Assembly: GCA_902774055.1 (NCBI GenBank)
Contig: CACYGX010000010.1
Coordinates: 62,001-126,000, forward strand
Length of the DNA stretch: 64,000 nucleotides
Origin: an uncultured Bacteroidales bacterium
GTDB lineage: Bacteria > Bacteroidota > Bacteroidia > Bacteroidales > Muribaculaceae
Direction of reading: 5' to 3'
Below, piece by piece: positions 1 to 64,000 of this stretch (position 1 is its first letter; each line of letters begins with the position of its first letter). A program made the position numbers and the translations under genes. Under the pieces are notes generated by a model. The model was not told the DNA's origin, did no database searches, and saw only the letters and a list, made by a program, of their open reading frames with translations.

Positions 1-692
1 GCACGGTCAACGAGGTGGGTTCTTCGCTGGTTGGGACCGACACGGCCCTTGCAATCGTGCCCTGCGGCTCGGGCAACGGCCTGGCTCGCCACCTGCGCAT
101 ATCCATGAACGCCAGCCGCGCCCTGCAGGTGCTCAATCAAGGCGTGGTGGGCAAGTTTGATTACTGCAAGGTGAACGGCATGCCCTTCTTCTGCACCTGC
201 GGCATGGGCTTTGACGCCGAGGTGAGTTACAAGTTCTCCAACGAGGGCACCCGCGGCTTTATCACCTATATCAAGACCGCCCTAGCCGAGTACATCAAGT
301 ACAAGCCAAAACAGTACACCATCGACATCGATGGGCAGCAGATGCAGGAGAGAGCCTTTGTCGTCGCTTGCTGCAACGCGGCACAATATGGCAATAACGC
401 CTACATTGCCCCGCGTGCGACCATGCAGGACGGCCTCATCGACGTCACGGTGATGCATCCTTTCAACATTGCCCAGACCCCCTTGATCGGTGCACGTCTG
501 TTCCTTCGTCAGTTGGGACACGACCACCACGTGAGCATCTATAGAGGCAAGCGGGTGGTGATTGAGAGGGAACAAGACGACATCATGCATGTGGACGGTG
601 ACCCGATGATGATGCCTGCCAGAGTGGAAATCGAGAACGTGAGCAAGGGCATTCACATCCTAGTGCCCCCAACCCTTCCCGATGATGTTTAA
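1..692 (+). CDS. Diacylglycerol/lipid kinase family protein (5' end outside window)
   Basis: The visible 230 residues are the back part of a YegS/DagK-type lipid kinase, a soluble or membrane-associated enzyme that phosphorylates a lipid substrate with ATP. Reading starts at base 3 with TVNEVG, the end of the GGDGTVNEV nucleotide-binding motif of the DAGK catalytic domain; the first glycines lie before the window. PCGSGNGLARHL follows, the second conserved glycine-rich segment, and the C-terminal half (about residue 90 on) is the beta-sandwich domain with the late D-G-D (HVDGDP) signature. A stop at 690-692 is followed by 38 bp before the glycogen genes, so it may be co-transcribed with them, but I see no functional link. 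The lipid substrate cannot be told from sequence. Confidence 0.88.
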   Translation, partial: TVNEVGSSLVGTDTALAIVPCGSGNGLARHLRISMNASRALQVLNQGVVGKFDYCKVNGMPFFCTCGMGFDAEVSYKFSNEGTRGFITYIKTALAEYIKYKPKQYTIDIDGQQMQERAFVVACCNAAQYGNNAYIAPRATMQDGLIDVTVMHPFNIAQTPLIGARLFLRQLGHDHHVSIYRGKRVVIEREQDDIMHVDGDPMMMPARVEIENVSKGIHILVPPTLPDDV

Positions 693-730
693 TATCCAGA
701 AACTAGAATAATAAAACTAAATACTACCTT

Positions 731-2689
731 ATGAGTTATCTAAAATTTGATAAAAACTTGATGATCAACTTAGAGCAGTCGCTGCCCAAGGAGATGTTGC
801 GCACCAACCAGTCGGGTGCCTATCACTGCACCACCATCGTGGGATGCAACACCCGCAAACAGCACGGACTGCTGGTCATCCCTGTGCCCGAGCTCGACGA
901 CAACAACCACGTGTTGCTGTCCTCGCTCGATGAGACCGTTATCCAGCATGGCGCGCCCTTTAACCTGGGCTTGCACCGCTACAAGGGAGATACTTACAGT
1001 CCAAACGGACACAAGTACATCCGCGAGTATGACTGTGAACGCGTGCCCACCACGACCTATCGTGTGGGAGGCGTCATCCTCAAGAAGGAGAAGATTTTCA
1101 TCACCCACGAGAACCGAATCCTGATTCGTTATACACTGGTCGATGCCCACTCGGCGACGACGTTGCAGTTCAGGCCCTTCCTGGCCTTCCGCAATGCCAA
1201 CGACCTGTGTGTCGAGAATGCTGTCGCCAGTCGTGACTACCAGGAAGTGGCCAACGGTATCGCCACCTGTATGTACAACGGTTATCCCACCCTGTACATG
1301 CAGCTGAACCACAAGCCCCGCTTCGTGTTTGACCCGCACTGGTACAAGAATATCGAGTACATCAAGGATCAGGAGCGTGGCATCCCCTACAGCGAAGATC
1401 TGTATGTCCCTGGCTACTTCGAGGTCGAAATCAAGAAGGGTGAGCCCCTGATCTTCTCGGCCGGTGTCGAGGAGGTGAACACCAGGACACTGACCAAGAT
1501 GTATGAGGACGAAATCAAGCCGCGCACGCCGCGCACGAGTTTCTACAACTGCATGAAGAACAGCGCCAAGCAGTTCTATATCACGAATAAGGAGGGTCAC
1601 TACCTGCTGGCAGGCTATCCCTGGTTCAAAATCCGCGCCCGCGACGAATTCATCGCATTGCCAGGCTGCACCTTGTCGGTACACCACCGCCAGGATTTTG
1701 AGCTCATTATGGACACCGCCCAGCGCGCGCTCAATGACTGGATGCGCGATGGCACCCTCGACAAGCATCTCGACGGCCTTGAGCTGCCCGATATCCCCTT
1801 GTGGGCCATCTGGGCTGTGCAGCGCTATGCCCATGACTTGAACGCCGAGGCTGCCCGTGAGCGCTACGGTCAACTGGTCAAGGACCTGATCAACTTCATA
1901 GCCGATGACCGCCACCCGAACCTCAAACTCGAGGACAACGGCCTGGTAGCCACCGACGGTACTAAACGTCCCGTCTCGTGGATGAACAGCACCCACCCCG
2001 ACGGCACGCCACTCATCCCGCGCACGGGCTATCTGGTCGAGTTCAACGCCCTGTGGTACAATGCGCTGCGTTTTGCCATGGAGGAATTGTTTGCCGAATG
2101 TGAGGAAGAGAAAGCCTTTGTCGAGCGTTGCGCCGCCATCGCCGAGAAGTGCAAACCCGCGTTCATCGAAACGTTCATGACCGACTACGGATACCTCTAT
2201 GACTATGTGAACGGCAGCTATACCGACCTGAGCGTACGTCCCAACATGATTATCGCCGCCGCTGTGGACTACAGCCCGCTGGACCGCCGCCAGCGCAAAC
2301 GCGTGCTCGACATCACCACGCGCGAGCTGCTGACACCAAAGGGCCTGCGAACCCTCAGCCCTAACAGTTATGGTTACATCCCCTGGTACCTGGGTACACC
2401 CGAGGAACGCCAGACGGCCTACTATGCCGGTAGCGCACGCCCCTGGCTCATGGACTTCTACAGCAAGGCCTACATCCGCGTTTTCGGCATCAATAGCATC
2501 TCGTTTATCGAGAGGATGATGATCGGCTTTGAGGACGAGATGAAGGAGGGCTGCATCGGCTCGTTGAGTGAGCTGTATGACGGCAACCCGCCATTCATCG
2601 GCCGCGGTGCCGTGAGCTTCGCCCCCAATGTGGGCGGCATCCTGCGCGTGCTACGCACCTTCAAGAACCTGCACATCATCGACGAATAA
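731..2689 (+). CDS. Glycogen debranching enzyme (amylo-alpha-1,6-glucosidase, GH133-like)
   Basis: This 652-residue protein has the two-part build of bacterial glycogen debranching enzymes: an N-terminal beta-rich domain (about residues 15-230, with NHVLLSSLDETV and HKYIREY) and a C-terminal (alpha/alpha)6 barrel from about residue 285, beginning with the conserved AGYPWF...RDEFIALPG stretch and holding a late PWYLGTPEERQTAYY segment. The family hydrolyses alpha-1,6 branch points of glycogen in the cytoplasm, and no signal peptide is visible here. It is followed after 14 bp by a glycosyltransferase and then a GH57 amylase, a set found together in Bacteroidetes and tied to storage-polysaccharide metabolism. 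Where many relatives read WFGRWGRDTF, this protein reads WFKIRARDEF. The R-D pair is kept, so I take this as a subfamily difference and not a defect. Confidence 0.9.
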   Translation: MSYLKFDKNLMINLEQSLPKEMLRTNQSGAYHCTTIVGCNTRKQHGLLVIPVPELDDNNHVLLSSLDETVIQHGAPFNLGLHRYKGDTYSPNGHKYIREYDCERVPTTTYRVGGVILKKEKIFITHENRILIRYTLVDAHSATTLQFRPFLAFRNANDLCVENAVASRDYQEVANGIATCMYNGYPTLYMQLNHKPRFVFDPHWYKNIEYIKDQERGIPYSEDLYVPGYFEVEIKKGEPLIFSAGVEEVNTRTLTKMYEDEIKPRTPRTSFYNCMKNSAKQFYITNKEGHYLLAGYPWFKIRARDEFIALPGCTLSVHHRQDFELIMDTAQRALNDWMRDGTLDKHLDGLELPDIPLWAIWAVQRYAHDLNAEAARERYGQLVKDLINFIADDRHPNLKLEDNGLVATDGTKRPVSWMNSTHPDGTPLIPRTGYLVEFNALWYNALRFAMEELFAECEEEKAFVERCAAIAEKCKPAFIETFMTDYGYLYDYVNGSYTDLSVRPNMIIAAAVDYSPLDRRQRKRVLDITTRELLTPKGLRTLSPNSYGYIPWYLGTPEERQTAYYAGSARPWLMDFYSKAYIRVFGINSISFIERMMIGFEDEMKEGCIGSLSELYDGNPPFIGRGAVSFAPNVGGILRVLRTFKNLHIIDE

Positions 2690-2703
2690 AACAATAAAAG
2701 GAT

Positions 2704-3966
2704 ATGAAAGCATTAATGTTCGGCTGGGAATTTCCACCTCACATTCTGGGAGGATTGGGAACAGCAAGCTACGGTCTGACAAAGGGCATGTGGGAGAACG
2801 GTGACATGGACATCACCTTTGTTATCCCCAAACCATGGGGCGACGAGCCCAAGGACTTCGCCAATATCATCGGCGCCAACAACACGCCAGTGGCATGGCG
2901 CGACGTACAATGGGACTATGTGCAGAGCCGCATCGGCAATGTGATGGACCCACAGATGTACTTTGACCTGCGCAACCACATCTATGGTGACTTCAACTAC
3001 ATGAGCACCAATGACCTGGGCTGCATCGAGTTCTCGGGACGCTATCCCGAGAACCTGCTCGAGGAAATCAACAACTACAGCATTGTGGCTGGCGTCATCG
3101 CCCGCACTGTGGACTGCGACATCATCCACAGCCACGACTGGCTCACCTACCCCGCTGGCATCCACGCCAAGCAGGTGACCGGCAAGCCGCTGGTAATCCA
3201 CGTCCACGCTACCGACTTTGACCGCAGCCGCGGCAATGTCAACCCGACGGTATTCAGCATCGAGAAGGACGGCATGAACAACGCCGACCACATCATCACC
3301 GTGAGCAACCTCACTCGCCGCACGGTGATTGAGAAATACGGCATCAGTCCCGACAAGGTGACCACCGTTCACAACGCCGTTGAGCCCTTGAACGAGGAAT
3401 TACTCAACCTGGAGGCACCTCCGGGCAAGACGAGCAAAGTCATCACCTTCCTGGGACGCATCACGATGCAGAAGGGTCCCGAATACTTTGTCGAGGCCGC
3501 TGCACAGGTGCTGCACAAGGTGAACAATGCCCAGTTTGTCATGGCAGGTAGCGGTGACATGATGGACAAGATGATTCGTCTTGCCGCCAAGCGTGACATC
3601 GCCGACCGCTTCCACTTCACCGGCTTCCTCAAGGGCAAACAGGTCTATGAGATGCTGGCAGCCAGCGACGTCTATATCATGCCGTCGGTGAGCGAGCCCT
3701 TCGGTATCTCGCCGCTAGAGGCAATGCAGATGGGCGTTCCGTCTATCATCAGCAAGCAGAGCGGTTGTGCCGAGATTCTTGACAATGTCATCAAGATCGA
3801 CTACTGGGACACCAATGCCATGGCCGACGCCATCTACAGCATTATCAAGTATCCCGCTATGTTTAACGAATTGCGTGAGCAGGGCTTGGCCGAAGTCAAC
3901 CAGATCACCTGGGACAAGGCAGGTGCCAAGGTCATCAACATCTACCGCAACCTCATCAACCGCTAA
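2704..3966 (+). CDS. Glycosyltransferase, glycogen-synthase-like (GT4/GT5 type, GT-B fold)
   Basis: A 420-residue GT-B glycosyltransferase. The N-terminal domain opens with KALMFGWEFPPHILGGLGTA, matching the KxGGLG-type acceptor/donor loop of starch and glycogen synthases; HSHDWLTYPAG (about 139-149) is the conserved HDW segment. The C-terminal Rossmann domain carries FLGRITMQKGPEYFVEAA and the EPFGISPLEA donor-binding motif (E-x7-E). Lying between debranching enzyme and GH57 amylase in one tight operon (14 and 60 bp gaps), it probably elongates cytoplasmic alpha-1,4-glucan. The nucleotide-sugar donor (UDP- or ADP-glucose) cannot be decided from sequence. General GT4 mannosyl or glucosyl transfer is the alternative. 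Confidence 0.85.
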   Translation: MKALMFGWEFPPHILGGLGTASYGLTKGMWENGDMDITFVIPKPWGDEPKDFANIIGANNTPVAWRDVQWDYVQSRIGNVMDPQMYFDLRNHIYGDFNYMSTNDLGCIEFSGRYPENLLEEINNYSIVAGVIARTVDCDIIHSHDWLTYPAGIHAKQVTGKPLVIHVHATDFDRSRGNVNPTVFSIEKDGMNNADHIITVSNLTRRTVIEKYGISPDKVTTVHNAVEPLNEELLNLEAPPGKTSKVITFLGRITMQKGPEYFVEAAAQVLHKVNNAQFVMAGSGDMMDKMIRLAAKRDIADRFHFTGFLKGKQVYEMLAASDVYIMPSVSEPFGISPLEAMQMGVPSIISKQSGCAEILDNVIKIDYWDTNAMADAIYSIIKYPAMFNELREQGLAEVNQITWDKAGAKVINIYRNLINR

Positions 3967-3975
3967 ACGAAACAC

Positions 3976-3986
3976 TTGCGTCTCTA
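3976..3986. repeat. Copy of an 11-bp dispersed motif (TTGCGTCTCTA)
   Basis: The gap after the glycosyltransferase stop holds TTGCGTCTCTA. The same 11 bases recur at 14908-14918, where a fuller palindromic form is seen. No function is evident; the second copy is discussed at its own position. Confidence 0.45.
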
Positions 3987-4026
3987 GATATCAAATAAAT
4001 AAGAAACAACATAAAATAGAATAGTC

Positions 4027-5505
4027 ATGAAAGCGATTTGTTTTTATTTCCAGATTCACCAGCCGTTCCGCCTGAAACACTATCGTTTCTTCGACATCGG
4101 CAACGACCACTACTACTATGATGACTTTGCCGACGACGACATCATCACGCGCATCGCCCAGCGGTCCTATCTGCCCGCCAACGAGATGCTGCTCGACATG
4201 ATTCGCGAGAATGGCAAGAAGTTCAAGGTGGCCTTCTCTATCAGCGGCACCGCACTGGAGCAGCTCGAGCAATATGTGCCCGAGTTTATCGACTCGATGA
4301 AGGAACTGGCAGCCACCGGCTGTGTAGAGTTCCTCAGCGAGACCTATGCCCACAGCTTGTCATCGATCTATGACCCCGACGAGTTTGTCGCACAGGTCAA
4401 GGCCCATGACGAGAAGATTTTCCAACTCTTTGGCCAGCGTCCCAAGGTGTTCCGCAACACCGAGCTCATCTATGATGATGATATCGCCTCGATGGTTTAT
4501 GCTATGGGCTTCAAAGCAGCCATCACGGCCGATGCAAAGCACGTTCTGGGCTGGCGCTCTCCCAACTTCCTCTACAGTTCGGCCTCGGCGCCCAAACTCA
4601 AGTTGTTGTTGAAGAATGGTAAGTTGAGCGACGATATCTCGTTCCGCTTCAGCAACCCCGAGTGGGCTTCCTATCCCCTCACTGCCGACAAGTACATCAA
4701 CTGGATCAACGAGTTGCCCAAAGAGGAGCAACTGGTCAACCTGTTCATGAACTATGATGCCTTCGGCGAGTTGCAGCCCCGCGAGAGCGGTATCTTTGAG
4801 TTCATGAAGGCGCTGCCCCGCTTTGCTGCCGAGCACGACATCCAATTCTGGACACCCAGCGAGGTGGTTTCCAAGTTCAAACCTGTAGCCGAACTTGCCG
4901 TGCCCTACCCCATGTCATGGACCGACGAGGCTCGCGACACCAGCGCCTGGTTGGGTAATACCCTGCAACAGGAAGCCGTCCGCAAGCTCTATTCCATCGG
5001 TGAGCGCGTGCGCTTGTGCACCGACCGCCGCATCAAGCAGGACTGGAACTACTTGCAAGCCAGCGACCACTTCTTCTACATGTCGACCAAGCACAACGAC
5101 GATGGCTCGGTACACAGCCACTACAGCCCCTATGACTCGCCCTACACGGCATTCACCAACTACATGAACGTCCTCAGCGACTTCATGACGCGTGTCGAGG
5201 AGCAGTACCCCGCCAGCATCGACAACGAGGAGTTGAACTCGCTGCTGCTCACCATCCGCAACCAGGAGCAGGAGATTGAGAAGTTACATCGCGAGGTGGA
5301 GATGATGCGCAACAACATCGTCAACGACACCACCGGCGACTTCCCCATCGATGAAGAGCCCGCTCCCGTCAAGGAGGAAAAACCCGCCGAGGAACCCGTA
5401 GCCGAGCCCGAGAAGAAGCCCGCGCCCAAGAAGAAAGCGCCCGCTAAAAAGCCCGCGGCCAAGAAAACGGCAACCAAGAAGGCTCCCGCTAAAAAAACGA
5501 AGTAA
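4027..5505 (+). CDS. GH57 alpha-amylase-type glycoside hydrolase with Lys/Ala/Pro-rich tail
   Basis: The 492-residue protein begins AICFYFQIHQPFRLKHYR, the first conserved GH57 region (H-Q-P). The likely nucleophile is E146 in FRNTELIYDDD (region 3), and the likely acid/base is D244 in MNYDAFGE (region 4). GH57 enzymes cleave or transfer alpha-1,4-glucan; relatives in this gene neighbourhood are annotated as cytoplasmic amylases, and no signal peptide is seen. A coiled-coil-like segment (IRNQEQEIEKLHREVEMM) follows the catalytic part. The last 45 residues or so are a low-complexity tail of KKPAPKKKAPAKKPA type, like a histone H1 tail. It is the last gene of the debranching/transferase/amylase run, 28 bp before the nucleotidase gene. 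Confidence 0.88.
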   Translation: MKAICFYFQIHQPFRLKHYRFFDIGNDHYYYDDFADDDIITRIAQRSYLPANEMLLDMIRENGKKFKVAFSISGTALEQLEQYVPEFIDSMKELAATGCVEFLSETYAHSLSSIYDPDEFVAQVKAHDEKIFQLFGQRPKVFRNTELIYDDDIASMVYAMGFKAAITADAKHVLGWRSPNFLYSSASAPKLKLLLKNGKLSDDISFRFSNPEWASYPLTADKYINWINELPKEEQLVNLFMNYDAFGELQPRESGIFEFMKALPRFAAEHDIQFWTPSEVVSKFKPVAELAVPYPMSWTDEARDTSAWLGNTLQQEAVRKLYSIGERVRLCTDRRIKQDWNYLQASDHFFYMSTKHNDDGSVHSHYSPYDSPYTAFTNYMNVLSDFMTRVEEQYPASIDNEELNSLLLTIRNQEQEIEKLHREVEMMRNNIVNDTTGDFPIDEEPAPVKEEKPAEEPVAEPEKKPAPKKKAPAKKPAAKKTATKKAPAKKTK

Positions 5506-5533
5506 AAAAGACGACTCAAACTATCGAGAAATT

Positions 5534-7051
5534 ATGTCAAGATTCCGCAATTTCATGTTTGTGTGCCTGTGTGCGCTGATGGTGGTTCCCGCCCTGCGTG
5601 CCGAGCACCTGATGATTATCGCTGTTAATGACACCCACAGCCAGATTGACCCTGCCAGCGATGGCAGGGGCGGTGTGGCTCGTCGTCGCGCCATTTATGA
5701 CCAGTTGCGCGCCGACAACCCCAACTCAGTGCTCATTCATGCCGGTGATGCCGTGCAGGGAACGCTGTTCTTCTCGCTCTACCGTGGCGAGGTGGAATAT
5801 GCGCTGATGGACTCGCTGGGCTATGACGCAATCATCTTGGGCAACCATGAGTTTGACAACGGCATGGAAGAGTTGGCCGCACATTACCGCAACGTTGATG
5901 CCGTGAAAATCAGCGCCAACTATGACTTTAGCGCTACACCGCTCAATGGCTTGTTCCAGCCCTACTGGATCAAAGCAGTCGGCGACAAGCGCGTGGCGTT
6001 TTTCGGAATCAACGTCAACCCCGCGGGGTTGATTGCCGACATGAATTGCGAGAATCTGCGCTATCTCCATGCTCCAGATGTCGCCGATGCCACTGCCCGC
6101 TACCTCAAAGAGGTGCAAAAAGTGGATTACGCCATCATGGTGTCGCACATCGGCTATAGCAGTTACGAGCCCAGCGAACCTAACGACACGCTCATCATCG
6201 GCCAAAGCCATTACATCGACATGCTCATCAGTTCGCACTCCCACACGACCATCAAGCCGGGTGGTGGCATGGACCGCATCGCCAACGCCGACGGCAAGAT
6301 GATTCCCATCGGTCAAAACGGCAAGAGCGGCAAATTCGTCGCTACCTATGACCTGGACTTGGAGACGGGCGATATCGTCTATAACCACATCACGGTTGAC
6401 GAGGCATGGGATGAGGCTGCCAGCCGCTATACTGCCATGAACCAGTGGCTCGACCAGTACCGTCACGGCGTGGACAGCATCATGAACAACCCGATAGGCA
6501 CCAGCGCCCGCTTCATGAAGAATTCCAGCGACGCGGCCCAGAACTGGGTGAGCGACGCCACGATGGAGATCATCAAGAACCTCTCGGGCATCAGCAATAT
6601 CGACTGTGCCATCATGAACAAGGGCGGCATCCGCACCGACATGCCTAAGGGCACCGTCACCGAGGGTGTCATCAGTTCGATGTTCCCCTTCGACAACCGT
6701 TTTGTCGTGCTGGAAATGCCTGGAGCAGAACTCATTGAGTGCATCAAGTTGATGTGTGGACGCGGTGGAGACGCTGTGAGCAAGGAGCTGCGAGCTACCT
6801 ACAACGACAAGGGCGAAATGACGAAGGCCACGCTCAAGGGCAAGAAGATTGACCCCAAGAAGATCTACACCGTCGCCACTATCGACTATCTGGCTAATGG
6901 TGGCGACTACATGACGCCCATGACACGCTGCAATCGACTCTTTGTCGATACCCAGAAGTATGGCAACCACATGCTTGACTATGTCAAGGCACTGGAAGCC
7001 GCCGGCAAGAAGATTGATGCCAAGGACGAAGTGAGGATTCAGAAAAAATAA
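5534..7051 (+). CDS. Secreted 5'-nucleotidase / metallophosphatase (UshA/CD73 family)
   Basis: A 505-residue exported hydrolase. The first ~23 residues (RNFMFVCLCALMVVPALRAEH) are a signal peptide. The N-terminal metallophosphoesterase domain shows the dinuclear-metal motifs NDTHSQ, HAGDAVQG and LGNHEFDNG, then VSHIGY and SSHSHT. The C-terminal 5'-nucleotidase domain begins about residue 310, with NWVSDA, NKGGIRTDMPKG and the substrate-binding NGGDYM segment. The family dephosphorylates nucleotides in the periplasm for salvage. Many Bacteroides encode the two domains as neighbouring genes; here they are one chain. The gene lies 28 bp after the GH57 gene and 53 bp before the GH3 fusion. Confidence 0.9.
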   Translation: MSRFRNFMFVCLCALMVVPALRAEHLMIIAVNDTHSQIDPASDGRGGVARRRAIYDQLRADNPNSVLIHAGDAVQGTLFFSLYRGEVEYALMDSLGYDAIILGNHEFDNGMEELAAHYRNVDAVKISANYDFSATPLNGLFQPYWIKAVGDKRVAFFGINVNPAGLIADMNCENLRYLHAPDVADATARYLKEVQKVDYAIMVSHIGYSSYEPSEPNDTLIIGQSHYIDMLISSHSHTTIKPGGGMDRIANADGKMIPIGQNGKSGKFVATYDLDLETGDIVYNHITVDEAWDEAASRYTAMNQWLDQYRHGVDSIMNNPIGTSARFMKNSSDAAQNWVSDATMEIIKNLSGISNIDCAIMNKGGIRTDMPKGTVTEGVISSMFPFDNRFVVLEMPGAELIECIKLMCGRGGDAVSKELRATYNDKGEMTKATLKGKKIDPKKIYTVATIDYLANGGDYMTPMTRCNRLFVDTQKYGNHMLDYVKALEAAGKKIDAKDEVRIQKK

Positions 7052-7104
7052 CAGTTAAGTTTAGAGAATATTAGGCTTCTAAGAATCTTAGAAAGGACTA
7101 GACA

Positions 7105-10100
7105 ATGACCAAGTTCATGCGTGTATTGATGGTGGCAATTGCTGCCATGGCTTTGTCGTTGAGCGCTCTGGCACGAGGCAATGCCAAGTTGCCCAACTTG
7201 TTCAACCAAGTGAACCAGGTGGAGATGAATCAATGGGTGGACAGTGTGTTTAACACCTTGTCCCCCCAGGCCCGCATTGGCCAACTCATCGTCGCTGCCG
7301 TGACGCCAAGGAGCAACGATGCCACACGCGAAGTGGTGCGGCGCCTTGTGTCACAGAATCTGGTTGGCGGCCTCATTTATGAGGGCAGCACCATTGCCGA
7401 ACAAGCCGAGGTCACCAACCTGGCACAGTCGCTTGCTGCCGTCCCCCTGCTCATTACCATTGACGGCGAGTGGGGCTTGGGCATGAGGTTGAAAGAGGTG
7501 CCCAACTTCCAGCGTAACCTCATCTTGGGTGCTCTGGACGACGACATGCTGCTGTATGAATACGGTCGCGAGGTGGCACGACAGTGCCGCCGCATGGGCA
7601 TCCAGGTCAATTTTGCGCCAGTGCTCGATGTGAACGACAACCCGCTGAACCCCGTTATCGGCGACCGTTCCTTCGGCGAGAGCCCTGAACTTGTTGCCCG
7701 ACACGCCATCGCCTTTGCACGAGGCCTTGAAGATGGCGGTGTGATGGCTGTGGGCAAGCATTTCCCCGGTCATGGTTCATCGAGCGAGGATTCCCACAAG
7801 ACCCTGCCTGTCATCAACAAGACTTTACAGGAGATCAACACCTGTGAACTGGTCCCCTTCCGCAAATTCATCAATGCGGGCTTGAGCGGCATTCTCACCG
7901 CCCACTTGCTCGTGCCATCGCTCGACAAGGGCAAGGCCCCGACGAGTCTGTCTCCCGAGTGCATCAGCAAGCTGTTGCGCAACGAGCTGGACTTCGATGG
8001 ACTCATTTTCACCGATGCCCTGAACATGAAAGGGGCGACGCAGATGCTCAAGGGCTCACCCTGTGTCAACGCCCTGATTGCCGGCAATGACGTGCTGTTG
8101 ATGCCTGAGAACATCAGTGACGAGATTGCCGCCATCCAAGCAGCAATCGATAAAGGCAAGCTCAGCCAGAGCATGATTGACGAGCGTTGCAAGAAGATCC
8201 TGCGGTACAAGTATGCGTTGGGACTTACCAGCCCTCAACGCATCAATACGGCCAACCTCCTGAGCGACGTCAACTCCCAGCGCGCCGAAGTGCTTAGGCG
8301 CCAACTCATCGCTGGCAGCATCACCGTTATCAAGAACAACGACAACATCCTGCCCATCCACAATCTGCAGAGCCGCCACATCGCCGTGGCGACCATCGGC
8401 AACGAGAATGGCACCGCCAGCAAGTTCACGCGCCGCTGTGCCGACTATGCGCAGGTCACCCGTTTTGACCTTGACAAGGCAGGAGGGCCTGCTGCACTGG
8501 CCGAACAGTTGCACGACGGCCACTTCAACACCATCATCGTGGAGGTGGGCGAAGACAACGAAGCCAACCGCGCCGCCCTGGCCACTGTGGTCAAGAAGTG
8601 CAAAAACGTCGTTGTGGTCATTACCAGCAAGCCCTACGACATCAAGAACTACGGCAACGCCATCACCCACAAGCATGTCAAGGCAGTCGTGCTCACCTAC
8701 CAGAACACTACCCTTGCCGAGGACTATGCAGCACAAACTATCTTTGGAGGAAACGCGGCTAACGGCAATCTGCCCATTTCGCTGTCGTTTAACGGCAAGA
8801 AGACCCGATTTGATGCTGGCCACGGCATCCACTATCCCGCCTGTCGATTGGGATATACCATTCCCGCCGAGGCTGGCTTGGACAACCGTCTGACGGCACA
8901 AATCGATTCGGTGTGCCGCCTGGGTGTGCAGCAGCATGCCTTCCCAGGCTGCCAAGTGATTGTGGCACGTCATGGCAAGGTGGTTTACAAAAATTCTTTC
9001 GGCACCATCGACTACAGCAGCAGTGTCAAGGTTGACGACAACACGCTCTTCGGCCTTGCCTCGGTATCCAAGGCGACGGGCACCATCAGCGGTGTGATGA
9101 AGGCCTTTGATGACGGCAAGTTCCGCCTTGATGACAAGGCAAGCGAGCATATTCCCGGCCTGCGCGATGGCGACAAAGAGGACATCACCTTCCGCGACCT
9201 GCTCTACCATGAGTCGGGCATGCCCGCCTCGCTCAACATGTGGGAAATGATGATGGATCCCAACACCTATAGCGGCGTGCTCATTGCTGGCGCCGAGGAT
9301 CCCACACACACCATCAAGATCATGAACGGCTCATGGGGCCACAAGGACGCCAAGTTGCGCACCGATATCCTCTCGACCCACAAGACCGACAAATTTAACA
9401 TCGCCATCGCTGACGGCATCTGGGGCGGCAGAGTAACATACGATTCCATCATGAACCGCATGTACCACGCCAAGTTGGGCCAGAAGAAATACCTGTACAG
9501 CTGCTGCAACTTCTCGTTGCTGGCCGATGCCGTGCAGCACATGACGCACTCGCCGCTCAACTACTATGTGAACAACTACATTTTTGCTCCACTGGGTGCC
9601 TACCACACGATGTACCGCCCCCTGAGCAAATTCTCGCGCGACGAAATCGCCTATACCGAGAGGGACACCTACCTGCGCCGCCAGCACATCCACGGCTACG
9701 TTCATGACGAGTTGGCTGCTTTCTCGGGCGGTGTACAAGGTAATGCAGGCCTGTTCAGCAACGCCAATGACCTGGCCAAGTTGTTCCAGATGTGGCTCAA
9801 CGGCGGCACCTATGGCGGTGTGCGCCTCTTGAAAGCCTCTACCGTCGAGACTTTCACTACCCAGAAGAGCCCCAACAGCCATCGCGGCTTGGGCTTTGAC
9901 AAACCCGTCGTGGGCAACCCCAGCGCCAGCAATACGTGCGCCGAGGCGACACCCGAGACCTACGGACACACCGGCTTTACAGGCACCTGTTTCTGGGTAG
10001 ATCCCAAGAATGACATGTTCTACATCTTCCTGAGCAATCGTGTGAGCCCAACGCGCAATAATCCCAACTTTGGCCGTATCAGCGCCCGCAGCCACATCCA

Positions 10101-10131
10101 GTCGCTCATCTACCGCGCCATTCGCGAGTAA
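7105..10131 (+). CDS. Secreted GH3 beta-N-acetylglucosaminidase-like / serine beta-lactamase-like fusion
   Basis: This 1008-residue exported protein has a signal peptide (LMVAIAAMALSLSALA), a GH3 catalytic domain (about 45-375) and a GH3 C-terminal domain (about 395-580), followed by a class C beta-lactamase/penicillin-binding-like domain (about 600-1000). GH3 evidence is KHFPGHGSSSEDSH at K218, the NagZ-type motif with its His/Asp dyad, and FTDALNMKGA. The hydrolase domain has the SxxK motif at S653-K656 (SVSK) and HTG at 955-957; the usual YxN is Y798-S-C800. NagZ-type GH3 enzymes remove GlcNAc from muropeptides, and the second domain could act on peptide or ester bonds of the same material. 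The fusion recurs in Bacteroidetes, but its substrate is not settled by sequence. Confidence 0.88.
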   Translation: MTKFMRVLMVAIAAMALSLSALARGNAKLPNLFNQVNQVEMNQWVDSVFNTLSPQARIGQLIVAAVTPRSNDATREVVRRLVSQNLVGGLIYEGSTIAEQAEVTNLAQSLAAVPLLITIDGEWGLGMRLKEVPNFQRNLILGALDDDMLLYEYGREVARQCRRMGIQVNFAPVLDVNDNPLNPVIGDRSFGESPELVARHAIAFARGLEDGGVMAVGKHFPGHGSSSEDSHKTLPVINKTLQEINTCELVPFRKFINAGLSGILTAHLLVPSLDKGKAPTSLSPECISKLLRNELDFDGLIFTDALNMKGATQMLKGSPCVNALIAGNDVLLMPENISDEIAAIQAAIDKGKLSQSMIDERCKKILRYKYALGLTSPQRINTANLLSDVNSQRAEVLRRQLIAGSITVIKNNDNILPIHNLQSRHIAVATIGNENGTASKFTRRCADYAQVTRFDLDKAGGPAALAEQLHDGHFNTIIVEVGEDNEANRAALATVVKKCKNVVVVITSKPYDIKNYGNAITHKHVKAVVLTYQNTTLAEDYAAQTIFGGNAANGNLPISLSFNGKKTRFDAGHGIHYPACRLGYTIPAEAGLDNRLTAQIDSVCRLGVQQHAFPGCQVIVARHGKVVYKNSFGTIDYSSSVKVDDNTLFGLASVSKATGTISGVMKAFDDGKFRLDDKASEHIPGLRDGDKEDITFRDLLYHESGMPASLNMWEMMMDPNTYSGVLIAGAEDPTHTIKIMNGSWGHKDAKLRTDILSTHKTDKFNIAIADGIWGGRVTYDSIMNRMYHAKLGQKKYLYSCCNFSLLADAVQHMTHSPLNYYVNNYIFAPLGAYHTMYRPLSKFSRDEIAYTERDTYLRRQHIHGYVHDELAAFSGGVQGNAGLFSNANDLAKLFQMWLNGGTYGGVRLLKASTVETFTTQKSPNSHRGLGFDKPVVGNPSASNTCAEATPETYGHTGFTGTCFWVDPKNDMFYIFLSNRVSPTRNNPNFGRISARSHIQSLIYRAIRE

Positions 10132-10163
10132 TCAATAACCAGATAACTATAACTGCTACACTT

Positions 10164-11165
10164 ATGAGAAAAATCGCATTTATTTCAACTATTCTGTTGC
10201 TGCTTGCATCATGCAGCAAGGGTTACAAGGTGACTGTTACCTTCCCCGACGACAGCAATAACGGCGAGACTGCCTTCCTGACCAACTATGACACGGGCGA
10301 CACACTGTTGAGCGCCACGGTCGAGAATAAGGCCTGCACCTTTGAAGGCAATGCAGACAAGGGATTCTTTGCCCGTCTGCTCGTTGGTGGACAACGTTAC
10401 GGCTTCATCGTTGAGCCCGGCGACGTACAACTCAATATCGAGGAGGGCAACGCCATCAGTCCACTCAACGACAAGATGAAGGCGTGGGGCCTGGAAATGC
10501 AGAAACTCGCTGATGACACGACGCTCACCGAGGCCGAAAGCGAAGCTCGCTATGCCGAGGGCTTGAAAAAGTTCTATGAGGATAACAAGGACAACGCTAT
10601 CGGTCCATGGGCTTTCTGCAACTACCTGATGTACAAAGATTTCACCGAGGATGAGATTGACGAAATGCTCAAGACTGCTCCCGCCGAGTATGCCCAGCTG
10701 AAACGTGTCGAGAAGGCCAAAAATGCCGCTCGCCAACTTGCCATCACGGCCGAGGGCAAGAAATTTACCGACTTTGAGGTGAAAGCCGAGGACGGTTCAG
10801 TGCAGAAACTGTCGGACTACGTCGGCAAGGGCAAAATCACCCTGGTTGACTTCTGGGCCAGCTGGTGCGGTCCCTGTCGCGCCGAGATTCCCAAGTTGCA
10901 GGCACTCAAGGCCAAGTATGGCGACAAATTTGACGTCCTGGGCGTTGCCGTGTGGGACAACCCCGACGACACCCGCAAGGCGATGCAGCAGATGAACATC
11001 ACCTGGCCTGTCATCATCGGCACTGAGCAACTCAACGAGCCCACCGACCTCTATGGCATCAAGGGCATTCCCCACATCATCATCTTTGGCCCCGACGGGA
11101 CTATCCTGTCGCGCGGCCTCATGGGTGATGACCTCGCCAACAAGCTAGCCGAAGTGCTGAAGTAA
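10164..11165 (+). CDS. TlpA-type thioredoxin lipoprotein with DUF4369-like N-terminus
   Basis: A 333-residue lipoprotein. RKIAFISTILLLLASC is a type II signal peptide with the lipobox cysteine at residue 17. Residues ~22-130 form a beta-rich region like DUF4369, followed by a helical linker, and from about 195 an AhpC/TSA-thioredoxin domain with the redox centre WCGPC (C235 and C238). The cis-proline loop is the later GIPHIIIFG. Such proteins are anchored in the envelope and act as disulfide reductases or oxidoreductases; Bacteroidetes genomes carry many paralogues with unknown partners. The gene follows the GH3 fusion by 32 bp and ends at a bidirectional hairpin. Confidence 0.88.
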   Translation: MRKIAFISTILLLLASCSKGYKVTVTFPDDSNNGETAFLTNYDTGDTLLSATVENKACTFEGNADKGFFARLLVGGQRYGFIVEPGDVQLNIEEGNAISPLNDKMKAWGLEMQKLADDTTLTEAESEARYAEGLKKFYEDNKDNAIGPWAFCNYLMYKDFTEDEIDEMLKTAPAEYAQLKRVEKAKNAARQLAITAEGKKFTDFEVKAEDGSVQKLSDYVGKGKITLVDFWASWCGPCRAEIPKLQALKAKYGDKFDVLGVAVWDNPDDTRKAMQQMNITWPVIIGTEQLNEPTDLYGIKGIPHIIIFGPDGTILSRGLMGDDLANKLAEVLK

Positions 11166-11203
11166 CCCGTAACCCTAAACGGGTAACAACACCTTATAAT
11201 ATT

Positions 11204-11242
11204 AATAAAGCGGTTGGGCCATAAAGGCTCAACCGCTTTATT
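11204..11242. terminator. Bidirectional terminator between thioredoxin gene and ppdK
   Basis: Arms at 11204-11220 and 11226-11242 (AATAAAGCGGTTGGGCC and GGCTCAACCGCTTTATT) pair over 17 positions with one G-T pair, around a 5-base loop. The A- and T-rich outer ends serve as the U-tract in either direction. It lies between two convergent stop codons (11165 on plus, 11263 on minus). Confidence 0.85.
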
Positions 11243-11262
11243 ATTGGTATTGTCGTATTATC

Positions 11263-13980
11263 TTACTCGGCTTCGACAGCGGCCTGGGCGGCGGCGAGGC
11301 GTGCGATGGGCACGCGGTAAGGCGAGCAGGATACGTAGTTCATGTTGAGCGAAGCGCAGAACTTAACGCTGCTGGGCTCACCACCGTGCTCACCACAGAT
11401 ACCGAGGTTCAGCTCGGGCTTGGTAGCACGACCCTTGCGGCATGCCATCTCAACGAGCTGGCCAACGCCTTCCTGATCGAGTACCTCGAACGGGTCAACC
11501 TTGAGGATGCCCAAGTTCTTGTAGATCGAGAGGAACTTGCCAGCGTCGTCACGTGAGTAACCGAAGGTCATTTGGGTCAAGTCGTTGGTACCGAAGGAGA
11601 AGAAGTCAACAACCTGAGCAATCTGGTCGGCAACGAGGGCAGCACGCGGAATCTCGATCATGGTACCTACCTTGTAGGCCACGGTCTCGCCACGCTCGGC
11701 GAATACCTTCTGTGCGGTCTCGTTAATAATGTCGGCCTGCATTTGGATCTCGTTCTTCACACCGATGAGGGGAACCATGATCTTGGGCTTCACAACGATG
11801 CCCTTAGCCTTCATGTTGAGAGCGGCCTCGATGATGGCGCGAGCCTGCATCTCGGTGATCTCGGGATAGGTGTTGCCCAGACGGCAGCCACGGTGACCCA
11901 GCATGGGGTTGAACTCTTCCAGACCGTCGCAAACCAGCTTCACCTCCTCGAGGCTGCGGCCAGTCTCGTCGGCGAGCTCACGCATGGTCTCGAGCTGGTG
12001 GGGTACGAACTCGTGCAAGGGAGGATCGAGCAGGCGGATGGTTACCTCGTAGCCGTCCATAGCCTCGAAAATGCCCTCGAAGTCGCCACGCTGCAGCGGG
12101 AGCAACTTGCCCAGAGCGATGCGGCGCGAAGCCTCATCGGGAGCGATGATCATCTCACGCATGGCCTTGATGCGGTCACCCTCGAAGAACATGTGCTCGG
12201 TGCGGCACAAGCCGATACCGTGGGCACCCAACTTGCGGGCAACGCGAGCGTCGCGGGGCGAGTCGGCGTTGGTGTAAACGTCCATCTTGCTATACTTCTC
12301 AGCCAGGTTCATCACGGCTGCGAAGTCACCGCTCAGGTCAGCGTCCACAGTAGCAACGAGGCCATCATAAACCTCACCGGTGCTACCGTTGATCGAGATC
12401 CAGTCACCCTCATTATAGGTCTTGCCACCCATCTCGACAGTGCGAGCCTTGTAGTCCACCTTGATTTCGCCGGCACCCGAAACACAGCACTTACCCATAC
12501 CACGGGCAACAACGGCTGCGTGCGAGGTCATACCACCGCGAGCGGTGAGAATACCCTGTGCCACGCTCATACCACGCAGGTCCTCGGGAGAGGTCTCCAG
12601 ACGAACCATGATGACTTTCTTCTTGCGGGCAGCCCATTCCTCGGCGTCGTCAGCAAAGAACACGATTTGACCAGTTGCAGCACCAGGGCTTGCGGGCAGA
12701 CCCTTGGCCATAACCTTAGCGGTCTTCACAGCAGCCTTGTCAAACACGGGGTGCAGCAGCTCGTCGAGCTTACCGGGCTCCATGCGCTTGATGACGGTCT
12801 TCTCGTCGATCTTGCCTTCGCGCAGCAGGTCCATGGCGATCTTCACCATAGCGGCGCCAGTGCGCTTACCGTTACGGGTCTGGAGCAGCCAGAGCTTGCC
12901 ATCCTGGATGGTGAACTCCATATCCTGCATGTCGCGGTAGTGCTCCTCGAGCTTCTGCTGGATGTCAACGAGCTGCTTAGCGCACTCGGGCATCGACTCC
13001 TCGAGAGAGGGATACTTGGCGGCACGCTCTTCCTCGGTGATGCCCTGCATAGCAGCCCAACGGCGGCTACCCTCGGTCATGATCTGTTGCGGGGTGCGAA
13101 CACCAGCCACAACGTCCTCGCCCTGAGCATTGATCAGGTACTCACCATTGAACAGGTTCTCCCCAGTACCGGCGTCACGTGAGAAGCAAACGCCAGTGGC
13201 ACTGTTGTTACCCATGTTACCATAGACCATGGCCTGAACGTTAACTGCCGTACCATACTCCTCAGGAATCTGGTTCATGCGGCGGTACAGGATGGCGCGG
13301 TCGTTGTTCCAGCTGTCAAACACAGCATAGATGGCACCCCAGAGCTGGTCATAAGCGTCGGTGGGGAAGTCCTTACCGGTATTCTCCTTAACAGCGGCCT
13401 TGAAGCGCTTTACCAGTTCCTTGAGGTCATCGACATCAAGCTCGGTGTCAAACTTCACGCCCTTCTTCTCTTTCAACTCCTCGATAATTGCCTCAAAGGG
13501 GTCGATGTCGGTCTTGTTGGTCGGCTTCATGCCCAGCACCACGTCACCGTACATCTGCACGAAACGACGGTAGCTGTCCCAAGCAAAACGGGGGTTGCCC
13601 GACTTCTTGGCGAGGGTCTCGGCCACCTCATCGTTGATACCCAGGTTCAGGACGGTGTCCATCATACCAGGCATCGACACGGGAGCACCCGAGCGAACCG
13701 ACACCAGCTGAGGATTGCTGGGGTCATTGAACTTATTGCCTGTCAACTTCTCGATGTGAGCTACTGATTTCATCACATCGTCCTTGATCATCTCAACTAC
13801 AGCCTCACGTCCTTTCTCATTATAGAGCGTGCAAACTTCGGTAGTGATGGTGAAACCCGGGGGAACGGGAACGCCAATCAAGTTCATCTCGGCAAGGTTC
13901 GCGCCCTTGCCACCCAGCAGATTCTTCATGTCGGCACGACCTTCTGCCTGGCCGTTACCAAAAGTGTAAATCGTCTTCAT
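11263..13980 (-). CDS. ppdK: Pyruvate, phosphate dikinase
   Basis: A 905-residue protein covering the full PPDK: an N-terminal nucleotide-binding domain (FGNGQAEGRADMKNLLGGKG, GANLAEM, SVRSGAPVSMPGMMDTVLN), the swivelling phospho-His domain with GGMTSHAAVVARGMGK (phospho-acceptor H487), and a C-terminal PEP/pyruvate TIM barrel with DPPLHEF, FGTNDLTQMTFGYSRDD and the catalytic cysteine in GICGEHGGEP. It interconverts pyruvate, ATP and phosphate with PEP, AMP and pyrophosphate in the cytoplasm, a common glycolytic or gluconeogenic step in anaerobes. Length is close to the family norm. It stands alone on the minus strand; the minus-strand box TACCTTTG (read as CAAAGGTA on plus, 14041-14048) is a plausible promoter -7 element 61 bp before the start. 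Confidence 0.97.
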   Translation of the reverse strand: MKTIYTFGNGQAEGRADMKNLLGGKGANLAEMNLIGVPVPPGFTITTEVCTLYNEKGREAVVEMIKDDVMKSVAHIEKLTGNKFNDPSNPQLVSVRSGAPVSMPGMMDTVLNLGINDEVAETLAKKSGNPRFAWDSYRRFVQMYGDVVLGMKPTNKTDIDPFEAIIEELKEKKGVKFDTELDVDDLKELVKRFKAAVKENTGKDFPTDAYDQLWGAIYAVFDSWNNDRAILYRRMNQIPEEYGTAVNVQAMVYGNMGNNSATGVCFSRDAGTGENLFNGEYLINAQGEDVVAGVRTPQQIMTEGSRRWAAMQGITEEERAAKYPSLEESMPECAKQLVDIQQKLEEHYRDMQDMEFTIQDGKLWLLQTRNGKRTGAAMVKIAMDLLREGKIDEKTVIKRMEPGKLDELLHPVFDKAAVKTAKVMAKGLPASPGAATGQIVFFADDAEEWAARKKKVIMVRLETSPEDLRGMSVAQGILTARGGMTSHAAVVARGMGKCCVSGAGEIKVDYKARTVEMGGKTYNEGDWISINGSTGEVYDGLVATVDADLSGDFAAVMNLAEKYSKMDVYTNADSPRDARVARKLGAHGIGLCRTEHMFFEGDRIKAMREMIIAPDEASRRIALGKLLPLQRGDFEGIFEAMDGYEVTIRLLDPPLHEFVPHQLETMRELADETGRSLEEVKLVCDGLEEFNPMLGHRGCRLGNTYPEITEMQARAIIEAALNMKAKGIVVKPKIMVPLIGVKNEIQMQADIINETAQKVFAERGETVAYKVGTMIEIPRAALVADQIAQVVDFFSFGTNDLTQMTFGYSRDDAGKFLSIYKNLGILKVDPFEVLDQEGVGQLVEMACRKGRATKPELNLGICGEHGGEPSSVKFCASLNMNYVSCSPYRVPIARLAAAQAAVEAE

Positions 13981-14479
13981 TTACTAAACTTTTTACTTTG
14001 AATATATTTGAAATATTTATAAATTTCACTTATTGCGGTGCAAAGGTAGTGATTTTACCTCAATATTCATAATAATAACGCCTAAAAACACATTATTTTA
14101 TTTAAAAGTTCTTTTTTATTGACAAACAATTACAAATTATAAGAAAGGCACCCTGATTTTACTATAATTCTAAGTCATTTTTCCTTATTTCTTGTGTCCA
14201 ACCGATGCAAATTGCTAAAACAAAACAACATTCGCCAAGTTTCAGTTTATCAGCAATCAAGAGAAAACCATTAGTTTTAGTCATTCGTGACAGATAAATC
14301 GGAGTGCCTTATTGCGTTATGCGACAAGCAGCGGCTAGTAAGGCGGCCACACGGGGCGATTATTGCAGTTCATTGCATCTACCGAGGTGTTAAAAGCGAT
14401 TTTTTCTTGATAAAGGGTCGTGGGAATGAAAAAAGCATTATCTTTGCCGATTGTAAATGAACCATATTGCTAATTTGTT
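13981..14479. other. Gene-free stretch between divergent genes
   Basis: About 500 bp with no open frame I can support. The left part (13981-14150) is A/T-rich and holds the likely ppdK -7 box at 14041-14048 (minus strand). The middle (about 14280-14390) is more G/C-rich and holds no structure or family I recognise. At the right end, TATCTTTG (14439-14446) fits the Bacteroidetes -7 box for the gene at 14480, with no clear TTTG 20 bp upstream. A decayed gene or an unstructured RNA cannot be excluded. Confidence 0.6.
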
Positions 14480-14854
14480 ATGGATAAAAATATCAGAAAA
14501 ATTCTTGACGACGATACTAACGGGCTGTTGACCTATGAATACATCGCCAACAACATGGGCGCCATCGACGAGGACATGCCCACGCTGGTTGACAACATGA
14601 TCATGAAGGATAGGACGGGGCAGTTCGTGGTGAGCACGGCACGTTATCTCAATGCGATAGACCGCGAGAAGTTTGCCAGCAGCATCGACCTGCTGGTCAA
14701 GGCCGCGATTGCCAAGGACCGCGACCACGTGTATCTCTCCTACCTCGCCGCCTCGCTGTGGGGTGATGACTTCAAGGAGCGCGCAGCCGAGTTGAGCGCC
14801 ACCGACGACAACTTCCGCCGCATCTACAAGCGCCTCTATCCCGTGGGCATCTGA
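14480..14854 (+). CDS. Small hypothetical protein, 124 residues
   Basis: I do not recognise this family. The product has no signal peptide or membrane segment, is acidic near the N-terminus (ILDDDTNGLLTYEYIANN) and is predicted by eye to be mostly alpha-helical (STARYLNAIDREKFASSIDLLVKAAIAKD). Codon use is like that of its neighbours, and a TAnnTTTG box lies 33 bp upstream, which supports a real gene. The start ATG at 14480 is the first in frame. It stands alone between ppdK (divergent) and the cyclophilin gene. A small helical cytoplasmic protein is all that can be claimed. Confidence 0.7.
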   Translation: MDKNIRKILDDDTNGLLTYEYIANNMGAIDEDMPTLVDNMIMKDRTGQFVVSTARYLNAIDREKFASSIDLLVKAAIAKDRDHVYLSYLAASLWGDDFKERAAELSATDDNFRRIYKRLYPVGI

Positions 14855-14892
14855 TCAACTGAGGAGAAATCAACGATTTGGCATCTGCCTAT

Positions 14893-14920
14893 TGAAACGC
14901 AAGATCATTGCGTCTCTACA
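14893..14920. repeat. Small palindromic repeat, GAAACGCAA...TTGCGTCTC
   Basis: AACGCAA (about 14896-14902) and TTGCGT (14908-14913) form a short inverted repeat directly before the cyclophilin gene. The right half, TTGCGTCTCTA, is identical to 3976-3986. It resembles the small intergenic palindromes that are scattered in many bacterial genomes. Confidence 0.45.
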
Positions 14921-14934
14921 TAATTAAAATAACA

Positions 14935-15795
14935 ATGAAGAAGAATTTATTTTTATCAATCGTAATGGTGGCGTTCACCATGATGTCGTGCTCGGCCAAC
15001 AACGCTGGCAGCGAGAGCCAGGTCAACGCACCCGAAAAAGGCAAGACTGAAAAAATGACACAAGTGAAATTGGAGACTTCGCTCGGCGACATCGTTGTTG
15101 AGCTCTATAACGAGACGCCTCAGCACCGCGACAACTTCATCAAGCTGGTGAAGGAAGGTTACTATGACGGCGTTTTGTTTCACCGCGTGATCAAGGACTT
15201 CATGATCCAGACTGGCGACGGCAACTCCAAGAACGCCGGTCCCGACCGTCCCCTGGGCGACGGAGACCCCGGTTATACCATCGAAGCCGAATTTATCTAT
15301 CCCAAGTACTTCCACAAACGCGGCGCCCTGGCTGCAGCCCGCACTGGCGACCAAGTGAACCCCGAGCGTCGCAGCAGCGGCAGTCAGTTCTATATCGTGA
15401 CCGGCAAAATCTACAGCAGCGACGAGTTGCAGATGATGGCCAAGCGCATGGGTGACATGCAGAAGCAGGAAATCTTCCGCCGACTGGTGATGGAGAACAA
15501 AGCCAGGATTGACGAGTTGCAGAACAGCCAAGACAACGCTGCCCTGCAGGCCTTGCAGAATGAGCTTATCCAGCAAACCGAGGCCGAGGCCGCCAAGACC
15601 CCGTTCAAGATGACCGACGAGCAGATTGACGCCTATACCAGCGTTGGCGGCACGCCCCACCTGGATGGCCAGTACACGGTATTTGGCGAGGTCATCAAGG
15701 GCATGGATGTCGTTGACAAAATCCAGAACACCCAGACCAGTCGCGCCGACCGCCCCACCACCGACATCAAGATTATCAAGGCCACAATACTTTGA
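14935..15795 (+). CDS. Cyclophilin-type peptidyl-prolyl isomerase lipoprotein
   Basis: A cyclophilin with a lipoprotein signal (KKNLFLSIVMVAFTMMSC, lipobox Cys). The start at 14935 was preferred over an upstream in-frame ATG at 14908 because it gives a clean signal peptide. Core motifs are VELYNETPQHRDNFIKLV, FHRVIKDFMIQTGD and GSQFYIVTG, then HLDGQYTVFGEVIKGMDVV near the end. Between GSQFYIVTG and HLDGQ there is an extra helical segment of some 85 residues (KIYSSDELQMM to YTSVGGT) absent from compact cyclophilins. The enzyme isomerises X-Pro bonds and probably helps fold envelope proteins, anchored by its lipid. The gene stands alone. Confidence 0.92.
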   Translation: MKKNLFLSIVMVAFTMMSCSANNAGSESQVNAPEKGKTEKMTQVKLETSLGDIVVELYNETPQHRDNFIKLVKEGYYDGVLFHRVIKDFMIQTGDGNSKNAGPDRPLGDGDPGYTIEAEFIYPKYFHKRGALAAARTGDQVNPERRSSGSQFYIVTGKIYSSDELQMMAKRMGDMQKQEIFRRLVMENKARIDELQNSQDNAALQALQNELIQQTEAEAAKTPFKMTDEQIDAYTSVGGTPHLDGQYTVFGEVIKGMDVVDKIQNTQTSRADRPTTDIKIIKATIL

Positions 15796-15887
15796 TATAA
15801 AAGTTGACCTTGACAGTTTTATTAATGCGGATATAACGATTTAACGAAGGACCTAGTCCTGACTCAAATCATCTAAAAAACATTTTT

Positions 15888-15929
15888 GGGACTTATAAGC
15901 CAAATGGGGCTTGTAAGTCCCTATTTTTT
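15888..15929 (+). terminator. Rho-independent-type terminator
   Basis: Arms GGGACTTATAAGCC (15888-15901) and GGCTTGTAAGTCCC (15908-15921) pair over 14 positions with one mismatch, around a 6-base loop, and a T-run follows at 15923-15929. It lies 93 bp after the cyclophilin stop. Its arm ends and tail resemble the hairpin at 40750-40792. Confidence 0.8.
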
Positions 15930-16010
15930 GAAAAAAAGTGGGGAAAAATGAAAAAAATCGAGGAAATGCGTTTGTATTTGCGAAAAAACCACTAAATTTG
16001 GAGTTTGATT

Positions 16011-16064
16011 ATGAACATCAAGCGCCACGAGGTGCTTGAACAAAATGTTAATTATTATGACTGA
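16011..16064 (+). CDS. Possible 17-codon leader ORF overlapping the DUF349 gene start
   Basis: An ATG at 16011 opens a 17-codon frame (MNIKRHEVLEQNVNYYD) that stops at 16062-16064, overlapping the ATG at 16057 of the next gene by 8 bp in another frame. It lies just after a promoter-like TAAATTTG (15993-16000) with TTTG 18 bp further up (15971-15974). Overlapping stop and start codons would allow translational coupling. It may also be chance, as no family is recognisable. Confidence 0.3.
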   Translation: MNIKRHEVLEQNVNYYD

Positions 16065-17964
16065 ACCGCGTGAACAATCTGAATCGATGAACAATCTCGA
16101 GAAAGATCAGAACCTGAGCACTGAGCCCCAGATCGAGGCTCAGGAAGTTGTGAGTGAAGAAGTTAAAGTTGAACAACCCGTAGCCGAGGAGACTCCCGCG
16201 CAAGTGAATGAGGAGCCCGCTACCGAGGAGGCTCCCGCCCCCGTCGAGGACACCAAGGAGCCAAGACTCGACCTTGCCGGCAAAACCAAGGAAGAGCTGG
16301 TGAACCTGATGCGCGGGGCAGCGGCACGTCCCATCGAGGAGGTAAAAGATGAAGTGCAAGCCATCAAGGCCGCTTTCTTTGCCCTTCGTCGCGAGGAAGT
16401 AGCCAAGGAGAAAGAGGAATTCCTTGCCAACGGCAACGAAGAGTCGGATTTCACCCCCAAGGATGATGACGACGAGAACAACTTGAAGGAACTGCTCAAC
16501 GTGCTCAAGGAGCGCCGTACCGAGTTTAACGCGGCTCAGGAAGCCAACCGAGAGGCTAACCTCGAGAAGAAGCGCCAGATTATCACGCTCATCAACGAGA
16601 TTGCCAACGACCCCGACAACATCAACCGCCAGTATAATCGCGTGAAACAACTCCAGCAGGAATTCAAAGACGCCGGCGAGGTGCCTCCCAGTGCCGACAC
16701 CGAAGTGTGGAAAGAATTCCAGCGTGCGACAGAACGTTTCTATGACGTGCTGAAGATGAACAAGGAGTTGCGCGACTATGACTTCAAGAAGAACCTGGAG
16801 CTGAAGCAGCAGTTGTGTGAGGATGCCGAGGCGCTGGACGAGGATCCTGATGTAGTAGCTGCTTTCAGGAAACTGCAGGAGATGCACAACGAGTGGCGCG
16901 AGATAGGCCCCGTTGCCAAGGAACTGCGCGAAGAACTATGGGCTCGCTTCAAGGCCGCTTCGAGCGCCATCAACAAGAAGTATCAAACCTTCTTTGAGGA
17001 CCGCAAGAGCAAAGAGAAAGAGAATGCCGACGCCAAAACCGCGCTGTGCGAGAAGATTGAGGAAATCAAGACCGACGACCTCAAGACCTATGCCCAGTGG
17101 GACGAGGTAACCAAGCAGATTATCGCCCTGCAAGAGGACTGGAAGAAGTTAGGCTTTGCCTCACGCAAGGCCAATGCCGCCCTCTTTGCCCGCTTCCGCA
17201 AGTCGTGTGACGAATTCTTTGGCAAGAAAGCCGAGTTCTTCAAGTCGATGAAGGAAGAACTCAGCAGCAACCTGGCCAGGAAAATCGACCTGTGTGAGCG
17301 TGCCGAAGCCCTCATGGACTCCACCGACTGGAAAGAGGCCACCGACAAGTTCGTCGAGATGCAGAAGGAATGGAAAACCATCGGCCCCGTGGTGAAGAAA
17401 TACAGCGACACCGTGTGGAAACGCTTTATCGCCGCATGTGACCACTTCTTTGAGCAGAAGAAGAAACAGAATGTCAATGTCCATGCTGTCGAGCACGACA
17501 ACCTCAAGGCCAAGAAAGAAATCATCGCTACCCTCAAATCGACCATCGAAGAGGCTGCTGATGATGCCGCCCAGACCGTACGCGAGCTGATGGACCGCTG
17601 GCAGGAAATCGGCCACGTGCCCTTCAAGGAGAAAGACAAGATTTATGCCCAGTACCGCGAACTCATTGACAAGGCGTTCGAGACGCTCAACATGCGCGGC
17701 AGCCGCTTTAGCGGCGAGGGTGGCGGTGGCCGTGGCCATCGTCAGTCGAACAACGATCGTGGCCTGAGCGAACGCGACCGCCTGGTGCGCACCTACGAGC
17801 AGCGCATGAGCGAGCTGAAGACCTTCGAGAACAATATGGGCTTCTTGACGGCGAACACCAAGAGCGGCAACTCGCTGGTTCAACAGATGGAGAAGCGCAT
17901 CGACAGCCTCAAGGAAGAGATTGCCGATCTGGAACGCCGCATCAAGGAACTGGACAACAACTAA
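16057..17964 (+). CDS. DUF349 repeat protein
   Basis: About 635 residues, highly charged and almost entirely helical. After an acidic, Glu/Pro-rich N-terminus (about 1-85), the chain consists of repeated DUF349 units, each with a pattern like W-x-x-IGPVxKxxxxxxWxRF (for example EWREIGPVAKELREELWARF and EWKTIGPVVKKYSDTVWKRF). A C-terminal coiled coil (MEKRIDSLKEEIADLERRIKEL) closes it. DUF349 proteins are common in Bacteroidetes, and their biochemical role is not known to me. No signal peptide is seen, so it is probably cytoplasmic. The start is uncertain: ATG codons at 16045, 16057 and 16087 and a TTG at 16036 are in frame. Confidence 0.85.
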   Translation: MTEPREQSESMNNLEKDQNLSTEPQIEAQEVVSEEVKVEQPVAEETPAQVNEEPATEEAPAPVEDTKEPRLDLAGKTKEELVNLMRGAAARPIEEVKDEVQAIKAAFFALRREEVAKEKEEFLANGNEESDFTPKDDDDENNLKELLNVLKERRTEFNAAQEANREANLEKKRQIITLINEIANDPDNINRQYNRVKQLQQEFKDAGEVPPSADTEVWKEFQRATERFYDVLKMNKELRDYDFKKNLELKQQLCEDAEALDEDPDVVAAFRKLQEMHNEWREIGPVAKELREELWARFKAASSAINKKYQTFFEDRKSKEKENADAKTALCEKIEEIKTDDLKTYAQWDEVTKQIIALQEDWKKLGFASRKANAALFARFRKSCDEFFGKKAEFFKSMKEELSSNLARKIDLCERAEALMDSTDWKEATDKFVEMQKEWKTIGPVVKKYSDTVWKRFIAACDHFFEQKKKQNVNVHAVEHDNLKAKKEIIATLKSTIEEAADDAAQTVRELMDRWQEIGHVPFKEKDKIYAQYRELIDKAFETLNMRGSRFSGEGGGGRGHRQSNNDRGLSERDRLVRTYEQRMSELKTFENNMGFLTANTKSGNSLVQQMEKRIDSLKEEIADLERRIKELDNN

Positions 17965-17993
17965 TCCACTGCCTTCACTGAGGAAATCAACTT

Positions 17994-18025
17994 CCTGATG
18001 CAGGTGTTGGAGCACCTGCATCAGG
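17994..18025 (+). terminator. Strong intergenic hairpin without U-tract
   Basis: CCTGATGCAGGTG (17994-18006) and CACCTGCATCAGG (18013-18025) pair perfectly over 13 bp with a 6-base loop, between the DUF349 stop (17964) and the next start (18062). No T-run follows, so it may be an mRNA-stabilising or processing hairpin, or an attenuator. Confidence 0.55.
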
Positions 18026-18061
18026 CATATCAGTATCACGCGATTACTTTATCAATCCTGA

Positions 18062-19453
18062 ATGAAGAGTAAAGGCCGATACGGACAATTCGTTAGATGG
18101 ATATTCAGCATCGTTGACTTGCTGATTGTCAACCTAGCTTACTTCGCCTCCATGTTGTGGGATGGGAACGAGGCCACCGGTGGCATGTATGCACGCCCCG
18201 CCTGGCTCGTACTCAACGTGGCGATGGTGGTGTGCATCTATTTTTACAGCGATGTGCACGAGCGGCGCGTGTTCTATGCCGACAAGGTTGTGGGACAGGC
18301 GTTTAAACTCATCCTTACCCATGCCGGTATTTTTGTCACCCTAAGCACCTTCCTGGCCCAGTATAACGCGCCATGGCACCGCGTGTTGCTATTCTATCTC
18401 GTGTTCTTTGTCGCTCTGGCGGCATGGTGGGTCATCTCGCGTCAATTGGTGAAACTGTATCGCAATCGAGGTTTCAACTTCAAGCGCATCATTGTCATTG
18501 GCGGTGGCACTGTGGGAGTGCGCCTCATCGACGAGATGCTGGGCGATCAGGGATACGGCTATCACATCGTGGGCTTCTTTGACAACAACCCGAAGGCAAA
18601 AACGGCCTCGGCGGTCTATCAGGGCACTCTCGACGATGTGGAACAGTTTGTCAAGACCCACCAGGTGGACGAGATGTTCTGTGCCGTGCCCGACATCGAG
18701 GACAACCATAACGTCTCCCGCATGATTCGCATCGCCGACAACAACGCCGTTGACTTCTACTATGTACCACAATTCGGCAGGACTGTGACCCGACAGTTTG
18801 AGTTACAATCTGTTGGCGACGTGCCCATCCTGGCTGTTCACCCCTATCCCTTAAAAAACCCGCTGAACCGCATCGTAAAGCGCGCCTTCGACCTGCTGTT
18901 GTCAACGGTGATGCTGATATTGTCGCCAATCGTCATCATCCCTGTTGCCATCGGCATCAAGTTGTCATCTCCTGGACCGATTTTCTTTGTGCAAAAGCGC
19001 ACGGGCTACCGTGGACAGGCATTCAATTGCTATAAATTCCGCACCATGCGCATCAATGATGCCAGCGACACGCTACAGGCGACCAAGGGCGACCCCAGAG
19101 TAACCAAGTTCGGTAATTTCCTGCGCCGCACCAGCATCGACGAGTTGCCACAGTTCTATAACGTGTGGCGCGGCGAGATGAGCGTTGTAGGTCCCCGCCC
19201 CCACATGGTGGCTCAGACCGAGATGTACAGTGAACTCATCGACAAGTACATGCTGCGACACACCATCAAACCCGGCATCACCGGCTGGGCCCAGGTGCTT
19301 GGCTACCGTGGACAGACCGAAGAGTTGTGGCAGATGGAGAAGCGAGTTGAGCATGACGTATGGTACGCCGAGAACTGGTCGCTCTTCCTGGATCTGAAGA
19401 TCATCTTCCTCACCATCTGGAATGCCATCAAGGGCGAGGATAACGCATACTAA
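18062..19453 (+). CDS. Undecaprenyl-phosphate sugar-1-phosphate transferase (WcaJ/WbaP-like)
   Basis: A 463-residue polyprenyl glycosylphosphotransferase that starts exopolysaccharide or capsule units by moving a sugar-1-phosphate, typically glucose, from its UDP donor to undecaprenyl phosphate at the inner membrane. Four to five N-terminal membrane segments (about 10-130) come before a Rossmann-like middle domain (KRIIVIGGGTVGVRLIDEML). The catalytic C-terminal domain has KRAFDLLLSTVMLI, SPGPIFFVQKRTG, FYKFRTM-type NCYKFRTMR, RRTSIDELPQFYNVWRG, MSVVGPRP and KPGITGWAQ. Length and order match the WcaJ/WbaP group. No other glycan genes lie next to it, apart from rfbD about 11 kb away. Confidence 0.93.
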   Translation: MKSKGRYGQFVRWIFSIVDLLIVNLAYFASMLWDGNEATGGMYARPAWLVLNVAMVVCIYFYSDVHERRVFYADKVVGQAFKLILTHAGIFVTLSTFLAQYNAPWHRVLLFYLVFFVALAAWWVISRQLVKLYRNRGFNFKRIIVIGGGTVGVRLIDEMLGDQGYGYHIVGFFDNNPKAKTASAVYQGTLDDVEQFVKTHQVDEMFCAVPDIEDNHNVSRMIRIADNNAVDFYYVPQFGRTVTRQFELQSVGDVPILAVHPYPLKNPLNRIVKRAFDLLLSTVMLILSPIVIIPVAIGIKLSSPGPIFFVQKRTGYRGQAFNCYKFRTMRINDASDTLQATKGDPRVTKFGNFLRRTSIDELPQFYNVWRGEMSVVGPRPHMVAQTEMYSELIDKYMLRHTIKPGITGWAQVLGYRGQTEELWQMEKRVEHDVWYAENWSLFLDLKIIFLTIWNAIKGEDNAY

Positions 19454-19477
19454 GATTCATCTTGACATAACGGAATC

Positions 19478-21328
19478 ATGACTCATGAGGAAACTGCGTT
19501 GATGCTGCTCAGGAGCTGTTATGGATATGACAGTTTCAGGGGGCAGCAATGGGACATCATCAAGCACACGCTGGATGGTGGCGACAGCATCGTACTCATG
19601 CCCACTGGCGGTGGCAAATCACTGTGCTATCAGATTCCCGGATTGATGAGCGAAGAGGGCTTCGCCATCGTCATTTCACCCTTGCTGGCCCTCATGAATG
19701 ACCAGATTGACGCCCTGCAGCAGAATGGCGTGCCGGCATTGGCCTTGAATAGCGAAAAGAGCGACAATGAGAACCGCCAAACCGTAGATTTGCTCATGCA
19801 GGGCAAGGTCAAACTGCTCTATATCTCACCCGAGAAACTGCTCAGCGAAATTGAACGCTGGTCCACCAGCATCACCGACCGCATCTGCCTATTTGCCGTC
19901 GATGAAGCGCACTGCATCTCGCAATGGGGGCATGACTTCAGACCCGAATACACCCAACTAGGGTCGCTCAAGCAACGCTTCTCCCATGTCCCCGTGATGG
20001 CGCTCACCGCCACTGCCGACCGCATCACCCGCGACGACATCGCCAAGCAACTGAGCATCCCCGACGCCAAGCTGTTTGTGAGTTCATTTGACCGCCCCAA
20101 CATCTCCTTGAATGTGATGACCGGTTCTTCAGGAAAAGTAAAATTCCGACAGATCGTACAGTTCATCAACTTGCATCGCAACGAGAGCGGCATCATCTAT
20201 TGCCTGCGACGCAAGGACACCGAGAAGATGGCCGCCGAATTGACCCGCCTGGGCATCAAGGCCGAGCCCTTCCACGCGGGCATGAGCGTTAAAGAGAAGT
20301 TGCGCATCCAGCGGGACTTCATCAACGATGACCTCAATGTGGTGTGTGCTACCATCGCCTTCGGCATGGGCATCGACAAGAGCAACGTCAGGTATGTCAT
20401 CCACAGCAACATGCCGCGCAATATCGAGAGTTACTATCAAGAAATCGGGCGTGCCGGACGTGACGGCCTGCCAGCCGATGCGTTGATGTTCTATTCCTAT
20501 GGCGACGTGGTCACATTGCAGCAGTTTGCCCGACAATCAGGCCAAATTGAGGTCAATATGGACAAGTTGCGCAGCATGCAGCAATTTGCCGAGAGTGGCG
20601 TGTGCCGCCGTCGCATCCTGCTGAACTACTTCAACGAGCGTTTTGACCACGACTGCAAGAATTGCGACGTGTGCGACAACCCGCCAGAACGTTTCGACGG
20701 CACCCGCTACGCCCAGATGGCCCTCAGTGCCATCAAGCGCACAGGCGAGGAAGCGGGCATGTACATGGTGACTGACATCCTGATGGGTTGGAGCAAAGCC
20801 GACCTCGTTGAGAAGGGATTTAACAAAATCAAGACCTTCGGTGTTGGTCGGGAACTCTCTATTGCCGAGTGGAACGCCTATCTGCTGCAAATGTTGCAGA
20901 TGGGTCTATTCGAGGTCGCCTATGATGACAACAAGCACTTGAAAATCACCGACTATGGCAACGAGGTGCTCTATGGACGCCAGAGCATAGAATTGAACCG
21001 TTTTGAACGGCGCGATATCAAGAAACGCCAGTCACCCCCTGTTGAGCAAGCCGCTATCCCCGATATCGCAGGTCCAGCCGAGCCCCCCAAGATCATGGAC
21101 AAAGTGCTGTTTGAGAAACTGCGTGACGTGCGCAAGGCCATCGCTACAGCCAGCCACATCGCCCCCTATATGGTCTTCAGCGACAAGTCATTAACGGCCA
21201 TGGCAACCGAGAAGCCGACGACCCAAGCAGAATTTGGCATCCTCTACGGCGTGGGTGAGATGAAATGCCGCAAGTACTGGCGACCGTTCACCGACGCCAT
21301 CCGCAATTACCTCAACGGCAACAAATAA
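19478..21328 (+). CDS. recQ: ATP-dependent DNA helicase RecQ
   Basis: A 616-residue RecQ helicase that unwinds DNA 3' to 5' in recombination and repair. Motif 0 is in [10 protein letters not shown]; Walker A is [12 protein letters not shown] (K47); the DEAH box is at 142-145, followed by [13 protein letters not shown], the RecQ aromatic loop. Motif VI is [12 protein letters not shown]. The RQC zinc site is in [10 protein letters not shown]...[12 protein letters not shown]-terminal HRDC-like domain occupies about 540-616 ([20 protein letters not shown]). It begins 24 bp after the sugar transferase gene and ends 19 bp from the convergent symporter gene. All key motifs are intact. Confidence 0.97.
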
Positions 21329-21347
21329 ACGGTTGCTCAGACAGGGG

Positions 21348-22691
21348 TCAAATAATTCCTGTAAGATAGAGGAAGATAAAGAAAATAGAAACGGGAGCAA
21401 CGTAGCGCAGACAGAAGATGAGATATGGCTCAGCCGAACCCTTGAGACGTCCACCGTTGGTCAACTGGTCGTGAACAACCTTACGGTCGAGAATCCAACC
21501 AACATAGACCGCTGTGAACAGTCCGCCAATGAGCATGAAGATATTGCTGGCGGCATAATCCATCATGTCGAAGATATTCTTGTCCCACAACTTGACATCG
21601 TCAAGCGCATTAAACGAGAGCGCTGCCAGCACTGCCAGGGCAAAGGTAAACAACGCCGTCCACGCTATGGCACGGGGACGTGACAGCTTGTGCTCCTCGA
21701 TGAGGAATGTGATGGGGATCTCGCTCAGGGAAATCGTAGAAGTCAACGAGGCAAAGAACACCAGCAGGAAGAACAATAAGGCCCAGATGTAGCCACCCGT
21801 CATCTGCTGGAAAATGCTTGGCAACACTTCGAAGATGAGACGCGGTCCTGCCGTTGGCTCTACGCCGAATGAGAACACTGCAGGGAAAATCATCACACCC
21901 GACAAGATGGCAACGAGCGTGTCAAGAATGGCAACGGTAGCGGCATCCTTGGTCAACGAGGTGTCATCTTTAAAGTAAGAACTATAAGTCACGAGGCAAG
22001 AGATACCAATCGAAAGTGACAAAAATGCCTGTCCAAAAGCATCCAAAACGCCGCGCATGGTCAACTTTGAAAAATCGGGATAGAACAGGAAGCGTAAACC
22101 TTTTCCTGCATCAGGCAAGAACAACGACTTGATACAGAAGATTATAAGTATGACGAACAAGAGTGGCATCATGGTGCTCGCCACACGCTCGATACCCTTT
22201 TCAATGCCACGGCTCATGACCACGAAATTGAGTATGAGGAAAAGTACCGTCCAGCCCACACACCTCAAGGGGCTCTCCAAGAGTGAGGAGAACATATCAC
22301 TGTACTCCTGCGGAGTGTGACCGCTCAGACTGCCTTGCACGGCCTGATACAGGTATTCAATGATCCAACCGCACACCACGCTATAGAAACCGATGACGAT
22401 GAAACTGCCCAGGATGCAGATGTAGGTAAAAAGGTAGTATTTCTTGCCTGGGGACAAGCGCTTGAGGGCTGCCTTCATATTGCTGTGGGTCGAGCGGCCG
22501 ATGATGAACTCACTCAATATCACAGGAATACCCATTACCAAAATGCAACAGATGTACACCAGAATAAAAGCGCCACCGCCATTCACTCCGGCCTCATAAG
22601 GAAAACGCCAGATGTTTCCCAGACCAACCGCTGAGCCCACTGCAGCAGCAATGGCGCCCAAGCGTGTTGCGAATCCAACTCGTTTTGTCAT
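21348..22691 (-). CDS. Sodium-dependent symporter of the NSS (neurotransmitter:sodium symporter) family
   Basis: A 447-residue inner-membrane protein with 11-12 hydrophobic segments. It starts TKRVGFATRLGAIAAAVGSAVGLGNIWRFPY, the TM1 signature of the SNF/NSS family that binds sodium and substrate (AVGLGNIWRFPY). TM6 holds SLSIGISCLVTYSSYF. Bacterial members take up amino acids such as Trp, Leu or Tyr with sodium; the exact substrate is not readable here. On the minus strand it follows a small membrane-protein gene by 125 bp. A minus-strand TACTTTTG box (CAAAAGTA at 22722-22729 on plus) 30 bp before the start is a likely promoter element. Confidence 0.95.
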   Translation of the reverse strand: MTKRVGFATRLGAIAAAVGSAVGLGNIWRFPYEAGVNGGGAFILVYICCILVMGIPVILSEFIIGRSTHSNMKAALKRLSPGKKYYLFTYICILGSFIVIGFYSVVCGWIIEYLYQAVQGSLSGHTPQEYSDMFSSLLESPLRCVGWTVLFLILNFVVMSRGIEKGIERVASTMMPLLFVILIIFCIKSLFLPDAGKGLRFLFYPDFSKLTMRGVLDAFGQAFLSLSIGISCLVTYSSYFKDDTSLTKDAATVAILDTLVAILSGVMIFPAVFSFGVEPTAGPRLIFEVLPSIFQQMTGGYIWALLFFLLVFFASLTSTISLSEIPITFLIEEHKLSRPRAIAWTALFTFALAVLAALSFNALDDVKLWDKNIFDMMDYAASNIFMLIGGLFTAVYVGWILDRKVVHDQLTNGGRLKGSAEPYLIFCLRYVAPVSIFFIFLYLTGII

Positions 22692-22816
22692 CGTAGTATT
22701 ATTAGTTTTTTAGATTTTTTACAAAAGTAGCATTAATCCTTGAAAGCCCCATCACAACACAAGTTTTTTTTGAATTTGTTAGTCTTTTACCTTTGATTTT
22801 TCATGCATGGCTAGTC

Positions 22817-23140
22817 TTAAAACTGAGGCACGGGATCCACCCGCCGAGGACTAGATGGCGACTTGGGTTGAGGTGGACGCAGTGGCTTCTTGCGATGTGT
22901 GTCACGCTTTTTCTTTTCGGTTTTTCGAGGCTTTTGCTTGGGTTTTGTTATCGATGACTGGAAAGAATCGGTTTGTGCTTCAAATTCCTGAATTTCAACG
23001 GCCTGCACCGCAACTTCTGGCGTTGTCCTACTGGTGTGCTTCCATGCCCATGTAGCAGCCAATATCACCAGAATGGCAACCAAAACGACGATTGTGCCAC
23101 GCCGTTCACGTCTAGTCATAGAGAAAAAATCCTTAGTCAT
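22817..23140 (-). CDS. Small single-pass membrane protein, resembling the N-terminus of ComEA-like HhH proteins
   Basis: 107 residues: a short N-terminus (TKDFFSMTRRERRGTIVV), one membrane segment (about 15-33) and a long basic Pro/Lys-rich tail (KPKQKPRKTEKKKRDTHRKK) ending RRVDPVPQF. The opening closely recalls Bacteroidetes helix-hairpin-helix proteins of the ComEA type, which begin with a DFF...ERRG segment and an anchor and then carry HhH repeats after a proline-rich linker. Here the chain stops where the HhH part would begin, and the 125 bp downstream cannot hold it. It may be a truncated relative or a naturally short protein. The family assignment is by memory of pattern only. Confidence 0.55.
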   Translation of the reverse strand: MTKDFFSMTRRERRGTIVVLVAILVILAATWAWKHTSRTTPEVAVQAVEIQEFEAQTDSFQSSITKPKQKPRKTEKKKRDTHRKKPLRPPQPKSPSSPRRVDPVPQF

Positions 23141-23207
23141 ATCTAATCCATCTTAAACCTCAGTGCAAAAGTACTTTATTTCATCCAAGGGTCCTCCAAA
23201 CATTGGT

Positions 23208-23267
23208 CATTTTTTACAATCCATTCATTTTTTACACATAAAACGCACTACGTATTGTAAAAAAATG
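23208..23267. repeat. Direct and inverted CATTTTTTACA repeats in a divergent promoter region
   Basis: CATTTTTTACA occurs at 23208-23218 and 23226-23236 (18 bp apart, start to start), and an inverted near-copy, TGTAAAAAAATG, lies at 23256-23267, directly before the -7-like TACCTTTG (23269-23276) of the VanZ-like gene. The set may be an operator for one or both divergent genes, or just A/T-rich similarity. Confidence 0.35.
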
Positions 23268-23310
23268 TTACCTTTGCCGATTGAGAAATTACAAACACTG
23301 AAAAACAAAT

Positions 23311-23769
23311 ATGAAATCATTCTTACTAGCTATACCCAAAGGACTTCCATCGGCCATCATAGTGCTGATTGTGATTTTCTTTACATTTGTTGAAAACCCC
23401 CTAGGCATCAAAGCCCTTAAGTTATTCCCCTATGCTGAGCAAGTGGCTCACATCATCTTATATTTCATTGTTGCACTGGTATTTATCCTGGATTATGCCA
23501 AGGCCCGTCTGCCCCACCACAGCAAGTTGAATCAGGAGATTGCACTGGCTGCCGTGGCTTCAGTAATGGCTCTGGTCATGGAAATCGGCGTTATGATTTA
23601 TACTAACGGTTTCAGGTACAACATCCTAAACTGGTACGCTGGCATCCTGGGTGCTGTGCTTGCCTTCCTGTTCTACCACTTCTGGCTCCTCCACCCCTTC
23701 CGCCACTACCTGTATCACTCGATACAGCACCACTGGCGCTACCAGCACCGTCGCAAGAAGAAAAAATAG
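23311..23769 (+). CDS. VanZ-like membrane protein
   Basis: A 152-residue protein with about four membrane segments (PSAIIVLIVIFFTFV; VAHIILYFIVALVFILDY; EIALAAVASVMALVMEIGVM; NWYAGILGAVLAFLFYHFWL) and a basic His/Arg/Lys-rich end (HHWRYQHRRKKKK). The pattern DKxxHxxxYxxL of VanZ is only loosely present (EQVAHIILYFIV), followed by E-x-x-Q-type MEIGV. VanZ family members sit in the inner membrane and are of poorly known function; one confers low teicoplanin resistance. There is no resistance context here. TACCTTTG at 23269-23276 is a likely -7 box. Confidence 0.7.
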   Translation: MKSFLLAIPKGLPSAIIVLIVIFFTFVENPLGIKALKLFPYAEQVAHIILYFIVALVFILDYAKARLPHHSKLNQEIALAAVASVMALVMEIGVMIYTNGFRYNILNWYAGILGAVLAFLFYHFWLLHPFRHYLYHSIQHHWRYQHRRKKKK

Positions 23770-23799
23770 ATAAGTTTCTGAACCATCATTTCACATTTT

Positions 23800-23836
23800 T
23801 AGGCAATATTTTTGGATAATTCCAAGATATTGCCTA
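23800..23836. promoter_or_regulatory. Nested 37-bp palindrome over a TATTTTTG promoter box, candidate autoregulatory operator
   Basis: Outer arms TAGGCAATAT (23800-23809) and ATATTGCCTA (23827-23836) are a perfect 10-bp inverted repeat. Inside lies a second perfect one, TTGGA/TCCAA (23812-23816 and 23821-23825). TATTTTTG (23807-23814), which fits the Bacteroidetes -7 box, is inside the palindrome. It ends 35 bp before the XRE-methyltransferase start. No T-run follows, so it is a poor terminator for the VanZ-like gene. An operator for the downstream HTH domain is the best guess. Confidence 0.5.
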
Positions 23837-23871
23837 AATTTGTCAAATCCTAACAAACAGCCCTATCTATT

Positions 23872-25056
23872 ATGCTATTCTCAGATAAAATCAAGCAGTT
23901 GCGAATCGAGAGCGGTAAGCGCCAAAAAGACCTTGCCATGGCTATCGGTGTCGATGTTCCTGCCTATAGCCGCTATGAGCACGGCGAACGCCGTCCCAAG
24001 CGCGAACAAGTACTCAAACTGGCCCGCATCTTCAAGACCGACCCCAACGAACTGGTGGCCGCATGGCTTGCTGATGAAGCCTATTCCCACATTGCCCATG
24101 ACAAAATGGCAAATCGCGCCGCGGTTCTGCTTAATGGCATGCTCGGCGGTAATGTGACCGAGAAACCGGAGGCTAACGACAGTATGGAGGACACCGTTGT
24201 ATCAGAGCCGGCTGAGGACGTAGTGCGTGACATGGTCAAGAAGATAGGCCGCTCAGCCATGCCCCACTATGTGCAGGGAGATGCCGCCGCCATCATGCGA
24301 ACCATCGAGGACGAGAGCATCGATTGCATCGTCACTACCCCGCCCTACTGGCGCCGCCGTGGACAGGGCACCGAGAGCATCAAGGCACGAACTATGGACG
24401 AATTCATCGACGAAATCGTCCAAGCGATGGCTCAGGCCTGGCGCGTGCTCAAGCCTCAGGGTTCGTTATGGCTCAACATGGGAGATGACACTACCGACGG
24501 CTTCGTCCAGGGTATACCCTGGCGCATCGTCCTCACCATGATTGACCAGCAAGGGTGGCGACTGGTCAATGAGGTCGTGTGGAACAAAACCACCACGTCA
24601 CCTCAGGGCAGCCAGGACCACCTGCGCAAGGTGCATGAATTCCTGTTCCACCTTGTGAAAACCGAGGACTTCTATTACAACGACGAGGACCTGCGCCACA
24701 CTTTTGCCTTGATCGTGCGAAGCGATGGTAAAGGTCGCAAGAAGAACGATAAAATCAAGGAACACTACCTGCAACCCGAAGGCGGCCACGGCCTCGTGCC
24801 GGGTGACGTGTGGACCATCGGGGTACAACGCTCAGGCATAGCCCATTACTGTGTCGCCCCCGACACCCTCTACCGCTTGCCCATGGTTGCCACATGCCCG
24901 CGCAACGGCATTGTGCTGGATCCCTATTGCGGAACAGGAACCGCCTGCAAGATTGCCTACGAGATGAACCTTCGCAGCATCGGTATCGACATCAATCCCG
25001 ACTACATCAAGCAGGCGAAGGCCAGCATCGAGCAGAAACCGCTGAGCCTGTTCTAA
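23872..25056 (+). CDS. XRE-type HTH / DNA methyltransferase fusion (beta-class, N4-cytosine or N6-adenine)
   Basis: A 394-residue protein joining a DNA-binding domain to a DNA methylase. Residues 4-65 are an XRE/Cro-like helix-turn-helix (IKQLRIESGKRQKDLAMAIG, SRYEHGERRPKREQVLKLAR). After a variable linker (70-125) comes an AdoMet methyltransferase with catalytic motif IV TTPPYW at 155-160 and the AdoMet motif I DPYCGTGT at 350-357. This order (IV before I) is that of the beta class; TPPYW is typical of N4-cytosine enzymes but does not exclude N6-adenine. The central part (about 200-345) would hold target recognition. No restriction enzyme lies beside it, so it appears to be an orphan methylase; neighbours are VanZ-like and ABC-F genes. 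Confidence 0.88.
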   Translation: MLFSDKIKQLRIESGKRQKDLAMAIGVDVPAYSRYEHGERRPKREQVLKLARIFKTDPNELVAAWLADEAYSHIAHDKMANRAAVLLNGMLGGNVTEKPEANDSMEDTVVSEPAEDVVRDMVKKIGRSAMPHYVQGDAAAIMRTIEDESIDCIVTTPPYWRRRGQGTESIKARTMDEFIDEIVQAMAQAWRVLKPQGSLWLNMGDDTTDGFVQGIPWRIVLTMIDQQGWRLVNEVVWNKTTTSPQGSQDHLRKVHEFLFHLVKTEDFYYNDEDLRHTFALIVRSDGKGRKKNDKIKEHYLQPEGGHGLVPGDVWTIGVQRSGIAHYCVAPDTLYRLPMVATCPRNGIVLDPYCGTGTACKIAYEMNLRSIGIDINPDYIKQAKASIEQKPLSLF

Positions 25057-25078
25057 ACGCTGCAAATACAAGCAAGAG

Positions 25079-25110
25079 AAACCAGATAGCCCAAATTATC
25101 TGGTTTTTTT
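25079..25110 (+). terminator. Rho-independent-type terminator after the methyltransferase gene
   Basis: AAACCAGATA (25079-25088) and TATCTGGTTT (25097-25106) form a perfect 10-bp stem with an 8-base loop, followed by T to 25110. TAATTTTG, a possible -7 box for the ABC-F gene, begins directly after it at 25112. Confidence 0.85.
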
Positions 25111-25139
25111 GTAATTTTGTGGCCAAAATTCAATCACTC

Positions 25140-27077
25140 ATGATTTCAATTCAGGGACTAAAGGTAGAGTTTGGCAGCCAAGTGCTGTTTGAGAACATCA
25201 GCTATGTCATCAACAAGCGGGATAAAATCGCGCTTGTCGGGAAGAATGGTGCTGGAAAAACCACCATGCTTAGAATCATCACTGGCGAGCAATTGCCCAC
25301 CAGCGGCACCGTTGCGCGCCAATCAGATATCACCCTGGGCTACCTGCCCCAGCAGATGCAGCTCACCGACACACTCACCGTCAAGCAAGAAGCCGCGCGT
25401 GCCTTTGAGCACCTGCAACAGATGGATGACGCCATCAACCGCATGAACCAGGAACTGGCCGACCGCACGGACTATGACAGCGAGGACTACCAGGAACTCA
25501 TCGAGCGCGTTGCCCAAAAGACGGAATTTCGCTCGTTATTGCAAAGCGAGAACATAGAGGCCGAGATTGAGAAGACGCTGCTGGGCCTAGGCTTTGAGCG
25601 CAGTGACTTTGACCGTCCGACGAGCGAATTCAGCGGCGGATGGCGCATGCGCATCGAGTTGGCCAAGCTCTTGTTGCGCCGCCCTGACGTGCTGTTGCTC
25701 GATGAGCCCACCAACCACCTTGACATCGAATCCATCCAGTGGCTGGAATCGTTCCTTAAGAACCGCAACGGCGCATTGTTGCTCGTGTCGCACGACCGTG
25801 CCTTTATTGATAATGTGACTAATCGCACCATTGAAATATCTCTGGGCAAGATTTATGACTACAAGGTGAGTTACAGCCAGTTTGTTGAACTGCGCAAGGA
25901 GCGTGTTGAGCAGCAGATGCGGGCCTATGAGAACCAGCAGAAACTCATCCACGACACCGAGGACTTTATCGAACGTTTCCGCTATAAGGCGACCAAAGCC
26001 ATCCAGGTGCAGAGCCGCATCAAGATGCTGGAAAAACTAGAGCGCATCGAGGTCGATGAGGTGGACCGCTCACGCATGAGGCTGAAATTTCCTCCTGTCC
26101 CACGAAGCGGCGACTACCCCATCATCGCCGAGGACCTGCGCAAGGATTACGGCAGCCTCAATGTATTCCATGATGTAACCTTTACCATCAAACGCGGCGA
26201 GAAAGTCGCCTTTGTTGGTAAAAATGGAGCCGGTAAATCCACCCTCGTCAAGTGCATCATGGGAGAAATACCCTTTGACGGCAAACTCCAGATTGGACAC
26301 AACGTCAAAATCGGCTATTTCGCTCAGAATCAAGCCCAACTGCTCGACGAGACGCTGACGGTTCACGACACCATCGACTATGTTGCCGTGGGCGATATCC
26401 GCACACGCATTAACGACATCTTGGGCGCGTTCATGTTTGGCGGGAAAAATGCCGACAAGAAGGTCAAGGTGCTCAGTGGTGGCGAAAAGAGCCGTCTGGC
26501 GATGATACGCCTGCTCTTGCAGCCTGTCAATCTGCTAATCCTCGATGAGCCGACCAACCACTTGGATATGCCCAGCAAAGACGTGCTGAAGGAGGCCATC
26601 CAAGCCTTTGAAGGCACCGTTATCGTCGTGTCGCACGACCGCGATTTCCTGAATGGCATCGTTAACAAGGTGTATGAGTTTGGCGAGCACCGTGTTCGTG
26701 AGCATCTGGGCGGCATCTACGACTTCCTGCAGAAAAAGCGTCTCGATTCCCTACAACAACTGGAAATCAAGAACACCCCCGCCGCACCGGCTGCAGATGC
26801 TGAAGTATCGGAGCCAGCAAGTCAAGGCAAGATTGACTACCAGAAACAGAAAGAACGTGAACGACGCATACGCCAAGCCGAGAAGAAAGTAAAAACCCTT
26901 GAGGCCCGCATCGCCGAACTGGAGCAGCAACTGACTGAGATTGAGGACAAACTCGCTGTTGCAACCAGTGAGAATCTGGATATCTACTACAAGCACTCTA
27001 AGATTTCGCGCGAACTTGAAGAGGTCATGGCACAGTGGGAACAGGCAGGCGAGGAACTAGAGCAAGTAAAACAATAA
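25140..27077 (+). CDS. ABC-F family ATPase (EttA/Uup/YdiF-like)
   Basis: A 645-residue soluble protein with two ABC ATPase domains and no membrane segments. The first has GKNGAGKTT, FSGGWRMR and LLLDEPTNHLD; the second has GKNGAGKST, LSGGEKSR and LILDEPTNHLD. Between them (about 245-320) lies the charged linker helix pair typical of ABC-F proteins, which bind the ribosomal E site and affect translation or antibiotic protection. A C-terminal coiled coil (about 570-640, RIRQAEKKVKTLEARIAELEQQL) resembles the DNA-binding tail of Uup. The ATG at 25140 was chosen: the open frame runs further upstream only as an antiframe of the methylase gene. Housekeeping versus resistance function cannot be decided. 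Confidence 0.94.
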   Translation: MISIQGLKVEFGSQVLFENISYVINKRDKIALVGKNGAGKTTMLRIITGEQLPTSGTVARQSDITLGYLPQQMQLTDTLTVKQEAARAFEHLQQMDDAINRMNQELADRTDYDSEDYQELIERVAQKTEFRSLLQSENIEAEIEKTLLGLGFERSDFDRPTSEFSGGWRMRIELAKLLLRRPDVLLLDEPTNHLDIESIQWLESFLKNRNGALLLVSHDRAFIDNVTNRTIEISLGKIYDYKVSYSQFVELRKERVEQQMRAYENQQKLIHDTEDFIERFRYKATKAIQVQSRIKMLEKLERIEVDEVDRSRMRLKFPPVPRSGDYPIIAEDLRKDYGSLNVFHDVTFTIKRGEKVAFVGKNGAGKSTLVKCIMGEIPFDGKLQIGHNVKIGYFAQNQAQLLDETLTVHDTIDYVAVGDIRTRINDILGAFMFGGKNADKKVKVLSGGEKSRLAMIRLLLQPVNLLILDEPTNHLDMPSKDVLKEAIQAFEGTVIVVSHDRDFLNGIVNKVYEFGEHRVREHLGGIYDFLQKKRLDSLQQLEIKNTPAAPAADAEVSEPASQGKIDYQKQKERERRIRQAEKKVKTLEARIAELEQQLTEIEDKLAVATSENLDIYYKHSKISRELEEVMAQWEQAGEELEQVKQ

Positions 27078-27091
27078 AACAATAGATCGAG

Positions 27092-27631
27092 GTGAGGGCG
27101 ATACAGATTAATAGCAGCAATGCAGATGATGCCGAATTGAGACGGCTCTACGAGACTGCATTTCCTGTCCAAGAGCAGATTCCCTATGATGACCTTATCC
27201 ATCTGCTGGAAGTCATGAACATCGACTATACGGCCTATTATGAGGGCCAAATGCTGGTGGGCTTCACCATGGTGTTGCGGCTACCCAAGTACAATTGGGG
27301 CTGGTATTTTGCAGTTTGCAAGGAACTGCGAGGCCGGGGTTATGGGCAACGCATCTTAACTGCCGTCCTTGACAAATACCGCGGCGAGCGTCCGTTTATC
27401 ATGGACATTGAATCACCCTACCAAACCGATGCTCCCAACCCCGAGCAGCGCACGCGCCGCCATGCCTTCTACCTGCGCAACGGCATGAAGGACACCGATG
27501 CCAACCGCACCTATAATGGCATCACATTCACCATCTTATCGAACAGCGATGAGCCGTTTACGACTCAAGACTATGACGACATCGTTGCCGCCTTGCGTGC
27601 CGCCTGGGACAACATGCCTAGTCCACAATAA
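27092..27631 (+). CDS. GNAT family N-acetyltransferase
   Basis: A 179-residue acetyltransferase of the GNAT fold, using acetyl-CoA to acetylate an amine. The acetyl-CoA-binding motif A is in KELRGRGYGQRILTAVLDKY (R-x-x-G-x-G), after the beta-strand WGWYFAVC. Later RHAFYLRNGMKDT is the motif B region where GNATs read a Y-x-x-x-G-F/M pattern. The start is a GTG at 27092, 14 bp after the ABC-F stop, so the two are likely co-transcribed. The substrate is unknown. Confidence 0.85.
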   Translation: MRAIQINSSNADDAELRRLYETAFPVQEQIPYDDLIHLLEVMNIDYTAYYEGQMLVGFTMVLRLPKYNWGWYFAVCKELRGRGYGQRILTAVLDKYRGERPFIMDIESPYQTDAPNPEQRTRRHAFYLRNGMKDTDANRTYNGITFTILSNSDEPFTTQDYDDIVAALRAAWDNMPSPQ

Positions 27632-27650
27632 GACATTTTAACCCTTGCGA

Positions 27651-27682
27651 CTTGTCCGTTAAGTTTCAATAGACTATTTTTG
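27651..27682 (+). promoter_or_regulatory. Promoter placing the transcript start at the ATG of the next gene
   Basis: CTTG (27651-27654, one base off TTTG), 20 bp, then TATTTTTG (27675-27682), a perfect TAnnTTTG box. The ATG at 27688 is only 5 bp after the box, where the RNA start would be, implying a leaderless or nearly leaderless message. Confidence 0.55.
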
Positions 27683-27687
27683 CAGGC

Positions 27688-28647
27688 ATGAAGCGGGCAT
27701 TGTTCATATTCTTGACTCTGGCCGCCCTCATCGTGGAGGCCCAAGAGAATCAGGCGATTAAACTGCAATTTGACCAGTCCAAAATCAGCCCGCAGTTCAC
27801 TATGCCTGAACTGCCCACAGCCATATCGCCTGCGACAAACATCAAGCCCACCTTTAACGCTAATCTGCCTACCGCAGCCGACCTTCATTTGGATTACAAA
27901 AATCGATTTGCCGACTCGTTGGCCATCTACCAGCAGGATTGGCGCGGCAACAGGCTGTCTGACTTGCCCCAATTCCGCTTCGATACCAACCCCTATAGTC
28001 GCGACTGGTCGTCGGGCGGTGTCATTACCCGCGCGGGCGGTGGATACCTGACAGGCGCTGGTTCTCACACAACCTATCCCGGCATGGGTAACACGTCGAG
28101 TGCCAGTGTCGCCTATACCATGCCTGTGGGCGATCGTTTCCAGGTCACAGCAGGCGTCACGGGCAGCAAATACCACTTTGACCGCAGTGCTTGGAACGAC
28201 TATGGCTTCTTCGGCAACGCCTCGTTCATGATTAACAACAATTTGTCGCTCAACGCCTTCGGGCAATACTACCTCAACCAGCAATTCCACTCGGTGGCTG
28301 CAATGCCATTCTTGGGCACAGCCTCCTATGGCGGCACTCTGGGCTGGCGAGCCACTGACTATTTCAGCCTTGACGTGGGAGCCCGCCGCATCTATGACCC
28401 CTACACGGGTAAGTGGCGCACCTTACCCATCGTCCAGCCCACCATCAGTTTGGTGGGTGTCCCCATCTCGTTTGACGCCGGCCCGTTGCTGTATCAATTG
28501 CTTGACGGCTTGTTTAACGGCGGCAAGAACAGCCGCGATTGGGGCGACCCCAAGTACCGCCCGGTTACTGTTCCCGACGCTATTCTCAAGCAGCCAGGCT
28601 TTAACCCCAACAGTCCTGTACCCATACCCGACGCCTTCCGCCACTAA
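27688..28647 (+). CDS. Secreted hypothetical protein, probable envelope protein
   Basis: A 319-residue protein with a clear signal peptide (KRALFIFLTLAALIVEAQ). The mature part is Pro/Asn/Tyr/Gly-rich and strand-rich, with alternating segments such as SASVAYTMPVGDRFQVTAGVTG and SLNAFGQYYLNQQFHS, suggesting a small barrel or beta-sandwich of the outer membrane or periplasm. It ends PVPIPDAFRH, without a terminal phenylalanine. I do not recognise a named family; similar exported proteins of unknown role are common in Bacteroidales. It has its own promoter and is followed by a separately promoted Crp/Fnr gene. Confidence 0.75.
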   Translation: MKRALFIFLTLAALIVEAQENQAIKLQFDQSKISPQFTMPELPTAISPATNIKPTFNANLPTAADLHLDYKNRFADSLAIYQQDWRGNRLSDLPQFRFDTNPYSRDWSSGGVITRAGGGYLTGAGSHTTYPGMGNTSSASVAYTMPVGDRFQVTAGVTGSKYHFDRSAWNDYGFFGNASFMINNNLSLNAFGQYYLNQQFHSVAAMPFLGTASYGGTLGWRATDYFSLDVGARRIYDPYTGKWRTLPIVQPTISLVGVPISFDAGPLLYQLLDGLFNGGKNSRDWGDPKYRPVTVPDAILKQPGFNPNSPVPIPDAFRH

Positions 28648-28720
28648 TCCATTTTTCACTCATAATTATCACATAAAGTCCCATAATATATGTGGTTTTA
28701 TGGATTTTTAGGGGTGTGGT

Positions 28721-28752
28721 TTTGCATAGGTGGCAAAGATGTTGTAATTTTG
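28721..28752 (+). promoter_or_regulatory. Canonical Bacteroidetes promoter of the Crp/Fnr gene
   Basis: TTTG (28721-28724), a 20-bp spacer, and TAATTTTG (28745-28752) match the -33/-7 consensus exactly. The ATG follows 19 bp after the -7 box, giving a leader of roughly a dozen bases. Confidence 0.8.
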
Positions 28753-28771
28753 CACGTTAAACCATAATTGA

Positions 28772-29473
28772 ATGGATATTAAGGGTACAATAGAGGATAT
28801 CATTAGGGAAGACCTGGCGGCAGTATGGTCTATCCTGAACAGCGAGGAGAAACATCTCATCGCCGAAAACTTTGTCATCCATAATTACCGAAAAAACCAA
28901 ATCATCTATGCCGAGAAGGACGAGCCACAATACCTGTGGGTGCTCATCAAGGGCAAGGTAAAACGATTCAAGAACGGCGTGGGCGGCAAGCAACAGATCC
29001 TGCGTCTGTACCGCCCCATTCAGTACTTTGGTTACCGCGCCTGGTTTGCCCAGGAGCCCTATGTTGCCAGCACGATGGCCATCGAGCCGTCGCAGGTGGG
29101 CACCATTCCCATGTCGATTGTGAAAACGCTCATCGACGGCAACATGAAGTTGGCGTGGTTTTTCATTCACGAGTTGTCCAAGCACCTGGGCGGCAGCGAT
29201 TCCAAGGTGGTGACGCTGACCCAAAAGCACATCCGCGGCCGCCTGGCCGAGGCCCTGTGTATGCTGGTTGACAACTACGGCTACGAGGATGACGGCAGGA
29301 CGCTGAAAATCTACATGGCGCGCGAGGACCTGGCCAACCTGTCGAACATGACCACCGCCAATGCCATCCGCACCCTCTCGACCTTTGCCCAGGAACGTAT
29401 CATCACTGTTGACGGGCGTCGCATCCGCATCGTTGACGAGCCCACGTTGCGCAACATCAGCCGCTTTGGATAA
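28772..29473 (+). CDS. Crp/Fnr family transcriptional regulator
   Basis: A 233-residue regulator with an N-terminal cyclic-nucleotide-binding-like beta-roll (about 25-140; LIKGKVKRFKNGVGGKQQILRLYRP and FGYRAWFAQEPYVASTMAIE) and a C-terminal winged helix (about 155-230; KHIRGRLAEALCMLVDNYG, then MAREDLANLSNMTTANAIRTLSTF as recognition helix). No cysteine cluster for an Fnr-type iron-sulfur centre is seen, so an oxygen-sensing role is not supported; the effector is unknown. It is followed after 15 bp by a DUF4924 gene. Confidence 0.92.
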   Translation: MDIKGTIEDIIREDLAAVWSILNSEEKHLIAENFVIHNYRKNQIIYAEKDEPQYLWVLIKGKVKRFKNGVGGKQQILRLYRPIQYFGYRAWFAQEPYVASTMAIEPSQVGTIPMSIVKTLIDGNMKLAWFFIHELSKHLGGSDSKVVTLTQKHIRGRLAEALCMLVDNYGYEDDGRTLKIYMAREDLANLSNMTTANAIRTLSTFAQERIITVDGRRIRIVDEPTLRNISRFG

Positions 29474-29488
29474 CGCCCTCATGACGCT

Positions 29489-30049
29489 ATGATCATCGCT
29501 CAACAAAAACGAAAAGAGAATATCGCCGAATACCTCCTGTACCTGTGGCAGGTGGAGGACTTGCTGCGTGCCTGCAAACTCGATATCGACACGGCGGATC
29601 GGATGATTATCGCCCGCTATGACGTGGACGACAACACCCGCCATGAGATCAGGGAGTGGTATGAGTCACTCATCAAGATGATGGAACTTGAGAACGTGCG
29701 GGAAAAAGGACACATCAGGATATGCCACAATGTGCTCATCCGCCTGAATGACCTGCACCAGCAACTGCTTGCCGACCAAGGCCGTTTTCCCGACTACCAT
29801 GCCGACTACTACCGCACCCTGCCCTACATCGTGCAACTGCGCGCCTCGTTGCCCGAGGCGGAACGCCCCAGTGAACTGGAGACGTGCTTCAATGCCCTCT
29901 ATGGCGTGATGCTGCTGCACCTGCAGGGCAAGGACATCTCTCAAGACACAGCCGCTGCCGTGGCACAAATTTCCCATTTCATCGGCATGCTCGCTGCCTA
30001 TTACAAGCGAGACGAGGAGAAGCCCCTGTTTGGCGATGAAGTGGATTAG
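29489..30049 (+). CDS. DUF4924 family protein
   Basis: A 186-residue, helix-rich cytoplasmic protein beginning MIIAQQKRKENIAEYLLYLWQVEDLLRA, the recognisable opening of the Bacteroidetes family DUF4924. Its role is unknown. It has no signal peptide or metal motif that I can see. In Bacteroidales it is often found before rfbD and prfC, as here (29 bp before rfbD), suggesting an old conserved operon but not a shared pathway. Confidence 0.8.
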   Translation: MIIAQQKRKENIAEYLLYLWQVEDLLRACKLDIDTADRMIIARYDVDDNTRHEIREWYESLIKMMELENVREKGHIRICHNVLIRLNDLHQQLLADQGRFPDYHADYYRTLPYIVQLRASLPEAERPSELETCFNALYGVMLLHLQGKDISQDTAAAVAQISHFIGMLAAYYKRDEEKPLFGDEVD

Positions 30050-30078
30050 GATTCAGGCTTAAGAATTTAGGAACGACA

Positions 30079-30972
30079 ATGAACGCAATCAATATACTTA
30101 TCACAGGTGCCAATGGCCAATTGGGTCACGAGATGCGCAATGTGCTGGCCGACAATCAGCACTTCAATGCCATCTACACCGACGTGGCTGGCGACGACAT
30201 CACCATGCTCGACATCACCGACGAGGCTGCAGTAGAGCAGAAGGTTGCCGACAATGCCATCAGCATAATCGTTAACTGCGTGGCCTATACCGCCGTTGAT
30301 GCCGCTGAGGACAACGAACCGACGGCCGCACGGCTGAACGCCGACGCCGTGGGCATCCTTGCCCGTGTCGCTAAACGTCACGGCGCTCGCGTGGTCCATG
30401 TCTCGACCGATTATGTATTTGACGGCCAGGGATGTGTCCCTTATACCGAGGACATGGCAACCAATCCCCAATCAGCCTATGGCCGCACCAAACTCGACGG
30501 TGAGCGCCAACTGATGGACACGTTGGGCGGCAATGCCGTCATCCTGCGCACCGCTTGGCTCTACTCCCCCTACGGCAAGAACTTTGTCAAGACCATGCTG
30601 GCCCTGGGCAAAGACAAAACCGCATTGAAGGTCGTGTTTGACCAGATAGGCTCGCCCACCTGCGCTCGAGACCTGGCACGCGCCATCGTTACGGTCATCA
30701 CGGCCGATGAGTGGCACCCCGGCATCTACCACTTCAGCAACGAGGGTGTCATCTCGTGGTATGATTTTACCAAGGCTATCCACCGCCTGGCAGGCATCAC
30801 CACATGTGACGTGCAGCCTTGCCACAGCGATGAGTTCCCCGCCAAGGCCCACCGTCCGGCCTACAGCGTGCTTGATAAAACCAAGTTCAAAACCACCTTC
30901 CAGGTAACGGTACCCTACTGGCTCGATAGCCTCGAGGTCACCATCAAACAACTATTATCTACTCACTGTTAA
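30079..30972 (+). CDS. rfbD: dTDP-4-dehydrorhamnose reductase
   Basis: A 297-residue short-chain reductase (RmlD/RfbD) that performs the last step of dTDP-L-rhamnose synthesis with NAD(P)H, supplying rhamnose for surface glycans. [15 protein letters not shown] is the N-terminal GxxGxxG cofactor motif; [10 protein letters not shown] and the catalytic YGRTKLDGE (YxxxK) follow, with [14 protein letters not shown] and GIYHFSNEG later. Length is normal. The other rml genes are not in the window. It begins 29 bp after DUF4924 and ends 16 bp before prfC. Confidence 0.93.
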
Positions 30973-30988
30973 CTATTCACTAAAAATA

Positions 30989-32566
30989 ATGTCACTGACA
31001 ACCGAAATCACCCGCCGCCGCACATTTGCCATCATCTCTCACCCTGATGCCGGCAAGACGACCCTCACCGAGAAGCTGTTGCTCTTTGGTGGAGCTATTC
31101 ATGTGGCAGGCGCCGTGAAATCAAATAAAATCAAGAAGACCGCCACCAGCGACTGGATGGAGATTGAGAAACAACGTGGTATCTCTGTCGCCACCTCGGT
31201 GATGGGATTCAACTATGGCGATTACAAAATCAACATCCTCGACACCCCTGGCCACCAAGACTTTGCCGAAGACACCTACCGTACCCTAACTGCCGTCGAT
31301 AGCGTTATCATCGTGGTCGATGTCGCCAAGGGCGTGGAGACCCAGACGCGCAAGCTGATGGAGGTGTGCCGCATGCGCAACACCCCGGTAATCATCTTTG
31401 TCAACAAGCTCGACCGCGAGGGTCGCGACCCGTTTGACATCCTCGATGAACTGGAGCAGGAACTGCAGATTGACGTGCGCCCCCTGAGCTGGCCCATCAA
31501 CATCGGCGCTCACTTCAAGGGCGTGTATAACATCTACGAGCACAACATCAGCCTGTTCAAGCCCGATAAACAGCACGTGACCGACCGTGTGGACATCAGC
31601 GACATCAACGACCCCGCCATCGACAAGGCTGTGGGCAAGGCCGATGCCGAAAAGCTGCGCGCCGACATCGAACTCATTGATGGCGTCTATCCCGATTTTA
31701 ACACACTCGATTACCTGGATGCCAAGGTGGCCCCCGTGTTTTTCGGCTCGGCACTGAACACCTTTGGCGTGAAAGAGTTGTTGGACTGCTTTGTGCGCAT
31801 TGCCCCCTCGCCCCGTCCCGTGAGCGCCCTTGAGCGCACCGTGGAGCCCGGTGAGGACAAATTCACGGGTTTTGTGTTCAAGATCCATGCCAATATGGAC
31901 CCCAACCACCGCAGCTGTATCGCCTTTGTAAAGGTGTGCTCGGGCGTATTCCAGCGCAATGGCAACTACAAGCACGTGCGCAGCGGTAAGAGCTACCGTT
32001 TCAGCGCTCCCACCGCCTTCATGGCGCAGAAGAAGGAAATCATCGACGAGGTTTATCCCGGAGACATCGTGGGTCTGCCCGACAACGGCATTTTCAAGAT
32101 TGGCGACACGCTGACCGAGGGCGAAGACCTCCACTTCCGCGGTTTGCCCAGTTTCTCGCCCGAGATGTTCAAGTACATCGAGAACACCGACCCGATGAAG
32201 ACCAAGCAACTCAATAAGGGCATCGAGCAGTTGATGGACGAAGGCGTTGCCCAAATGTTTGTCAACCAGTTCAATAACCGCAAGATTATCGGCACCGTGG
32301 GCCAGTTGCAGTTTGAGGTCATCCAGTACCGCCTGCTGCACGAGTATGGCGCCCAGTGCCGCTGGGAACCCATCCACCTGTACAAGGCATGCTGGATCGA
32401 GAGCGATGACGACGACGCCCTGGAGGCGTTCAAGAAACGTAAACACCAGTTCATGGCACTTGACCGCGAGGGCCGTGACGTGTTCCTTGCCGACTCGAAC
32501 TACGTCCTGCAGATGGCTCAGCAGGATTTCCCGAAAATCACCTTCCACTTTACCAGCGAATTCTAA
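30989..32566 (+). CDS. prfC: Peptide chain release factor 3
   Basis: A 525-residue translational GTPase that recycles release factors RF1/RF2 from the ribosome. G1 is [16 protein letters not shown]3 is [14 protein letters not shown] and G4 is [20 protein letters not shown] is the switch I region. The C-terminal half has [10 protein letters not shown] and [12 protein letters not shown], typical of RF3. Full length, no missing motif. Distinct from TypA at 44669 by the RF3 signatures. Confidence 0.97.
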
Positions 32567-32599
32567 TATCATCATTTTTTCCCAATAGTAACGATAGCG

Positions 32600-34063
32600 A
32601 TGGAAAGACTGAAAAGATTATATGAACAATTTATCGGCACACCGCCCACCGAGGTGGTGCTGATGGATAAGGCGGGATCCAACCGCCAGTATTACCGGCT
32701 GCACGGTGAGCGCTCCATTGTGGGCGTTGTCGGCGAGTCGCGCGAGGAGAATGACGCATTCATCTACATGGCGCGCCACTTTCGCGAACAAGGGCTGTCG
32801 GTGCCTGAGATCTACGGCGTGAGCGACGACCACATGGCTTATATCCAGGAGGATTTGGGCAAGAAGCCCGAGAACATCCTGTGGAACAAAATTCGCCGTA
32901 GCGCCATGACCCATGCCTTCACCAGCGAGGAGAAGGAATTGCTGCGCCGCACGATGCGTGACCTGGTGGATATCCAGTTCCGCGGTGCCCAAGGCTTTGA
33001 CTACGACCACTGCTATCCCGCCAAGAGCTTTGACGAGCGCTCCATCAAGTGGGACCTGAACTACTTCAAGTACTGCTTCCTCAAGGCCACTGGCGTGGTC
33101 TTTAACGAGGCTAAGCTCGAGAATGACTTTGAGCGCATGACCCAGGACTTGCTGGCTGTACCCTGCGACACGTTCATGTACCGCGACTTCCAGTCCCGCA
33201 ACGTGATGCTCGTGGGCGACGCCGACCATCCTGCCGACTGCAAACTGGCGTTTATCGACTTTCAGGGCGGCCGTCGGGGACCATACTACTACGACGTGGC
33301 ATCCTTCGTGTGGCAGGCCCGCGCCAAGTATCCCGATGACTTGAAGAAAGACCTTGTCAAGGCCTATCTTGAAAAACTGAAGGAATACCAACCAGACCTC
33401 GACGAGAAGGTCTTCTATGACAATCTGCGCTTGTTTGTGCTTTTCCGCACGCTGCAGGTGCTGGGTGCCTATGGTTTCCGTGGCTACTTCGAGAAGAAGC
33501 CCGACTTTATGAAGAACAGCATTGTTCCTGCCATCGCCAACCTGCGCAAACTCGTCATCAAGGAGCCTTTCACACGCTATCCCTATCTGAGCCTTGTCAT
33601 CGACGAGTTGGTGAACCTCAAGGACTTTGTGAGCGAGGATAAGGGACTCACCGTCAGGGTGATGAGTTTCGCTTACAAGAAAGGCATCCCCCACGACCCG
33701 TCGGGTAACGGCGGCGGCTTTGTGTTTGACTGCCGCGCCTTGAACAACCCGGGTAAGTATGACAAATACAAGGCGTTTACCGGCCTTGATGCCAATGTCA
33801 TCGAGTTCCTGCAGAAGGAGAGCACCATCGACAAGTGGCTGGAGCATGTCTATGCGCTGGTTGACGAGTCGGTCGAGCGCTACGTGAAGCGCAGTTTTAC
33901 CGACCTGATGGTGTGCTTCGGCTGTACGGGCGGTCAACACCGCTCGGTGTATGCAGCAGAGCACCTGGCTCAGCATATCCATGAGAAATTCAACGTGCGC
34001 GTCGAGCTCTCTCACCGCGAGCAGCCCGACCACGAACGCACCCTTAACCCAATTGACCGATGA
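32600..34063 (+). CDS. Aminoglycoside-phosphotransferase-like sugar kinase fused to a RapZ C-terminal domain
   Basis: A 487-residue two-domain protein. Residues 1-340 are an APH/choline-kinase-like fold: TEVVLMDKAGSNRQYYRL, YIQEDLGKKPENILW, the catalytic loop YRDFQSRN (D196, N201) and the metal-binding Asp of FIDFQGGRRG (D220). Residues ~350-487 are a RapZ/YvcJ-like C-terminal domain: VRVMSFAYKKGIP, FVFDCRALNNPGKY and CFGCTGGQHRSVYAAEHLA (T443, H447, R448). The RapZ P-loop half is missing. The next gene, overlapping by 4 bp, is a sugar-nucleotidyltransferase; the pair resembles AmgK-MurU, which recycle N-acetylmuramate to UDP-MurNAc. RapZ C-terminal domains bind glucosamine-6-phosphate and RNA in E. 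coli. Kinase substrate here is inference. Confidence 0.85.
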   Translation: MERLKRLYEQFIGTPPTEVVLMDKAGSNRQYYRLHGERSIVGVVGESREENDAFIYMARHFREQGLSVPEIYGVSDDHMAYIQEDLGKKPENILWNKIRRSAMTHAFTSEEKELLRRTMRDLVDIQFRGAQGFDYDHCYPAKSFDERSIKWDLNYFKYCFLKATGVVFNEAKLENDFERMTQDLLAVPCDTFMYRDFQSRNVMLVGDADHPADCKLAFIDFQGGRRGPYYYDVASFVWQARAKYPDDLKKDLVKAYLEKLKEYQPDLDEKVFYDNLRLFVLFRTLQVLGAYGFRGYFEKKPDFMKNSIVPAIANLRKLVIKEPFTRYPYLSLVIDELVNLKDFVSEDKGLTVRVMSFAYKKGIPHDPSGNGGGFVFDCRALNNPGKYDKYKAFTGLDANVIEFLQKESTIDKWLEHVYALVDESVERYVKRSFTDLMVCFGCTGGQHRSVYAAEHLAQHIHEKFNVRVELSHREQPDHERTLNPIDR

Positions 34064-34809
34064 AAGCGCTTATTTTTGCGGCAGGCCTGGGCACACGCCT
34101 TCGCCCGCTAACCGACGACCGTCCTAAGGCGATGGTCGAGATTGCCGGCAAACCGATGCTGCAATACGTCATCGAGCGTGTGGCGGCAGCAGGATTTGAC
34201 GATATCACCATCAACATCCACCACTATGGGCAGATGATTATCGACTTCCTCGAGAAACATGACAACTTCGGGGTCAACCTGCACATCAGTGACGAACGTG
34301 GACTGCTGCTCGATACGGGCGGCGGCATCCTGAAGGCCCGCCAGTGGCTGGACGGCGACGAGCCATTCCTTGTACACAACACCGACATCATCAGCACGCT
34401 GGACCTGAAGGCGTTCTACGACTATCATGTCGAGCACAACGCACTGGCAACCATCTTGGTCAAGGAGCGACAGACACAACGCTATTTCCTGTTTGACGAA
34501 AACGACCGCCTGTGCGGTTGGACCAACAAGGCGACCGGAGAGTTCAAGCCCGATGCCGACAAGTTGCGGGGTCGTGACCTGCGCGAATTGGCTTTCGGTG
34601 GGCTGCACGTCATCTCGCCGAGCATCTTCCCCCATCTGGAGCGCTACCGCCGTCAGGAAGGAGAAAAATTCTCCATCACGCCATTCTATGTCAATGAGTG
34701 CAAGCACCACCTCATCCACGGCTATCATCCTGATACTGAATACCAGTGGCTGGACATCGGCAAGCCCGAAACGCTCGCCGAAGCCCAAAAATTGCTCGAG
34801 AAGAATTAA
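34060..34809 (+). CDS. Sugar-1-phosphate nucleotidyltransferase, MurU-like
   Basis: A 249-residue nucleotidyltransferase starting KALIFAAGLGTRLRPLTDDR, then PKAMVEIAGKPMLQYVIE, the nucleotide-binding and catalytic opening of the RmlA/MurU/GlmU-like fold. FLVHNTDIIS holds the metal-binding D; ITPFYVNE and WLDIGKPETLAEAQ close it. It activates a sugar-1-phosphate to an NDP-sugar in the cytoplasm. Its ATG overlaps the stop of the kinase-RapZ gene (ATGA), a sign of translational coupling, and that partner makes N-acetylmuramate-1-phosphate uridylyltransferase the most likely role. A general mannose or glucose guanylyl/uridylyltransferase is the alternative. Confidence 0.85.
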   Translation: MKALIFAAGLGTRLRPLTDDRPKAMVEIAGKPMLQYVIERVAAAGFDDITINIHHYGQMIIDFLEKHDNFGVNLHISDERGLLLDTGGGILKARQWLDGDEPFLVHNTDIISTLDLKAFYDYHVEHNALATILVKERQTQRYFLFDENDRLCGWTNKATGEFKPDADKLRGRDLRELAFGGLHVISPSIFPHLERYRRQEGEKFSITPFYVNECKHHLIHGYHPDTEYQWLDIGKPETLAEAQKLLEKN

Positions 34810-34838
34810 ACCATTGACTACTTTCACCCATCTAAACC

Positions 34839-34880
34839 AAGGACTAAAAAACTAAGGACTAAGGACTAAAAACTAAGGAC
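34839..34880. repeat. Short tandem repeats of AAGGACT
   Basis: Between the nucleotidyltransferase and FMN-binding genes, AAGGACT/AAGGAC occurs four times, separated by A-rich spacers, in about 42 bp. No pairing that would make a terminator is seen. It may be slipped-strand expansion and could vary among strains. Confidence 0.6.
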
Positions 34881-34884
34881 AATA

Positions 34885-35337
34885 ATGAAAAAAACTATCA
34901 TCATTGCAGCAATCATGCTGCTCGTGGCAAGCGGCGCCTCGCTCGACGCCCGCACCAAAAAGAAAACTTCGACCAAGAAAGCCGCCACGGCGACTCAGGT
35001 CATCTATACTGGCGACATTGCCAACAAAGTCATCGGTTACAACGGCACCACCCCGCTCAATATCACCATCAAGAATGGCGTGATTGAGAACATCGAGGTA
35101 TTGCCCAACCAGGAATCACCCAGCTACCTCAAGCGCGCAAAGGACAAAGTGCTGCCGCAATTTATCGGCAAAACCGTTGCCGAAGCCAAGAAACTCAATG
35201 CCGACGTTGCCACCGGCGCCACCTATACCAGCGAAGCCCTCATCAAGAACATTAAGATGGGACTTGAACAGGCAAAATCCACGCCCGCATCAAAGAAGGC
35301 TGCTACAAAGAAGAAATCAACCAAAAAACGCCGCTAA
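34885..35337 (+). CDS. Exported FMN-binding domain protein
   Basis: A 150-residue protein with a signal peptide (KKTIIIAAIMLLVASGASLDA), a Lys/Thr-rich spacer and an FMN-binding domain (about 40-130) ending in DVATGATYTSEALIKNI. T113 in TGAT is where related proteins carry FMN as a phosphoester, attached by the flavin transferase ApbE. A basic tail (KKAATKKKSTKKRR) follows. Such domains pass electrons in envelope redox chains; no partner reductase or ApbE gene is nearby. It follows the kinase/nucleotidyltransferase pair after 75 bp that include tandem AAGGACT repeats. Confidence 0.82.
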   Translation: MKKTIIIAAIMLLVASGASLDARTKKKTSTKKAATATQVIYTGDIANKVIGYNGTTPLNITIKNGVIENIEVLPNQESPSYLKRAKDKVLPQFIGKTVAEAKKLNADVATGATYTSEALIKNIKMGLEQAKSTPASKKAATKKKSTKKRR

Positions 35338-35354
35338 ATCCACCATCTGCCGCG

Positions 35355-35879
35355 ATGACGACCTATCTGGAGCTTAAAGTACCCATCACATTTGAGGATT
35401 CCTGGTTCAGGGAGCTTCGTGATGTGCTGGATGGCGTGAACGTGCGCTGGCAACGAGGATTTTACCATATCACCATGGCGTTTCTCGACTTTGCCCCCGA
35501 TGGCGTGAATCTGGTGCCCGGACTGAACAATCTGCTGGAAGATGAGATGGCCCCGACCATTACGTTTGACAAACTTGATGCATTTGCCTCGGGCTATCAC
35601 AGGCAGGTCATCCATCTCACGACCACCGATGCTCCCGACGACTTCCTGGCTCTGGTTGAGGATATCAGGCGCTACTTTAAGGCCAAGGGCTGTGAAATAC
35701 AGTCCGATTTCAAGCTGCACGTCACGCTAGGCCGCGTGCAGGATGCAAAGATGAATGTGCGCAAACTCCAGGACATCATCAACCAGGTAGAGCTGCCCAC
35801 GTTCACAATGGAATTGACGGATGTCGAGTACCGCGTCTTCCGCGGAAAGACGCTCGGGCTGTGGAAATTGATGGACTGA
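35355..35879 (+). CDS. 2H phosphoesterase superfamily protein (2'-5' RNA ligase-like)
   Basis: A 174-residue protein with the two H-x-T/S signatures of the 2H superfamily: YHITMAF (H38, T40) and LHVTLGR (H122, T124), spaced as in 2'-5' RNA ligase/ThpR-like cyclic phosphodiesterases. The family cleaves or ligates 2'-5' or 2',3'-cyclic phosphate RNA bonds; the true substrate here is unknown. No signal peptide, so cytoplasmic. It starts 17 bp after the FMN-binding gene. Confidence 0.82.
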   Translation: MTTYLELKVPITFEDSWFRELRDVLDGVNVRWQRGFYHITMAFLDFAPDGVNLVPGLNNLLEDEMAPTITFDKLDAFASGYHRQVIHLTTTDAPDDFLALVEDIRRYFKAKGCEIQSDFKLHVTLGRVQDAKMNVRKLQDIINQVELPTFTMELTDVEYRVFRGKTLGLWKLMD

Positions 35880-35944
35880 CGATGCAAGATTTGCCAGAAC
35901 GTTGTTTAAGTGATAGCAACAGTTCAATTATCAATATGATAAAA

Positions 35945-36329
35945 ATGGAAAAAATCTTGAAATGATTGGCTATCGTATCACGATGCTGGTAGCGATGACA
36001 TCGTGCAGCAGCGATGAGGATGTGACCATGGGCGAAGACGAGGTTATTCAGTTGTGCGAATCGCCAGCTCACATCCAACTCACCGAAGAGCAAAAGCAGA
36101 TGCGCAATAACAACAATGAGTTTGCATGGCGCCTGTTCCGCACCTTGCAGGAAGCCGATGACCATCAGGGCAGCACACGCGACGAAATCACCGATGTGCT
36201 GGTTTTGAATTAACGAATTGTGAGCCCAATTATAAGTTCGACTTCCATGCCACCCGTCCCTTCCTGTACCTCATCCTGGAAGAGAGCACCCGCTCGATTT
36301 TCTTCATTGGTACCTATTGCGGCGATTAA
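35945..36329 (+). pseudogene. Decayed serpin (serine protease inhibitor) lipoprotein gene
   Basis: Serpin ends are present, but the middle is gone. From 35945, MEKILK is broken by TGA; the lipoprotein region continues in another frame as MLVAMTSCSSDEDV (from about 35983), then EEQKQMRNNNNEFAWRLFRT, the serpin helix A. The frame then reads QGSTRDEITDVL, which looks like helix A joined to a later part of the N-terminal region, and stops. In a third frame, from about 36219 to 36329, is FDFHATRPFLYLILEEST then SIFFIGTYCGD, the conserved serpin C-terminus. About 300 residues, including the reactive loop, are absent. At least two deletions and two frameshifts are needed. Confidence 0.8.
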
Positions 36330-36354
36330 GTCCCAGCACCGAATAACCACGAAA

Positions 36355-36388
36355 CAAGCCGCAGGTCTCGATGAGCGCCTGCGGCTTG
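36355..36388 (-). terminator. Hairpin downstream of the minus-strand gene
   Basis: CAAGCCGCAGG (36355-36365) and CCTGCGGCTTG (36378-36388) are a perfect 11-bp inverted repeat, 22 bp past the stop of the minus-strand gene at 36410. The U-tract read on minus is short (TTTC), so termination may be weak. It could also end transcription across the serpin remnant. Confidence 0.6.
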
Positions 36389-36409
36389 CTATTCCTCGTT
36401 GAGATTGGG

Positions 36410-36859
36410 TTACTCGGGATTGGTCTTGATCTCGTAGATGACCTTGGCTGCCTCGACTATTGTCTCGATGGGTGAACCTGCGGGAATGAGGCTCTCGGTC
36501 GAAGCCATGTCGGGGTTGGCATACTGGTCGATGAGGTTGCCATCCTCGTCATAGACGGCGACTTGTACTATATTAAACTTTTTCCAGTTATCGGTGAACT
36601 TGTAGAGGGTAATCTTGTAGGCCACCGTCTTGTCATAGCCGCGCTCACGGGTATAGATTGCGCGTGATTCGGGCAAGTCAAAACTGTTGCGCACCCACAC
36701 GAGGTAGCTCTTGCCGCTTTCGCTGGTAGTAATGTCGGGGTTGAGCGCCAAAGTCTCGCCACCTTCCGACCGAACGTCAAACCAGTCGGTAGCGTTGGCT
36801 GCCGGAGAGGCTACCATGAGAGCGATAAGCGCCATGAGTGTCAAAAAGAATTTCTTCAT
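36410..36859 (-). CDS. Small secreted hypothetical protein
   Basis: 149 residues with a signal peptide (KKFFLTLMALIALMVASPAANA) and a compact beta-rich mature part (VWVRNSFDLPESRAIYTRERG, YKITLYKFTDNWKKFNIVQVAVYDEDGNLID). I do not recognise a named family. The alternating hydrophobic strands and conserved W/Y residues suggest a small periplasmic or surface domain. CAAAGGTA at 36891-36898 (minus-strand TACCTTTG) is a likely -7 promoter box, 31 bp before the start. Confidence 0.75.
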   Translation of the reverse strand: MKKFFLTLMALIALMVASPAANATDWFDVRSEGGETLALNPDITTSESGKSYLVWVRNSFDLPESRAIYTRERGYDKTVAYKITLYKFTDNWKKFNIVQVAVYDEDGNLIDQYANPDMASTESLIPAGSPIETIVEAAKVIYEIKTNPE

Positions 36860-37023
36860 TGTCGTCTTTATCTTAAATGGTTAGATGCGGCAAAGGTATA
36901 AAAATATCGTTGTACCAACACAAGAAATCAAAAACTTTAAAGATTTTTATCAACCAACGGCATTTCTAAGGCCACCATTTTGAAGAGTATTTTGTCATTT
37001 ATCTCCAAAAAATACCAAATTTG

Positions 37024-37055
37024 TTTGCACGATTCAATTCACGTCACTACCTTTG
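37024..37055 (+). promoter_or_regulatory. Canonical promoter 1 upstream of a hairpin
   Basis: TTTG (37024-37027), 20 bp, TACCTTTG (37048-37055): an exact consensus match. The expected RNA start is near 37062, only about 26 nt before the stem of a terminator-like hairpin. Confidence 0.7.
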
Positions 37056-37061
37056 CAGCAA

Positions 37062-37117
37062 TATGATACTTTTTTCCTAGCAAGGCTGCTTCGTCGTGAG
37101 ACGAGGCGCTTTTTTTG
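37062..37117 (+). ncRNA. Candidate short RNA or attenuated leader
   Basis: A transcript from promoter 1 would run about 55 nt to a stem of GCTTCGTC (37088-37095) and GACGAGGC (37100-37107) with a GTGA loop, a T-G pair and a run of seven T (37110-37116). No Rfam family is recognised. It could be a small RNA or a terminated leader of the mutase gene; the second promoter after the terminator would secure that gene's expression. Confidence 0.4.
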
Positions 37118-37177
37118 TATGACAGGTCCTCAGTATGCCGATTAGGCCGTGGAAAAGCAAACAAAAAGCAATTTTTG

Positions 37178-37209
37178 TTTGGCATTTCGCTTGAGAAGCA
37201 CTAACTTTG
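37178..37209 (+). promoter_or_regulatory. Canonical promoter 2 of the phosphohexomutase gene
   Basis: TTTG (37178-37181), 20 bp, TAACTTTG (37202-37209) match the -33/-7 consensus. The ATG is 52 bp after the -7 box. Confidence 0.8.
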
Positions 37210-37261
37210 TCGGTTTGAAGAGTAAAAAACGAAACATCAACCTTATAAAACCGAACCAAGT

Positions 37262-39013
37262 ATGTTTGACGAGAAATTATTACAGGAAGTGACCGCTAAG
37301 GCCCAGACGTGGCTCAGCGAGAGTTATGACGAGAAGACGCGCGCCGAGGTGCAGGCGATGCTCGACAATGAGGACAAGACCGAACTGGTGGAATCTTTCT
37401 ACAAGATTCTCGAGTTTGGCACCGGAGGCTTGCGTGGCATCATGGGTGCCGGCTGCAACCGCATGAACATCTATACCGTGGGCAGTGCAACCCAGGGTCT
37501 GGCCAACTACCTGAAAGAGGCGTTCAAGGATCTGCCTCAAATCTCGGTGGTTGTCGGTCATGACGTGCGCAACAACAGCCGCCTGTTTGCCGAGACGGTA
37601 GCCAACATCTTCAGCGCCAACGGCATTAAGGTCTATCTGTTTGAGGGTCCCCGCCCCACTCCCGAGGTCAGCTATGCCATTCGTCGCCTGGGCTGCCAGA
37701 GCGGTGTGAACATCACGGCATCGCACAACCCCAAGATCTACAACGGCTACAAGGCTTACTGGGACGATGGCGCACAAGTTGTGGCTCCTCACGACGTGAA
37801 CATCATCAATCATGTCAATGCTATCGAGGACGTGCGTGAGATCAAGTTTGAGGGCAATCCCGACTTGATTCAGATCATCGGCGAGGACGTTGATGGTCCC
37901 TACATCGAGGACATCTACACCCTCTCGCTCAGTCCCGAGGTCAACAAGAAGTACCACGACCTTAAGATTGTCTATACGCCTATCCATGGCGTGGGCCGTT
38001 ACATGGTGCCCCGCTCGATTGAACGCTGGGGCTTTGACAACATCATCCACGTGCCCGAGCAGGACGTGATGAGCGGCGAATTCCCCACCGTTGACTCCCC
38101 CAACCCCGAGAATCCCAGCGCTATGGCAATGGCTATCGCCAAGGCCGAAGAGGTAGATGCCGACCTGGTGCTCGCCAGTGACCCCGACGCCGACCGCATC
38201 GGCTTGGTTATCAAGAACACGAAGGGCAAATATGAACTGGTGAACGGTAACCAGATCCAGATTATCTTCCTCTACTACCTGATGGTGCGCAACCGCGAGT
38301 TGGGCATGCTCAAGGGCAACGAGTACATCGTAAAGACCATCGTTACCAGCGAGACCATCCGCAAGATTGCCGAAAAGGAAGGCATCAAGATGTTTGACTG
38401 CTTCACCGGCTTCAAGTGGATTGCCACTGTGATGCGCGAGATGGAGGGCAAGGGACGCTACCTGGGCGGTGGCGAGGAGAGCTACGGTTTCCTGCCCGAG
38501 ACCTTCGCACGCGACAAGGACTCGGTATCGTCTATCCCCCTGATGTGTGAAATCGCCGCTTGGGCCAAGGATAAGGGCATGACCCTGAACGACCTGTTCA
38601 TCGACCTGTATATCCACTATGGCTACAGCAAGGAGCGCGGCATCAGCGTTGTGCGTCCCGGCAAGACCGGCGCCGACGAGATTGCCCGGATGATGGTCAA
38701 CTTCCGCGAGAATCCGCAGAAGACCATCGACGGTTCGCCCGTTGTGCTCATCAAGGACTTCCAGAAGCTCGAACAGCGCGACATGCGCACTGGCGAGGTC
38801 TCCAAGCTTGACATGCCCGTTACCAGCAACGTGCTGCAATACTACACCGAGGACGGCACCAAGGTATCTATCCGTCCCTCGGGCACCGAGCCCAAGATCA
38901 AGTTCTACATCGAGGTGCATGACACGCTCGACAAGAAGGAGAACTACGACGCCAAGAACGAGTGGGCCGACCAGAAGCTTGACCGCATCTGCCAGTCGCT
39001 GGGCATTGCTTAA
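37262..39013 (+). CDS. Phosphoglucomutase/phosphomannomutase family protein
   Basis: A 583-residue alpha-D-phosphohexomutase that interconverts sugar-1- and sugar-6-phosphates in the cytoplasm. The phospho-serine is S154 in ITASHNPKIYNGYK. The metal loop is in ASDPDADRIG; the sugar-binding loop is GGEESYG; the phosphate-binding C-terminal domain carries IRPSGTEPKIKFY. The N-terminal FGTGGLRGIMGAG is typical of the larger PgcA-like bacterial type, and length agrees. It probably feeds glucose-1-phosphate to glycogen and surface-sugar synthesis (glycosyltransferase at 2704, sugar transferase at 18062). Two paralogous MFS genes follow. Confidence 0.95.
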   Translation: MFDEKLLQEVTAKAQTWLSESYDEKTRAEVQAMLDNEDKTELVESFYKILEFGTGGLRGIMGAGCNRMNIYTVGSATQGLANYLKEAFKDLPQISVVVGHDVRNNSRLFAETVANIFSANGIKVYLFEGPRPTPEVSYAIRRLGCQSGVNITASHNPKIYNGYKAYWDDGAQVVAPHDVNIINHVNAIEDVREIKFEGNPDLIQIIGEDVDGPYIEDIYTLSLSPEVNKKYHDLKIVYTPIHGVGRYMVPRSIERWGFDNIIHVPEQDVMSGEFPTVDSPNPENPSAMAMAIAKAEEVDADLVLASDPDADRIGLVIKNTKGKYELVNGNQIQIIFLYYLMVRNRELGMLKGNEYIVKTIVTSETIRKIAEKEGIKMFDCFTGFKWIATVMREMEGKGRYLGGGEESYGFLPETFARDKDSVSSIPLMCEIAAWAKDKGMTLNDLFIDLYIHYGYSKERGISVVRPGKTGADEIARMMVNFRENPQKTIDGSPVVLIKDFQKLEQRDMRTGEVSKLDMPVTSNVLQYYTEDGTKVSIRPSGTEPKIKFYIEVHDTLDKKENYDAKNEWADQKLDRICQSLGIA

Positions 39014-39061
39014 AGAAAACCATTAATATTAACCTAATAACAATTTTAAAAACAACAATTT

Positions 39062-40723
39062 ATGTCAGAAAAGATTCAGACTTTAAGGGATTCTGCAGGA
39101 ATGCGCTGGACAGCGCTTCTGTTGCTCGCACTGGGCATGTTCTGCAGTTACATTTTCATGGACATCCTGTCGCCCATCAAGGACTTGATGGAGTCAACCC
39201 GCGGCTGGAGTTCATCGGCATTCGGCACTGAGGAAGGCGCTGAGGTGTTCCTCAATGTATTTGTTTTCTTCCTGATTTTTGCCGGCATCATCCTCGACAA
39301 GATGGGCGTGCGCTTCACCGCGCTGCTCGCGGGCGTCGTGATGCTTATCGGTGCCTGCATCAAGTGGTATGCCGTGACCGACGCCTTTATCGGCACGGGT
39401 CTTGAGACCTGGTTCACCAACCACCTGAACTACATCCCTCTATTCGACGAATTGGGCGTATCACCCTTCTATGAGGGCATGCCCGCCAGCGCCAAGGTTG
39501 CTGCTGTCGGCTTCATGATCTTTGGTTGCGGTGTCGAGATGGCCGGTATTACCGTGAGCCGCGGTATCGTTAAGTGGTTCAAGGGCCGCGAGATGGCGTT
39601 GGCTATGGGTAGCGAGATGGCACTTGCCCGCCTGGGTGTTGCCACCTGTATGATCTTCTCGCCCTACTTCGCTAAGTTGGGCGGCACGATCAACGTGTCT
39701 CGCTCGGTAGCCTTCGGTGTTGTGCTGATGTGCATCGCACTGATCATGTTCATCGTTTACTTCTTCATGGACAGCAAGCTCGACAAGCAGACTGGCGAGG
39801 CCGAGGAGAAGGACGACCCGTTCAAGGTGAGCGACATTGGCAAGATCTTGACCAACAAGGGTTTCTGGCTGGTATCGTTGCTGTGCGTGCTCTACTACAG
39901 CGCTATCTTCCCCTTCCAGAAGTATGCTGTGAACATGCTGCAGTGCAACCTGTCATTCTCTGAGGTTGATCCCAATTCGTTCTGGGCTAGTGAGAGTCTG
40001 ACCATCTATCAGTATATCGTCATGCTCGTGGTTGCTGCCACCGCCTTCATGAGCAACTTCATGAAGAACAAGGGCGCCAAGTACGGCTTGCTATGCGTGT
40101 CGATCATCGCTTTGATTTGCTACTGCTACATGGGTTATATGCGCCAGAGCGCTGAGAGCGTCTTCGCCGTATTCCCCTTGCTGGCTGTGGGTATCACCCC
40201 CATCCTGGGCAACTATGTGGACCACAAGGGTAAAGCCGCCTCGATGCTCGTGCTGGGCTCGTTGCTGCTCATTGCCTGCCACCTGACGTTCGCCTTCATC
40301 CTGCCCATGTTTAAGGGTAGTGCAGCCACTGGCTTTATCGTGGCCTACTTGACCATCCTCGTGCTGGGTTCGTCGTTCTCGCTCGTTCCCGCCGCCCTGT
40401 GGCCCAGCGTTCCCAAACTGGTGGACGCCAAGATCATCGGTAGTGCTTACGCCTTGATTTTCTGGATTCAGAATATCGGTCTGTGGCTCTTCCCCATCCT
40501 CATCGGCAAGGTGCTTGACAAGACCAACCCCGACATCGTTCAAGGTCTTGCCAACGGCACTCTCGACGCCGAGCAGGCTGCAGTTTCTTACAACTATACA
40601 TGGCCCCTCGTGATGCTGGCATGCCTCGGTGTTGCCGCTCTGCTCATCGGTCTCTACCTCAAGGTTGTTGACCGCCAGAAGCACCTCGGCCTCGAGGAAC
40701 CCAATATCAAGCCTGAGGCTTAA
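39062..40723 (+). CDS. MFS transporter, larger paralogue
   Basis: A 553-residue inner-membrane protein with about 12 membrane segments. GIILDKMGVRFTALLAGVV is the MFS loop 2-3 motif (D-x-x-G-x-R), and GVEMAGITVSRGIVKWFKGREMALAMG is a second conserved segment shared with the next gene. The protein has an extra ~75-residue cytoplasmic or loop section against its paralogue and ends RQKHLGLEEPNIKPEA. The substrate is unknown; an organic anion or sugar would be typical. It lies 48 bp after the mutase gene. Confidence 0.9.
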   Translation: MSEKIQTLRDSAGMRWTALLLLALGMFCSYIFMDILSPIKDLMESTRGWSSSAFGTEEGAEVFLNVFVFFLIFAGIILDKMGVRFTALLAGVVMLIGACIKWYAVTDAFIGTGLETWFTNHLNYIPLFDELGVSPFYEGMPASAKVAAVGFMIFGCGVEMAGITVSRGIVKWFKGREMALAMGSEMALARLGVATCMIFSPYFAKLGGTINVSRSVAFGVVLMCIALIMFIVYFFMDSKLDKQTGEAEEKDDPFKVSDIGKILTNKGFWLVSLLCVLYYSAIFPFQKYAVNMLQCNLSFSEVDPNSFWASESLTIYQYIVMLVVAATAFMSNFMKNKGAKYGLLCVSIIALICYCYMGYMRQSAESVFAVFPLLAVGITPILGNYVDHKGKAASMLVLGSLLLIACHLTFAFILPMFKGSAATGFIVAYLTILVLGSSFSLVPAALWPSVPKLVDAKIIGSAYALIFWIQNIGLWLFPILIGKVLDKTNPDIVQGLANGTLDAEQAAVSYNYTWPLVMLACLGVAALLIGLYLKVVDRQKHLGLEEPNIKPEA

Positions 40724-40749
40724 GCCACCAGCTATAAACCTTAACAATC

Positions 40750-40792
40750 AGGGACTTTAAGGACCTTAAGGACTTTAAAGTCCCTACTTTTT
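40750..40792 (+). terminator. Hairpin with T-run between the MFS paralogues
   Basis: AGGGACTTTAA (40750-40760) and TTAAAGTCCCT (40775-40785) are perfect 11-bp arms with an inner CCTTAAGG palindrome, and five T follow (40788-40792). It shares GGGACTT/AAGTCCCTA with the hairpin at 15888-15929. Confidence 0.75.
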
Positions 40793-40810
40793 CAAGAATA
40801 ATAAAAACAC

Positions 40811-42175
40811 ATGAGAGATCAAGTCAGAGAAACCATTGCTACCCGTGCGTGGGCACGGTGGACCGTGCTCGCAATCGTGTCGTTCACTATGATGGCAGGC
40901 TATGTTGTCGCCAAGGAGATGTCCCCGCTGCAGTTTATGCTCGAAAAAGCCGTTCAGGACGGCGGTGTGGGTTGGACGAGCGGCGAGTTTGGCATCTTTG
41001 CTGGTTCACGCGGCTTCTTCAACGTTTTTCTGCTGATGCTCTTCGTTGGCGGCATCATCCTCGACAAGATGGGTGTACGCTTCACGGGCATTCTCTCGTG
41101 TGTGCTGATGCTTGCCGGCTCGGCAGCCGTCTATAGTGCGATTACCTACACCTCGCCCGACCCCTTGTGGAACGTGCCCCTGCTGGGTACCATCAAGCGC
41201 CAGGTGGCGCTGGCAGCGTTGGGATTCGCCTTCTTTGGCATCGGTTATGAGATGTGTGGCATCACCGTCTCGAAGGTCGTCGTGCGCTGGTTCTCGGGCA
41301 AGGAGATGGCACTCGCTATGGGCCTGCAGGTGTCCATGGCCAGACTGGGCACCGCGCTGGCGCTCAACTTCAGCCTTCCCATCGCCCTGAATTGGGGCCT
41401 CCCGCGCCCGTTGCTCATTGGCGTGTTCAGCATTGGTGTGGGCCTTATCGCCTACATCTATTATTGCACGATGGACCGCCGCCTCGACAAGGAGCCAGGC
41501 AAGCAAGACACGGCCCAAGCCGAAGACGAGAAGTTCCACTTTTCGGACATGAAAATCACCATCAAGAACCCTGGTTTCTGGCTCATTACCCTGCTGTGTC
41601 TGTTCTACTATTCAGCCCTTTACCCCTTCCTGGACTTCGCCACCAAACTCATGATTTCCAAGTATGGCGTTGAGGCTGAACTGGCAGGAGCCATCCCCTC
41701 TATCCTTCCCTACACGAGCATCGTGCTCACCCCGCTATTCGGTGCCTGGTTTGACAACAAGGGCCGTGGTGCCACAATGATGGTTATTGGCAGCGTGTTG
41801 CTGACCATCACCCTGTTTGTGTTCGCTATGCCTCTCAACTCCAGCTGGATAGCCGTGACGCTGATGTGTGTGCTGGGCATCGCCTTCTCGCTGTTGCCCG
41901 CCGCCCTGTGGCCCGCAGTGCCCAAGATTGTGCCGATGAAGCAGTTGGGCACCTCCTACTCCATCATCTATTACATCCAGAACATCGGTCTGATGCTCAT
42001 TCCTGTGCTCATCGGCAAGGTACTGGAGCGCAACACCATCGGCGAGCAGGTGGATTACACCCAATCGCTCCTCATCTTCGGCGTGATCGGCGTCGGCGCC
42101 ATCATCACCTCGGCCTTGCTCCTGTGGATGGATCGCAAGCGCCACTACGGGCTGGAATCCCCGAATATCTCGTAA
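40811..42175 (+). CDS. MFS transporter, smaller paralogue
   Basis: A 454-residue, 12-segment MFS protein clearly homologous to its neighbour: GGIILDKMGVRFTGILSCVLM, GYEMCGITVSKVVVRWFSGKEMALAMG and PAALWPAVPKIVPMKQLGTSYS all have matches in the first one. Both end with a short K/R-rich stretch and HLGLE or HYGLE followed by xPNI. It is likely a tandem duplication followed by divergence, so both may move related substrates. The hairpin between the two genes suggests partly separate expression. It ends at a long palindrome shared with a convergent SDR gene. Confidence 0.9.
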   Translation: MRDQVRETIATRAWARWTVLAIVSFTMMAGYVVAKEMSPLQFMLEKAVQDGGVGWTSGEFGIFAGSRGFFNVFLLMLFVGGIILDKMGVRFTGILSCVLMLAGSAAVYSAITYTSPDPLWNVPLLGTIKRQVALAALGFAFFGIGYEMCGITVSKVVVRWFSGKEMALAMGLQVSMARLGTALALNFSLPIALNWGLPRPLLIGVFSIGVGLIAYIYYCTMDRRLDKEPGKQDTAQAEDEKFHFSDMKITIKNPGFWLITLLCLFYYSALYPFLDFATKLMISKYGVEAELAGAIPSILPYTSIVLTPLFGAWFDNKGRGATMMVIGSVLLTITLFVFAMPLNSSWIAVTLMCVLGIAFSLLPAALWPAVPKIVPMKQLGTSYSIIYYIQNIGLMLIPVLIGKVLERNTIGEQVDYTQSLLIFGVIGVGAIITSALLLWMDRKRHYGLESPNIS

Positions 42176-42194
42176 CCAAACAACACACAGTTTT

Positions 42195-42293
42195 TCAAAC
42201 AACTTGCACAACCAGTAACAACAGAAACAACATTAATTCAATTAAGAATTAATCAAGTTGTTAGAGTTGTTGTTTGTTGTGCAAGTTGTTTGA
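42195..42293. terminator. Long imperfect palindrome between convergent genes
   Basis: Outer arms TCAAACAACTTGCACAAC (42195-42212) and GTTGTGCAAGTTGTTTGA (42276-42293) match perfectly over 18 bp. Inner arms ATTAATTC (42232-42239) and GAATTAAT (42246-42253) match over 8 bp. The region between pairs only partly. The whole could fold to a ~99-nt hairpin and probably ends both transcripts (42175 plus, 42315 minus). Confidence 0.75.
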
Positions 42294-42314
42294 TTTAATC
42301 AGTTGTGTAAGGAG

Positions 42315-43070
42315 TTATTGGCGGTGGATGACACTGCCGCTGGCCTGATGGGTGGCAAGGACGAGCAACTCGGCAATCTGGACGTGAGGCGGGGCGCTCA
42401 CGGCAAAGGCGACACACTGGGCGATATCCTCGCCAGTGAGGGGCTGAATGCCCTTATAGACGTTGTCGGCCCTTTCCTTGTCGCCATGGAAACGGATGAC
42501 CGAGAAATTGGTCTCGACAAGACCGGGTTTGATGTTGGTCACACGAACCTTGGTGTGAGCAACGTCGATGCGCAGGCCGTCGCTCAAGGCCTTCACGGCC
42601 GATTTGGTAGCACAATACACGTTGCCGTTAGCATAGGCGGCATCACCAGCCACACTGCCGATGTTCACCACATGGCCACGGTCACGCTCGACCATGCCGG
42701 GGACGATGAGACGCGTCATCGTCAACAGGCCCTTGATATTGGTATCGATCATCGTATCCCAATCCTCGTAGTTGCCTTCATATTCGGGTTCGAGGCCAAG
42801 GGCGCCGCCAGCATTGTTAACGAGCACATCAATCTCCTGCCACTCGGGAGGCAGGCTGTTGATGGCTGTCGCGGCAGCCTCGCGGTCCCTCACGTCGAAC
42901 TCGAGCGTAATGACGCCAACGCCCAAGGCAGACAACTCCTGAGCAAGAGCATCCAGACGGTCGGCCCTGCGACCCGTAATAATCATGTTGTAGCCGATTT
43001 CGGCCAATCGACGCGCGCAGGCCTCACCGATGCCGCTAGTCGCGCCAGTCACTAATGCAATCTTATTCAT
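42315..43070 (-). CDS. Short-chain dehydrogenase/reductase (SDR)
   Basis: A 251-residue NAD(P)-dependent oxidoreductase of the classical SDR type. KIALVTGATSGIGEACARRL is the Rossmann TGxxxGIG motif, NNAGG the structural NNAG, and the catalytic Tyr-Lys is in VYCATKSAV (YxxxK); the catalytic Ser is in IGSVAGD. It resembles YdfG-type hydroxy-acid dehydrogenases. The ATG at 43070 is chosen because it begins at the Rossmann strand and the promoter (43107-43138) ends 37 bp before; an in-frame ATG 93 bp upstream lies before that promoter. Confidence 0.93.
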   Translation of the reverse strand: MNKIALVTGATSGIGEACARRLAEIGYNMIITGRRADRLDALAQELSALGVGVITLEFDVRDREAAATAINSLPPEWQEIDVLVNNAGGALGLEPEYEGNYEDWDTMIDTNIKGLLTMTRLIVPGMVERDRGHVVNIGSVAGDAAYANGNVYCATKSAVKALSDGLRIDVAHTKVRVTNIKPGLVETNFSVIRFHGDKERADNVYKGIQPLTGEDIAQCVAFAVSAPPHVQIAELLVLATHQASGSVIHRQ

Positions 43071-43106
43071 TTTTTCTTTTCTTTGATAAATAGGTTTATG
43101 TGCCCA

Positions 43107-43138
43107 CAAAGTTACAACAAACCATCGACATCTGCAAA
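43107..43138 (-). promoter_or_regulatory. Canonical promoter of the SDR gene (minus strand)
   Basis: Read on minus: TTTG (43138-43135), 20 bp, TAACTTTG (43114-43107), an exact consensus. It supports the SDR start at 43070. Confidence 0.75.
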
Positions 43139-43162
43139 CCGGCAGATGCAGGGCACGCAGCA

Positions 43163-44473
43163 CTAGAGGGAACCCAGATCATGTGGGAAGGACGGAACGC
43201 GGACCATTTTATCCAGTCGGGGATGCAATGGCGAATGGTGGCCGTCCTCATCTGCAGACTGTTTCACAACAAGCACACGGGGCTCAAGTGAGCGATATTC
43301 GGGCATACACTTACCGATAGAAGCACCCACAAAGGACGGGTCACAGATCAGATAAAACTCACCCCCGAAGTAATAGCCGTTGCCATAGGTGATACAATCG
43401 GTGAAGTGCACCGCAGTACACTTGTGGTCAGGATATTCCACAATCTGAACGTCTAGCCCCAGCAACGACCGTACGAGGAAAGCATAGAGGATGGAGCGGT
43501 CTTCACAATCGTTCTTGTCGTAGTAGAAATTCTCCTCAATGAAGTTGGCTTTTTCATGGCCATGAAATACTTTATCATCCTCGTAACCAAACACATACTG
43601 CACAAAATGCAACAAAGCATCGGCGGCCTCACATTGGCTCATATCCTCGATTTGAGGTTTGAGTTGTCCCAGGATAGTGTCTTGGAATTGGGGCAAGACA
43701 ACCGAAGTGACATAATGATGAACGTCCATGATCGGATAGTTGCGCAACATCTCCATGACACCCTCATTGACAGTGCAGGCAAGATGTATCTTGCCGTCAT
43801 CAAGTTCACAGAAACGGTCCTCTCCCGAACGCACTTTCAAAGGGGTGTCCTCAAACAATAGGCTAAAAGTGTGCCCCTTGCCAACGTCATTCTTGGATGG
43901 GTCACAGGCAACGATGACCGACAAATTTTCCTTAACGGACTCTAAATCGTCATAGAACAGGTAATACTCCTTTCCATCAGCCCTGACGAACTCATGCTCA
44001 TAGACCGCCTGCTTGATGGGCACCAGCAGCAATAACTGACGCTGCGTGCGTGCCAATCGCACGTCATATCCCAAGCCCACAAGCAGATAATGGTCGAGCA
44101 CGATCCTGTCTTGCGGGCTGCTTGTCTTCAATAGCGCATACACATAGTTCCGGACCAGTTCAAACACAAACCAGTCATTCAGGCCCAATTCGTCAGACAG
44201 CGAACGCAACGATGACAATACTTTGTCAACCTCCATCGTCTTGTAGCCATTCCAGGCATCGGCGATATCACTCTTTCCCATCGACTGAACCTTGACGGGC
44301 TTGAGTTTATCGACCCGTAAGGTCTTACCGTAAAAAGAGAAGGCCAATTCGCTGTTCATGTCAGTCACATCAACGGCCAACGGCTCAGCAATTTCACTTG
44401 CAAAAACAGGCACAACGATCAGCCATACCAAGCAGCACAGCGACAAACAACGATATAATCCATAACGTGCCAT
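43163..44473 (-). CDS. Exported transglutaminase-like cysteine-fold protein
   Basis: A 436-residue exported protein. The ATG at 44473 gives a good signal peptide (RYGLYRCLSLCCLVWLIVVPVFA). The C-terminal part (about 300-410) has a transglutaminase-like Cys-His-Asp set: NDCEDRSILYAFLVRSLLGLD (Cys), KCTAVHF (His) and YLICDPSFVGASIG (Asp). These folds act as proteases, peptidases or cross-linking enzymes in the envelope. The N-terminal 300 residues are unassigned and mixed helix/strand. It has its own promoter and no operon partner downstream except the separately promoted SDR. Confidence 0.75.
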   Translation of the reverse strand: MARYGLYRCLSLCCLVWLIVVPVFASEIAEPLAVDVTDMNSELAFSFYGKTLRVDKLKPVKVQSMGKSDIADAWNGYKTMEVDKVLSSLRSLSDELGLNDWFVFELVRNYVYALLKTSSPQDRIVLDHYLLVGLGYDVRLARTQRQLLLLVPIKQAVYEHEFVRADGKEYYLFYDDLESVKENLSVIVACDPSKNDVGKGHTFSLLFEDTPLKVRSGEDRFCELDDGKIHLACTVNEGVMEMLRNYPIMDVHHYVTSVVLPQFQDTILGQLKPQIEDMSQCEAADALLHFVQYVFGYEDDKVFHGHEKANFIEENFYYDKNDCEDRSILYAFLVRSLLGLDVQIVEYPDHKCTAVHFTDCITYGNGYYFGGEFYLICDPSFVGASIGKCMPEYRSLEPRVLVVKQSADEDGHHSPLHPRLDKMVRVPSFPHDLGSL

Positions 44474-44502
44474 AACCTGAAGATACTTTAATTCCAACAC
44501 TG

Positions 44503-44534
44503 CAAAAATAGCATTCTTTTTCCAAAAAATCAAA
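44503..44534 (-). promoter_or_regulatory. Canonical promoter of the transglutaminase-like gene (minus strand)
   Basis: Read on minus: TTTG (44534-44531), 20 bp, TATTTTTG (44510-44503). The ATG at 44473 is 29 bp after the -7 box, supporting that start over an in-frame ATG at 44533. Confidence 0.75.
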
Positions 44535-44668
44535 TATTTTCACGTTTTTCGCTGTGAAAGCTTAAATCCATTGCAAAAAAACGAACCTCCAGAAGCCAAA
44601 AACTTCAAACTTTGACCCTTAAACTCTAAACTTTATAGTATCTTTGCATCCAAATTCGATAAGGCAAT

Positions 44669-46486
44669 ATGCAGAACATCCGCAATGTGGCCATCATCGC
44701 ACACGTCGATCATGGCAAAACGACTTTGGTAGATAAAATGTTAGCGGCAGGCAACCTGTTCCGCGATAACCAAAACATGGGTACTCAGATCCTGGACAGC
44801 AATGATCTGGAGCGCGAGCGCGGCATCACCATCCTGTCCAAGAACGTATCCATTTCCTACAATGGCTACAAGATCAACATCATCGACACCCCGGGGCACA
44901 GCGACTTCGGCGGCGAGGTGGAACGCGTGCTCAACATGGCCGACGGCTGCCTGCTGCTGGTCGATGCATTTGAGGGTCCGATGCCCCAAACGCGCTTTGT
45001 GTTGCAGAAAGCCCTTCAACTGGGTCTCAAGCCCATCGTCGTCATCAACAAGGTGGATAAGCCCAACTGCCGTCCCGACGAGGTGCAGGAGATGGTCTTT
45101 GACCTGATGTGCAACCTGGACGCCAACGAAGACCAACTAGACTTCCCCACCATCTTCGGCTCGGCCAAGGAAGGCTGGATGAGCGAGGACTGGCAACAGC
45201 CCACCGACAACATCACCGCCGTGCTGGACGCCATTATCAAATTCATCCCCGAGCCAGAGATGATCGAGGGTGACCCCCAGATGCTCATCACGTCGCTGGA
45301 CTACAGCAGTTACGTGGGTCGTATCGCAGTGGGCCGTGTTCACCGCGGCACGCTCAAGGACGGCATGGAAGTCGCCCTGTGCAAGCGTGACGGCGAAGTC
45401 GTGAAACAGAAAATCAAGGAGCTGCGCACCTTCGAAGGCATGGGACAAAAGCACGTCGAGAGCGTGAGCAGCGGCGATATCTGCGCCATCATCGGTCTTG
45501 AAGGCTTTGAGATTGGCGACACCGTTACTCTGCCCACCAACCCGGAGGCACTGCCCCGCATCGCGATTGACGAGCCGACGATGTCGATGCGCTTCTGCAT
45601 CAACGACTCGCCCTTCTTCGGCAAGGACGGCAAGTATGTAACCTCGCGCCATATTTGGGACCGCTTGCAGCGCGAGTTGGACAAGAACCTGGCATTGCGT
45701 GTGGAGCGCACCGAGAACGAGGACGCTTGGAACGTCTTTGGCCGCGGCGTGCTGCACCTGTCGGTGCTCATCGAGGAGATGCGCCGTGAGGGCTATGAGC
45801 TCCAGGTGGGCCAGCCCCAGGTCATCATTAAGCAGATCGACGGCGTGAAGTGCGAGCCTATCGAGGAACTGAGCATCAATGTCCCCGAGGAATACTCCAG
45901 CAAGATGATCGACATGGTCACCCGCCGCAAGGGTGAGATGACCATGATGGAGACGCAAAACGACCGCATCCATCTCGAATTCAAGATTCCGTCACGCGGC
46001 ATCATCGGCCTGCGCACCAACGTGCTCACTGCCAGTGCCGGCGAAGCCATCATGTCGCACCGCTTCCTCGACTATGAGCCCTGGAAAGGCGAAATTTCCC
46101 GCCGCACCAACGGTTCACTCGTTGCGATGGAAGGTGGCACGGCCTATGCCTACGCCATCGACAAGTTGCAGGACCGTGGCCGCTTCTTCATCTTCCCGCA
46201 AGAGGAGGTCTATGGCGGACAGGTTGTCGGCGAGCACACCAAGGAGAAAGACCTGGTTATCAACGTAACCAAGTCCAAGAAACTGACCAACATGCGCGCC
46301 AGCGGTGCCGATGACAAGGTGAAAATCGTTCCGCCCATCGTATTCAGCCTGGAGGAGGCCTTGGAGTACATCAAGGCCGACGAGTATGTGGAAATCACGC
46401 CGAACCACATACGCATGCGCAAAATCATCCTCGATGAGTTGGAGCGCAAGCGCATCGCCAAGCAGAACGGTCAAGACGAAGAATAA
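44669..46486 (+). CDS. typA: Ribosome-associated GTPase TypA/BipA
   Basis: A 605-residue translational GTPase that binds ribosomes and affects assembly and stress responses. G1 is [16 protein letters not shown]2 is [12 protein letters not shown]3 is [14 protein letters not shown] and G4 is [11 protein letters not shown]. The elongation-factor-like domains and TypA C-terminal domain are complete ([43 protein letters not shown]). TATCTTTG at 44639-44646 is the likely -7 box, with a TTTG at 44611 at a longer spacing than usual. The SpoIIE-type phosphatase gene starts 47 bp after its stop. Confidence 0.97.
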
Positions 46487-46533
46487 CGGCTGGACATCAG
46501 CCGTTCAACCAATATTCAAATATAAATTAAGGG

Positions 46534-48735
46534 ATGATAAAAGACTGGTTGAATAAGCTGAAGAATCACAAGAAGAAGCGGGCCCTCTCGGCTATCGCTA
46601 TCATGCTGCTTGCCGGTGCGCTCATCGAGCTCATTTCGCTAGTTCAGTACAACTATGCCCACAGCATGGTAGAAGAAGGGCTTGATTACCGGGCCGAGAA
46701 CGAGATGACCCTAAAGGCGGTGTATGTCATTAATATGCTCAAGTCCCACGAGGACATGGTGCGCAACTACGTATGGCCCATCCAGCGCCAAATCAATCGC
46801 CCAGAGGTTATACCCAGGATCATCAAACGAGTAGTCTCGTCCAACGAAGACGTGATGACATGTTTTGTAGCCTTCATGCCAGGGTACTATTCCCAACACG
46901 ATAATTTGTTTGAACCCGTTGCCTTCCGTCGCAATGACAGCGTTTTCACCACACAGATTGCCAGTGAGTCGCATGACTACACTAAACGCGAGTATTACCA
47001 GGAAGCCGTCTTGAATAACAATGGCCATTGGAGCGACCCATATATGGATTCAGATGCTAGCGGCGAGTCTGTCACGACCTATGCTATTCCATTGACCGAT
47101 GACTCGGGGAAACCCATTGCCGCATTTGGTATCGACCTGTCCACCCAGTTCATCAACGATACCTTGAACACGCAGCACAACTTTCCTTCTACCTTTTTCC
47201 TGCTGCTCACCGAGGATGGCAAAATCATATCCCAACCCGACTCGAGCCATACCCAACAAAGTGAAGTTGATGCTGTAGTGAGAATGATCAATGACAGCAC
47301 CGTCGAGCGTGAATCCAGCAGTTCGGGACTCAGCAAAATCATCACGTTTAAAGACAAAAAGATGGGCACGGGATATGCCTACCATGCCTTCATTAAAGGC
47401 CAGCCCCACTGGCAAGTGGTGATGGTGTGCTATGATAAAGAGGTGTTCGCCAAGCTTAATGACATGCGTCGCAACATGTTGCTGCTCATGTTGGGAGCCT
47501 TCTCCCTGTTAGGGTTCATCATCTACCTCTTCAACCTGTATGTGAGACGGCTCCATCAATCCAACCTGATTAAGGAACGCTCGGACAGCGAATTGCGCGT
47601 TGCCCAAAGGATTCAGTCCGAAATGCTCCCCAGTAGCGACATCTCACGTGAGGACGTTGACGTGAGCGGCAAGCAAGTCACCGCGCTAGAGGTGGGCGGC
47701 GACCTGTATGACTATTTCATCCGCGACGAGAAACTATACTTCTGCATCGGTGACGTGAGTGGCAAGGGCGTGCCGTCCTCGCTGGTGATGGCTGTGGTAC
47801 ACTCCCAATTCCGCAGCGTTGCACAGCACGAGAGTAACCCAATGCGCATCATGCAGATCATCAACGAGACAGCCTGTGAGGGCAACGAGACGAATATGTT
47901 TGTCACGCTTTTCATCGGTGTACTTGACCTGCCCACAGGACGCCTGCGCTATTGCAATGCCGGCCACGACGCTCCGCTGCTCCTTGATGGTGACGTGAAA
48001 CTATTGAACGTCACTGCCAATCTGCCGTTGGGCGTAATCCGAGACTTCAAGTTTGTCAAGCAAGAGATCCAGTTGCCACAAGAATCGACCCTGCTATTCT
48101 ATACCGACGGTTTGACCGAGAATGCTGACACTGAGCACAATCTATTTGGCTTGCAGCGCATCATCGACACAGTAAAGACTTGTCAGGAGCAAAATCAAAC
48201 TTCTCCCATGGTGCTGATGGATACGCTTCACAACGAAGCCCTACAATTTGCCAAGGGAGCTCAACAGAGTGATGACTTGACGATGCTCGTCGTCCATTAT
48301 CACCGTCAAGACGAAGACCTTGTGCTGGACGAGAAACTGCCCTTGAGCAATGATGTGCGCCAGGTGCCCCAACTCAACGAATTTATCGAATCGGTGGGCG
48401 AGCGGTTAAACCTTGGCTCTGCAATAACATCTCAATTAAAATTGGCGGTTGAAGAGGCAGTGGTCAATGTGATGAATTACGCCTACCCCATCGGCACACA
48501 AGGTGACATCACGGTTGATGCACAAGCCACCGAGCAATGGCTGAAAATCATCATCACCGACCAGGGAAAGGCCTTTGACCCGACCCAGGGCAGCAACGCC
48601 GATACCACGCTCAGTGCCGAAGATAGGCCCATTGGCGGCTTGGGCATCCTGCTTGTCCAGCAACTGATGGATAGCATCAACTATGAGCGCCATGACGGCA
48701 AGAACGTGTTCACGATGAAAAAGTTTAGAACTTAG
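46534..48735 (+). CDS. Membrane sensor with SpoIIE/RsbU-type phosphatase and RsbW-like kinase domain
   Basis: A 733-residue signalling protein. TM1 is about 18-40, followed by a dCache-like periplasmic sensor (about 40-300; WSDPYMDSDASGESVTTYAIPL), TM2 (about 313-337) and a helix (LRVAQRIQSEMLPS) leading to a PP2C/SpoIIE phosphatase domain with metal ligands in EVGGDLYD, IGDVSGKG, YTDGLTE and SDDLT. The C-terminal domain (about 610-730) is an RsbW-type histidine-kinase-like ATPase (EEAVVNVMNYAYP, TDQGKAFDP, GGLGILLVQQL). Phosphatases of this class dephosphorylate STAS proteins, and anti-sigma kinases phosphorylate them; both activities appear in one chain, and a STAS gene follows. The input signal is unknown. 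Confidence 0.9.
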   Translation: MIKDWLNKLKNHKKKRALSAIAIMLLAGALIELISLVQYNYAHSMVEEGLDYRAENEMTLKAVYVINMLKSHEDMVRNYVWPIQRQINRPEVIPRIIKRVVSSNEDVMTCFVAFMPGYYSQHDNLFEPVAFRRNDSVFTTQIASESHDYTKREYYQEAVLNNNGHWSDPYMDSDASGESVTTYAIPLTDDSGKPIAAFGIDLSTQFINDTLNTQHNFPSTFFLLLTEDGKIISQPDSSHTQQSEVDAVVRMINDSTVERESSSSGLSKIITFKDKKMGTGYAYHAFIKGQPHWQVVMVCYDKEVFAKLNDMRRNMLLLMLGAFSLLGFIIYLFNLYVRRLHQSNLIKERSDSELRVAQRIQSEMLPSSDISREDVDVSGKQVTALEVGGDLYDYFIRDEKLYFCIGDVSGKGVPSSLVMAVVHSQFRSVAQHESNPMRIMQIINETACEGNETNMFVTLFIGVLDLPTGRLRYCNAGHDAPLLLDGDVKLLNVTANLPLGVIRDFKFVKQEIQLPQESTLLFYTDGLTENADTEHNLFGLQRIIDTVKTCQEQNQTSPMVLMDTLHNEALQFAKGAQQSDDLTMLVVHYHRQDEDLVLDEKLPLSNDVRQVPQLNEFIESVGERLNLGSAITSQLKLAVEEAVVNVMNYAYPIGTQGDITVDAQATEQWLKIIITDQGKAFDPTQGSNADTTLSAEDRPIGGLGILLVQQLMDSINYERHDGKNVFTMKKFRT

Positions 48736-48797
48736 AATTATTAATAAACTATAAACTGAGACACAAGTAATTGTTTCTCAATAAAAAAAAGATCATA

Positions 48798-49109
48798 ATG
48801 AAAACGATAATTGAAGAACTTGACGAAAAAACCATCGTCACCATGATTGGTTCACTCGACACCGCAGCAGCCATTGAGACCGAACAGGCATTAAAGCCCC
48901 TTACTACCAGGGAAGAGGCCAAGGACATCGAAATTGAATGCCAAGAGCTAGAGTATATCGCATCTAGCGGCCTGCGCATCCTGCTTGACGTGCTCAAGAA
49001 AAACAAGGCCAAAGGGCGTAGAGTTATCCTGCGCAACGTGAACGACGACATCAAGAACGTGTTCAACATCACGGGATTCATCAATCTGTTCGAATTTGAC
49101 CCCCGTTAA
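48798..49109 (+). CDS. STAS domain anti-sigma-factor-antagonist-like protein
   Basis: A 103-residue STAS protein (SpoIIAA/RsbV type). The motif EYIASSGLRILLD contains the serine pair S56-S57 where the phospho-switch serine lies in relatives. The fold is evident: IEIECQELEYI strand, then RRVILRNVNDDIKNVFNITGF. The ATG at 48798 replaces an upstream in-frame one at 48771 because it fits the domain start. It is the expected substrate of the preceding phosphatase/kinase, so the pair can run a partner switch. The downstream target, a sigma factor or another protein, is not in the window. The barrel gene starts 4 bp later. Confidence 0.88.
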   Translation: MKTIIEELDEKTIVTMIGSLDTAAAIETEQALKPLTTREEAKDIEIECQELEYIASSGLRILLDVLKKNKAKGRRVILRNVNDDIKNVFNITGFINLFEFDPR

Positions 49110-49112
49110 GCC

Positions 49113-50468
49113 ATGAATATCAATCATCTATCCATGAGGCAATGGCTTCTTGCGCTCATGGTGGCTTCATCAGTGTCTCTGGCGGGACAACCTGCCAGTG
49201 ACACCATTGCTGAGCCCAAAAACGAACTGAGCGTGGATCTGCAGCTTCTGGCTCGTGGTGAAACACGTTACGGAGGAATGACTCCCGAAACCACGGAAGA
49301 GACAGAGGAAGAAGAGGGCAAAGTCGCCAAGTCCCATTTCATCATGGGGCGTACCCGACTCGTCATCAACTACAAGCGCGACTGGCTCGAAGCCCGCGTC
49401 ACGCCACAACATTCAGGAATATGGGGACAAGCGGGAAAAGGTTCGCTGAACCTCTATGAGACTTGGGCCAAATTGACAACACGGTTCGGCCTGTTCGTCC
49501 AGCTGGGAAGAGTGGCACTCTCCTATGACGACGAGCGCATCATCGGCTCGGATGACTGGGCGATGGCTTCGCAGTCACACGATGTGCTAAGATTTGGATA
49601 TGAAGGCCACGGACACAAGGCTCACGTGATTCTCGCCTATAACCAGAATGCCGACGTGCTTGATGGCAACACCTATTATGTGGGTGGAGCGCAGCCCTAC
49701 AAGACGATGCAGGACCTGTGGTATCACTACGACTTCCAGAAGTTTCCCTTGGGTGTGTCGGTGTTGTTCATGAACATCGGCATGCAAAACATGGACAACG
49801 AGAACGTGAAACACACTACCCATTTCCAGCAACTGCTGGGTGGCTACCTGTCGTTCAGGCCTAAACGCTGGAACGTCGAGGCCTCCTATTACCACCAGAT
49901 GGGCAAGAATGAGACAAGCATGAAAATCGATGCGTGGATGGCGAGTGGCAAGGTTGAATTCTCACCAAAGCCCACCTACGGTTTTGTGGGCGGTTTTGAC
50001 TACTTGAGCGGTGACAAGTACTTTGCTGTTCCGCCTAAGGGCGGCATCGGCGTGATACGCCACGATGTGATTAGGGGATTCAGCACCGTTTACGGCTCTC
50101 ACCACAAGTTTTATGGCGCTATGGACTTCTTCTACGTGAGCACCTACCTGAATGGCTTCACGCCTGGTTTGCAGAACGCCTACATCGGAGGATTCTACTG
50201 CCCCATTCCTGGCCTCAAAATCGATGCCAGCTACCACAACCTCTCGACCGCAACCAAACTCAGAGACATAGACATGTTCTTGGGTCACGAGTTTGAATTT
50301 CAAACTTCCTATGCCATTACTCGCGATGTGGGAGTCATGTTGGGCGCGGCATTAATGTCGGGCTCCAAAACGATGGAACGCCTTAAACGTAACTCCGGCG
50401 ACAACACCCTGCGTTGGGGATGGATTGGATTGAGCGTCAATCCCCGCATCTTCACAACAAAATGGTAA
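49113..50468 (+). CDS. Outer-membrane beta-barrel protein, alginate-export-like
   Basis: A 451-residue protein with a signal peptide (MRQWLLALMVASSVSLA; an alternative start is the ATG at 49134) and a mature part of about 16-18 amphipathic strands ending in an aromatic residue (IFTTKW). VQLGRVALSYDDERIIGSDDWAMASQSHDVLRF resembles the LGRQ...GDxRxxG...FD stretch of the alginate-export porin family. It probably forms a pore for small solutes or glycans. It begins 4 bp after the STAS stop and ends 42 bp before the NRPS start, with no promoter-like box in that gap, so it is likely co-transcribed with both sides. Confidence 0.75.
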   Translation: MNINHLSMRQWLLALMVASSVSLAGQPASDTIAEPKNELSVDLQLLARGETRYGGMTPETTEETEEEEGKVAKSHFIMGRTRLVINYKRDWLEARVTPQHSGIWGQAGKGSLNLYETWAKLTTRFGLFVQLGRVALSYDDERIIGSDDWAMASQSHDVLRFGYEGHGHKAHVILAYNQNADVLDGNTYYVGGAQPYKTMQDLWYHYDFQKFPLGVSVLFMNIGMQNMDNENVKHTTHFQQLLGGYLSFRPKRWNVEASYYHQMGKNETSMKIDAWMASGKVEFSPKPTYGFVGGFDYLSGDKYFAVPPKGGIGVIRHDVIRGFSTVYGSHHKFYGAMDFFYVSTYLNGFTPGLQNAYIGGFYCPIPGLKIDASYHNLSTATKLRDIDMFLGHEFEFQTSYAITRDVGVMLGAALMSGSKTMERLKRNSGDNTLRWGWIGLSVNPRIFTTKW

Positions 50469-50510
50469 AATAATCTCTTGAATTAACTCTTAAACTCCAA
50501 AAATATTAAT

Positions 50511-53500
50511 ATGGAACTGTCAGCACCATTATCAAAATCACAATTTGGAATCTATGTAGAATGTGTAGGCCACAAGGGCGAGCCCTATTATAATCTGCCC
50601 TTTATCCACCAGATCGACCGTTCACTGGACGGAGAGCGCCTGTTGGCTGCCGTCGAGACGGCATTCAAGGCCCACCCCACCCTGTTCACCCGCATCAAGG
50701 TGAATGATGACGGCGAACCCATCCAGACGATTGACATGGCCAACGAGCAGTGGTCACTTGCCATAGAGGACATCACCGATATCGAGCAAGAAAAAGAACG
50801 GTTCATGCAACCCTTCGACCTCGAGGGCGGACGCTTGTTCCACATCAACCTAAAGCGCGATAGTGAGCATTATTACCTCTTCCTTGACACTCACCACATT
50901 ATTTCAGACGGCACCTCGTTGCTGATCCTGCTACAAGATATCGACAGGGCATATCATGGTGAGGAAATTGCCCCTGAGGAGATGACAATGTTTGAGTTGG
51001 CTCAGAACGAGGCCCAACAACGCGAGACGCCAGCATTTGAAGAGGCTAAGAAGTGGTATGCAGCAAACTTTGACTGTGGCGACACCTTCACCCAGTTCAT
51101 GCCTGACCTGGAAGAGCCCGAGCGCTGCAAGGGCAGCATGTTGCGCACCCTCTCGATTGACTTGAGCCGCGTGGATGACTACTGCAAGCAGAACGGCGTG
51201 TTCAAGAGCACGCTGTTCACGACCGCCTACGCCTTCTTGCTGGCAAAGTTCAACAATGAGCAGGAATCACTGTTCAACACCGTCTATAACGGCCGTACCG
51301 ACAAACGCTTCGCCCGCTCGATGGGTATGACAGTCAAGACGCTGCCTGCTTATGCAAAATTCACCAACGAGACGACCGTTCTGGAACTGCTGCAACAAGG
51401 GCAGGACCAGATGAGCGGATGCCGTGAACATGAGGTGTACGCTTACACCGACTTGATGACGGACTTGAACCTGCAGACCAACTCGATGTTTGCATGGCAC
51501 GGCAAATTGTTTGAGAACGCAACGATGGGCGACAAGCCCATACAATCGATTCGCCTGAGTTTCGATACGCTTGATGATGCGCTCTACATGAAGGTCTTTA
51601 TCCAAGACAACAAAGTTCATGCCGAAGCCGAATTCAACGCCAACGAATACTCACGCGACCTCATTGGCCAGATTCTGGAAAGCTATGAGGCCGTGATCGA
51701 GGGTTTCCTGGCCCAAGAATACCTGCGCGACATCGACATTGCCACGGCAAGCCAGGTAGCCATCCTTGACAGTTTCAACCCTGGCGAGCTGGATTATGAC
51801 GACAGCCAGACCATTGTCTCGCTGTTCCGCCAGCAGGTCAAGGCCACACCCGACGCTATTGCCGTCGTTTATACGGACAAGCATTTCACCTATACCCAGG
51901 TTGACGAGATCAGCGATCGCATTGCCGCCCACATTGCCAGCAAAGGTCTGGGTGCCGAGGACGTTGTGTCGGTGCTCATTCCCCGCTGTGAGTGGATGCC
52001 TATCGCCTCGATAGGTGTGCTCAAGGCAGGTTGTGCCTACCAGCCGCTTGACCCGAGTTACCCCAAGGAGCGACTCAACTTCATGATGCAAGACGCCAGC
52101 GCAAAGATGCTCATTGCCGACGAGGAATTGCGTCCCATCGTTGATGAGTACCAAGGCGAGGTGCTGTTGACCAAGGATATCATGGGCCTGCCAGCTGCGG
52201 CAGCGCCCCAGGTGGACATCAAGCCCGACCAGTTGTTCATCCTGCTTTATACCTCAGGCTCGACAGGTGTACCCAAGGGTTGCCAGTTGACCCACCGCAA
52301 TCTTGTGGCCTTCTGCCACTGGTACCAATACTTGTTGAATCTTCAGTCTGAGCACAAGGTGGCAGCCTATGCCAGCTATGGTTTTGACGCGAACATGATG
52401 GACACGTACCCCACGTTGACCTGCGGTGCAACATTATATATTATTCCTGAGGACTTACGCCTCGACCTTATTGCCCTCAACGAGTATTTTGAGCAGAATG
52501 GCATCACCCACTCGTTCATGACGACGCAAGTGGGTTACCAGTTTGCTACCAATGCCGAGAACAAGACCCTGCAGTATCTCTTGACCGGTGGTGAGAAACT
52601 GGCATCATTAACGCCACCGCAGGGCTTCAAACTCTACAACATCTATGGTCCCACCGAGACCACGGTCTTTATTACCTATTATCATGTCGATAAGAAGTTG
52701 AAAGAAATTCCTATCGGCAAATCGCTTAAGAACATGCGCCTGTATATCGTTGATCCTCAAGGTCATCGTCTGCCAGTGGGCGCAGCAGGTGAATTGTGGG
52801 CAGCAGGTCCTCAAGTGAGTCGTGGCTACCTGAACCGCCCCGAGAAGACTGCCGAGGTCTATATTACCAACCCCTTCACGACCGACGCCAAATACAATCG
52901 CATCTATCGCACGGGCGACATCGTTCGTTACTTGCCCTCGGGCGACATCCAGTTTGTAGGACGCCGCGACGGACAGGTCAAGATTCGCGGTTTCCGCATC
53001 GAGCTGAAAGAGGTCGAGAGCATCATCCGCGAGTTCCCTGGCATCAAGGATGCTACGGTACAGGCCTTTGACGAGGAGGGCGGCGGCAAGTTCATCGCTG
53101 CCTACATCGTGAGCGACGAACAGGTGGACATCGAGGCGCTGAACAACTTCATCATGGACGAGAAACCGCCCTACATGGTGCCTGCCGTTACCATGCAGAT
53201 CGATGCTATCCCCCTGAACCAGAACCAGAAGGTAAACAAGCGCGCCCTGCCCAAGCCCGAGAAAAAGGCTGAAGCAATCGAGAACGTGAATGTGCCCATG
53301 AACGTGCTGGAAGAGGAATTGCACCAGATTGTTGCCGATATCGTCAACAACACCGAATTTGGCGTCACAACGCCACTGGGCTATGCAGGCCTGACCTCAA
53401 TCTCGGCCATCAAATTGGCCGTACAGGTCAACAAGCGCTTTGGCGTAAGCCTTGACTCGAAAAATCTGGTCAAGACAGGAACTATCCAGTCTATCGAGAA

Positions 53501-56500
53501 CGAGATTCTGACAGCGATGCTTTCAGGTGAACATACTGAAGCCAAAGACACGGCACCGAGTCAAAAGCAAGAATCGCCCACCAGCGTGCCCCTGTCATAC
53601 GCTCAGACGGGTGTCTATTTTGACTGCTTGAAGAATCCCGCTTCTACTATCTATAACATCCCCTACCTGCTCTCGTATCCCGATGGCATCGACGCCAACA
53701 GTCTTGCAAGTGCCGTGAAACGCGTCATCGAGTCACATCCCGAAATGAGCGTCCACTTCGCGACCGAGGGCGATACCATTGTCCAAACCACCGAGGGCAG
53801 TCTGCCTGTCGAGGTAACCGTTACCGAGATGAGCGATGAGGACCTGAATAATTACAAGAAAGAGTTTGTTCGTCCCTTCAATCTGCAGAAACCACCTCTC
53901 TATCGTGCCGAGGTGGTCAAGACCGACAGTGGCGTTCACCTCTTGATAGATGTACACCACCTGGTGTTTGACGGTGGTTCGGGCGACCTGTTTATCAGGC
54001 AAATCAGCACGGCTCTCGAGGGCAAGGAGATAGAGAAAGAGACCTACAACTATCTGGACTTTGTCACCGACCAGCAAGAGGCCGAACAGAGCGAGTCGTT
54101 CAAGGCCTCGCAGCAGTTCTTTGCCGAGAAGTTGCAGACTTGTGAAGGCGCCAGCGAGATTCCCGCCGACTTGCCCAAGACCGATGTACAAGGGTGGATT
54201 GGCGAGGCCGTTTGTCCTATTGACCTTGACAAGGCCGCAGCCTTCTGCCGCCAGCACGAAATTACTCCTGCCCACCTGTTCCTTGCCGCTACGTCCTATG
54301 TAGTCTCGCGCTATACCAACAACCGCGACGTCTATCTATGTACCGTCAGCAGCGGACGCAGCAACCTCAAGATTGCCGATACCGTGGGTATGTTTGTCAA
54401 CACGCTCGCCCTGGGCATGAGCATCGATGACGTGACCGTTAGCGAATTCCTGAAACAGACCAGCGGCACCTTTGACCAGACGCTGCGGCACGAGGATTAC
54501 CCCTTTGCCCGCATCGCTACCGATTACGGTTTCCGTCCCTCCATTGCCTACGCTTATCAGGTGGGCGTGCTCTCGGAATATACCGTAAACGGCAAGCCTA
54601 TTGGCCAGGAAGTGCTCGAGCTTAACGTTCCCAAGTTCAAAATCAATATCAAAATCGAGACCTGCGGCGTGGTTGTCGAGTATGATGACTCCATCTACAG
54701 CGAACGCGTGGGACGCGGACTTGCCGAGAGCATCGTCGCCGTCGCCAACAGGATGATGGAACAACCGCAGGAGCGCCTGCGCCACTTGTCCATTGTCAGC
54801 GACAATCAGGAGCTCGAGTTGAGCCAGTTGCGCCAGACCGCTACGGGTGACGCTCCATTCACCTTCTTCCATGAGTGCATCGGCCACTTTGCACAAACGC
54901 AGCCCGACCACGAGGCACTGGTAGCCACCGACGCCCGTTTCACCTACCGTGAGATGGACGAAGTGACCAACCGCATTGCCGCTGCCCTGCGCCGCCGTGG
55001 CGTACAAGAGCGCGACCGTGTAGCCCTGCTGCTGCCCCGCACCAGCCGTCTCGTGCTGGCGCTGTTCGGTGTGCTGAAATCAGGCGCCGCCTACATTCCT
55101 TGTGATCCCGAATATCCCGCTGACCGCGTGAAACTCATCCTCGAGGACAGCGAGGCGCGTTATATCATCACTACAGCCGACCGCATGGACGATGTTCCCG
55201 AAGGTAAGGCCATCAACGTGGAAGAACTGATTAACGACGACAACGACGGCAAGGTAACAACGGACATCACCCCCGATGACCTCGCTTACCTGATTTATAC
55301 CAGCGGTTCAACGGGCCGTCCCAAGGGTGTTATGCTGCACCACAAGGGCATCTGCAACTACCTCTACGGCCATCCCGCTAACGTGTTTGCCAACGGTGTG
55401 TTGACCGATGCCAAGCGCATCTTGAGCGTGACGACAATCTCGTTTGACGCCGCCCTGCAAGATATCGGCACAGCATTCTTCAACGGCAAGACGCTCATCG
55501 TGGCTACCGAGGAGCAGGCCAACAACCCGCTCGACCTGGCACGCCTCATCAACGAGGAACACATCAATATGGTATCGGGCACGCCATCGCGCTGGATGAC
55601 GTGGCTGACGAGTGAAGACTTCTGCGATGCCATCTGCCGCATCAACATCGCACGTGCTGGTGGTGAGAAATTCTCCGACCAACTGCTCGGCCAACTCAGG
55701 AAAGTGACCAAGGCCCGCATCTTTAACTGCTATGGTCCCACCGAAATCACTGTCGCCTCGAACAACAAGGAATTGACTAACGCTGAACTCGTCACTGTGG
55801 GCAAACCGCAGTTGAACGTCATCGAGTATATCGTTGACCAGGACGGCAACGAGTTGCCCGTGGGCGTTGTTGGCGAACTCTACATCGGCGGACGTGGCGT
55901 GGCTCATGGCTACAACAATCTGGACGAAATGACCCGCGAGCGATTTGTGGACTACCACGGCACACGCATCTATAAGTCAGGCGACTATGCCAAGTGGCTG
56001 CCCGATGGCGACGTGGTCATCCTGGGCCGCACCGACCACCAGATCAAGTTGCGTGGCCTGCGCATCGAGTTGGGCGAGATCGAGAACGTGATTCTCAAGG
56101 TTGAGGGACTGAAGAAGGTGGTCATCCTCATCCGCAAGATTAATGACAAGGAGCACTTGTGCGCTTATTATACCGCTGACCGCGAAATTGCCCCCGATGC
56201 CCTCAAGGCCGAGATTTCGAAGAGTCTAACACAATACATGGTGCCCACGGCCTATCTGCAACTCAAGGAGATGCCCATGACTCCCAACGGCAAGACCGAC
56301 GTCAAGGCGCTTCCCGAGCCCGAATTGGCCATCAGTTCGGCCTATGTAGAACCCGCCAACGACACTGAGCGTACCATTTGTGACATCTTTGCTGATATCC
56401 TGCAAATGGACAAGGTGGGTGCGACCGACAACTTCTTTGAGCTGGGCGGCACCTCGCTTGTCGTGACCCGCATCATTATCGAGGCCGACAAGGCCGGATT

Positions 56501-57767
56501 GCACGTGGCTTACGGTGATGTATTTGCCAACCCCACGCCTCGCAAACTGGCTCGCCTGATTACTGGTGAGAGTGTCGATGAGGGCGATGCCGAAATCACC
56601 GCATTTGACTACACCGCCATCAACAACCTGTTGCAACGCAACGTGCTGGAGAACTTCCGCAAGGGCGAACGCCAGGAACTGGGCGACGTACTCGTGACGG
56701 GCGCTACAGGTTACCTGGGAATCCACATCCTGCGCGAGCTCATCGACTCCGATGCTAAGAATATCTACTGCCTCGTGCGCGGTAAGACCCTCGAGGCTGC
56801 CGAGCGCCGATTGAAGTCGCTGTTGTTCTACTATTTTGACAACTCATTCACCGACTTGTTCGGCCAGCGCTTGCACATCGTCATGGGCGACGTGACCAGT
56901 GATTTCAGCGAAGGCCTGAAGGTGGATACCATCTTTAACTGCGCCGCCGTTGTTAAGCACTTTAGCGAAGGAACTGAAATCGAGGACGTTAACATCGGCG
57001 GCGCCCAGCGCTGTGTGGACTACTGCGTGAAGACTGGCGCCAAACTCATCCACGTCTCCACGGCGAGCACACGCGGCCTGTGGGCAGGCGAGATCAAGAC
57101 CGACATCTTCACCGAGCAGCGGCTGTACATGGGCCAGTTCTTGGGTAATAAGTACATTTACTCCAAGTTTATGGCCGAGCGCCTCATCCTGAATGCTATC
57201 GCACTCCATGGCTTGAATGCCAAGATCATGCGTGTGGGCAATCTGGCGGCACGTTCGACCGACGGCGAGTTCCAGGCCAACTTTGCCACCAACTCGTTCA
57301 TGGGACGCATCAAGGTCTATAATATGCTGGGGTGCTGTCCCCACGGCATGCGCAACGTGCAGGTGGAATTTTCACCCATCAACGAGGTGGCCCATGCCAT
57401 CGTGCTGTTGAGTTCGACCCCCAAGGATTGCACCGTATTCCATCCTTACAATATCCATGGCCAGTTCCTGGGCGACGTGCTCATGGGACTCACCACGGTG
57501 GGTGATGGTGTGAAGTTTGTCGAGCAGGAAGAGTTCCAGCAGGCTATGGATGCAGCCAAAGACGATCCCGTGAAGGCCAAGTCCATGTCGAGCTTGCTCG
57601 CCTATCAGGATATGGCTCACGGACAGAAGACCGCCGACGTGAAACGCGATAACAACTACACGACCCAAGTCCTTTACCGCTTGGACTTCTCGTGGTCGCA
57701 GACCTCATGGGACTATGTAGAGCGAATGTTGACGGCTATCAGTTCTCTCGGATTCTTCGATATGTAG
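50511..57767 (+). CDS. Two-module nonribosomal peptide synthetase, C-A-T-C-A-T-R
   Basis: A 2418-residue megasynthase. C1 has HHIISDG at 128-134. A1 runs about 440-930, with YTSGSTGVPKG around 580, YGPTE at 712-716 and a variant A10 NQKVNKRALP at 905. T1 is an atypical carrier motif, GLTSIS (Ser 963). C2 has HHLVFDG at 1149-1155. A2 has YTSGSTGRPKG around 1597, YGPTE at 1741 and NGKTDVKALP at 1926. T2 is LGGTSL (Ser 1982). A thioester reductase domain follows, with GATGYLG at 2064-2070 and YIYSK at 2215-2219. Two amino acids are joined and the product is released by NADPH reduction as an aldehyde or alcohol. The leading C domain suggests N-acylation or an upstream donor. All catalytic motifs are present. 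Confidence 0.95.
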   Translation: MELSAPLSKSQFGIYVECVGHKGEPYYNLPFIHQIDRSLDGERLLAAVETAFKAHPTLFTRIKVNDDGEPIQTIDMANEQWSLAIEDITDIEQEKERFMQPFDLEGGRLFHINLKRDSEHYYLFLDTHHIISDGTSLLILLQDIDRAYHGEEIAPEEMTMFELAQNEAQQRETPAFEEAKKWYAANFDCGDTFTQFMPDLEEPERCKGSMLRTLSIDLSRVDDYCKQNGVFKSTLFTTAYAFLLAKFNNEQESLFNTVYNGRTDKRFARSMGMTVKTLPAYAKFTNETTVLELLQQGQDQMSGCREHEVYAYTDLMTDLNLQTNSMFAWHGKLFENATMGDKPIQSIRLSFDTLDDALYMKVFIQDNKVHAEAEFNANEYSRDLIGQILESYEAVIEGFLAQEYLRDIDIATASQVAILDSFNPGELDYDDSQTIVSLFRQQVKATPDAIAVVYTDKHFTYTQVDEISDRIAAHIASKGLGAEDVVSVLIPRCEWMPIASIGVLKAGCAYQPLDPSYPKERLNFMMQDASAKMLIADEELRPIVDEYQGEVLLTKDIMGLPAAAAPQVDIKPDQLFILLYTSGSTGVPKGCQLTHRNLVAFCHWYQYLLNLQSEHKVAAYASYGFDANMMDTYPTLTCGATLYIIPEDLRLDLIALNEYFEQNGITHSFMTTQVGYQFATNAENKTLQYLLTGGEKLASLTPPQGFKLYNIYGPTETTVFITYYHVDKKLKEIPIGKSLKNMRLYIVDPQGHRLPVGAAGELWAAGPQVSRGYLNRPEKTAEVYITNPFTTDAKYNRIYRTGDIVRYLPSGDIQFVGRRDGQVKIRGFRIELKEVESIIREFPGIKDATVQAFDEEGGGKFIAAYIVSDEQVDIEALNNFIMDEKPPYMVPAVTMQIDAIPLNQNQKVNKRALPKPEKKAEAIENVNVPMNVLEEELHQIVADIVNNTEFGVTTPLGYAGLTSISAIKLAVQVNKRFGVSLDSKNLVKTGTIQSIENEILTAMLSGEHTEAKDTAPSQKQESPTSVPLSYAQTGVYFDCLKNPASTIYNIPYLLSYPDGIDANSLASAVKRVIESHPEMSVHFATEGDTIVQTTEGSLPVEVTVTEMSDEDLNNYKKEFVRPFNLQKPPLYRAEVVKTDSGVHLLIDVHHLVFDGGSGDLFIRQISTALEGKEIEKETYNYLDFVTDQQEAEQSESFKASQQFFAEKLQTCEGASEIPADLPKTDVQGWIGEAVCPIDLDKAAAFCRQHEITPAHLFLAATSYVVSRYTNNRDVYLCTVSSGRSNLKIADTVGMFVNTLALGMSIDDVTVSEFLKQTSGTFDQTLRHEDYPFARIATDYGFRPSIAYAYQVGVLSEYTVNGKPIGQEVLELNVPKFKINIKIETCGVVVEYDDSIYSERVGRGLAESIVAVANRMMEQPQERLRHLSIVSDNQELELSQLRQTATGDAPFTFFHECIGHFAQTQPDHEALVATDARFTYREMDEVTNRIAAALRRRGVQERDRVALLLPRTSRLVLALFGVLKSGAAYIPCDPEYPADRVKLILEDSEARYIITTADRMDDVPEGKAINVEELINDDNDGKVTTDITPDDLAYLIYTSGSTGRPKGVMLHHKGICNYLYGHPANVFANGVLTDAKRILSVTTISFDAALQDIGTAFFNGKTLIVATEEQANNPLDLARLINEEHINMVSGTPSRWMTWLTSEDFCDAICRINIARAGGEKFSDQLLGQLRKVTKARIFNCYGPTEITVASNNKELTNAELVTVGKPQLNVIEYIVDQDGNELPVGVVGELYIGGRGVAHGYNNLDEMTRERFVDYHGTRIYKSGDYAKWLPDGDVVILGRTDHQIKLRGLRIELGEIENVILKVEGLKKVVILIRKINDKEHLCAYYTADREIAPDALKAEISKSLTQYMVPTAYLQLKEMPMTPNGKTDVKALPEPELAISSAYVEPANDTERTICDIFADILQMDKVGATDNFFELGGTSLVVTRIIIEADKAGLHVAYGDVFANPTPRKLARLITGESVDEGDAEITAFDYTAINNLLQRNVLENFRKGERQELGDVLVTGATGYLGIHILRELIDSDAKNIYCLVRGKTLEAAERRLKSLLFYYFDNSFTDLFGQRLHIVMGDVTSDFSEGLKVDTIFNCAAVVKHFSEGTEIEDVNIGGAQRCVDYCVKTGAKLIHVSTASTRGLWAGEIKTDIFTEQRLYMGQFLGNKYIYSKFMAERLILNAIALHGLNAKIMRVGNLAARSTDGEFQANFATNSFMGRIKVYNMLGCCPHGMRNVQVEFSPINEVAHAIVLLSSTPKDCTVFHPYNIHGQFLGDVLMGLTTVGDGVKFVEQEEFQQAMDAAKDDPVKAKSMSSLLAYQDMAHGQKTADVKRDNNYTTQVLYRLDFSWSQTSWDYVERMLTAISSLGFFDM

Positions 57768-57827
57768 CCCAAAACTCTAGATTTTCTGGAATATCTAGTT
57801 TTACTAGACTGAAAATTAACAGTATTA

Positions 57828-59147
57828 ATGGAAAACGATATCAAGACTCAATTCTATAGGTTCCTGTGGGCCTATATCCTGGTCGCCTTGTCGGCTTGCC
57901 TTGGCAATGTGGTTGACGGCATTATCGTGGGTAACCTCATCTGCGAGGATGGCGTGAGCGCCATTAACCTGGCCAAGCCCATCAACCAGTTCATTTTCAC
58001 CCTGCACCTGCTCATTAATGCAGGTGCGGGTATGCTCGTGGCTTATGCCATCGGGCAGAATAAATTGGATGATGCGCGACGATTTTTCACCCGTGCCCTG
58101 AGCCTGAGTGTGGGCATAGGCTTACTGCTGGCCATTGTGGGCGGCCTGATGTTCCCCGAGCAGATTTCTAAGATGCTGTGTAAGCATGAGCAGATTTTGC
58201 CCCTAACACGCGAATATACCGATATCTTGCTCATCGGTAGTCCCGCCTACATCCTCATGTGGGGCCTATCGACGATGGTGGGTGTTGATGGTAGCCCGCG
58301 GTTGGTATCGCTGGCTGTCATCGTCGACAATGTGGTGAACCTCGTGCTTGATATCGTTTTCATTCAATGGTTTGGCTGGGGCATTGCGGGTTCCTCGGCA
58401 GCAACAGTGGTGGGTCATCTGGTAGGCATTGCCATCCTGCTGTGCCACTGGCGCAAACCCGAAAATCGGCGTTTGCTGCCCCTGTTTACGACCGACGGCA
58501 TGGGCGCATCGTTGAAACAGATTATCTCCCAGGGCGCTCCGCTTGCCGTTGCCTCGATCTGCTTGACGCTGCTCCTGTTCTTTGCCAACAAGATTTTCAT
58601 GTCCACCACGGGACGTACGGGTATCTTTGTATTTGCCCTGTGCATGAACCTGCTACAAGTCTATAACCTGTTCTTGTCAGGTACCTGCCAGACGCTGCAA
58701 TCGCTCGGTGCTGTTCAGGTGGGCAAGAAGGACGACGAAGGGGTGCGCTCCGTCATCAAGCGGGGTTTCCGCTTCATTACTGCCGCAATGGTCATCACAT
58801 GCTTGCTCGTGTTCTTGTACCCACAGGGCATTGCACGACTGTTTGGCTGTGATGAACCCGAGATGCTTACCCAAAGCGTGCCCGCCCTGCGCGTGTTTGC
58901 CTTGAGTTTCATCCCCTTCTGCTACATCTATGTGCTGATGATCGTCTATAAGCTCTACAGCCAGCACCGCATGGCGCTCTTCATCTCGTTTGCATTATCG
59001 CTCACGGTGATTCCCGTGCTCTGGCTCATGGCACGCGTGGTGCCGCAGTTCATCTGGTACAGTTACCTTATAGCCTACATCATTGAGGCCGTGGTTATCT
59101 ATGCCCTGCACAAGGGGCGGCACATCCAGTTCCAGCTCCCTGCATGA
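57828..59147 (+). CDS. MATE family efflux transporter
   Basis: A 439-residue inner-membrane protein with 12 segments in two similar halves, beginning ILVALSACLGNVVDGIIVGNLI, the TM1 of MATE/MatE-type (DinF-NorM) exporters. These proteins expel organic compounds using a sodium or proton gradient. The gene is 60 bp after the NRPS and overlaps the phosphopantetheinyl transferase gene by 4 bp, so export of the NRPS product, or self-protection from it, is the best reading of its role. A short IR (ACTCTAGAT/ATCTAGTTT region, about 57770-57815) lies in the gap. Confidence 0.9.
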   Translation: MENDIKTQFYRFLWAYILVALSACLGNVVDGIIVGNLICEDGVSAINLAKPINQFIFTLHLLINAGAGMLVAYAIGQNKLDDARRFFTRALSLSVGIGLLLAIVGGLMFPEQISKMLCKHEQILPLTREYTDILLIGSPAYILMWGLSTMVGVDGSPRLVSLAVIVDNVVNLVLDIVFIQWFGWGIAGSSAATVVGHLVGIAILLCHWRKPENRRLLPLFTTDGMGASLKQIISQGAPLAVASICLTLLLFFANKIFMSTTGRTGIFVFALCMNLLQVYNLFLSGTCQTLQSLGAVQVGKKDDEGVRSVIKRGFRFITAAMVITCLLVFLYPQGIARLFGCDEPEMLTQSVPALRVFALSFIPFCYIYVLMIVYKLYSQHRMALFISFALSLTVIPVLWLMARVVPQFIWYSYLIAYIIEAVVIYALHKGRHIQFQLPA

Positions 59148-59713
59148 TCTATTATGACGATCACATCCGTGATTTTGACCTGCCGGCAGCGTTGAGCGAG
59201 GTGAGTCCGCAGCGACGCCAATACGCTCTACGCTACCGGCAGGAAATTGATCAGCGCCTTAGTGTGGCAGCCTACAGGCTGCTGCATCGTGCCTTGTGTC
59301 ACGAGTACGGCATCACTGAGATGCCACAGTTTGACTACGACGACAAGGGCAAACCCTCGCTTAAAGGGCACCCCGGCATCCACTTCAGCCTGAGCCATTG
59401 CCGTCATGCTGTGGTGTGTGCTGTGAGCGACCAGCCCGTCGGCATCGACATCGAGTCACTGGACATCATCGATGAGCACGTTGTATCAAGCGTGATGAGC
59501 GAGAACGAAATACGACTAATGGCAACTGCCGGAGACAGAGACATCGCTTTTTACCGCCTGTGGACCATGAAGGAGAGCCTGTACAAACTCACGGGTGATG
59601 ATCATGGCGGCGATATCAAGCACATGCTTGAGCAGGCGCCACCAGTGACCTTTGAGACTATTGTTTACCCACACAGTGTATGCACAATCTGCCATTACAA
59701 AACAAAAAAATAA
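59144..59713 (+). CDS. 4'-phosphopantetheinyl transferase (Sfp-type)
   Basis: A 189-residue Sfp/EntD-like enzyme that moves phosphopantetheine from coenzyme A to the carrier-domain serines of the NRPS. FSLSHC (81-86), GIDIE (100-104, Mg-binding D/E) and WTMKESLYK (140-148) are the three family signatures. Its ATG overlaps the MATE stop (ATGA), giving translational coupling. Its place at the end of NRPS-MATE makes it the dedicated activating enzyme of the NRPS; a primary role in fatty-acid synthesis is less likely. Confidence 0.93.
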   Translation: MIYYDDHIRDFDLPAALSEVSPQRRQYALRYRQEIDQRLSVAAYRLLHRALCHEYGITEMPQFDYDDKGKPSLKGHPGIHFSLSHCRHAVVCAVSDQPVGIDIESLDIIDEHVVSSVMSENEIRLMATAGDRDIAFYRLWTMKESLYKLTGDDHGGDIKHMLEQAPPVTFETIVYPHSVCTICHYKTKK

Positions 59714-60008
59714 GATAAAGCAACTAAACCATTATAAGTATCCACCAATAATTCACGTGGAATAGCTTTTTAACAATAAAAACACAGCCCAATTCGAAAA
59801 AAATGCTGTAATTTTGCTGATTAAACCATCGACATCATTATGACACTTCATTGCCATAGATTGCCGTGTGACACCAATAGAGCAATAGTCTATTGGGTTT
59901 TATCGCACTCTATTGCCAAGGTGTTGATGAGTGGAATGCGGCTTTACACATCATATTTCATAGCTAAGAGTTAAATCAAGATATATAATCAATAAATATT
60001 GCAAAAAT
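59714..60008. promoter_or_regulatory. Intergenic region before the RND operon, with palindrome
   Basis: About 295 bp with no gene. TAATTTTG (59809-59816) is a possible -7 box. CCAATAG (59874-59880) and CTATTGG (59890-59896), with an inner CAATAG-T-CTATTG (59883-59895), form overlapping inverted repeats, and CTCTATTGCC recurs at about 59909-59918. They could be a regulator's operator for the pump genes. No regulator gene lies beside them. Confidence 0.4.
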
Positions 60009-61214
60009 ATGAAATTACTGTCATTTTCACCCCTGTCGCCAACTCATGTGAAACGAGACTTGAAGTTGAGTGTGCTAATTATCCTCACAGCGCTCATGGC
60101 GACCTGTGGCGTTGATATTCCCAAGGAAAAGCAGACGTCATTTGAAACGATGACCATACAGAGTTCAGATATTGAAGTGCCCATAAAGTTCAGTGCGAAA
60201 ATGAAGGGCCAGTCCGACGTCACCATTTCACCTCAAGTGAGTGGCCAGTTGATGAAGATTTATGTCTCTGAGGGTCAGCAGGTGCGCAAAGGCCAGACGC
60301 TCTTTGCCATCGACTCACGAAACGCCCAACATGAGCTGGAGTCGGCCAAAGCTAACCTCCAGGCAGCCCAAGCCAACCTCCAAGCAGCCATTTCACAGGC
60401 CAATAGCGCCAAACTTGAGTATGAGAGCAACAAGAACCTGTATGACAAACAAATTGTCAGCAATTATATGCTCGAAAGCTCATTAAATACCTATAAACAA
60501 GCCCAAGCCACCGTCAGCCAAGCCAAAGCATCGGTCAGCCAAGCACAAACTGCTGTGAACCGTGCCAAAGTTAATCTTGGCTTCTGCACCATCACTTCGC
60601 CCGTGTCGGGTATCATTGGCGAGATCACCGTCTATGCTGGTGATCAAGTGACGCCGATGACGCAATTGACTATCGTCAGTGGCAACCAGAAGATGGAGGC
60701 AGAATTCTCGCTTTCTGAGTCAGTCCTCGAGGCGGGAGTGACATCGGGCTACACCCAGACTGATAAGGCCAAAAACATTGCCAACCTGCCCGATGTGACA
60801 TTCATCATGAAGAACGGTACCGAGTATCCCATCAAGGGACGCATCTCGACCTTGACGGGCGTGGTGAACGCCACAACCGGTTCGCTGGCATGCAAAGCCA
60901 CTTTCCCCAACCCCAATGGCGTCCTGTACTCAGGTATTCAAGGCACCGTGGTTCTCCCCTATAGCCGCCACAATGTAATAGTGATACCCATGGCTGCTGT
61001 GGTGCGCCTGCAAGACAAGTCTCTGGTCTATAAAGTGAAGGGCGACAGCACTGCCACAGCCGTCACTGTAATGACCACCGATGCCGGTAACGGCAAGGAC
61101 GTCATCGTGACCGAGGGCCTAAATATTGGAGACCGCATTGTGACCACCGGTGCTAATAACGTACAGGAAGGACAGCGCGTCTTGTTCCCCACCGAAGCCA
61201 AAAAGAAAGATTAA
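60009..61214 (+). CDS. RND efflux membrane fusion protein (AcrA/MexA-like lipoprotein)
   Basis: A 401-residue periplasmic adaptor. The N-terminal segment VLIILTALMATCGVDIPKE carries a lipobox-like Cys. DVTISPQVSGQLMKIYVSEGQQVRKGQTLFAID is the lipoyl half, then a helical hairpin rich in Ala/Gln/Asn repeats (ANLQAAQANLQAAISQANS; TVSQAKASVSQAQTAVNRA), the second lipoyl half (ITSPVSGIIGEI) and the beta-barrel. It links an inner-membrane RND pump to an outer-membrane channel. The pump gene follows 2 bp after its stop. Confidence 0.95.
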   Translation: MKLLSFSPLSPTHVKRDLKLSVLIILTALMATCGVDIPKEKQTSFETMTIQSSDIEVPIKFSAKMKGQSDVTISPQVSGQLMKIYVSEGQQVRKGQTLFAIDSRNAQHELESAKANLQAAQANLQAAISQANSAKLEYESNKNLYDKQIVSNYMLESSLNTYKQAQATVSQAKASVSQAQTAVNRAKVNLGFCTITSPVSGIIGEITVYAGDQVTPMTQLTIVSGNQKMEAEFSLSESVLEAGVTSGYTQTDKAKNIANLPDVTFIMKNGTEYPIKGRISTLTGVVNATTGSLACKATFPNPNGVLYSGIQGTVVLPYSRHNVIVIPMAAVVRLQDKSLVYKVKGDSTATAVTVMTTDAGNGKDVIVTEGLNIGDRIVTTGANNVQEGQRVLFPTEAKKKD

Positions 61215-61216
61215 TC

Positions 61217-64000
61217 ATGAAGAATAACATCTTCATCAACCGATATGTGATGGCATGCGCGATAGCGATTGTCATCACACTGGTGGGCGTCATATGCATG
61301 AGCACGCTGCCCATCGAGCAATACCCGAACATTGCGCCGCCAACAGTGCGTGTCTCGACCTCCTATACCGGTGCCGATGCTAACACGATTATGAAGGCGG
61401 TAGTACAGCCCCTTGAAGAGAACATTAACGGTGTGCCTGGCATGACCTATATTACGAGTTCGGCTTCGTCCTCGGGCGACGTTTCTATTCAGGTCTTCTT
61501 TGAACAGGGCACTGACCCCGACCTTGCAGCTGTCAACGTTCAGAACCGCGTCAGCCGCGCCACGGCCCTGCTGCCGTCCGAGGTGACGAAGGTGGGTGTG
61601 CAGGTGATGAAGCAACAGAGCAACATCCTGCATATCGGTGCGCTGAAGAGTGTTGACGGCAAGTACGACACCGACTTTATCGCTAATTACATCGACATCA
61701 ACGTGCGTCCCCGACTGATGCGTACCACCGGTGTGGGTGACGTGTTGGCGCTGGGTAATACCTACGCCCTGCGCATCTGGCTGAAGCCCGATGTGATGGC
61801 ACAATACGGGCTCGAACCCAACGATGTGTTTGCCGCCATCGGCGGACAGAGTTTCGTGGCAGCCACGGGCTCGCTGGGCGAACAGTCAGAGAACGCCTAC
61901 CAGTACTCGATGGAGTACAAGGGCACATTGAAGACCGTTGAAGAATTTAACGATATCGTGCTGCGCACCAGCGATGGCGGTCACTTGCTGCACCTGAATG
62001 ACGTGGCCGAGGTGGAGATTGGAGCCGTAAGCTACAACTTCACGTCAAACATCGACGGCAAGCCAGGCACCATCTACATGGTGTTCCAGGCCCCAGGAGC
62101 CAACGCTACCGAAGTTAATGCACGAATCAACAAACTGTACGAGGAACTGAAGCCGACGATGCCCGCAGGCCTTGAGTTCGAGATTCTGGAAACCAGCGAT
62201 GACTTCCTCTTCGCCGCTATCCACAATGTGGTTGAGACGCTGGTTATCGCCATCATCCTGGTTATACTCGTGGTCTATTTCTTCCTGCAGAACTTCAAGG
62301 CCACAGTTATCCCCTCGTTGTCGATCATCGTGTCACTGTTGGGAACATTTGCCATAGTATCACTCGCCGGGTTCTCACTCAACATCCTGACGCTATTTGC
62401 TCTGGTGCTGGCCATCGGTACCGTGGTAGATGATGCCATCGTGGTGGTCGAGGCGGTCATGGCAAAAATGGAGAGTGGCATCACCGATGCCAAGCGCGCG
62501 ACCCGCGAGGCCATGAGCGACGTGTCGATAGCCGTTATCTCGTGTACGTTGGTATTTATGGCCGTGTTCATTCCCGTGGCCTTCATGCCGGGCACCTCGG
62601 GGTCGTTCTTCACTCAGTTTGGCGTCACGTTGGCCTCGGCAGTAGGTTTGTCCTGCGTGTCGGCACTGACGCTGTGTCCCGCCCTCTGCGCCATCATGAT
62701 GCGCTACTCTAAGGGCAACGAGGAGAAGAAGAATCTGAACTATTATGTCACCAAGGCCTACACCGCAAGCTATAACGCCATTCTCAAGAAGTACAAGAAG
62801 AGTGTCAGCGGCTTCATCAAGCGTCCCAAACTGGCTTGGGCACTGCTTGCCATCACCGCCGTGTTGCTTGTTATCTTCATGCGCGGCCTGCCTTCGGGTC
62901 TTGTACCACAAGAGGACCAGGGCGTGTTCTTTGCCGAGGTGCGCGCGCCTGAAGGTTGCACCCTGCATGAGACACAGGAGATTGTAAAGAAAGTAGAAGA
63001 GAAGGTGAACAAGATTCCCGAGTTGGAGAGCTATGCTGTAATCAGCGGCTACGGCATGATGGGCGGGCGCTCGGGCAGTTGCTATGCAACCCTCATCATC
63101 CGACTCAAGAACTGGGACGACCGCCCGGGAATGAACCACAACATCATGTTGGTCTATGGACGATTTGCCATGGACTGCAAGGATATCAAGAACGCAATTG
63201 TCATCCCCTTCCAGATGCCTCAGGTTCCAGGCTACGGCTCGAACAGCAGCGTGAACCTTGTGCTGGAGGATATGCAAGACCGTCCAATGACAGAATTCAA
63301 CGCCGATGCCACCAAGTTCCTTGCCAAGTTGAACGAAAGGCCAGAAATTATGATGGCTATGTCCACCTACTCGGAGCGCTTCCCGAAGTATCAGGTCAGC
63401 GTCGATGCGGCACAGTGCGACCGCTCAGGCGTATCGCCCGCTGCCGTGCTCCGTACACTGGGCGCCTACTGTGGCGGCAGTTATGTGGGCAACTTCAACC
63501 AGTTCGGCAAGGTGTATCGCATCATGGCCAACGCTGCGCCCGAGTATCGTCTTGACCCATCGTCGCTCAACAATATCTTCGTCCGTGTTCAAGGCGGCAA
63601 GATGGCGCCTATTTCAGAGTTCGTCTCTTTGAAAGAAATCGTCGGTTCGGCGTCGGTCGATCACTTCAACCTGTTCCAGAGCATCACCTGCGGCGTGATG
63701 ACCGCCAACGGCTTCTCGGAAGGCGACGCCCACAAGGCCATTGCCGAGGTCTTCAAACAGGAGATGCCTAACGGATACAGCTATGAGTACGGTGGCATGT
63801 CGCTCGAGGTCGAAGAGGCCGCGGGATCTAATTCCACAGCCCTCATTTACTGCATCTGCGTCATCCTCATCTACTTGATCTTGGCTTCACTCTATAACTC
63901 ATGGTTCACACCATTAGCCGTGCTGCTCAGCGTGCCTTTCGGACTGATGGGCTCGTTTGGCATCACCTGGCTGGTATCACTACTACACCTGCCAGGCATG
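61217..64000 (+). CDS. RND efflux transporter, AcrB/MexB-like (3' end outside window)
   Basis: 928 codons are visible without a stop, beyond the window end. The start is ATG 61217, two bases after the adaptor's stop. KNNIFINRYVMACAIAIVITLVGVI is TM1, then LPIEQYPNIAPPTVRVSTSY, typical of HAE1 pumps. TM4 carries the proton-relay pair in GTVVDDAIVVVEAV; VISCTLVFMAVFIPVAFMPG is TM6. GLPSGLVPQEDQGVFFAEV opens the second half. The pump expels drugs, dyes, bile salts or detergents with proton motive force. The relay lysine of TM10 is beyond the visible part. A TolC-type channel gene probably follows. No direct link to the NRPS is shown. Confidence 0.96.
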   Translation, partial: MKNNIFINRYVMACAIAIVITLVGVICMSTLPIEQYPNIAPPTVRVSTSYTGADANTIMKAVVQPLEENINGVPGMTYITSSASSSGDVSIQVFFEQGTDPDLAAVNVQNRVSRATALLPSEVTKVGVQVMKQQSNILHIGALKSVDGKYDTDFIANYIDINVRPRLMRTTGVGDVLALGNTYALRIWLKPDVMAQYGLEPNDVFAAIGGQSFVAATGSLGEQSENAYQYSMEYKGTLKTVEEFNDIVLRTSDGGHLLHLNDVAEVEIGAVSYNFTSNIDGKPGTIYMVFQAPGANATEVNARINKLYEELKPTMPAGLEFEILETSDDFLFAAIHNVVETLVIAIILVILVVYFFLQNFKATVIPSLSIIVSLLGTFAIVSLAGFSLNILTLFALVLAIGTVVDDAIVVVEAVMAKMESGITDAKRATREAMSDVSIAVISCTLVFMAVFIPVAFMPGTSGSFFTQFGVTLASAVGLSCVSALTLCPALCAIMMRYSKGNEEKKNLNYYVTKAYTASYNAILKKYKKSVSGFIKRPKLAWALLAITAVLLVIFMRGLPSGLVPQEDQGVFFAEVRAPEGCTLHETQEIVKKVEEKVNKIPELESYAVISGYGMMGGRSGSCYATLIIRLKNWDDRPGMNHNIMLVYGRFAMDCKDIKNAIVIPFQMPQVPGYGSNSSVNLVLEDMQDRPMTEFNADATKFLAKLNERPEIMMAMSTYSERFPKYQVSVDAAQCDRSGVSPAAVLRTLGAYCGGSYVGNFNQFGKVYRIMANAAPEYRLDPSSLNNIFVRVQGGKMAPISEFVSLKEIVGSASVDHFNLFQSITCGVMTANGFSEGDAHKAIAEVFKQEMPNGYSYEYGGMSLEVEEAAGSNSTALIYCICVILIYLILASLYNSWFTPLAVLLSVPFGLMGSFGITWLVSLLHLPGM

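What the first reader, a model, noticed from the sequence alone, without database searches (positions are those of the whole stretch)
50511..59713. Compact NRPS-MATE-phosphopantetheinyl transferase cluster predicted to make a reductively released dipeptide
A single 2418-residue C-A-T-C-A-T-R synthetase is followed by a MATE exporter and an Sfp-type enzyme whose genes overlap by ATGA. Biosynthesis, activation and export are thus all present in 9.2 kb. A terminal reductase domain is established to release peptide aldehydes or alcohols; dipeptide aldehydes from gut bacteria are known protease inhibitors and cyclise to pyrazinones. Such an NRPS in a Bacteroidales genome is uncommon, and the starter condensation domain makes an N-acyl dipeptide possible. 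The product is inference.
Basis: partly seen in the sequence, partly recalled or inferred. Interest (0 to 1): 0.9.

Follow-up and report, generated by a model that had tools for sequence, protein, structure and literature searches.

The report
Bacteroidales peptide-aldehyde synthetase with private switch

Summary
In detail: a 2418-aa C-A-T-C-A-T-R synthetase, a MATE exporter and an Sfp-type PPTase lie at 50511-59713. It is not decaying: catalytic motifs hold in an alignment of the window protein and 58 relatives (49-88% identity) and dN/dS is 0.07-0.14. The product class (N-acyl dipeptide aldehyde) fits characterised gut clusters (PMC8518294, passages) but is inferred. Three same-strand genes upstream belong to the system: a dCache-SpoIIE phosphatase-RsbW kinase fusion (46534-48735), a STAS protein (48798-49109) and an AlgE-fold barrel (49113-50468). 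In 149 family genomes, strong SpoIIE occurs in 13 of 13 synthetase carriers and 2 of 136 others; the barrel in 11 of 13 and 0 of 136. Gene order varies while linkage persists. The genome shows one SpoIIE domain, one relative of this STAS protein, and no SigB/F-type sigma over the cut-off, so the switch's output is unknown. A published Methanobrevibacter ruminantium NRPS has phosphatase, STAS-type and MatE neighbours too (PMC2812497, passages). New variant of a known kind.

The parts
46534..48735 (+). Membrane sensor switch: periplasmic double-Cache sensor, SpoIIE-type PP2C phosphatase and RsbW-like HATPase kinase in one 733-aa protein
   Evidence: Pfam dCache_1/MCP-like_PDC_1, SpoIIE, HATPase_c_2; only SpoIIE match in the genome; sensor model pLDDT 88 matches solved dCache domains; catalytic motifs kept in the variants printed for 53 sequences
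48798..49109 (+). STAS (anti-sigma-antagonist-like) protein, 103 aa, with the SSG phospho-acceptor motif
   Evidence: Pfam STAS E 3e-15; only relative of this protein found in its genome; SSG in all variants printed (56 of 58 sequences)
49113..50468 (+). Outer-membrane beta-barrel of the AlgE (alginate exporter) fold, proposed exit channel
   Evidence: Pfam Alginate_exp E 4.6e-6; model pLDDT 80, top PDB matches AlgE, best E 8e-15; in 11 of 13 NRPS-positive and 0 of 136 NRPS-negative family genomes
50511..57767 (+). Dimodular NRPS C-A-T-C-A-T-R, 2418 aa
50511..51785 (+). C1, N-terminal condensation domain (HHIISDG, residues 128-134), starter by position
51801..53270 (+). A1, pocket code D A M F L G I V F K (aliphatic residue guessed)
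   Evidence: GrsA numbering and code tables recalled
53376..53411 (+). T1 carrier-serine motif LGYAGLTSISAI (residues 956-967)
53571..54830 (+). C2 (HHLVFDG, residues 1149-1155)
54870..56315 (+). A2, pocket code D A Q S A A C V A K (aromatic residue guessed)
   Evidence: GrsA numbering and code tables recalled
56373..56561 (+). T2 (FFELGGTSL), residues 1955-2017
56694..57764 (+). R, terminal thioester reductase (VTGATGYLG; YIYSK)
57828..59147 (+). MATE exporter
   Evidence: Pfam MatE E 3.2e-29
59144..59713 (+). Sfp-type phosphopantetheinyl transferase (GIDIE, WTMKE)
   Evidence: Pfam ACPS E 1.6e-11; best NCBIfam AusB 80.6 bits, below its cut-off of 225

Best explanation
This is a six-gene system (46534-59713). 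The PPTase primes the synthetase; C1 acylates the first amino acid, probably with a fatty acyl group; C2 makes one peptide bond; the R domain releases the chain with NAD(P)H as a dipeptide aldehyde. The MATE protein moves it across the inner membrane and the AlgE-fold barrel lets it out. A periplasmic dCache sensor senses an unknown ligand and sets the balance between its own phosphatase and kinase domains acting on the STAS serine, which switches production or export on or off. Shown by computation: gene content, intact active sites, purifying selection, co-occurrence and linkage. Inferred: acyl cap, residue identities, aldehyde rather than alcohol, direction of transport, and what the STAS protein acts on.
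For: Domain layout. Motifs in 59 aligned sequences (window plus 58 relatives): C2 HHxxxDG, T1 serine, T2 GGTS, R glycine motif and YxxSK in 59 of 59, C1 HHxxxDG in 56 of 59. Closest solved T-R didomain 6vtj, 328 bits, ahead of AusA 4f6l, 155 bits. No other C domain found in the genome (94% complete), so no upstream NRPS is seen to feed C1. dN/dS 0.07-0.14 in six computable pairs. SpoIIE and STAS each in 45 of 50 loci that hold the NRPS N-terminus, barrel in 42, MATE in 37, PPTase in 27 (thresholds). Family draw of 149: strong SpoIIE (E<1e-40) in 13 of 13 NRPS-positive and 2 of 136 others; barrel (E<=1e-10) in 11 of 13 and 0 of 136 (Fisher). SpoIIE on the NRPS contig within about 8 kb in 12 of 13, in changing order. 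In G146, where it is not, SpoIIE and barrel sit together on another contig. No match to a Bacteroidetes-type promoter pattern (recalled consensus) lies between 46486 and 59713. Gut NRPS clusters make N-acyl dipeptide aldehydes (PMC8518294, passages).
Against: No product, expression or biochemical evidence. C1 did not group with the N-terminal C domains of Mycetohabitans or other plasmid NRPSs in a small tree, and 3 of 59 relatives have HHxxxDA in C1 (L059, L063, L099). Order-wide, SpoIIE is a general module (match at E<=1e-20 in 180 of 344 genomes), and only 5 of 13 genomes with a related T-R didomain are seen to have it within 10 kb (for G213 and G320 the SpoIIE place was not listed). Five of 50 close loci lack SpoIIE/STAS nearby. 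Fisher tests do not correct for shared ancestry; by genus the numbers are small (5 of 5 against 2 of 25 for SpoIIE; 3 of 5 against 0 of 25 for the barrel). Three genomes counted as negative hold shorter A-C- or A-R-spanning proteins at 25-29% identity (G099, G071, G118). The PPTase is not found in 23 of 50 loci; all 14 genomes checked have a PPTase-family match, but 7 have only one. R domains can also make alcohols (PMC12783407, passages). The barrel's top Foldseek hit has TM 0.63 on the model length, so its cargo is unknown.
Confidence: 0.6

Rival explanations
1. The synthetase makes an unacylated dipeptide aldehyde that cyclises to a pyrazinone, as aureusimine synthetase does; C1 is silent or vestigial.
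For: Best NCBIfam name is AusA (1179 bits) and the PPTase is nearest AusB; the R domain resembles the AusA R domain. Three of 59 relatives have HHxxxDA in C1.
Against: AusA is below its cut-off of 2500 bits, and AusA starts with an A domain (recalled). C1 keeps HHxxxDG in 56 of 59 aligned sequences, which a vestigial domain would not.
Confidence: 0.15
2. The R domain makes a four-electron reduction and the product is a dipeptide alcohol.
For: R domains can do either (PMC12783407, passages).
Against: The characterised gut relatives named in PMC8518294 and AusA give aldehydes (passages).
Confidence: 0.15
3. SpoIIE-STAS and the barrel are unrelated neighbours (envelope or stress functions) that sit beside the NRPS by descent only.
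For: SpoIIE-like proteins are common in the order (180 of 344) and two family genomes have SpoIIE-STAS without NRPS (G004, G144).
Against: The barrel is in none of 136 NRPS-negative genomes; linkage survives changes of gene order; the one same-genus genome without NRPS (G095) shows neither; switch-type companions also flank a methanogen NRPS.
Confidence: 0.12
4. The product is an autoinducer-like signal of gut communities, perhaps sensed back by the dCache receptor, rather than a protease inhibitor.
For: The sensor fold matches dCache receptors, several with amino acids bound; rumen dCache_1 proteins, serine phosphatases among them, have been proposed as receptors of the signal AI-2 (PMC9540692, passages); the locus is a make-export-sense set.
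Against: No ligand evidence; the sensors diverge to 19% identity while the enzymes stay at 49% or more. If the ligand is AI-2 or an amino acid, the product is not sensed back.
Confidence: 0.2

Closest known systems
Gut N-acyl dipeptide-aldehyde NRPS clusters (Guo 2017; Clostridium BGC0001686, ruminopeptin of Ruminococcus bromii)
   Same: N-acyl dipeptide aldehyde products from gut NRPSs (PMC8518294, PMC12327764, passages). The C-A-T-C-A-T-R layout of the characterised clusters is recalled; the primary papers are not held.
   Different: Host is Bacteroidales; AlgE-fold barrel and fused dCache-SpoIIE-kinase plus STAS in the locus; whether the characterised clusters have such neighbours was not checked; A codes not matched to known ones.
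Methanobrevibacter ruminantium mru_0068 NRPS cluster
   Same: Two C-A-T modules, terminal domain called thioesterase in the text and thioester reductase in the Fig. S8 legend, first C read as N-acylating; MatE, serine phosphatases and an anti-sigma-factor antagonist beside it (PMC2812497, passages).
   Different: Archaeal, so no outer-membrane barrel; PPTase and kinase lie elsewhere (mru_0513-0516). Its sequence was not compared here, except through PDB 6vtj, whose source is recalled.
Aureusimine/phevalin synthetase AusA with AusB
   Same: Dimodular, R-terminated, with a dedicated PPTase (PMC8210680, passages).
   Different: No N-terminal C domain (recalled); the window protein scores below the family cut-off.
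SypE/SypA partner switch of Vibrio fischeri
   Same: Phosphatase and kinase activities in one protein acting on a STAS protein whose target is unknown (PMC8256260, passages).
   Different: Here the input is a periplasmic dCache domain, not a receiver domain (SypE layout recalled), and the linked genes are an NRPS pathway.
AlgE alginate exporter (PF13372)
   Same: Barrel fold: the 16 best Foldseek hits are AlgE entries.
   Different: 12-13% identity; Pfam score 26.1 against a cut-off of 25.2; no polysaccharide genes in the operon.

Membership tests
Reductively releasing dimodular NRPS (C-A-T-C-A-T-R) | Domain order with intact carrier serines and R catalytic Tyr/Lys | tested here: met
Gut N-acyl dipeptide-aldehyde family | N-terminal C domain acting as acyl starter | tested here: inconclusive
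   No other C domain in the genome; own clade, not with reference N-terminal C domains
Gut N-acyl dipeptide-aldehyde family | Close sequence kinship with BGC0001686 or rup NRPS | not tested
   Those sequences were not fetched; the papers are not held
Gut N-acyl dipeptide-aldehyde family | Aldehyde product | not testable with these tools
   Needs enzyme assay or mass spectrometry
Aureusimine synthetase AusA (NF047350) | Score over the curated cut-off of 2500 bits | tested here: not met
   1179 bits
SpoIIE/RsbW/STAS partner switch | PP2C metal motifs, kinase N and G boxes, STAS phospho-serine | tested here: met
   (by sequence only)
SpoIIE/RsbW/STAS partner switch | A SigB/F-type sigma factor as target (canonical systems) | tested here: not met
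   Best TIGR02980 score 122 bits, cut-off 234, in a 94% complete genome
Alginate_exp / AlgE barrel | Pfam gathering score and barrel fold | tested here: met
   26.1 bits against 25.2; AlgE top Foldseek hits

The most novel reading that the evidence does not exclude
A sigma-factor-free partner switch is the private on/off control of a class of gut peptide-aldehyde signals: the same kind of SpoIIE-STAS module travels with reductive NRPSs in Bacteroidales and in rumen methanogens, and in these Gram-negatives a dedicated AlgE-like barrel has been recruited as the outer-membrane exit for a nonribosomal peptide. The STAS protein would act directly on the synthetase or exporter, or on an unrecognised regulator.
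Probability: 0.2. Interest if true: 0.82.

Novelty: new variant of a known kind. Interest (0 to 1): 0.58.

Why it matters
If right, it gives a genetic handle on when gut and rumen Bacteroidales make peptide aldehydes, a product type that inhibits cathepsins and proteasomes in vitro (PMC8518294, passages). It names a candidate dedicated outer-membrane exporter for a nonribosomal peptide, and a control module whose parts also flank a methanogen NRPS. Such products could shape protein breakdown and competition in the rumen.

Tried and rejected
Frame error, repeated in frame. Guo 2017, Schneider and Balskus 2018 and Deshpande 2021 are not held; statements on them rest on recall, reference lists or passages in other papers. 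Reference NRPSs from plasmids gave no labelled starter C domain that groups with C1. A general link of SpoIIE-STAS with aldehyde-making LuxC operons, suggested by G004 and G415, did not hold: of 9 order genomes with strong LuxC (E<1e-50), only G415 and G216 have a listed SpoIIE place on the same contig within about 10 kb. Decay or artefact rejected. Base composition gives no sign of recent import: NRPS GC 0.546, window 0.534. Terminator scan at chance (16 against 15.7 expected) and sigma-70 scan (23 against 14.0, sd 4.3) are not used as evidence. Literature: two PMC searches for NRPS with SpoIIE/STAS or anti-sigma and phosphatase terms (4 papers, 23 papers, 12 listed) gave no listing that joins a bacterial NRPS with this switch; of the papers listed I looked at passages of PMC8256260, PMC9540692 and PMC2812497, the last being the methanogen case. 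The other listed papers, and 11 unlisted ones, were not read. A third search (9 papers listed, none read) was on rumen NRPS and peptide aldehydes.

Full report
WHAT IS THERE. The three genes reported are present at the stated coordinates. The first is a dimodular synthetase, C-A-T-C-A-T-R, intact in its catalytic motifs. In an alignment of 59 full-length proteins (the window's and 58 relatives, 49-88% identical to it; six pairs among the relatives are over 96% alike, so they are not all independent), the C2 motif, both carrier serines, the R glycine motif and the R Tyr/Lys are kept in 59 of 59, and C1 HHxxxDG in 56 of 59; L059, L063 and L099 have HHxxxDA. Pairwise dN/dS between the window gene and six relatives is 0.07 to 0.14; a seventh pair was saturated and gave no value. 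The synthetase holds the only two C domains found in its genome (94% complete, 54 contigs), so no upstream NRPS is seen that could feed C1.

THE UNIT IS LARGER. Directly upstream, on the same strand and with gaps of 62, 3 and 42 bases, lie a 733-aa protein with a double-Cache sensor, a SpoIIE-type PP2C phosphatase and an RsbW-like HATPase (46534-48735), a 103-aa STAS protein (48798-49109) and a 451-aa protein (49113-50468). The last is predicted as a beta-barrel (pLDDT 80); its 16 best PDB matches are AlgE entries, the best with E 8e-15 and TM 0.63 on the model length. The sensor model (pLDDT 88) matches solved dCache domains; several of these carry amino acids, but the ligand here is unknown. 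Rumen dCache_1 proteins, serine phosphatases among them, have been proposed as AI-2 receptors (PMC9540692, passages). The Bacteroidetes-type promoter pattern (recalled) has 12 matches at 10 sites in the window (0.84 expected); one lies before typA (44611-44646) and none between 46486 and 59713, which fits a single transcript but is no proof.

LINKAGE AND CO-OCCURRENCE. Of 53 loci found by a scan of the species-genome collection with short peptide patterns, 50 hold the NRPS N-terminus. SpoIIE and STAS are each in 45 of these, the barrel in 42, MATE in 37 and PPTase in 27 (score thresholds set); misses include loci cut by contig ends, and the loci are relatives of one another. In a draw of 149 genomes of the family (30 genera), 13 hold a strong relative of the synthetase, among them 9 of the 10 genomes of this genus. 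Three others (G099, G071, G118) hold shorter proteins spanning several domains at 25-29% identity and were counted as negative. A strong SpoIIE match (E<1e-40) occurs in all 13 and in 2 of the other 136 (G004, G144); two more (G092, G119) match at about 1e-29, and weaker ones are not counted. The barrel (E<=1e-10) occurs in 11 of the 13, not in G026 and G101, and in none of the 136. Fisher P is 6e-17 and 6e-15 by genome, and 1.5e-4 and 2.5e-3 by genus; neither corrects for descent. SpoIIE lies on the NRPS contig within about 8 kb in 12 of 13, upstream or downstream and in varied order. In G146 it lies on another contig beside the barrel. G095, the one same-genus genome without the synthetase, shows neither.

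LIMITS OF THAT LINK. In 344 genomes of the order, a SpoIIE-like protein is common (180 of 344 at E<=1e-20), so the module is general and has been attached to this pathway. A related T-R didomain occurs in 13 of 344, and SpoIIE is seen within 10 kb of it in 5 of these 13 (G000, G411, G400, G465, G216); for G213 and G320 the SpoIIE place was not listed, and G308 has no SpoIIE match. Five of the 50 close loci lack SpoIIE/STAS nearby. In the window's own genome, the SpoIIE domain and the STAS relative are single matches. No SigB/F-type sigma passes the cut-off; the best match, 122 bits against 234, is probably the primary sigma. Hence the STAS output is unknown, as for SypA (PMC8256260, passages).

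PRODUCT. Pocket codes read by motif (GrsA numbering recalled) are DAMFLGIVFK for A1 and DAQSAACVAK for A2. The A2 code DAQS[VCA]ACVAK is shared by 42 of the 59; the exact A1 code of the window occurs in it alone, most others having S in place of L. I guess an aliphatic residue first and an aromatic one second; this is weak. In a small tree, C1 sits in a clade (support 0.998) of first C domains of dimodular relatives, apart from C2 and from reference N-terminal C domains; the first C domains of L096 and L163, also N-terminal, fall outside it, in a wider clade (0.963) that also holds internal C domains of the trimodular L097 and L145. Those trimodular forms place an A-T module before such a C domain, so acylation by C1 is likely from position, not proven. 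Gut NRPS clusters yield N-octanoyl-Met-Phe aldehyde (Clostridium BGC0001686 expressed in E. coli) and ruminopeptin, an N-acyl Leu-Glu aldehyde (PMC8518294, passages).

KINSHIP AND HABITAT. The closest solved T-R didomain is 6vtj (328 bits), ahead of AusA (155 bits). I recall 6vtj as the M. ruminantium NRPS; the paper is not held, though its title, on an archaeal PCP-R didomain, stands in two reference lists. Leahy et al. 2010 describe mru_0068 with two C-A-T modules, flanked by serine phosphatases, an anti-sigma factor antagonist and MatE; the text says thioesterase, the Fig. S8 legend thioester reductase (PMC2812497, passages). Of the 53 record titles, 9 name a ruminant host or gut part, 29 carry RUG codes (recalled as rumen genomes) and 15 do not tell; the source of the window itself is not given. 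NRPS clusters in rumen Bacteroidaceae were already counted in bulk (934) by Anderson and Fernando 2021 (PMC8241843, passages), so the existence of such genes is not new. What I did not find in print, within the listings, is the SpoIIE-STAS-barrel association in Bacteria.

VERDICT. An intact member of a known product class with a set of dedicated partners that I did not find reported. Confidence is high for the gene content and co-occurrence, moderate for the aldehyde, and low for residue identities and the switch's target.

Noticed in passing
L087:6749-17240 (G004) and L153:144-10185 (G415): SpoIIE-STAS next to LuxE, a LuxC-AMP-ligase fusion and a GNAT protein with a possible RsbW-like N-terminal part: another reductive pathway with the same kind of switch.
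   Followed up: partly
L093, L097, L145: Trimodular relatives with an A domain before the first C domain, ending in T-R, with SpoIIE and STAS beside them.
   Followed up: partly
L074 and L076: Two synthetase genes in one locus, in tandem in L074 (2420 and 2415 aa) and separated in L076 (one cut by the locus end), suggesting duplication and two products.
   Followed up: no
L060, L062: PPTase match placed between the STAS and barrel matches instead of at the end.
   Followed up: no
window:60009-64000: RND adaptor and pump genes start 295 bases after the PPTase; among the 53 loci only one weak adaptor match (27%, L056, about 8 kb from the NRPS) was seen, so they are probably not part of the system.
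   Followed up: partly
L100 (G079:C99): A second SpoIIE locus without NRPS in a genome that also has the NRPS-linked one.
   Followed up: no
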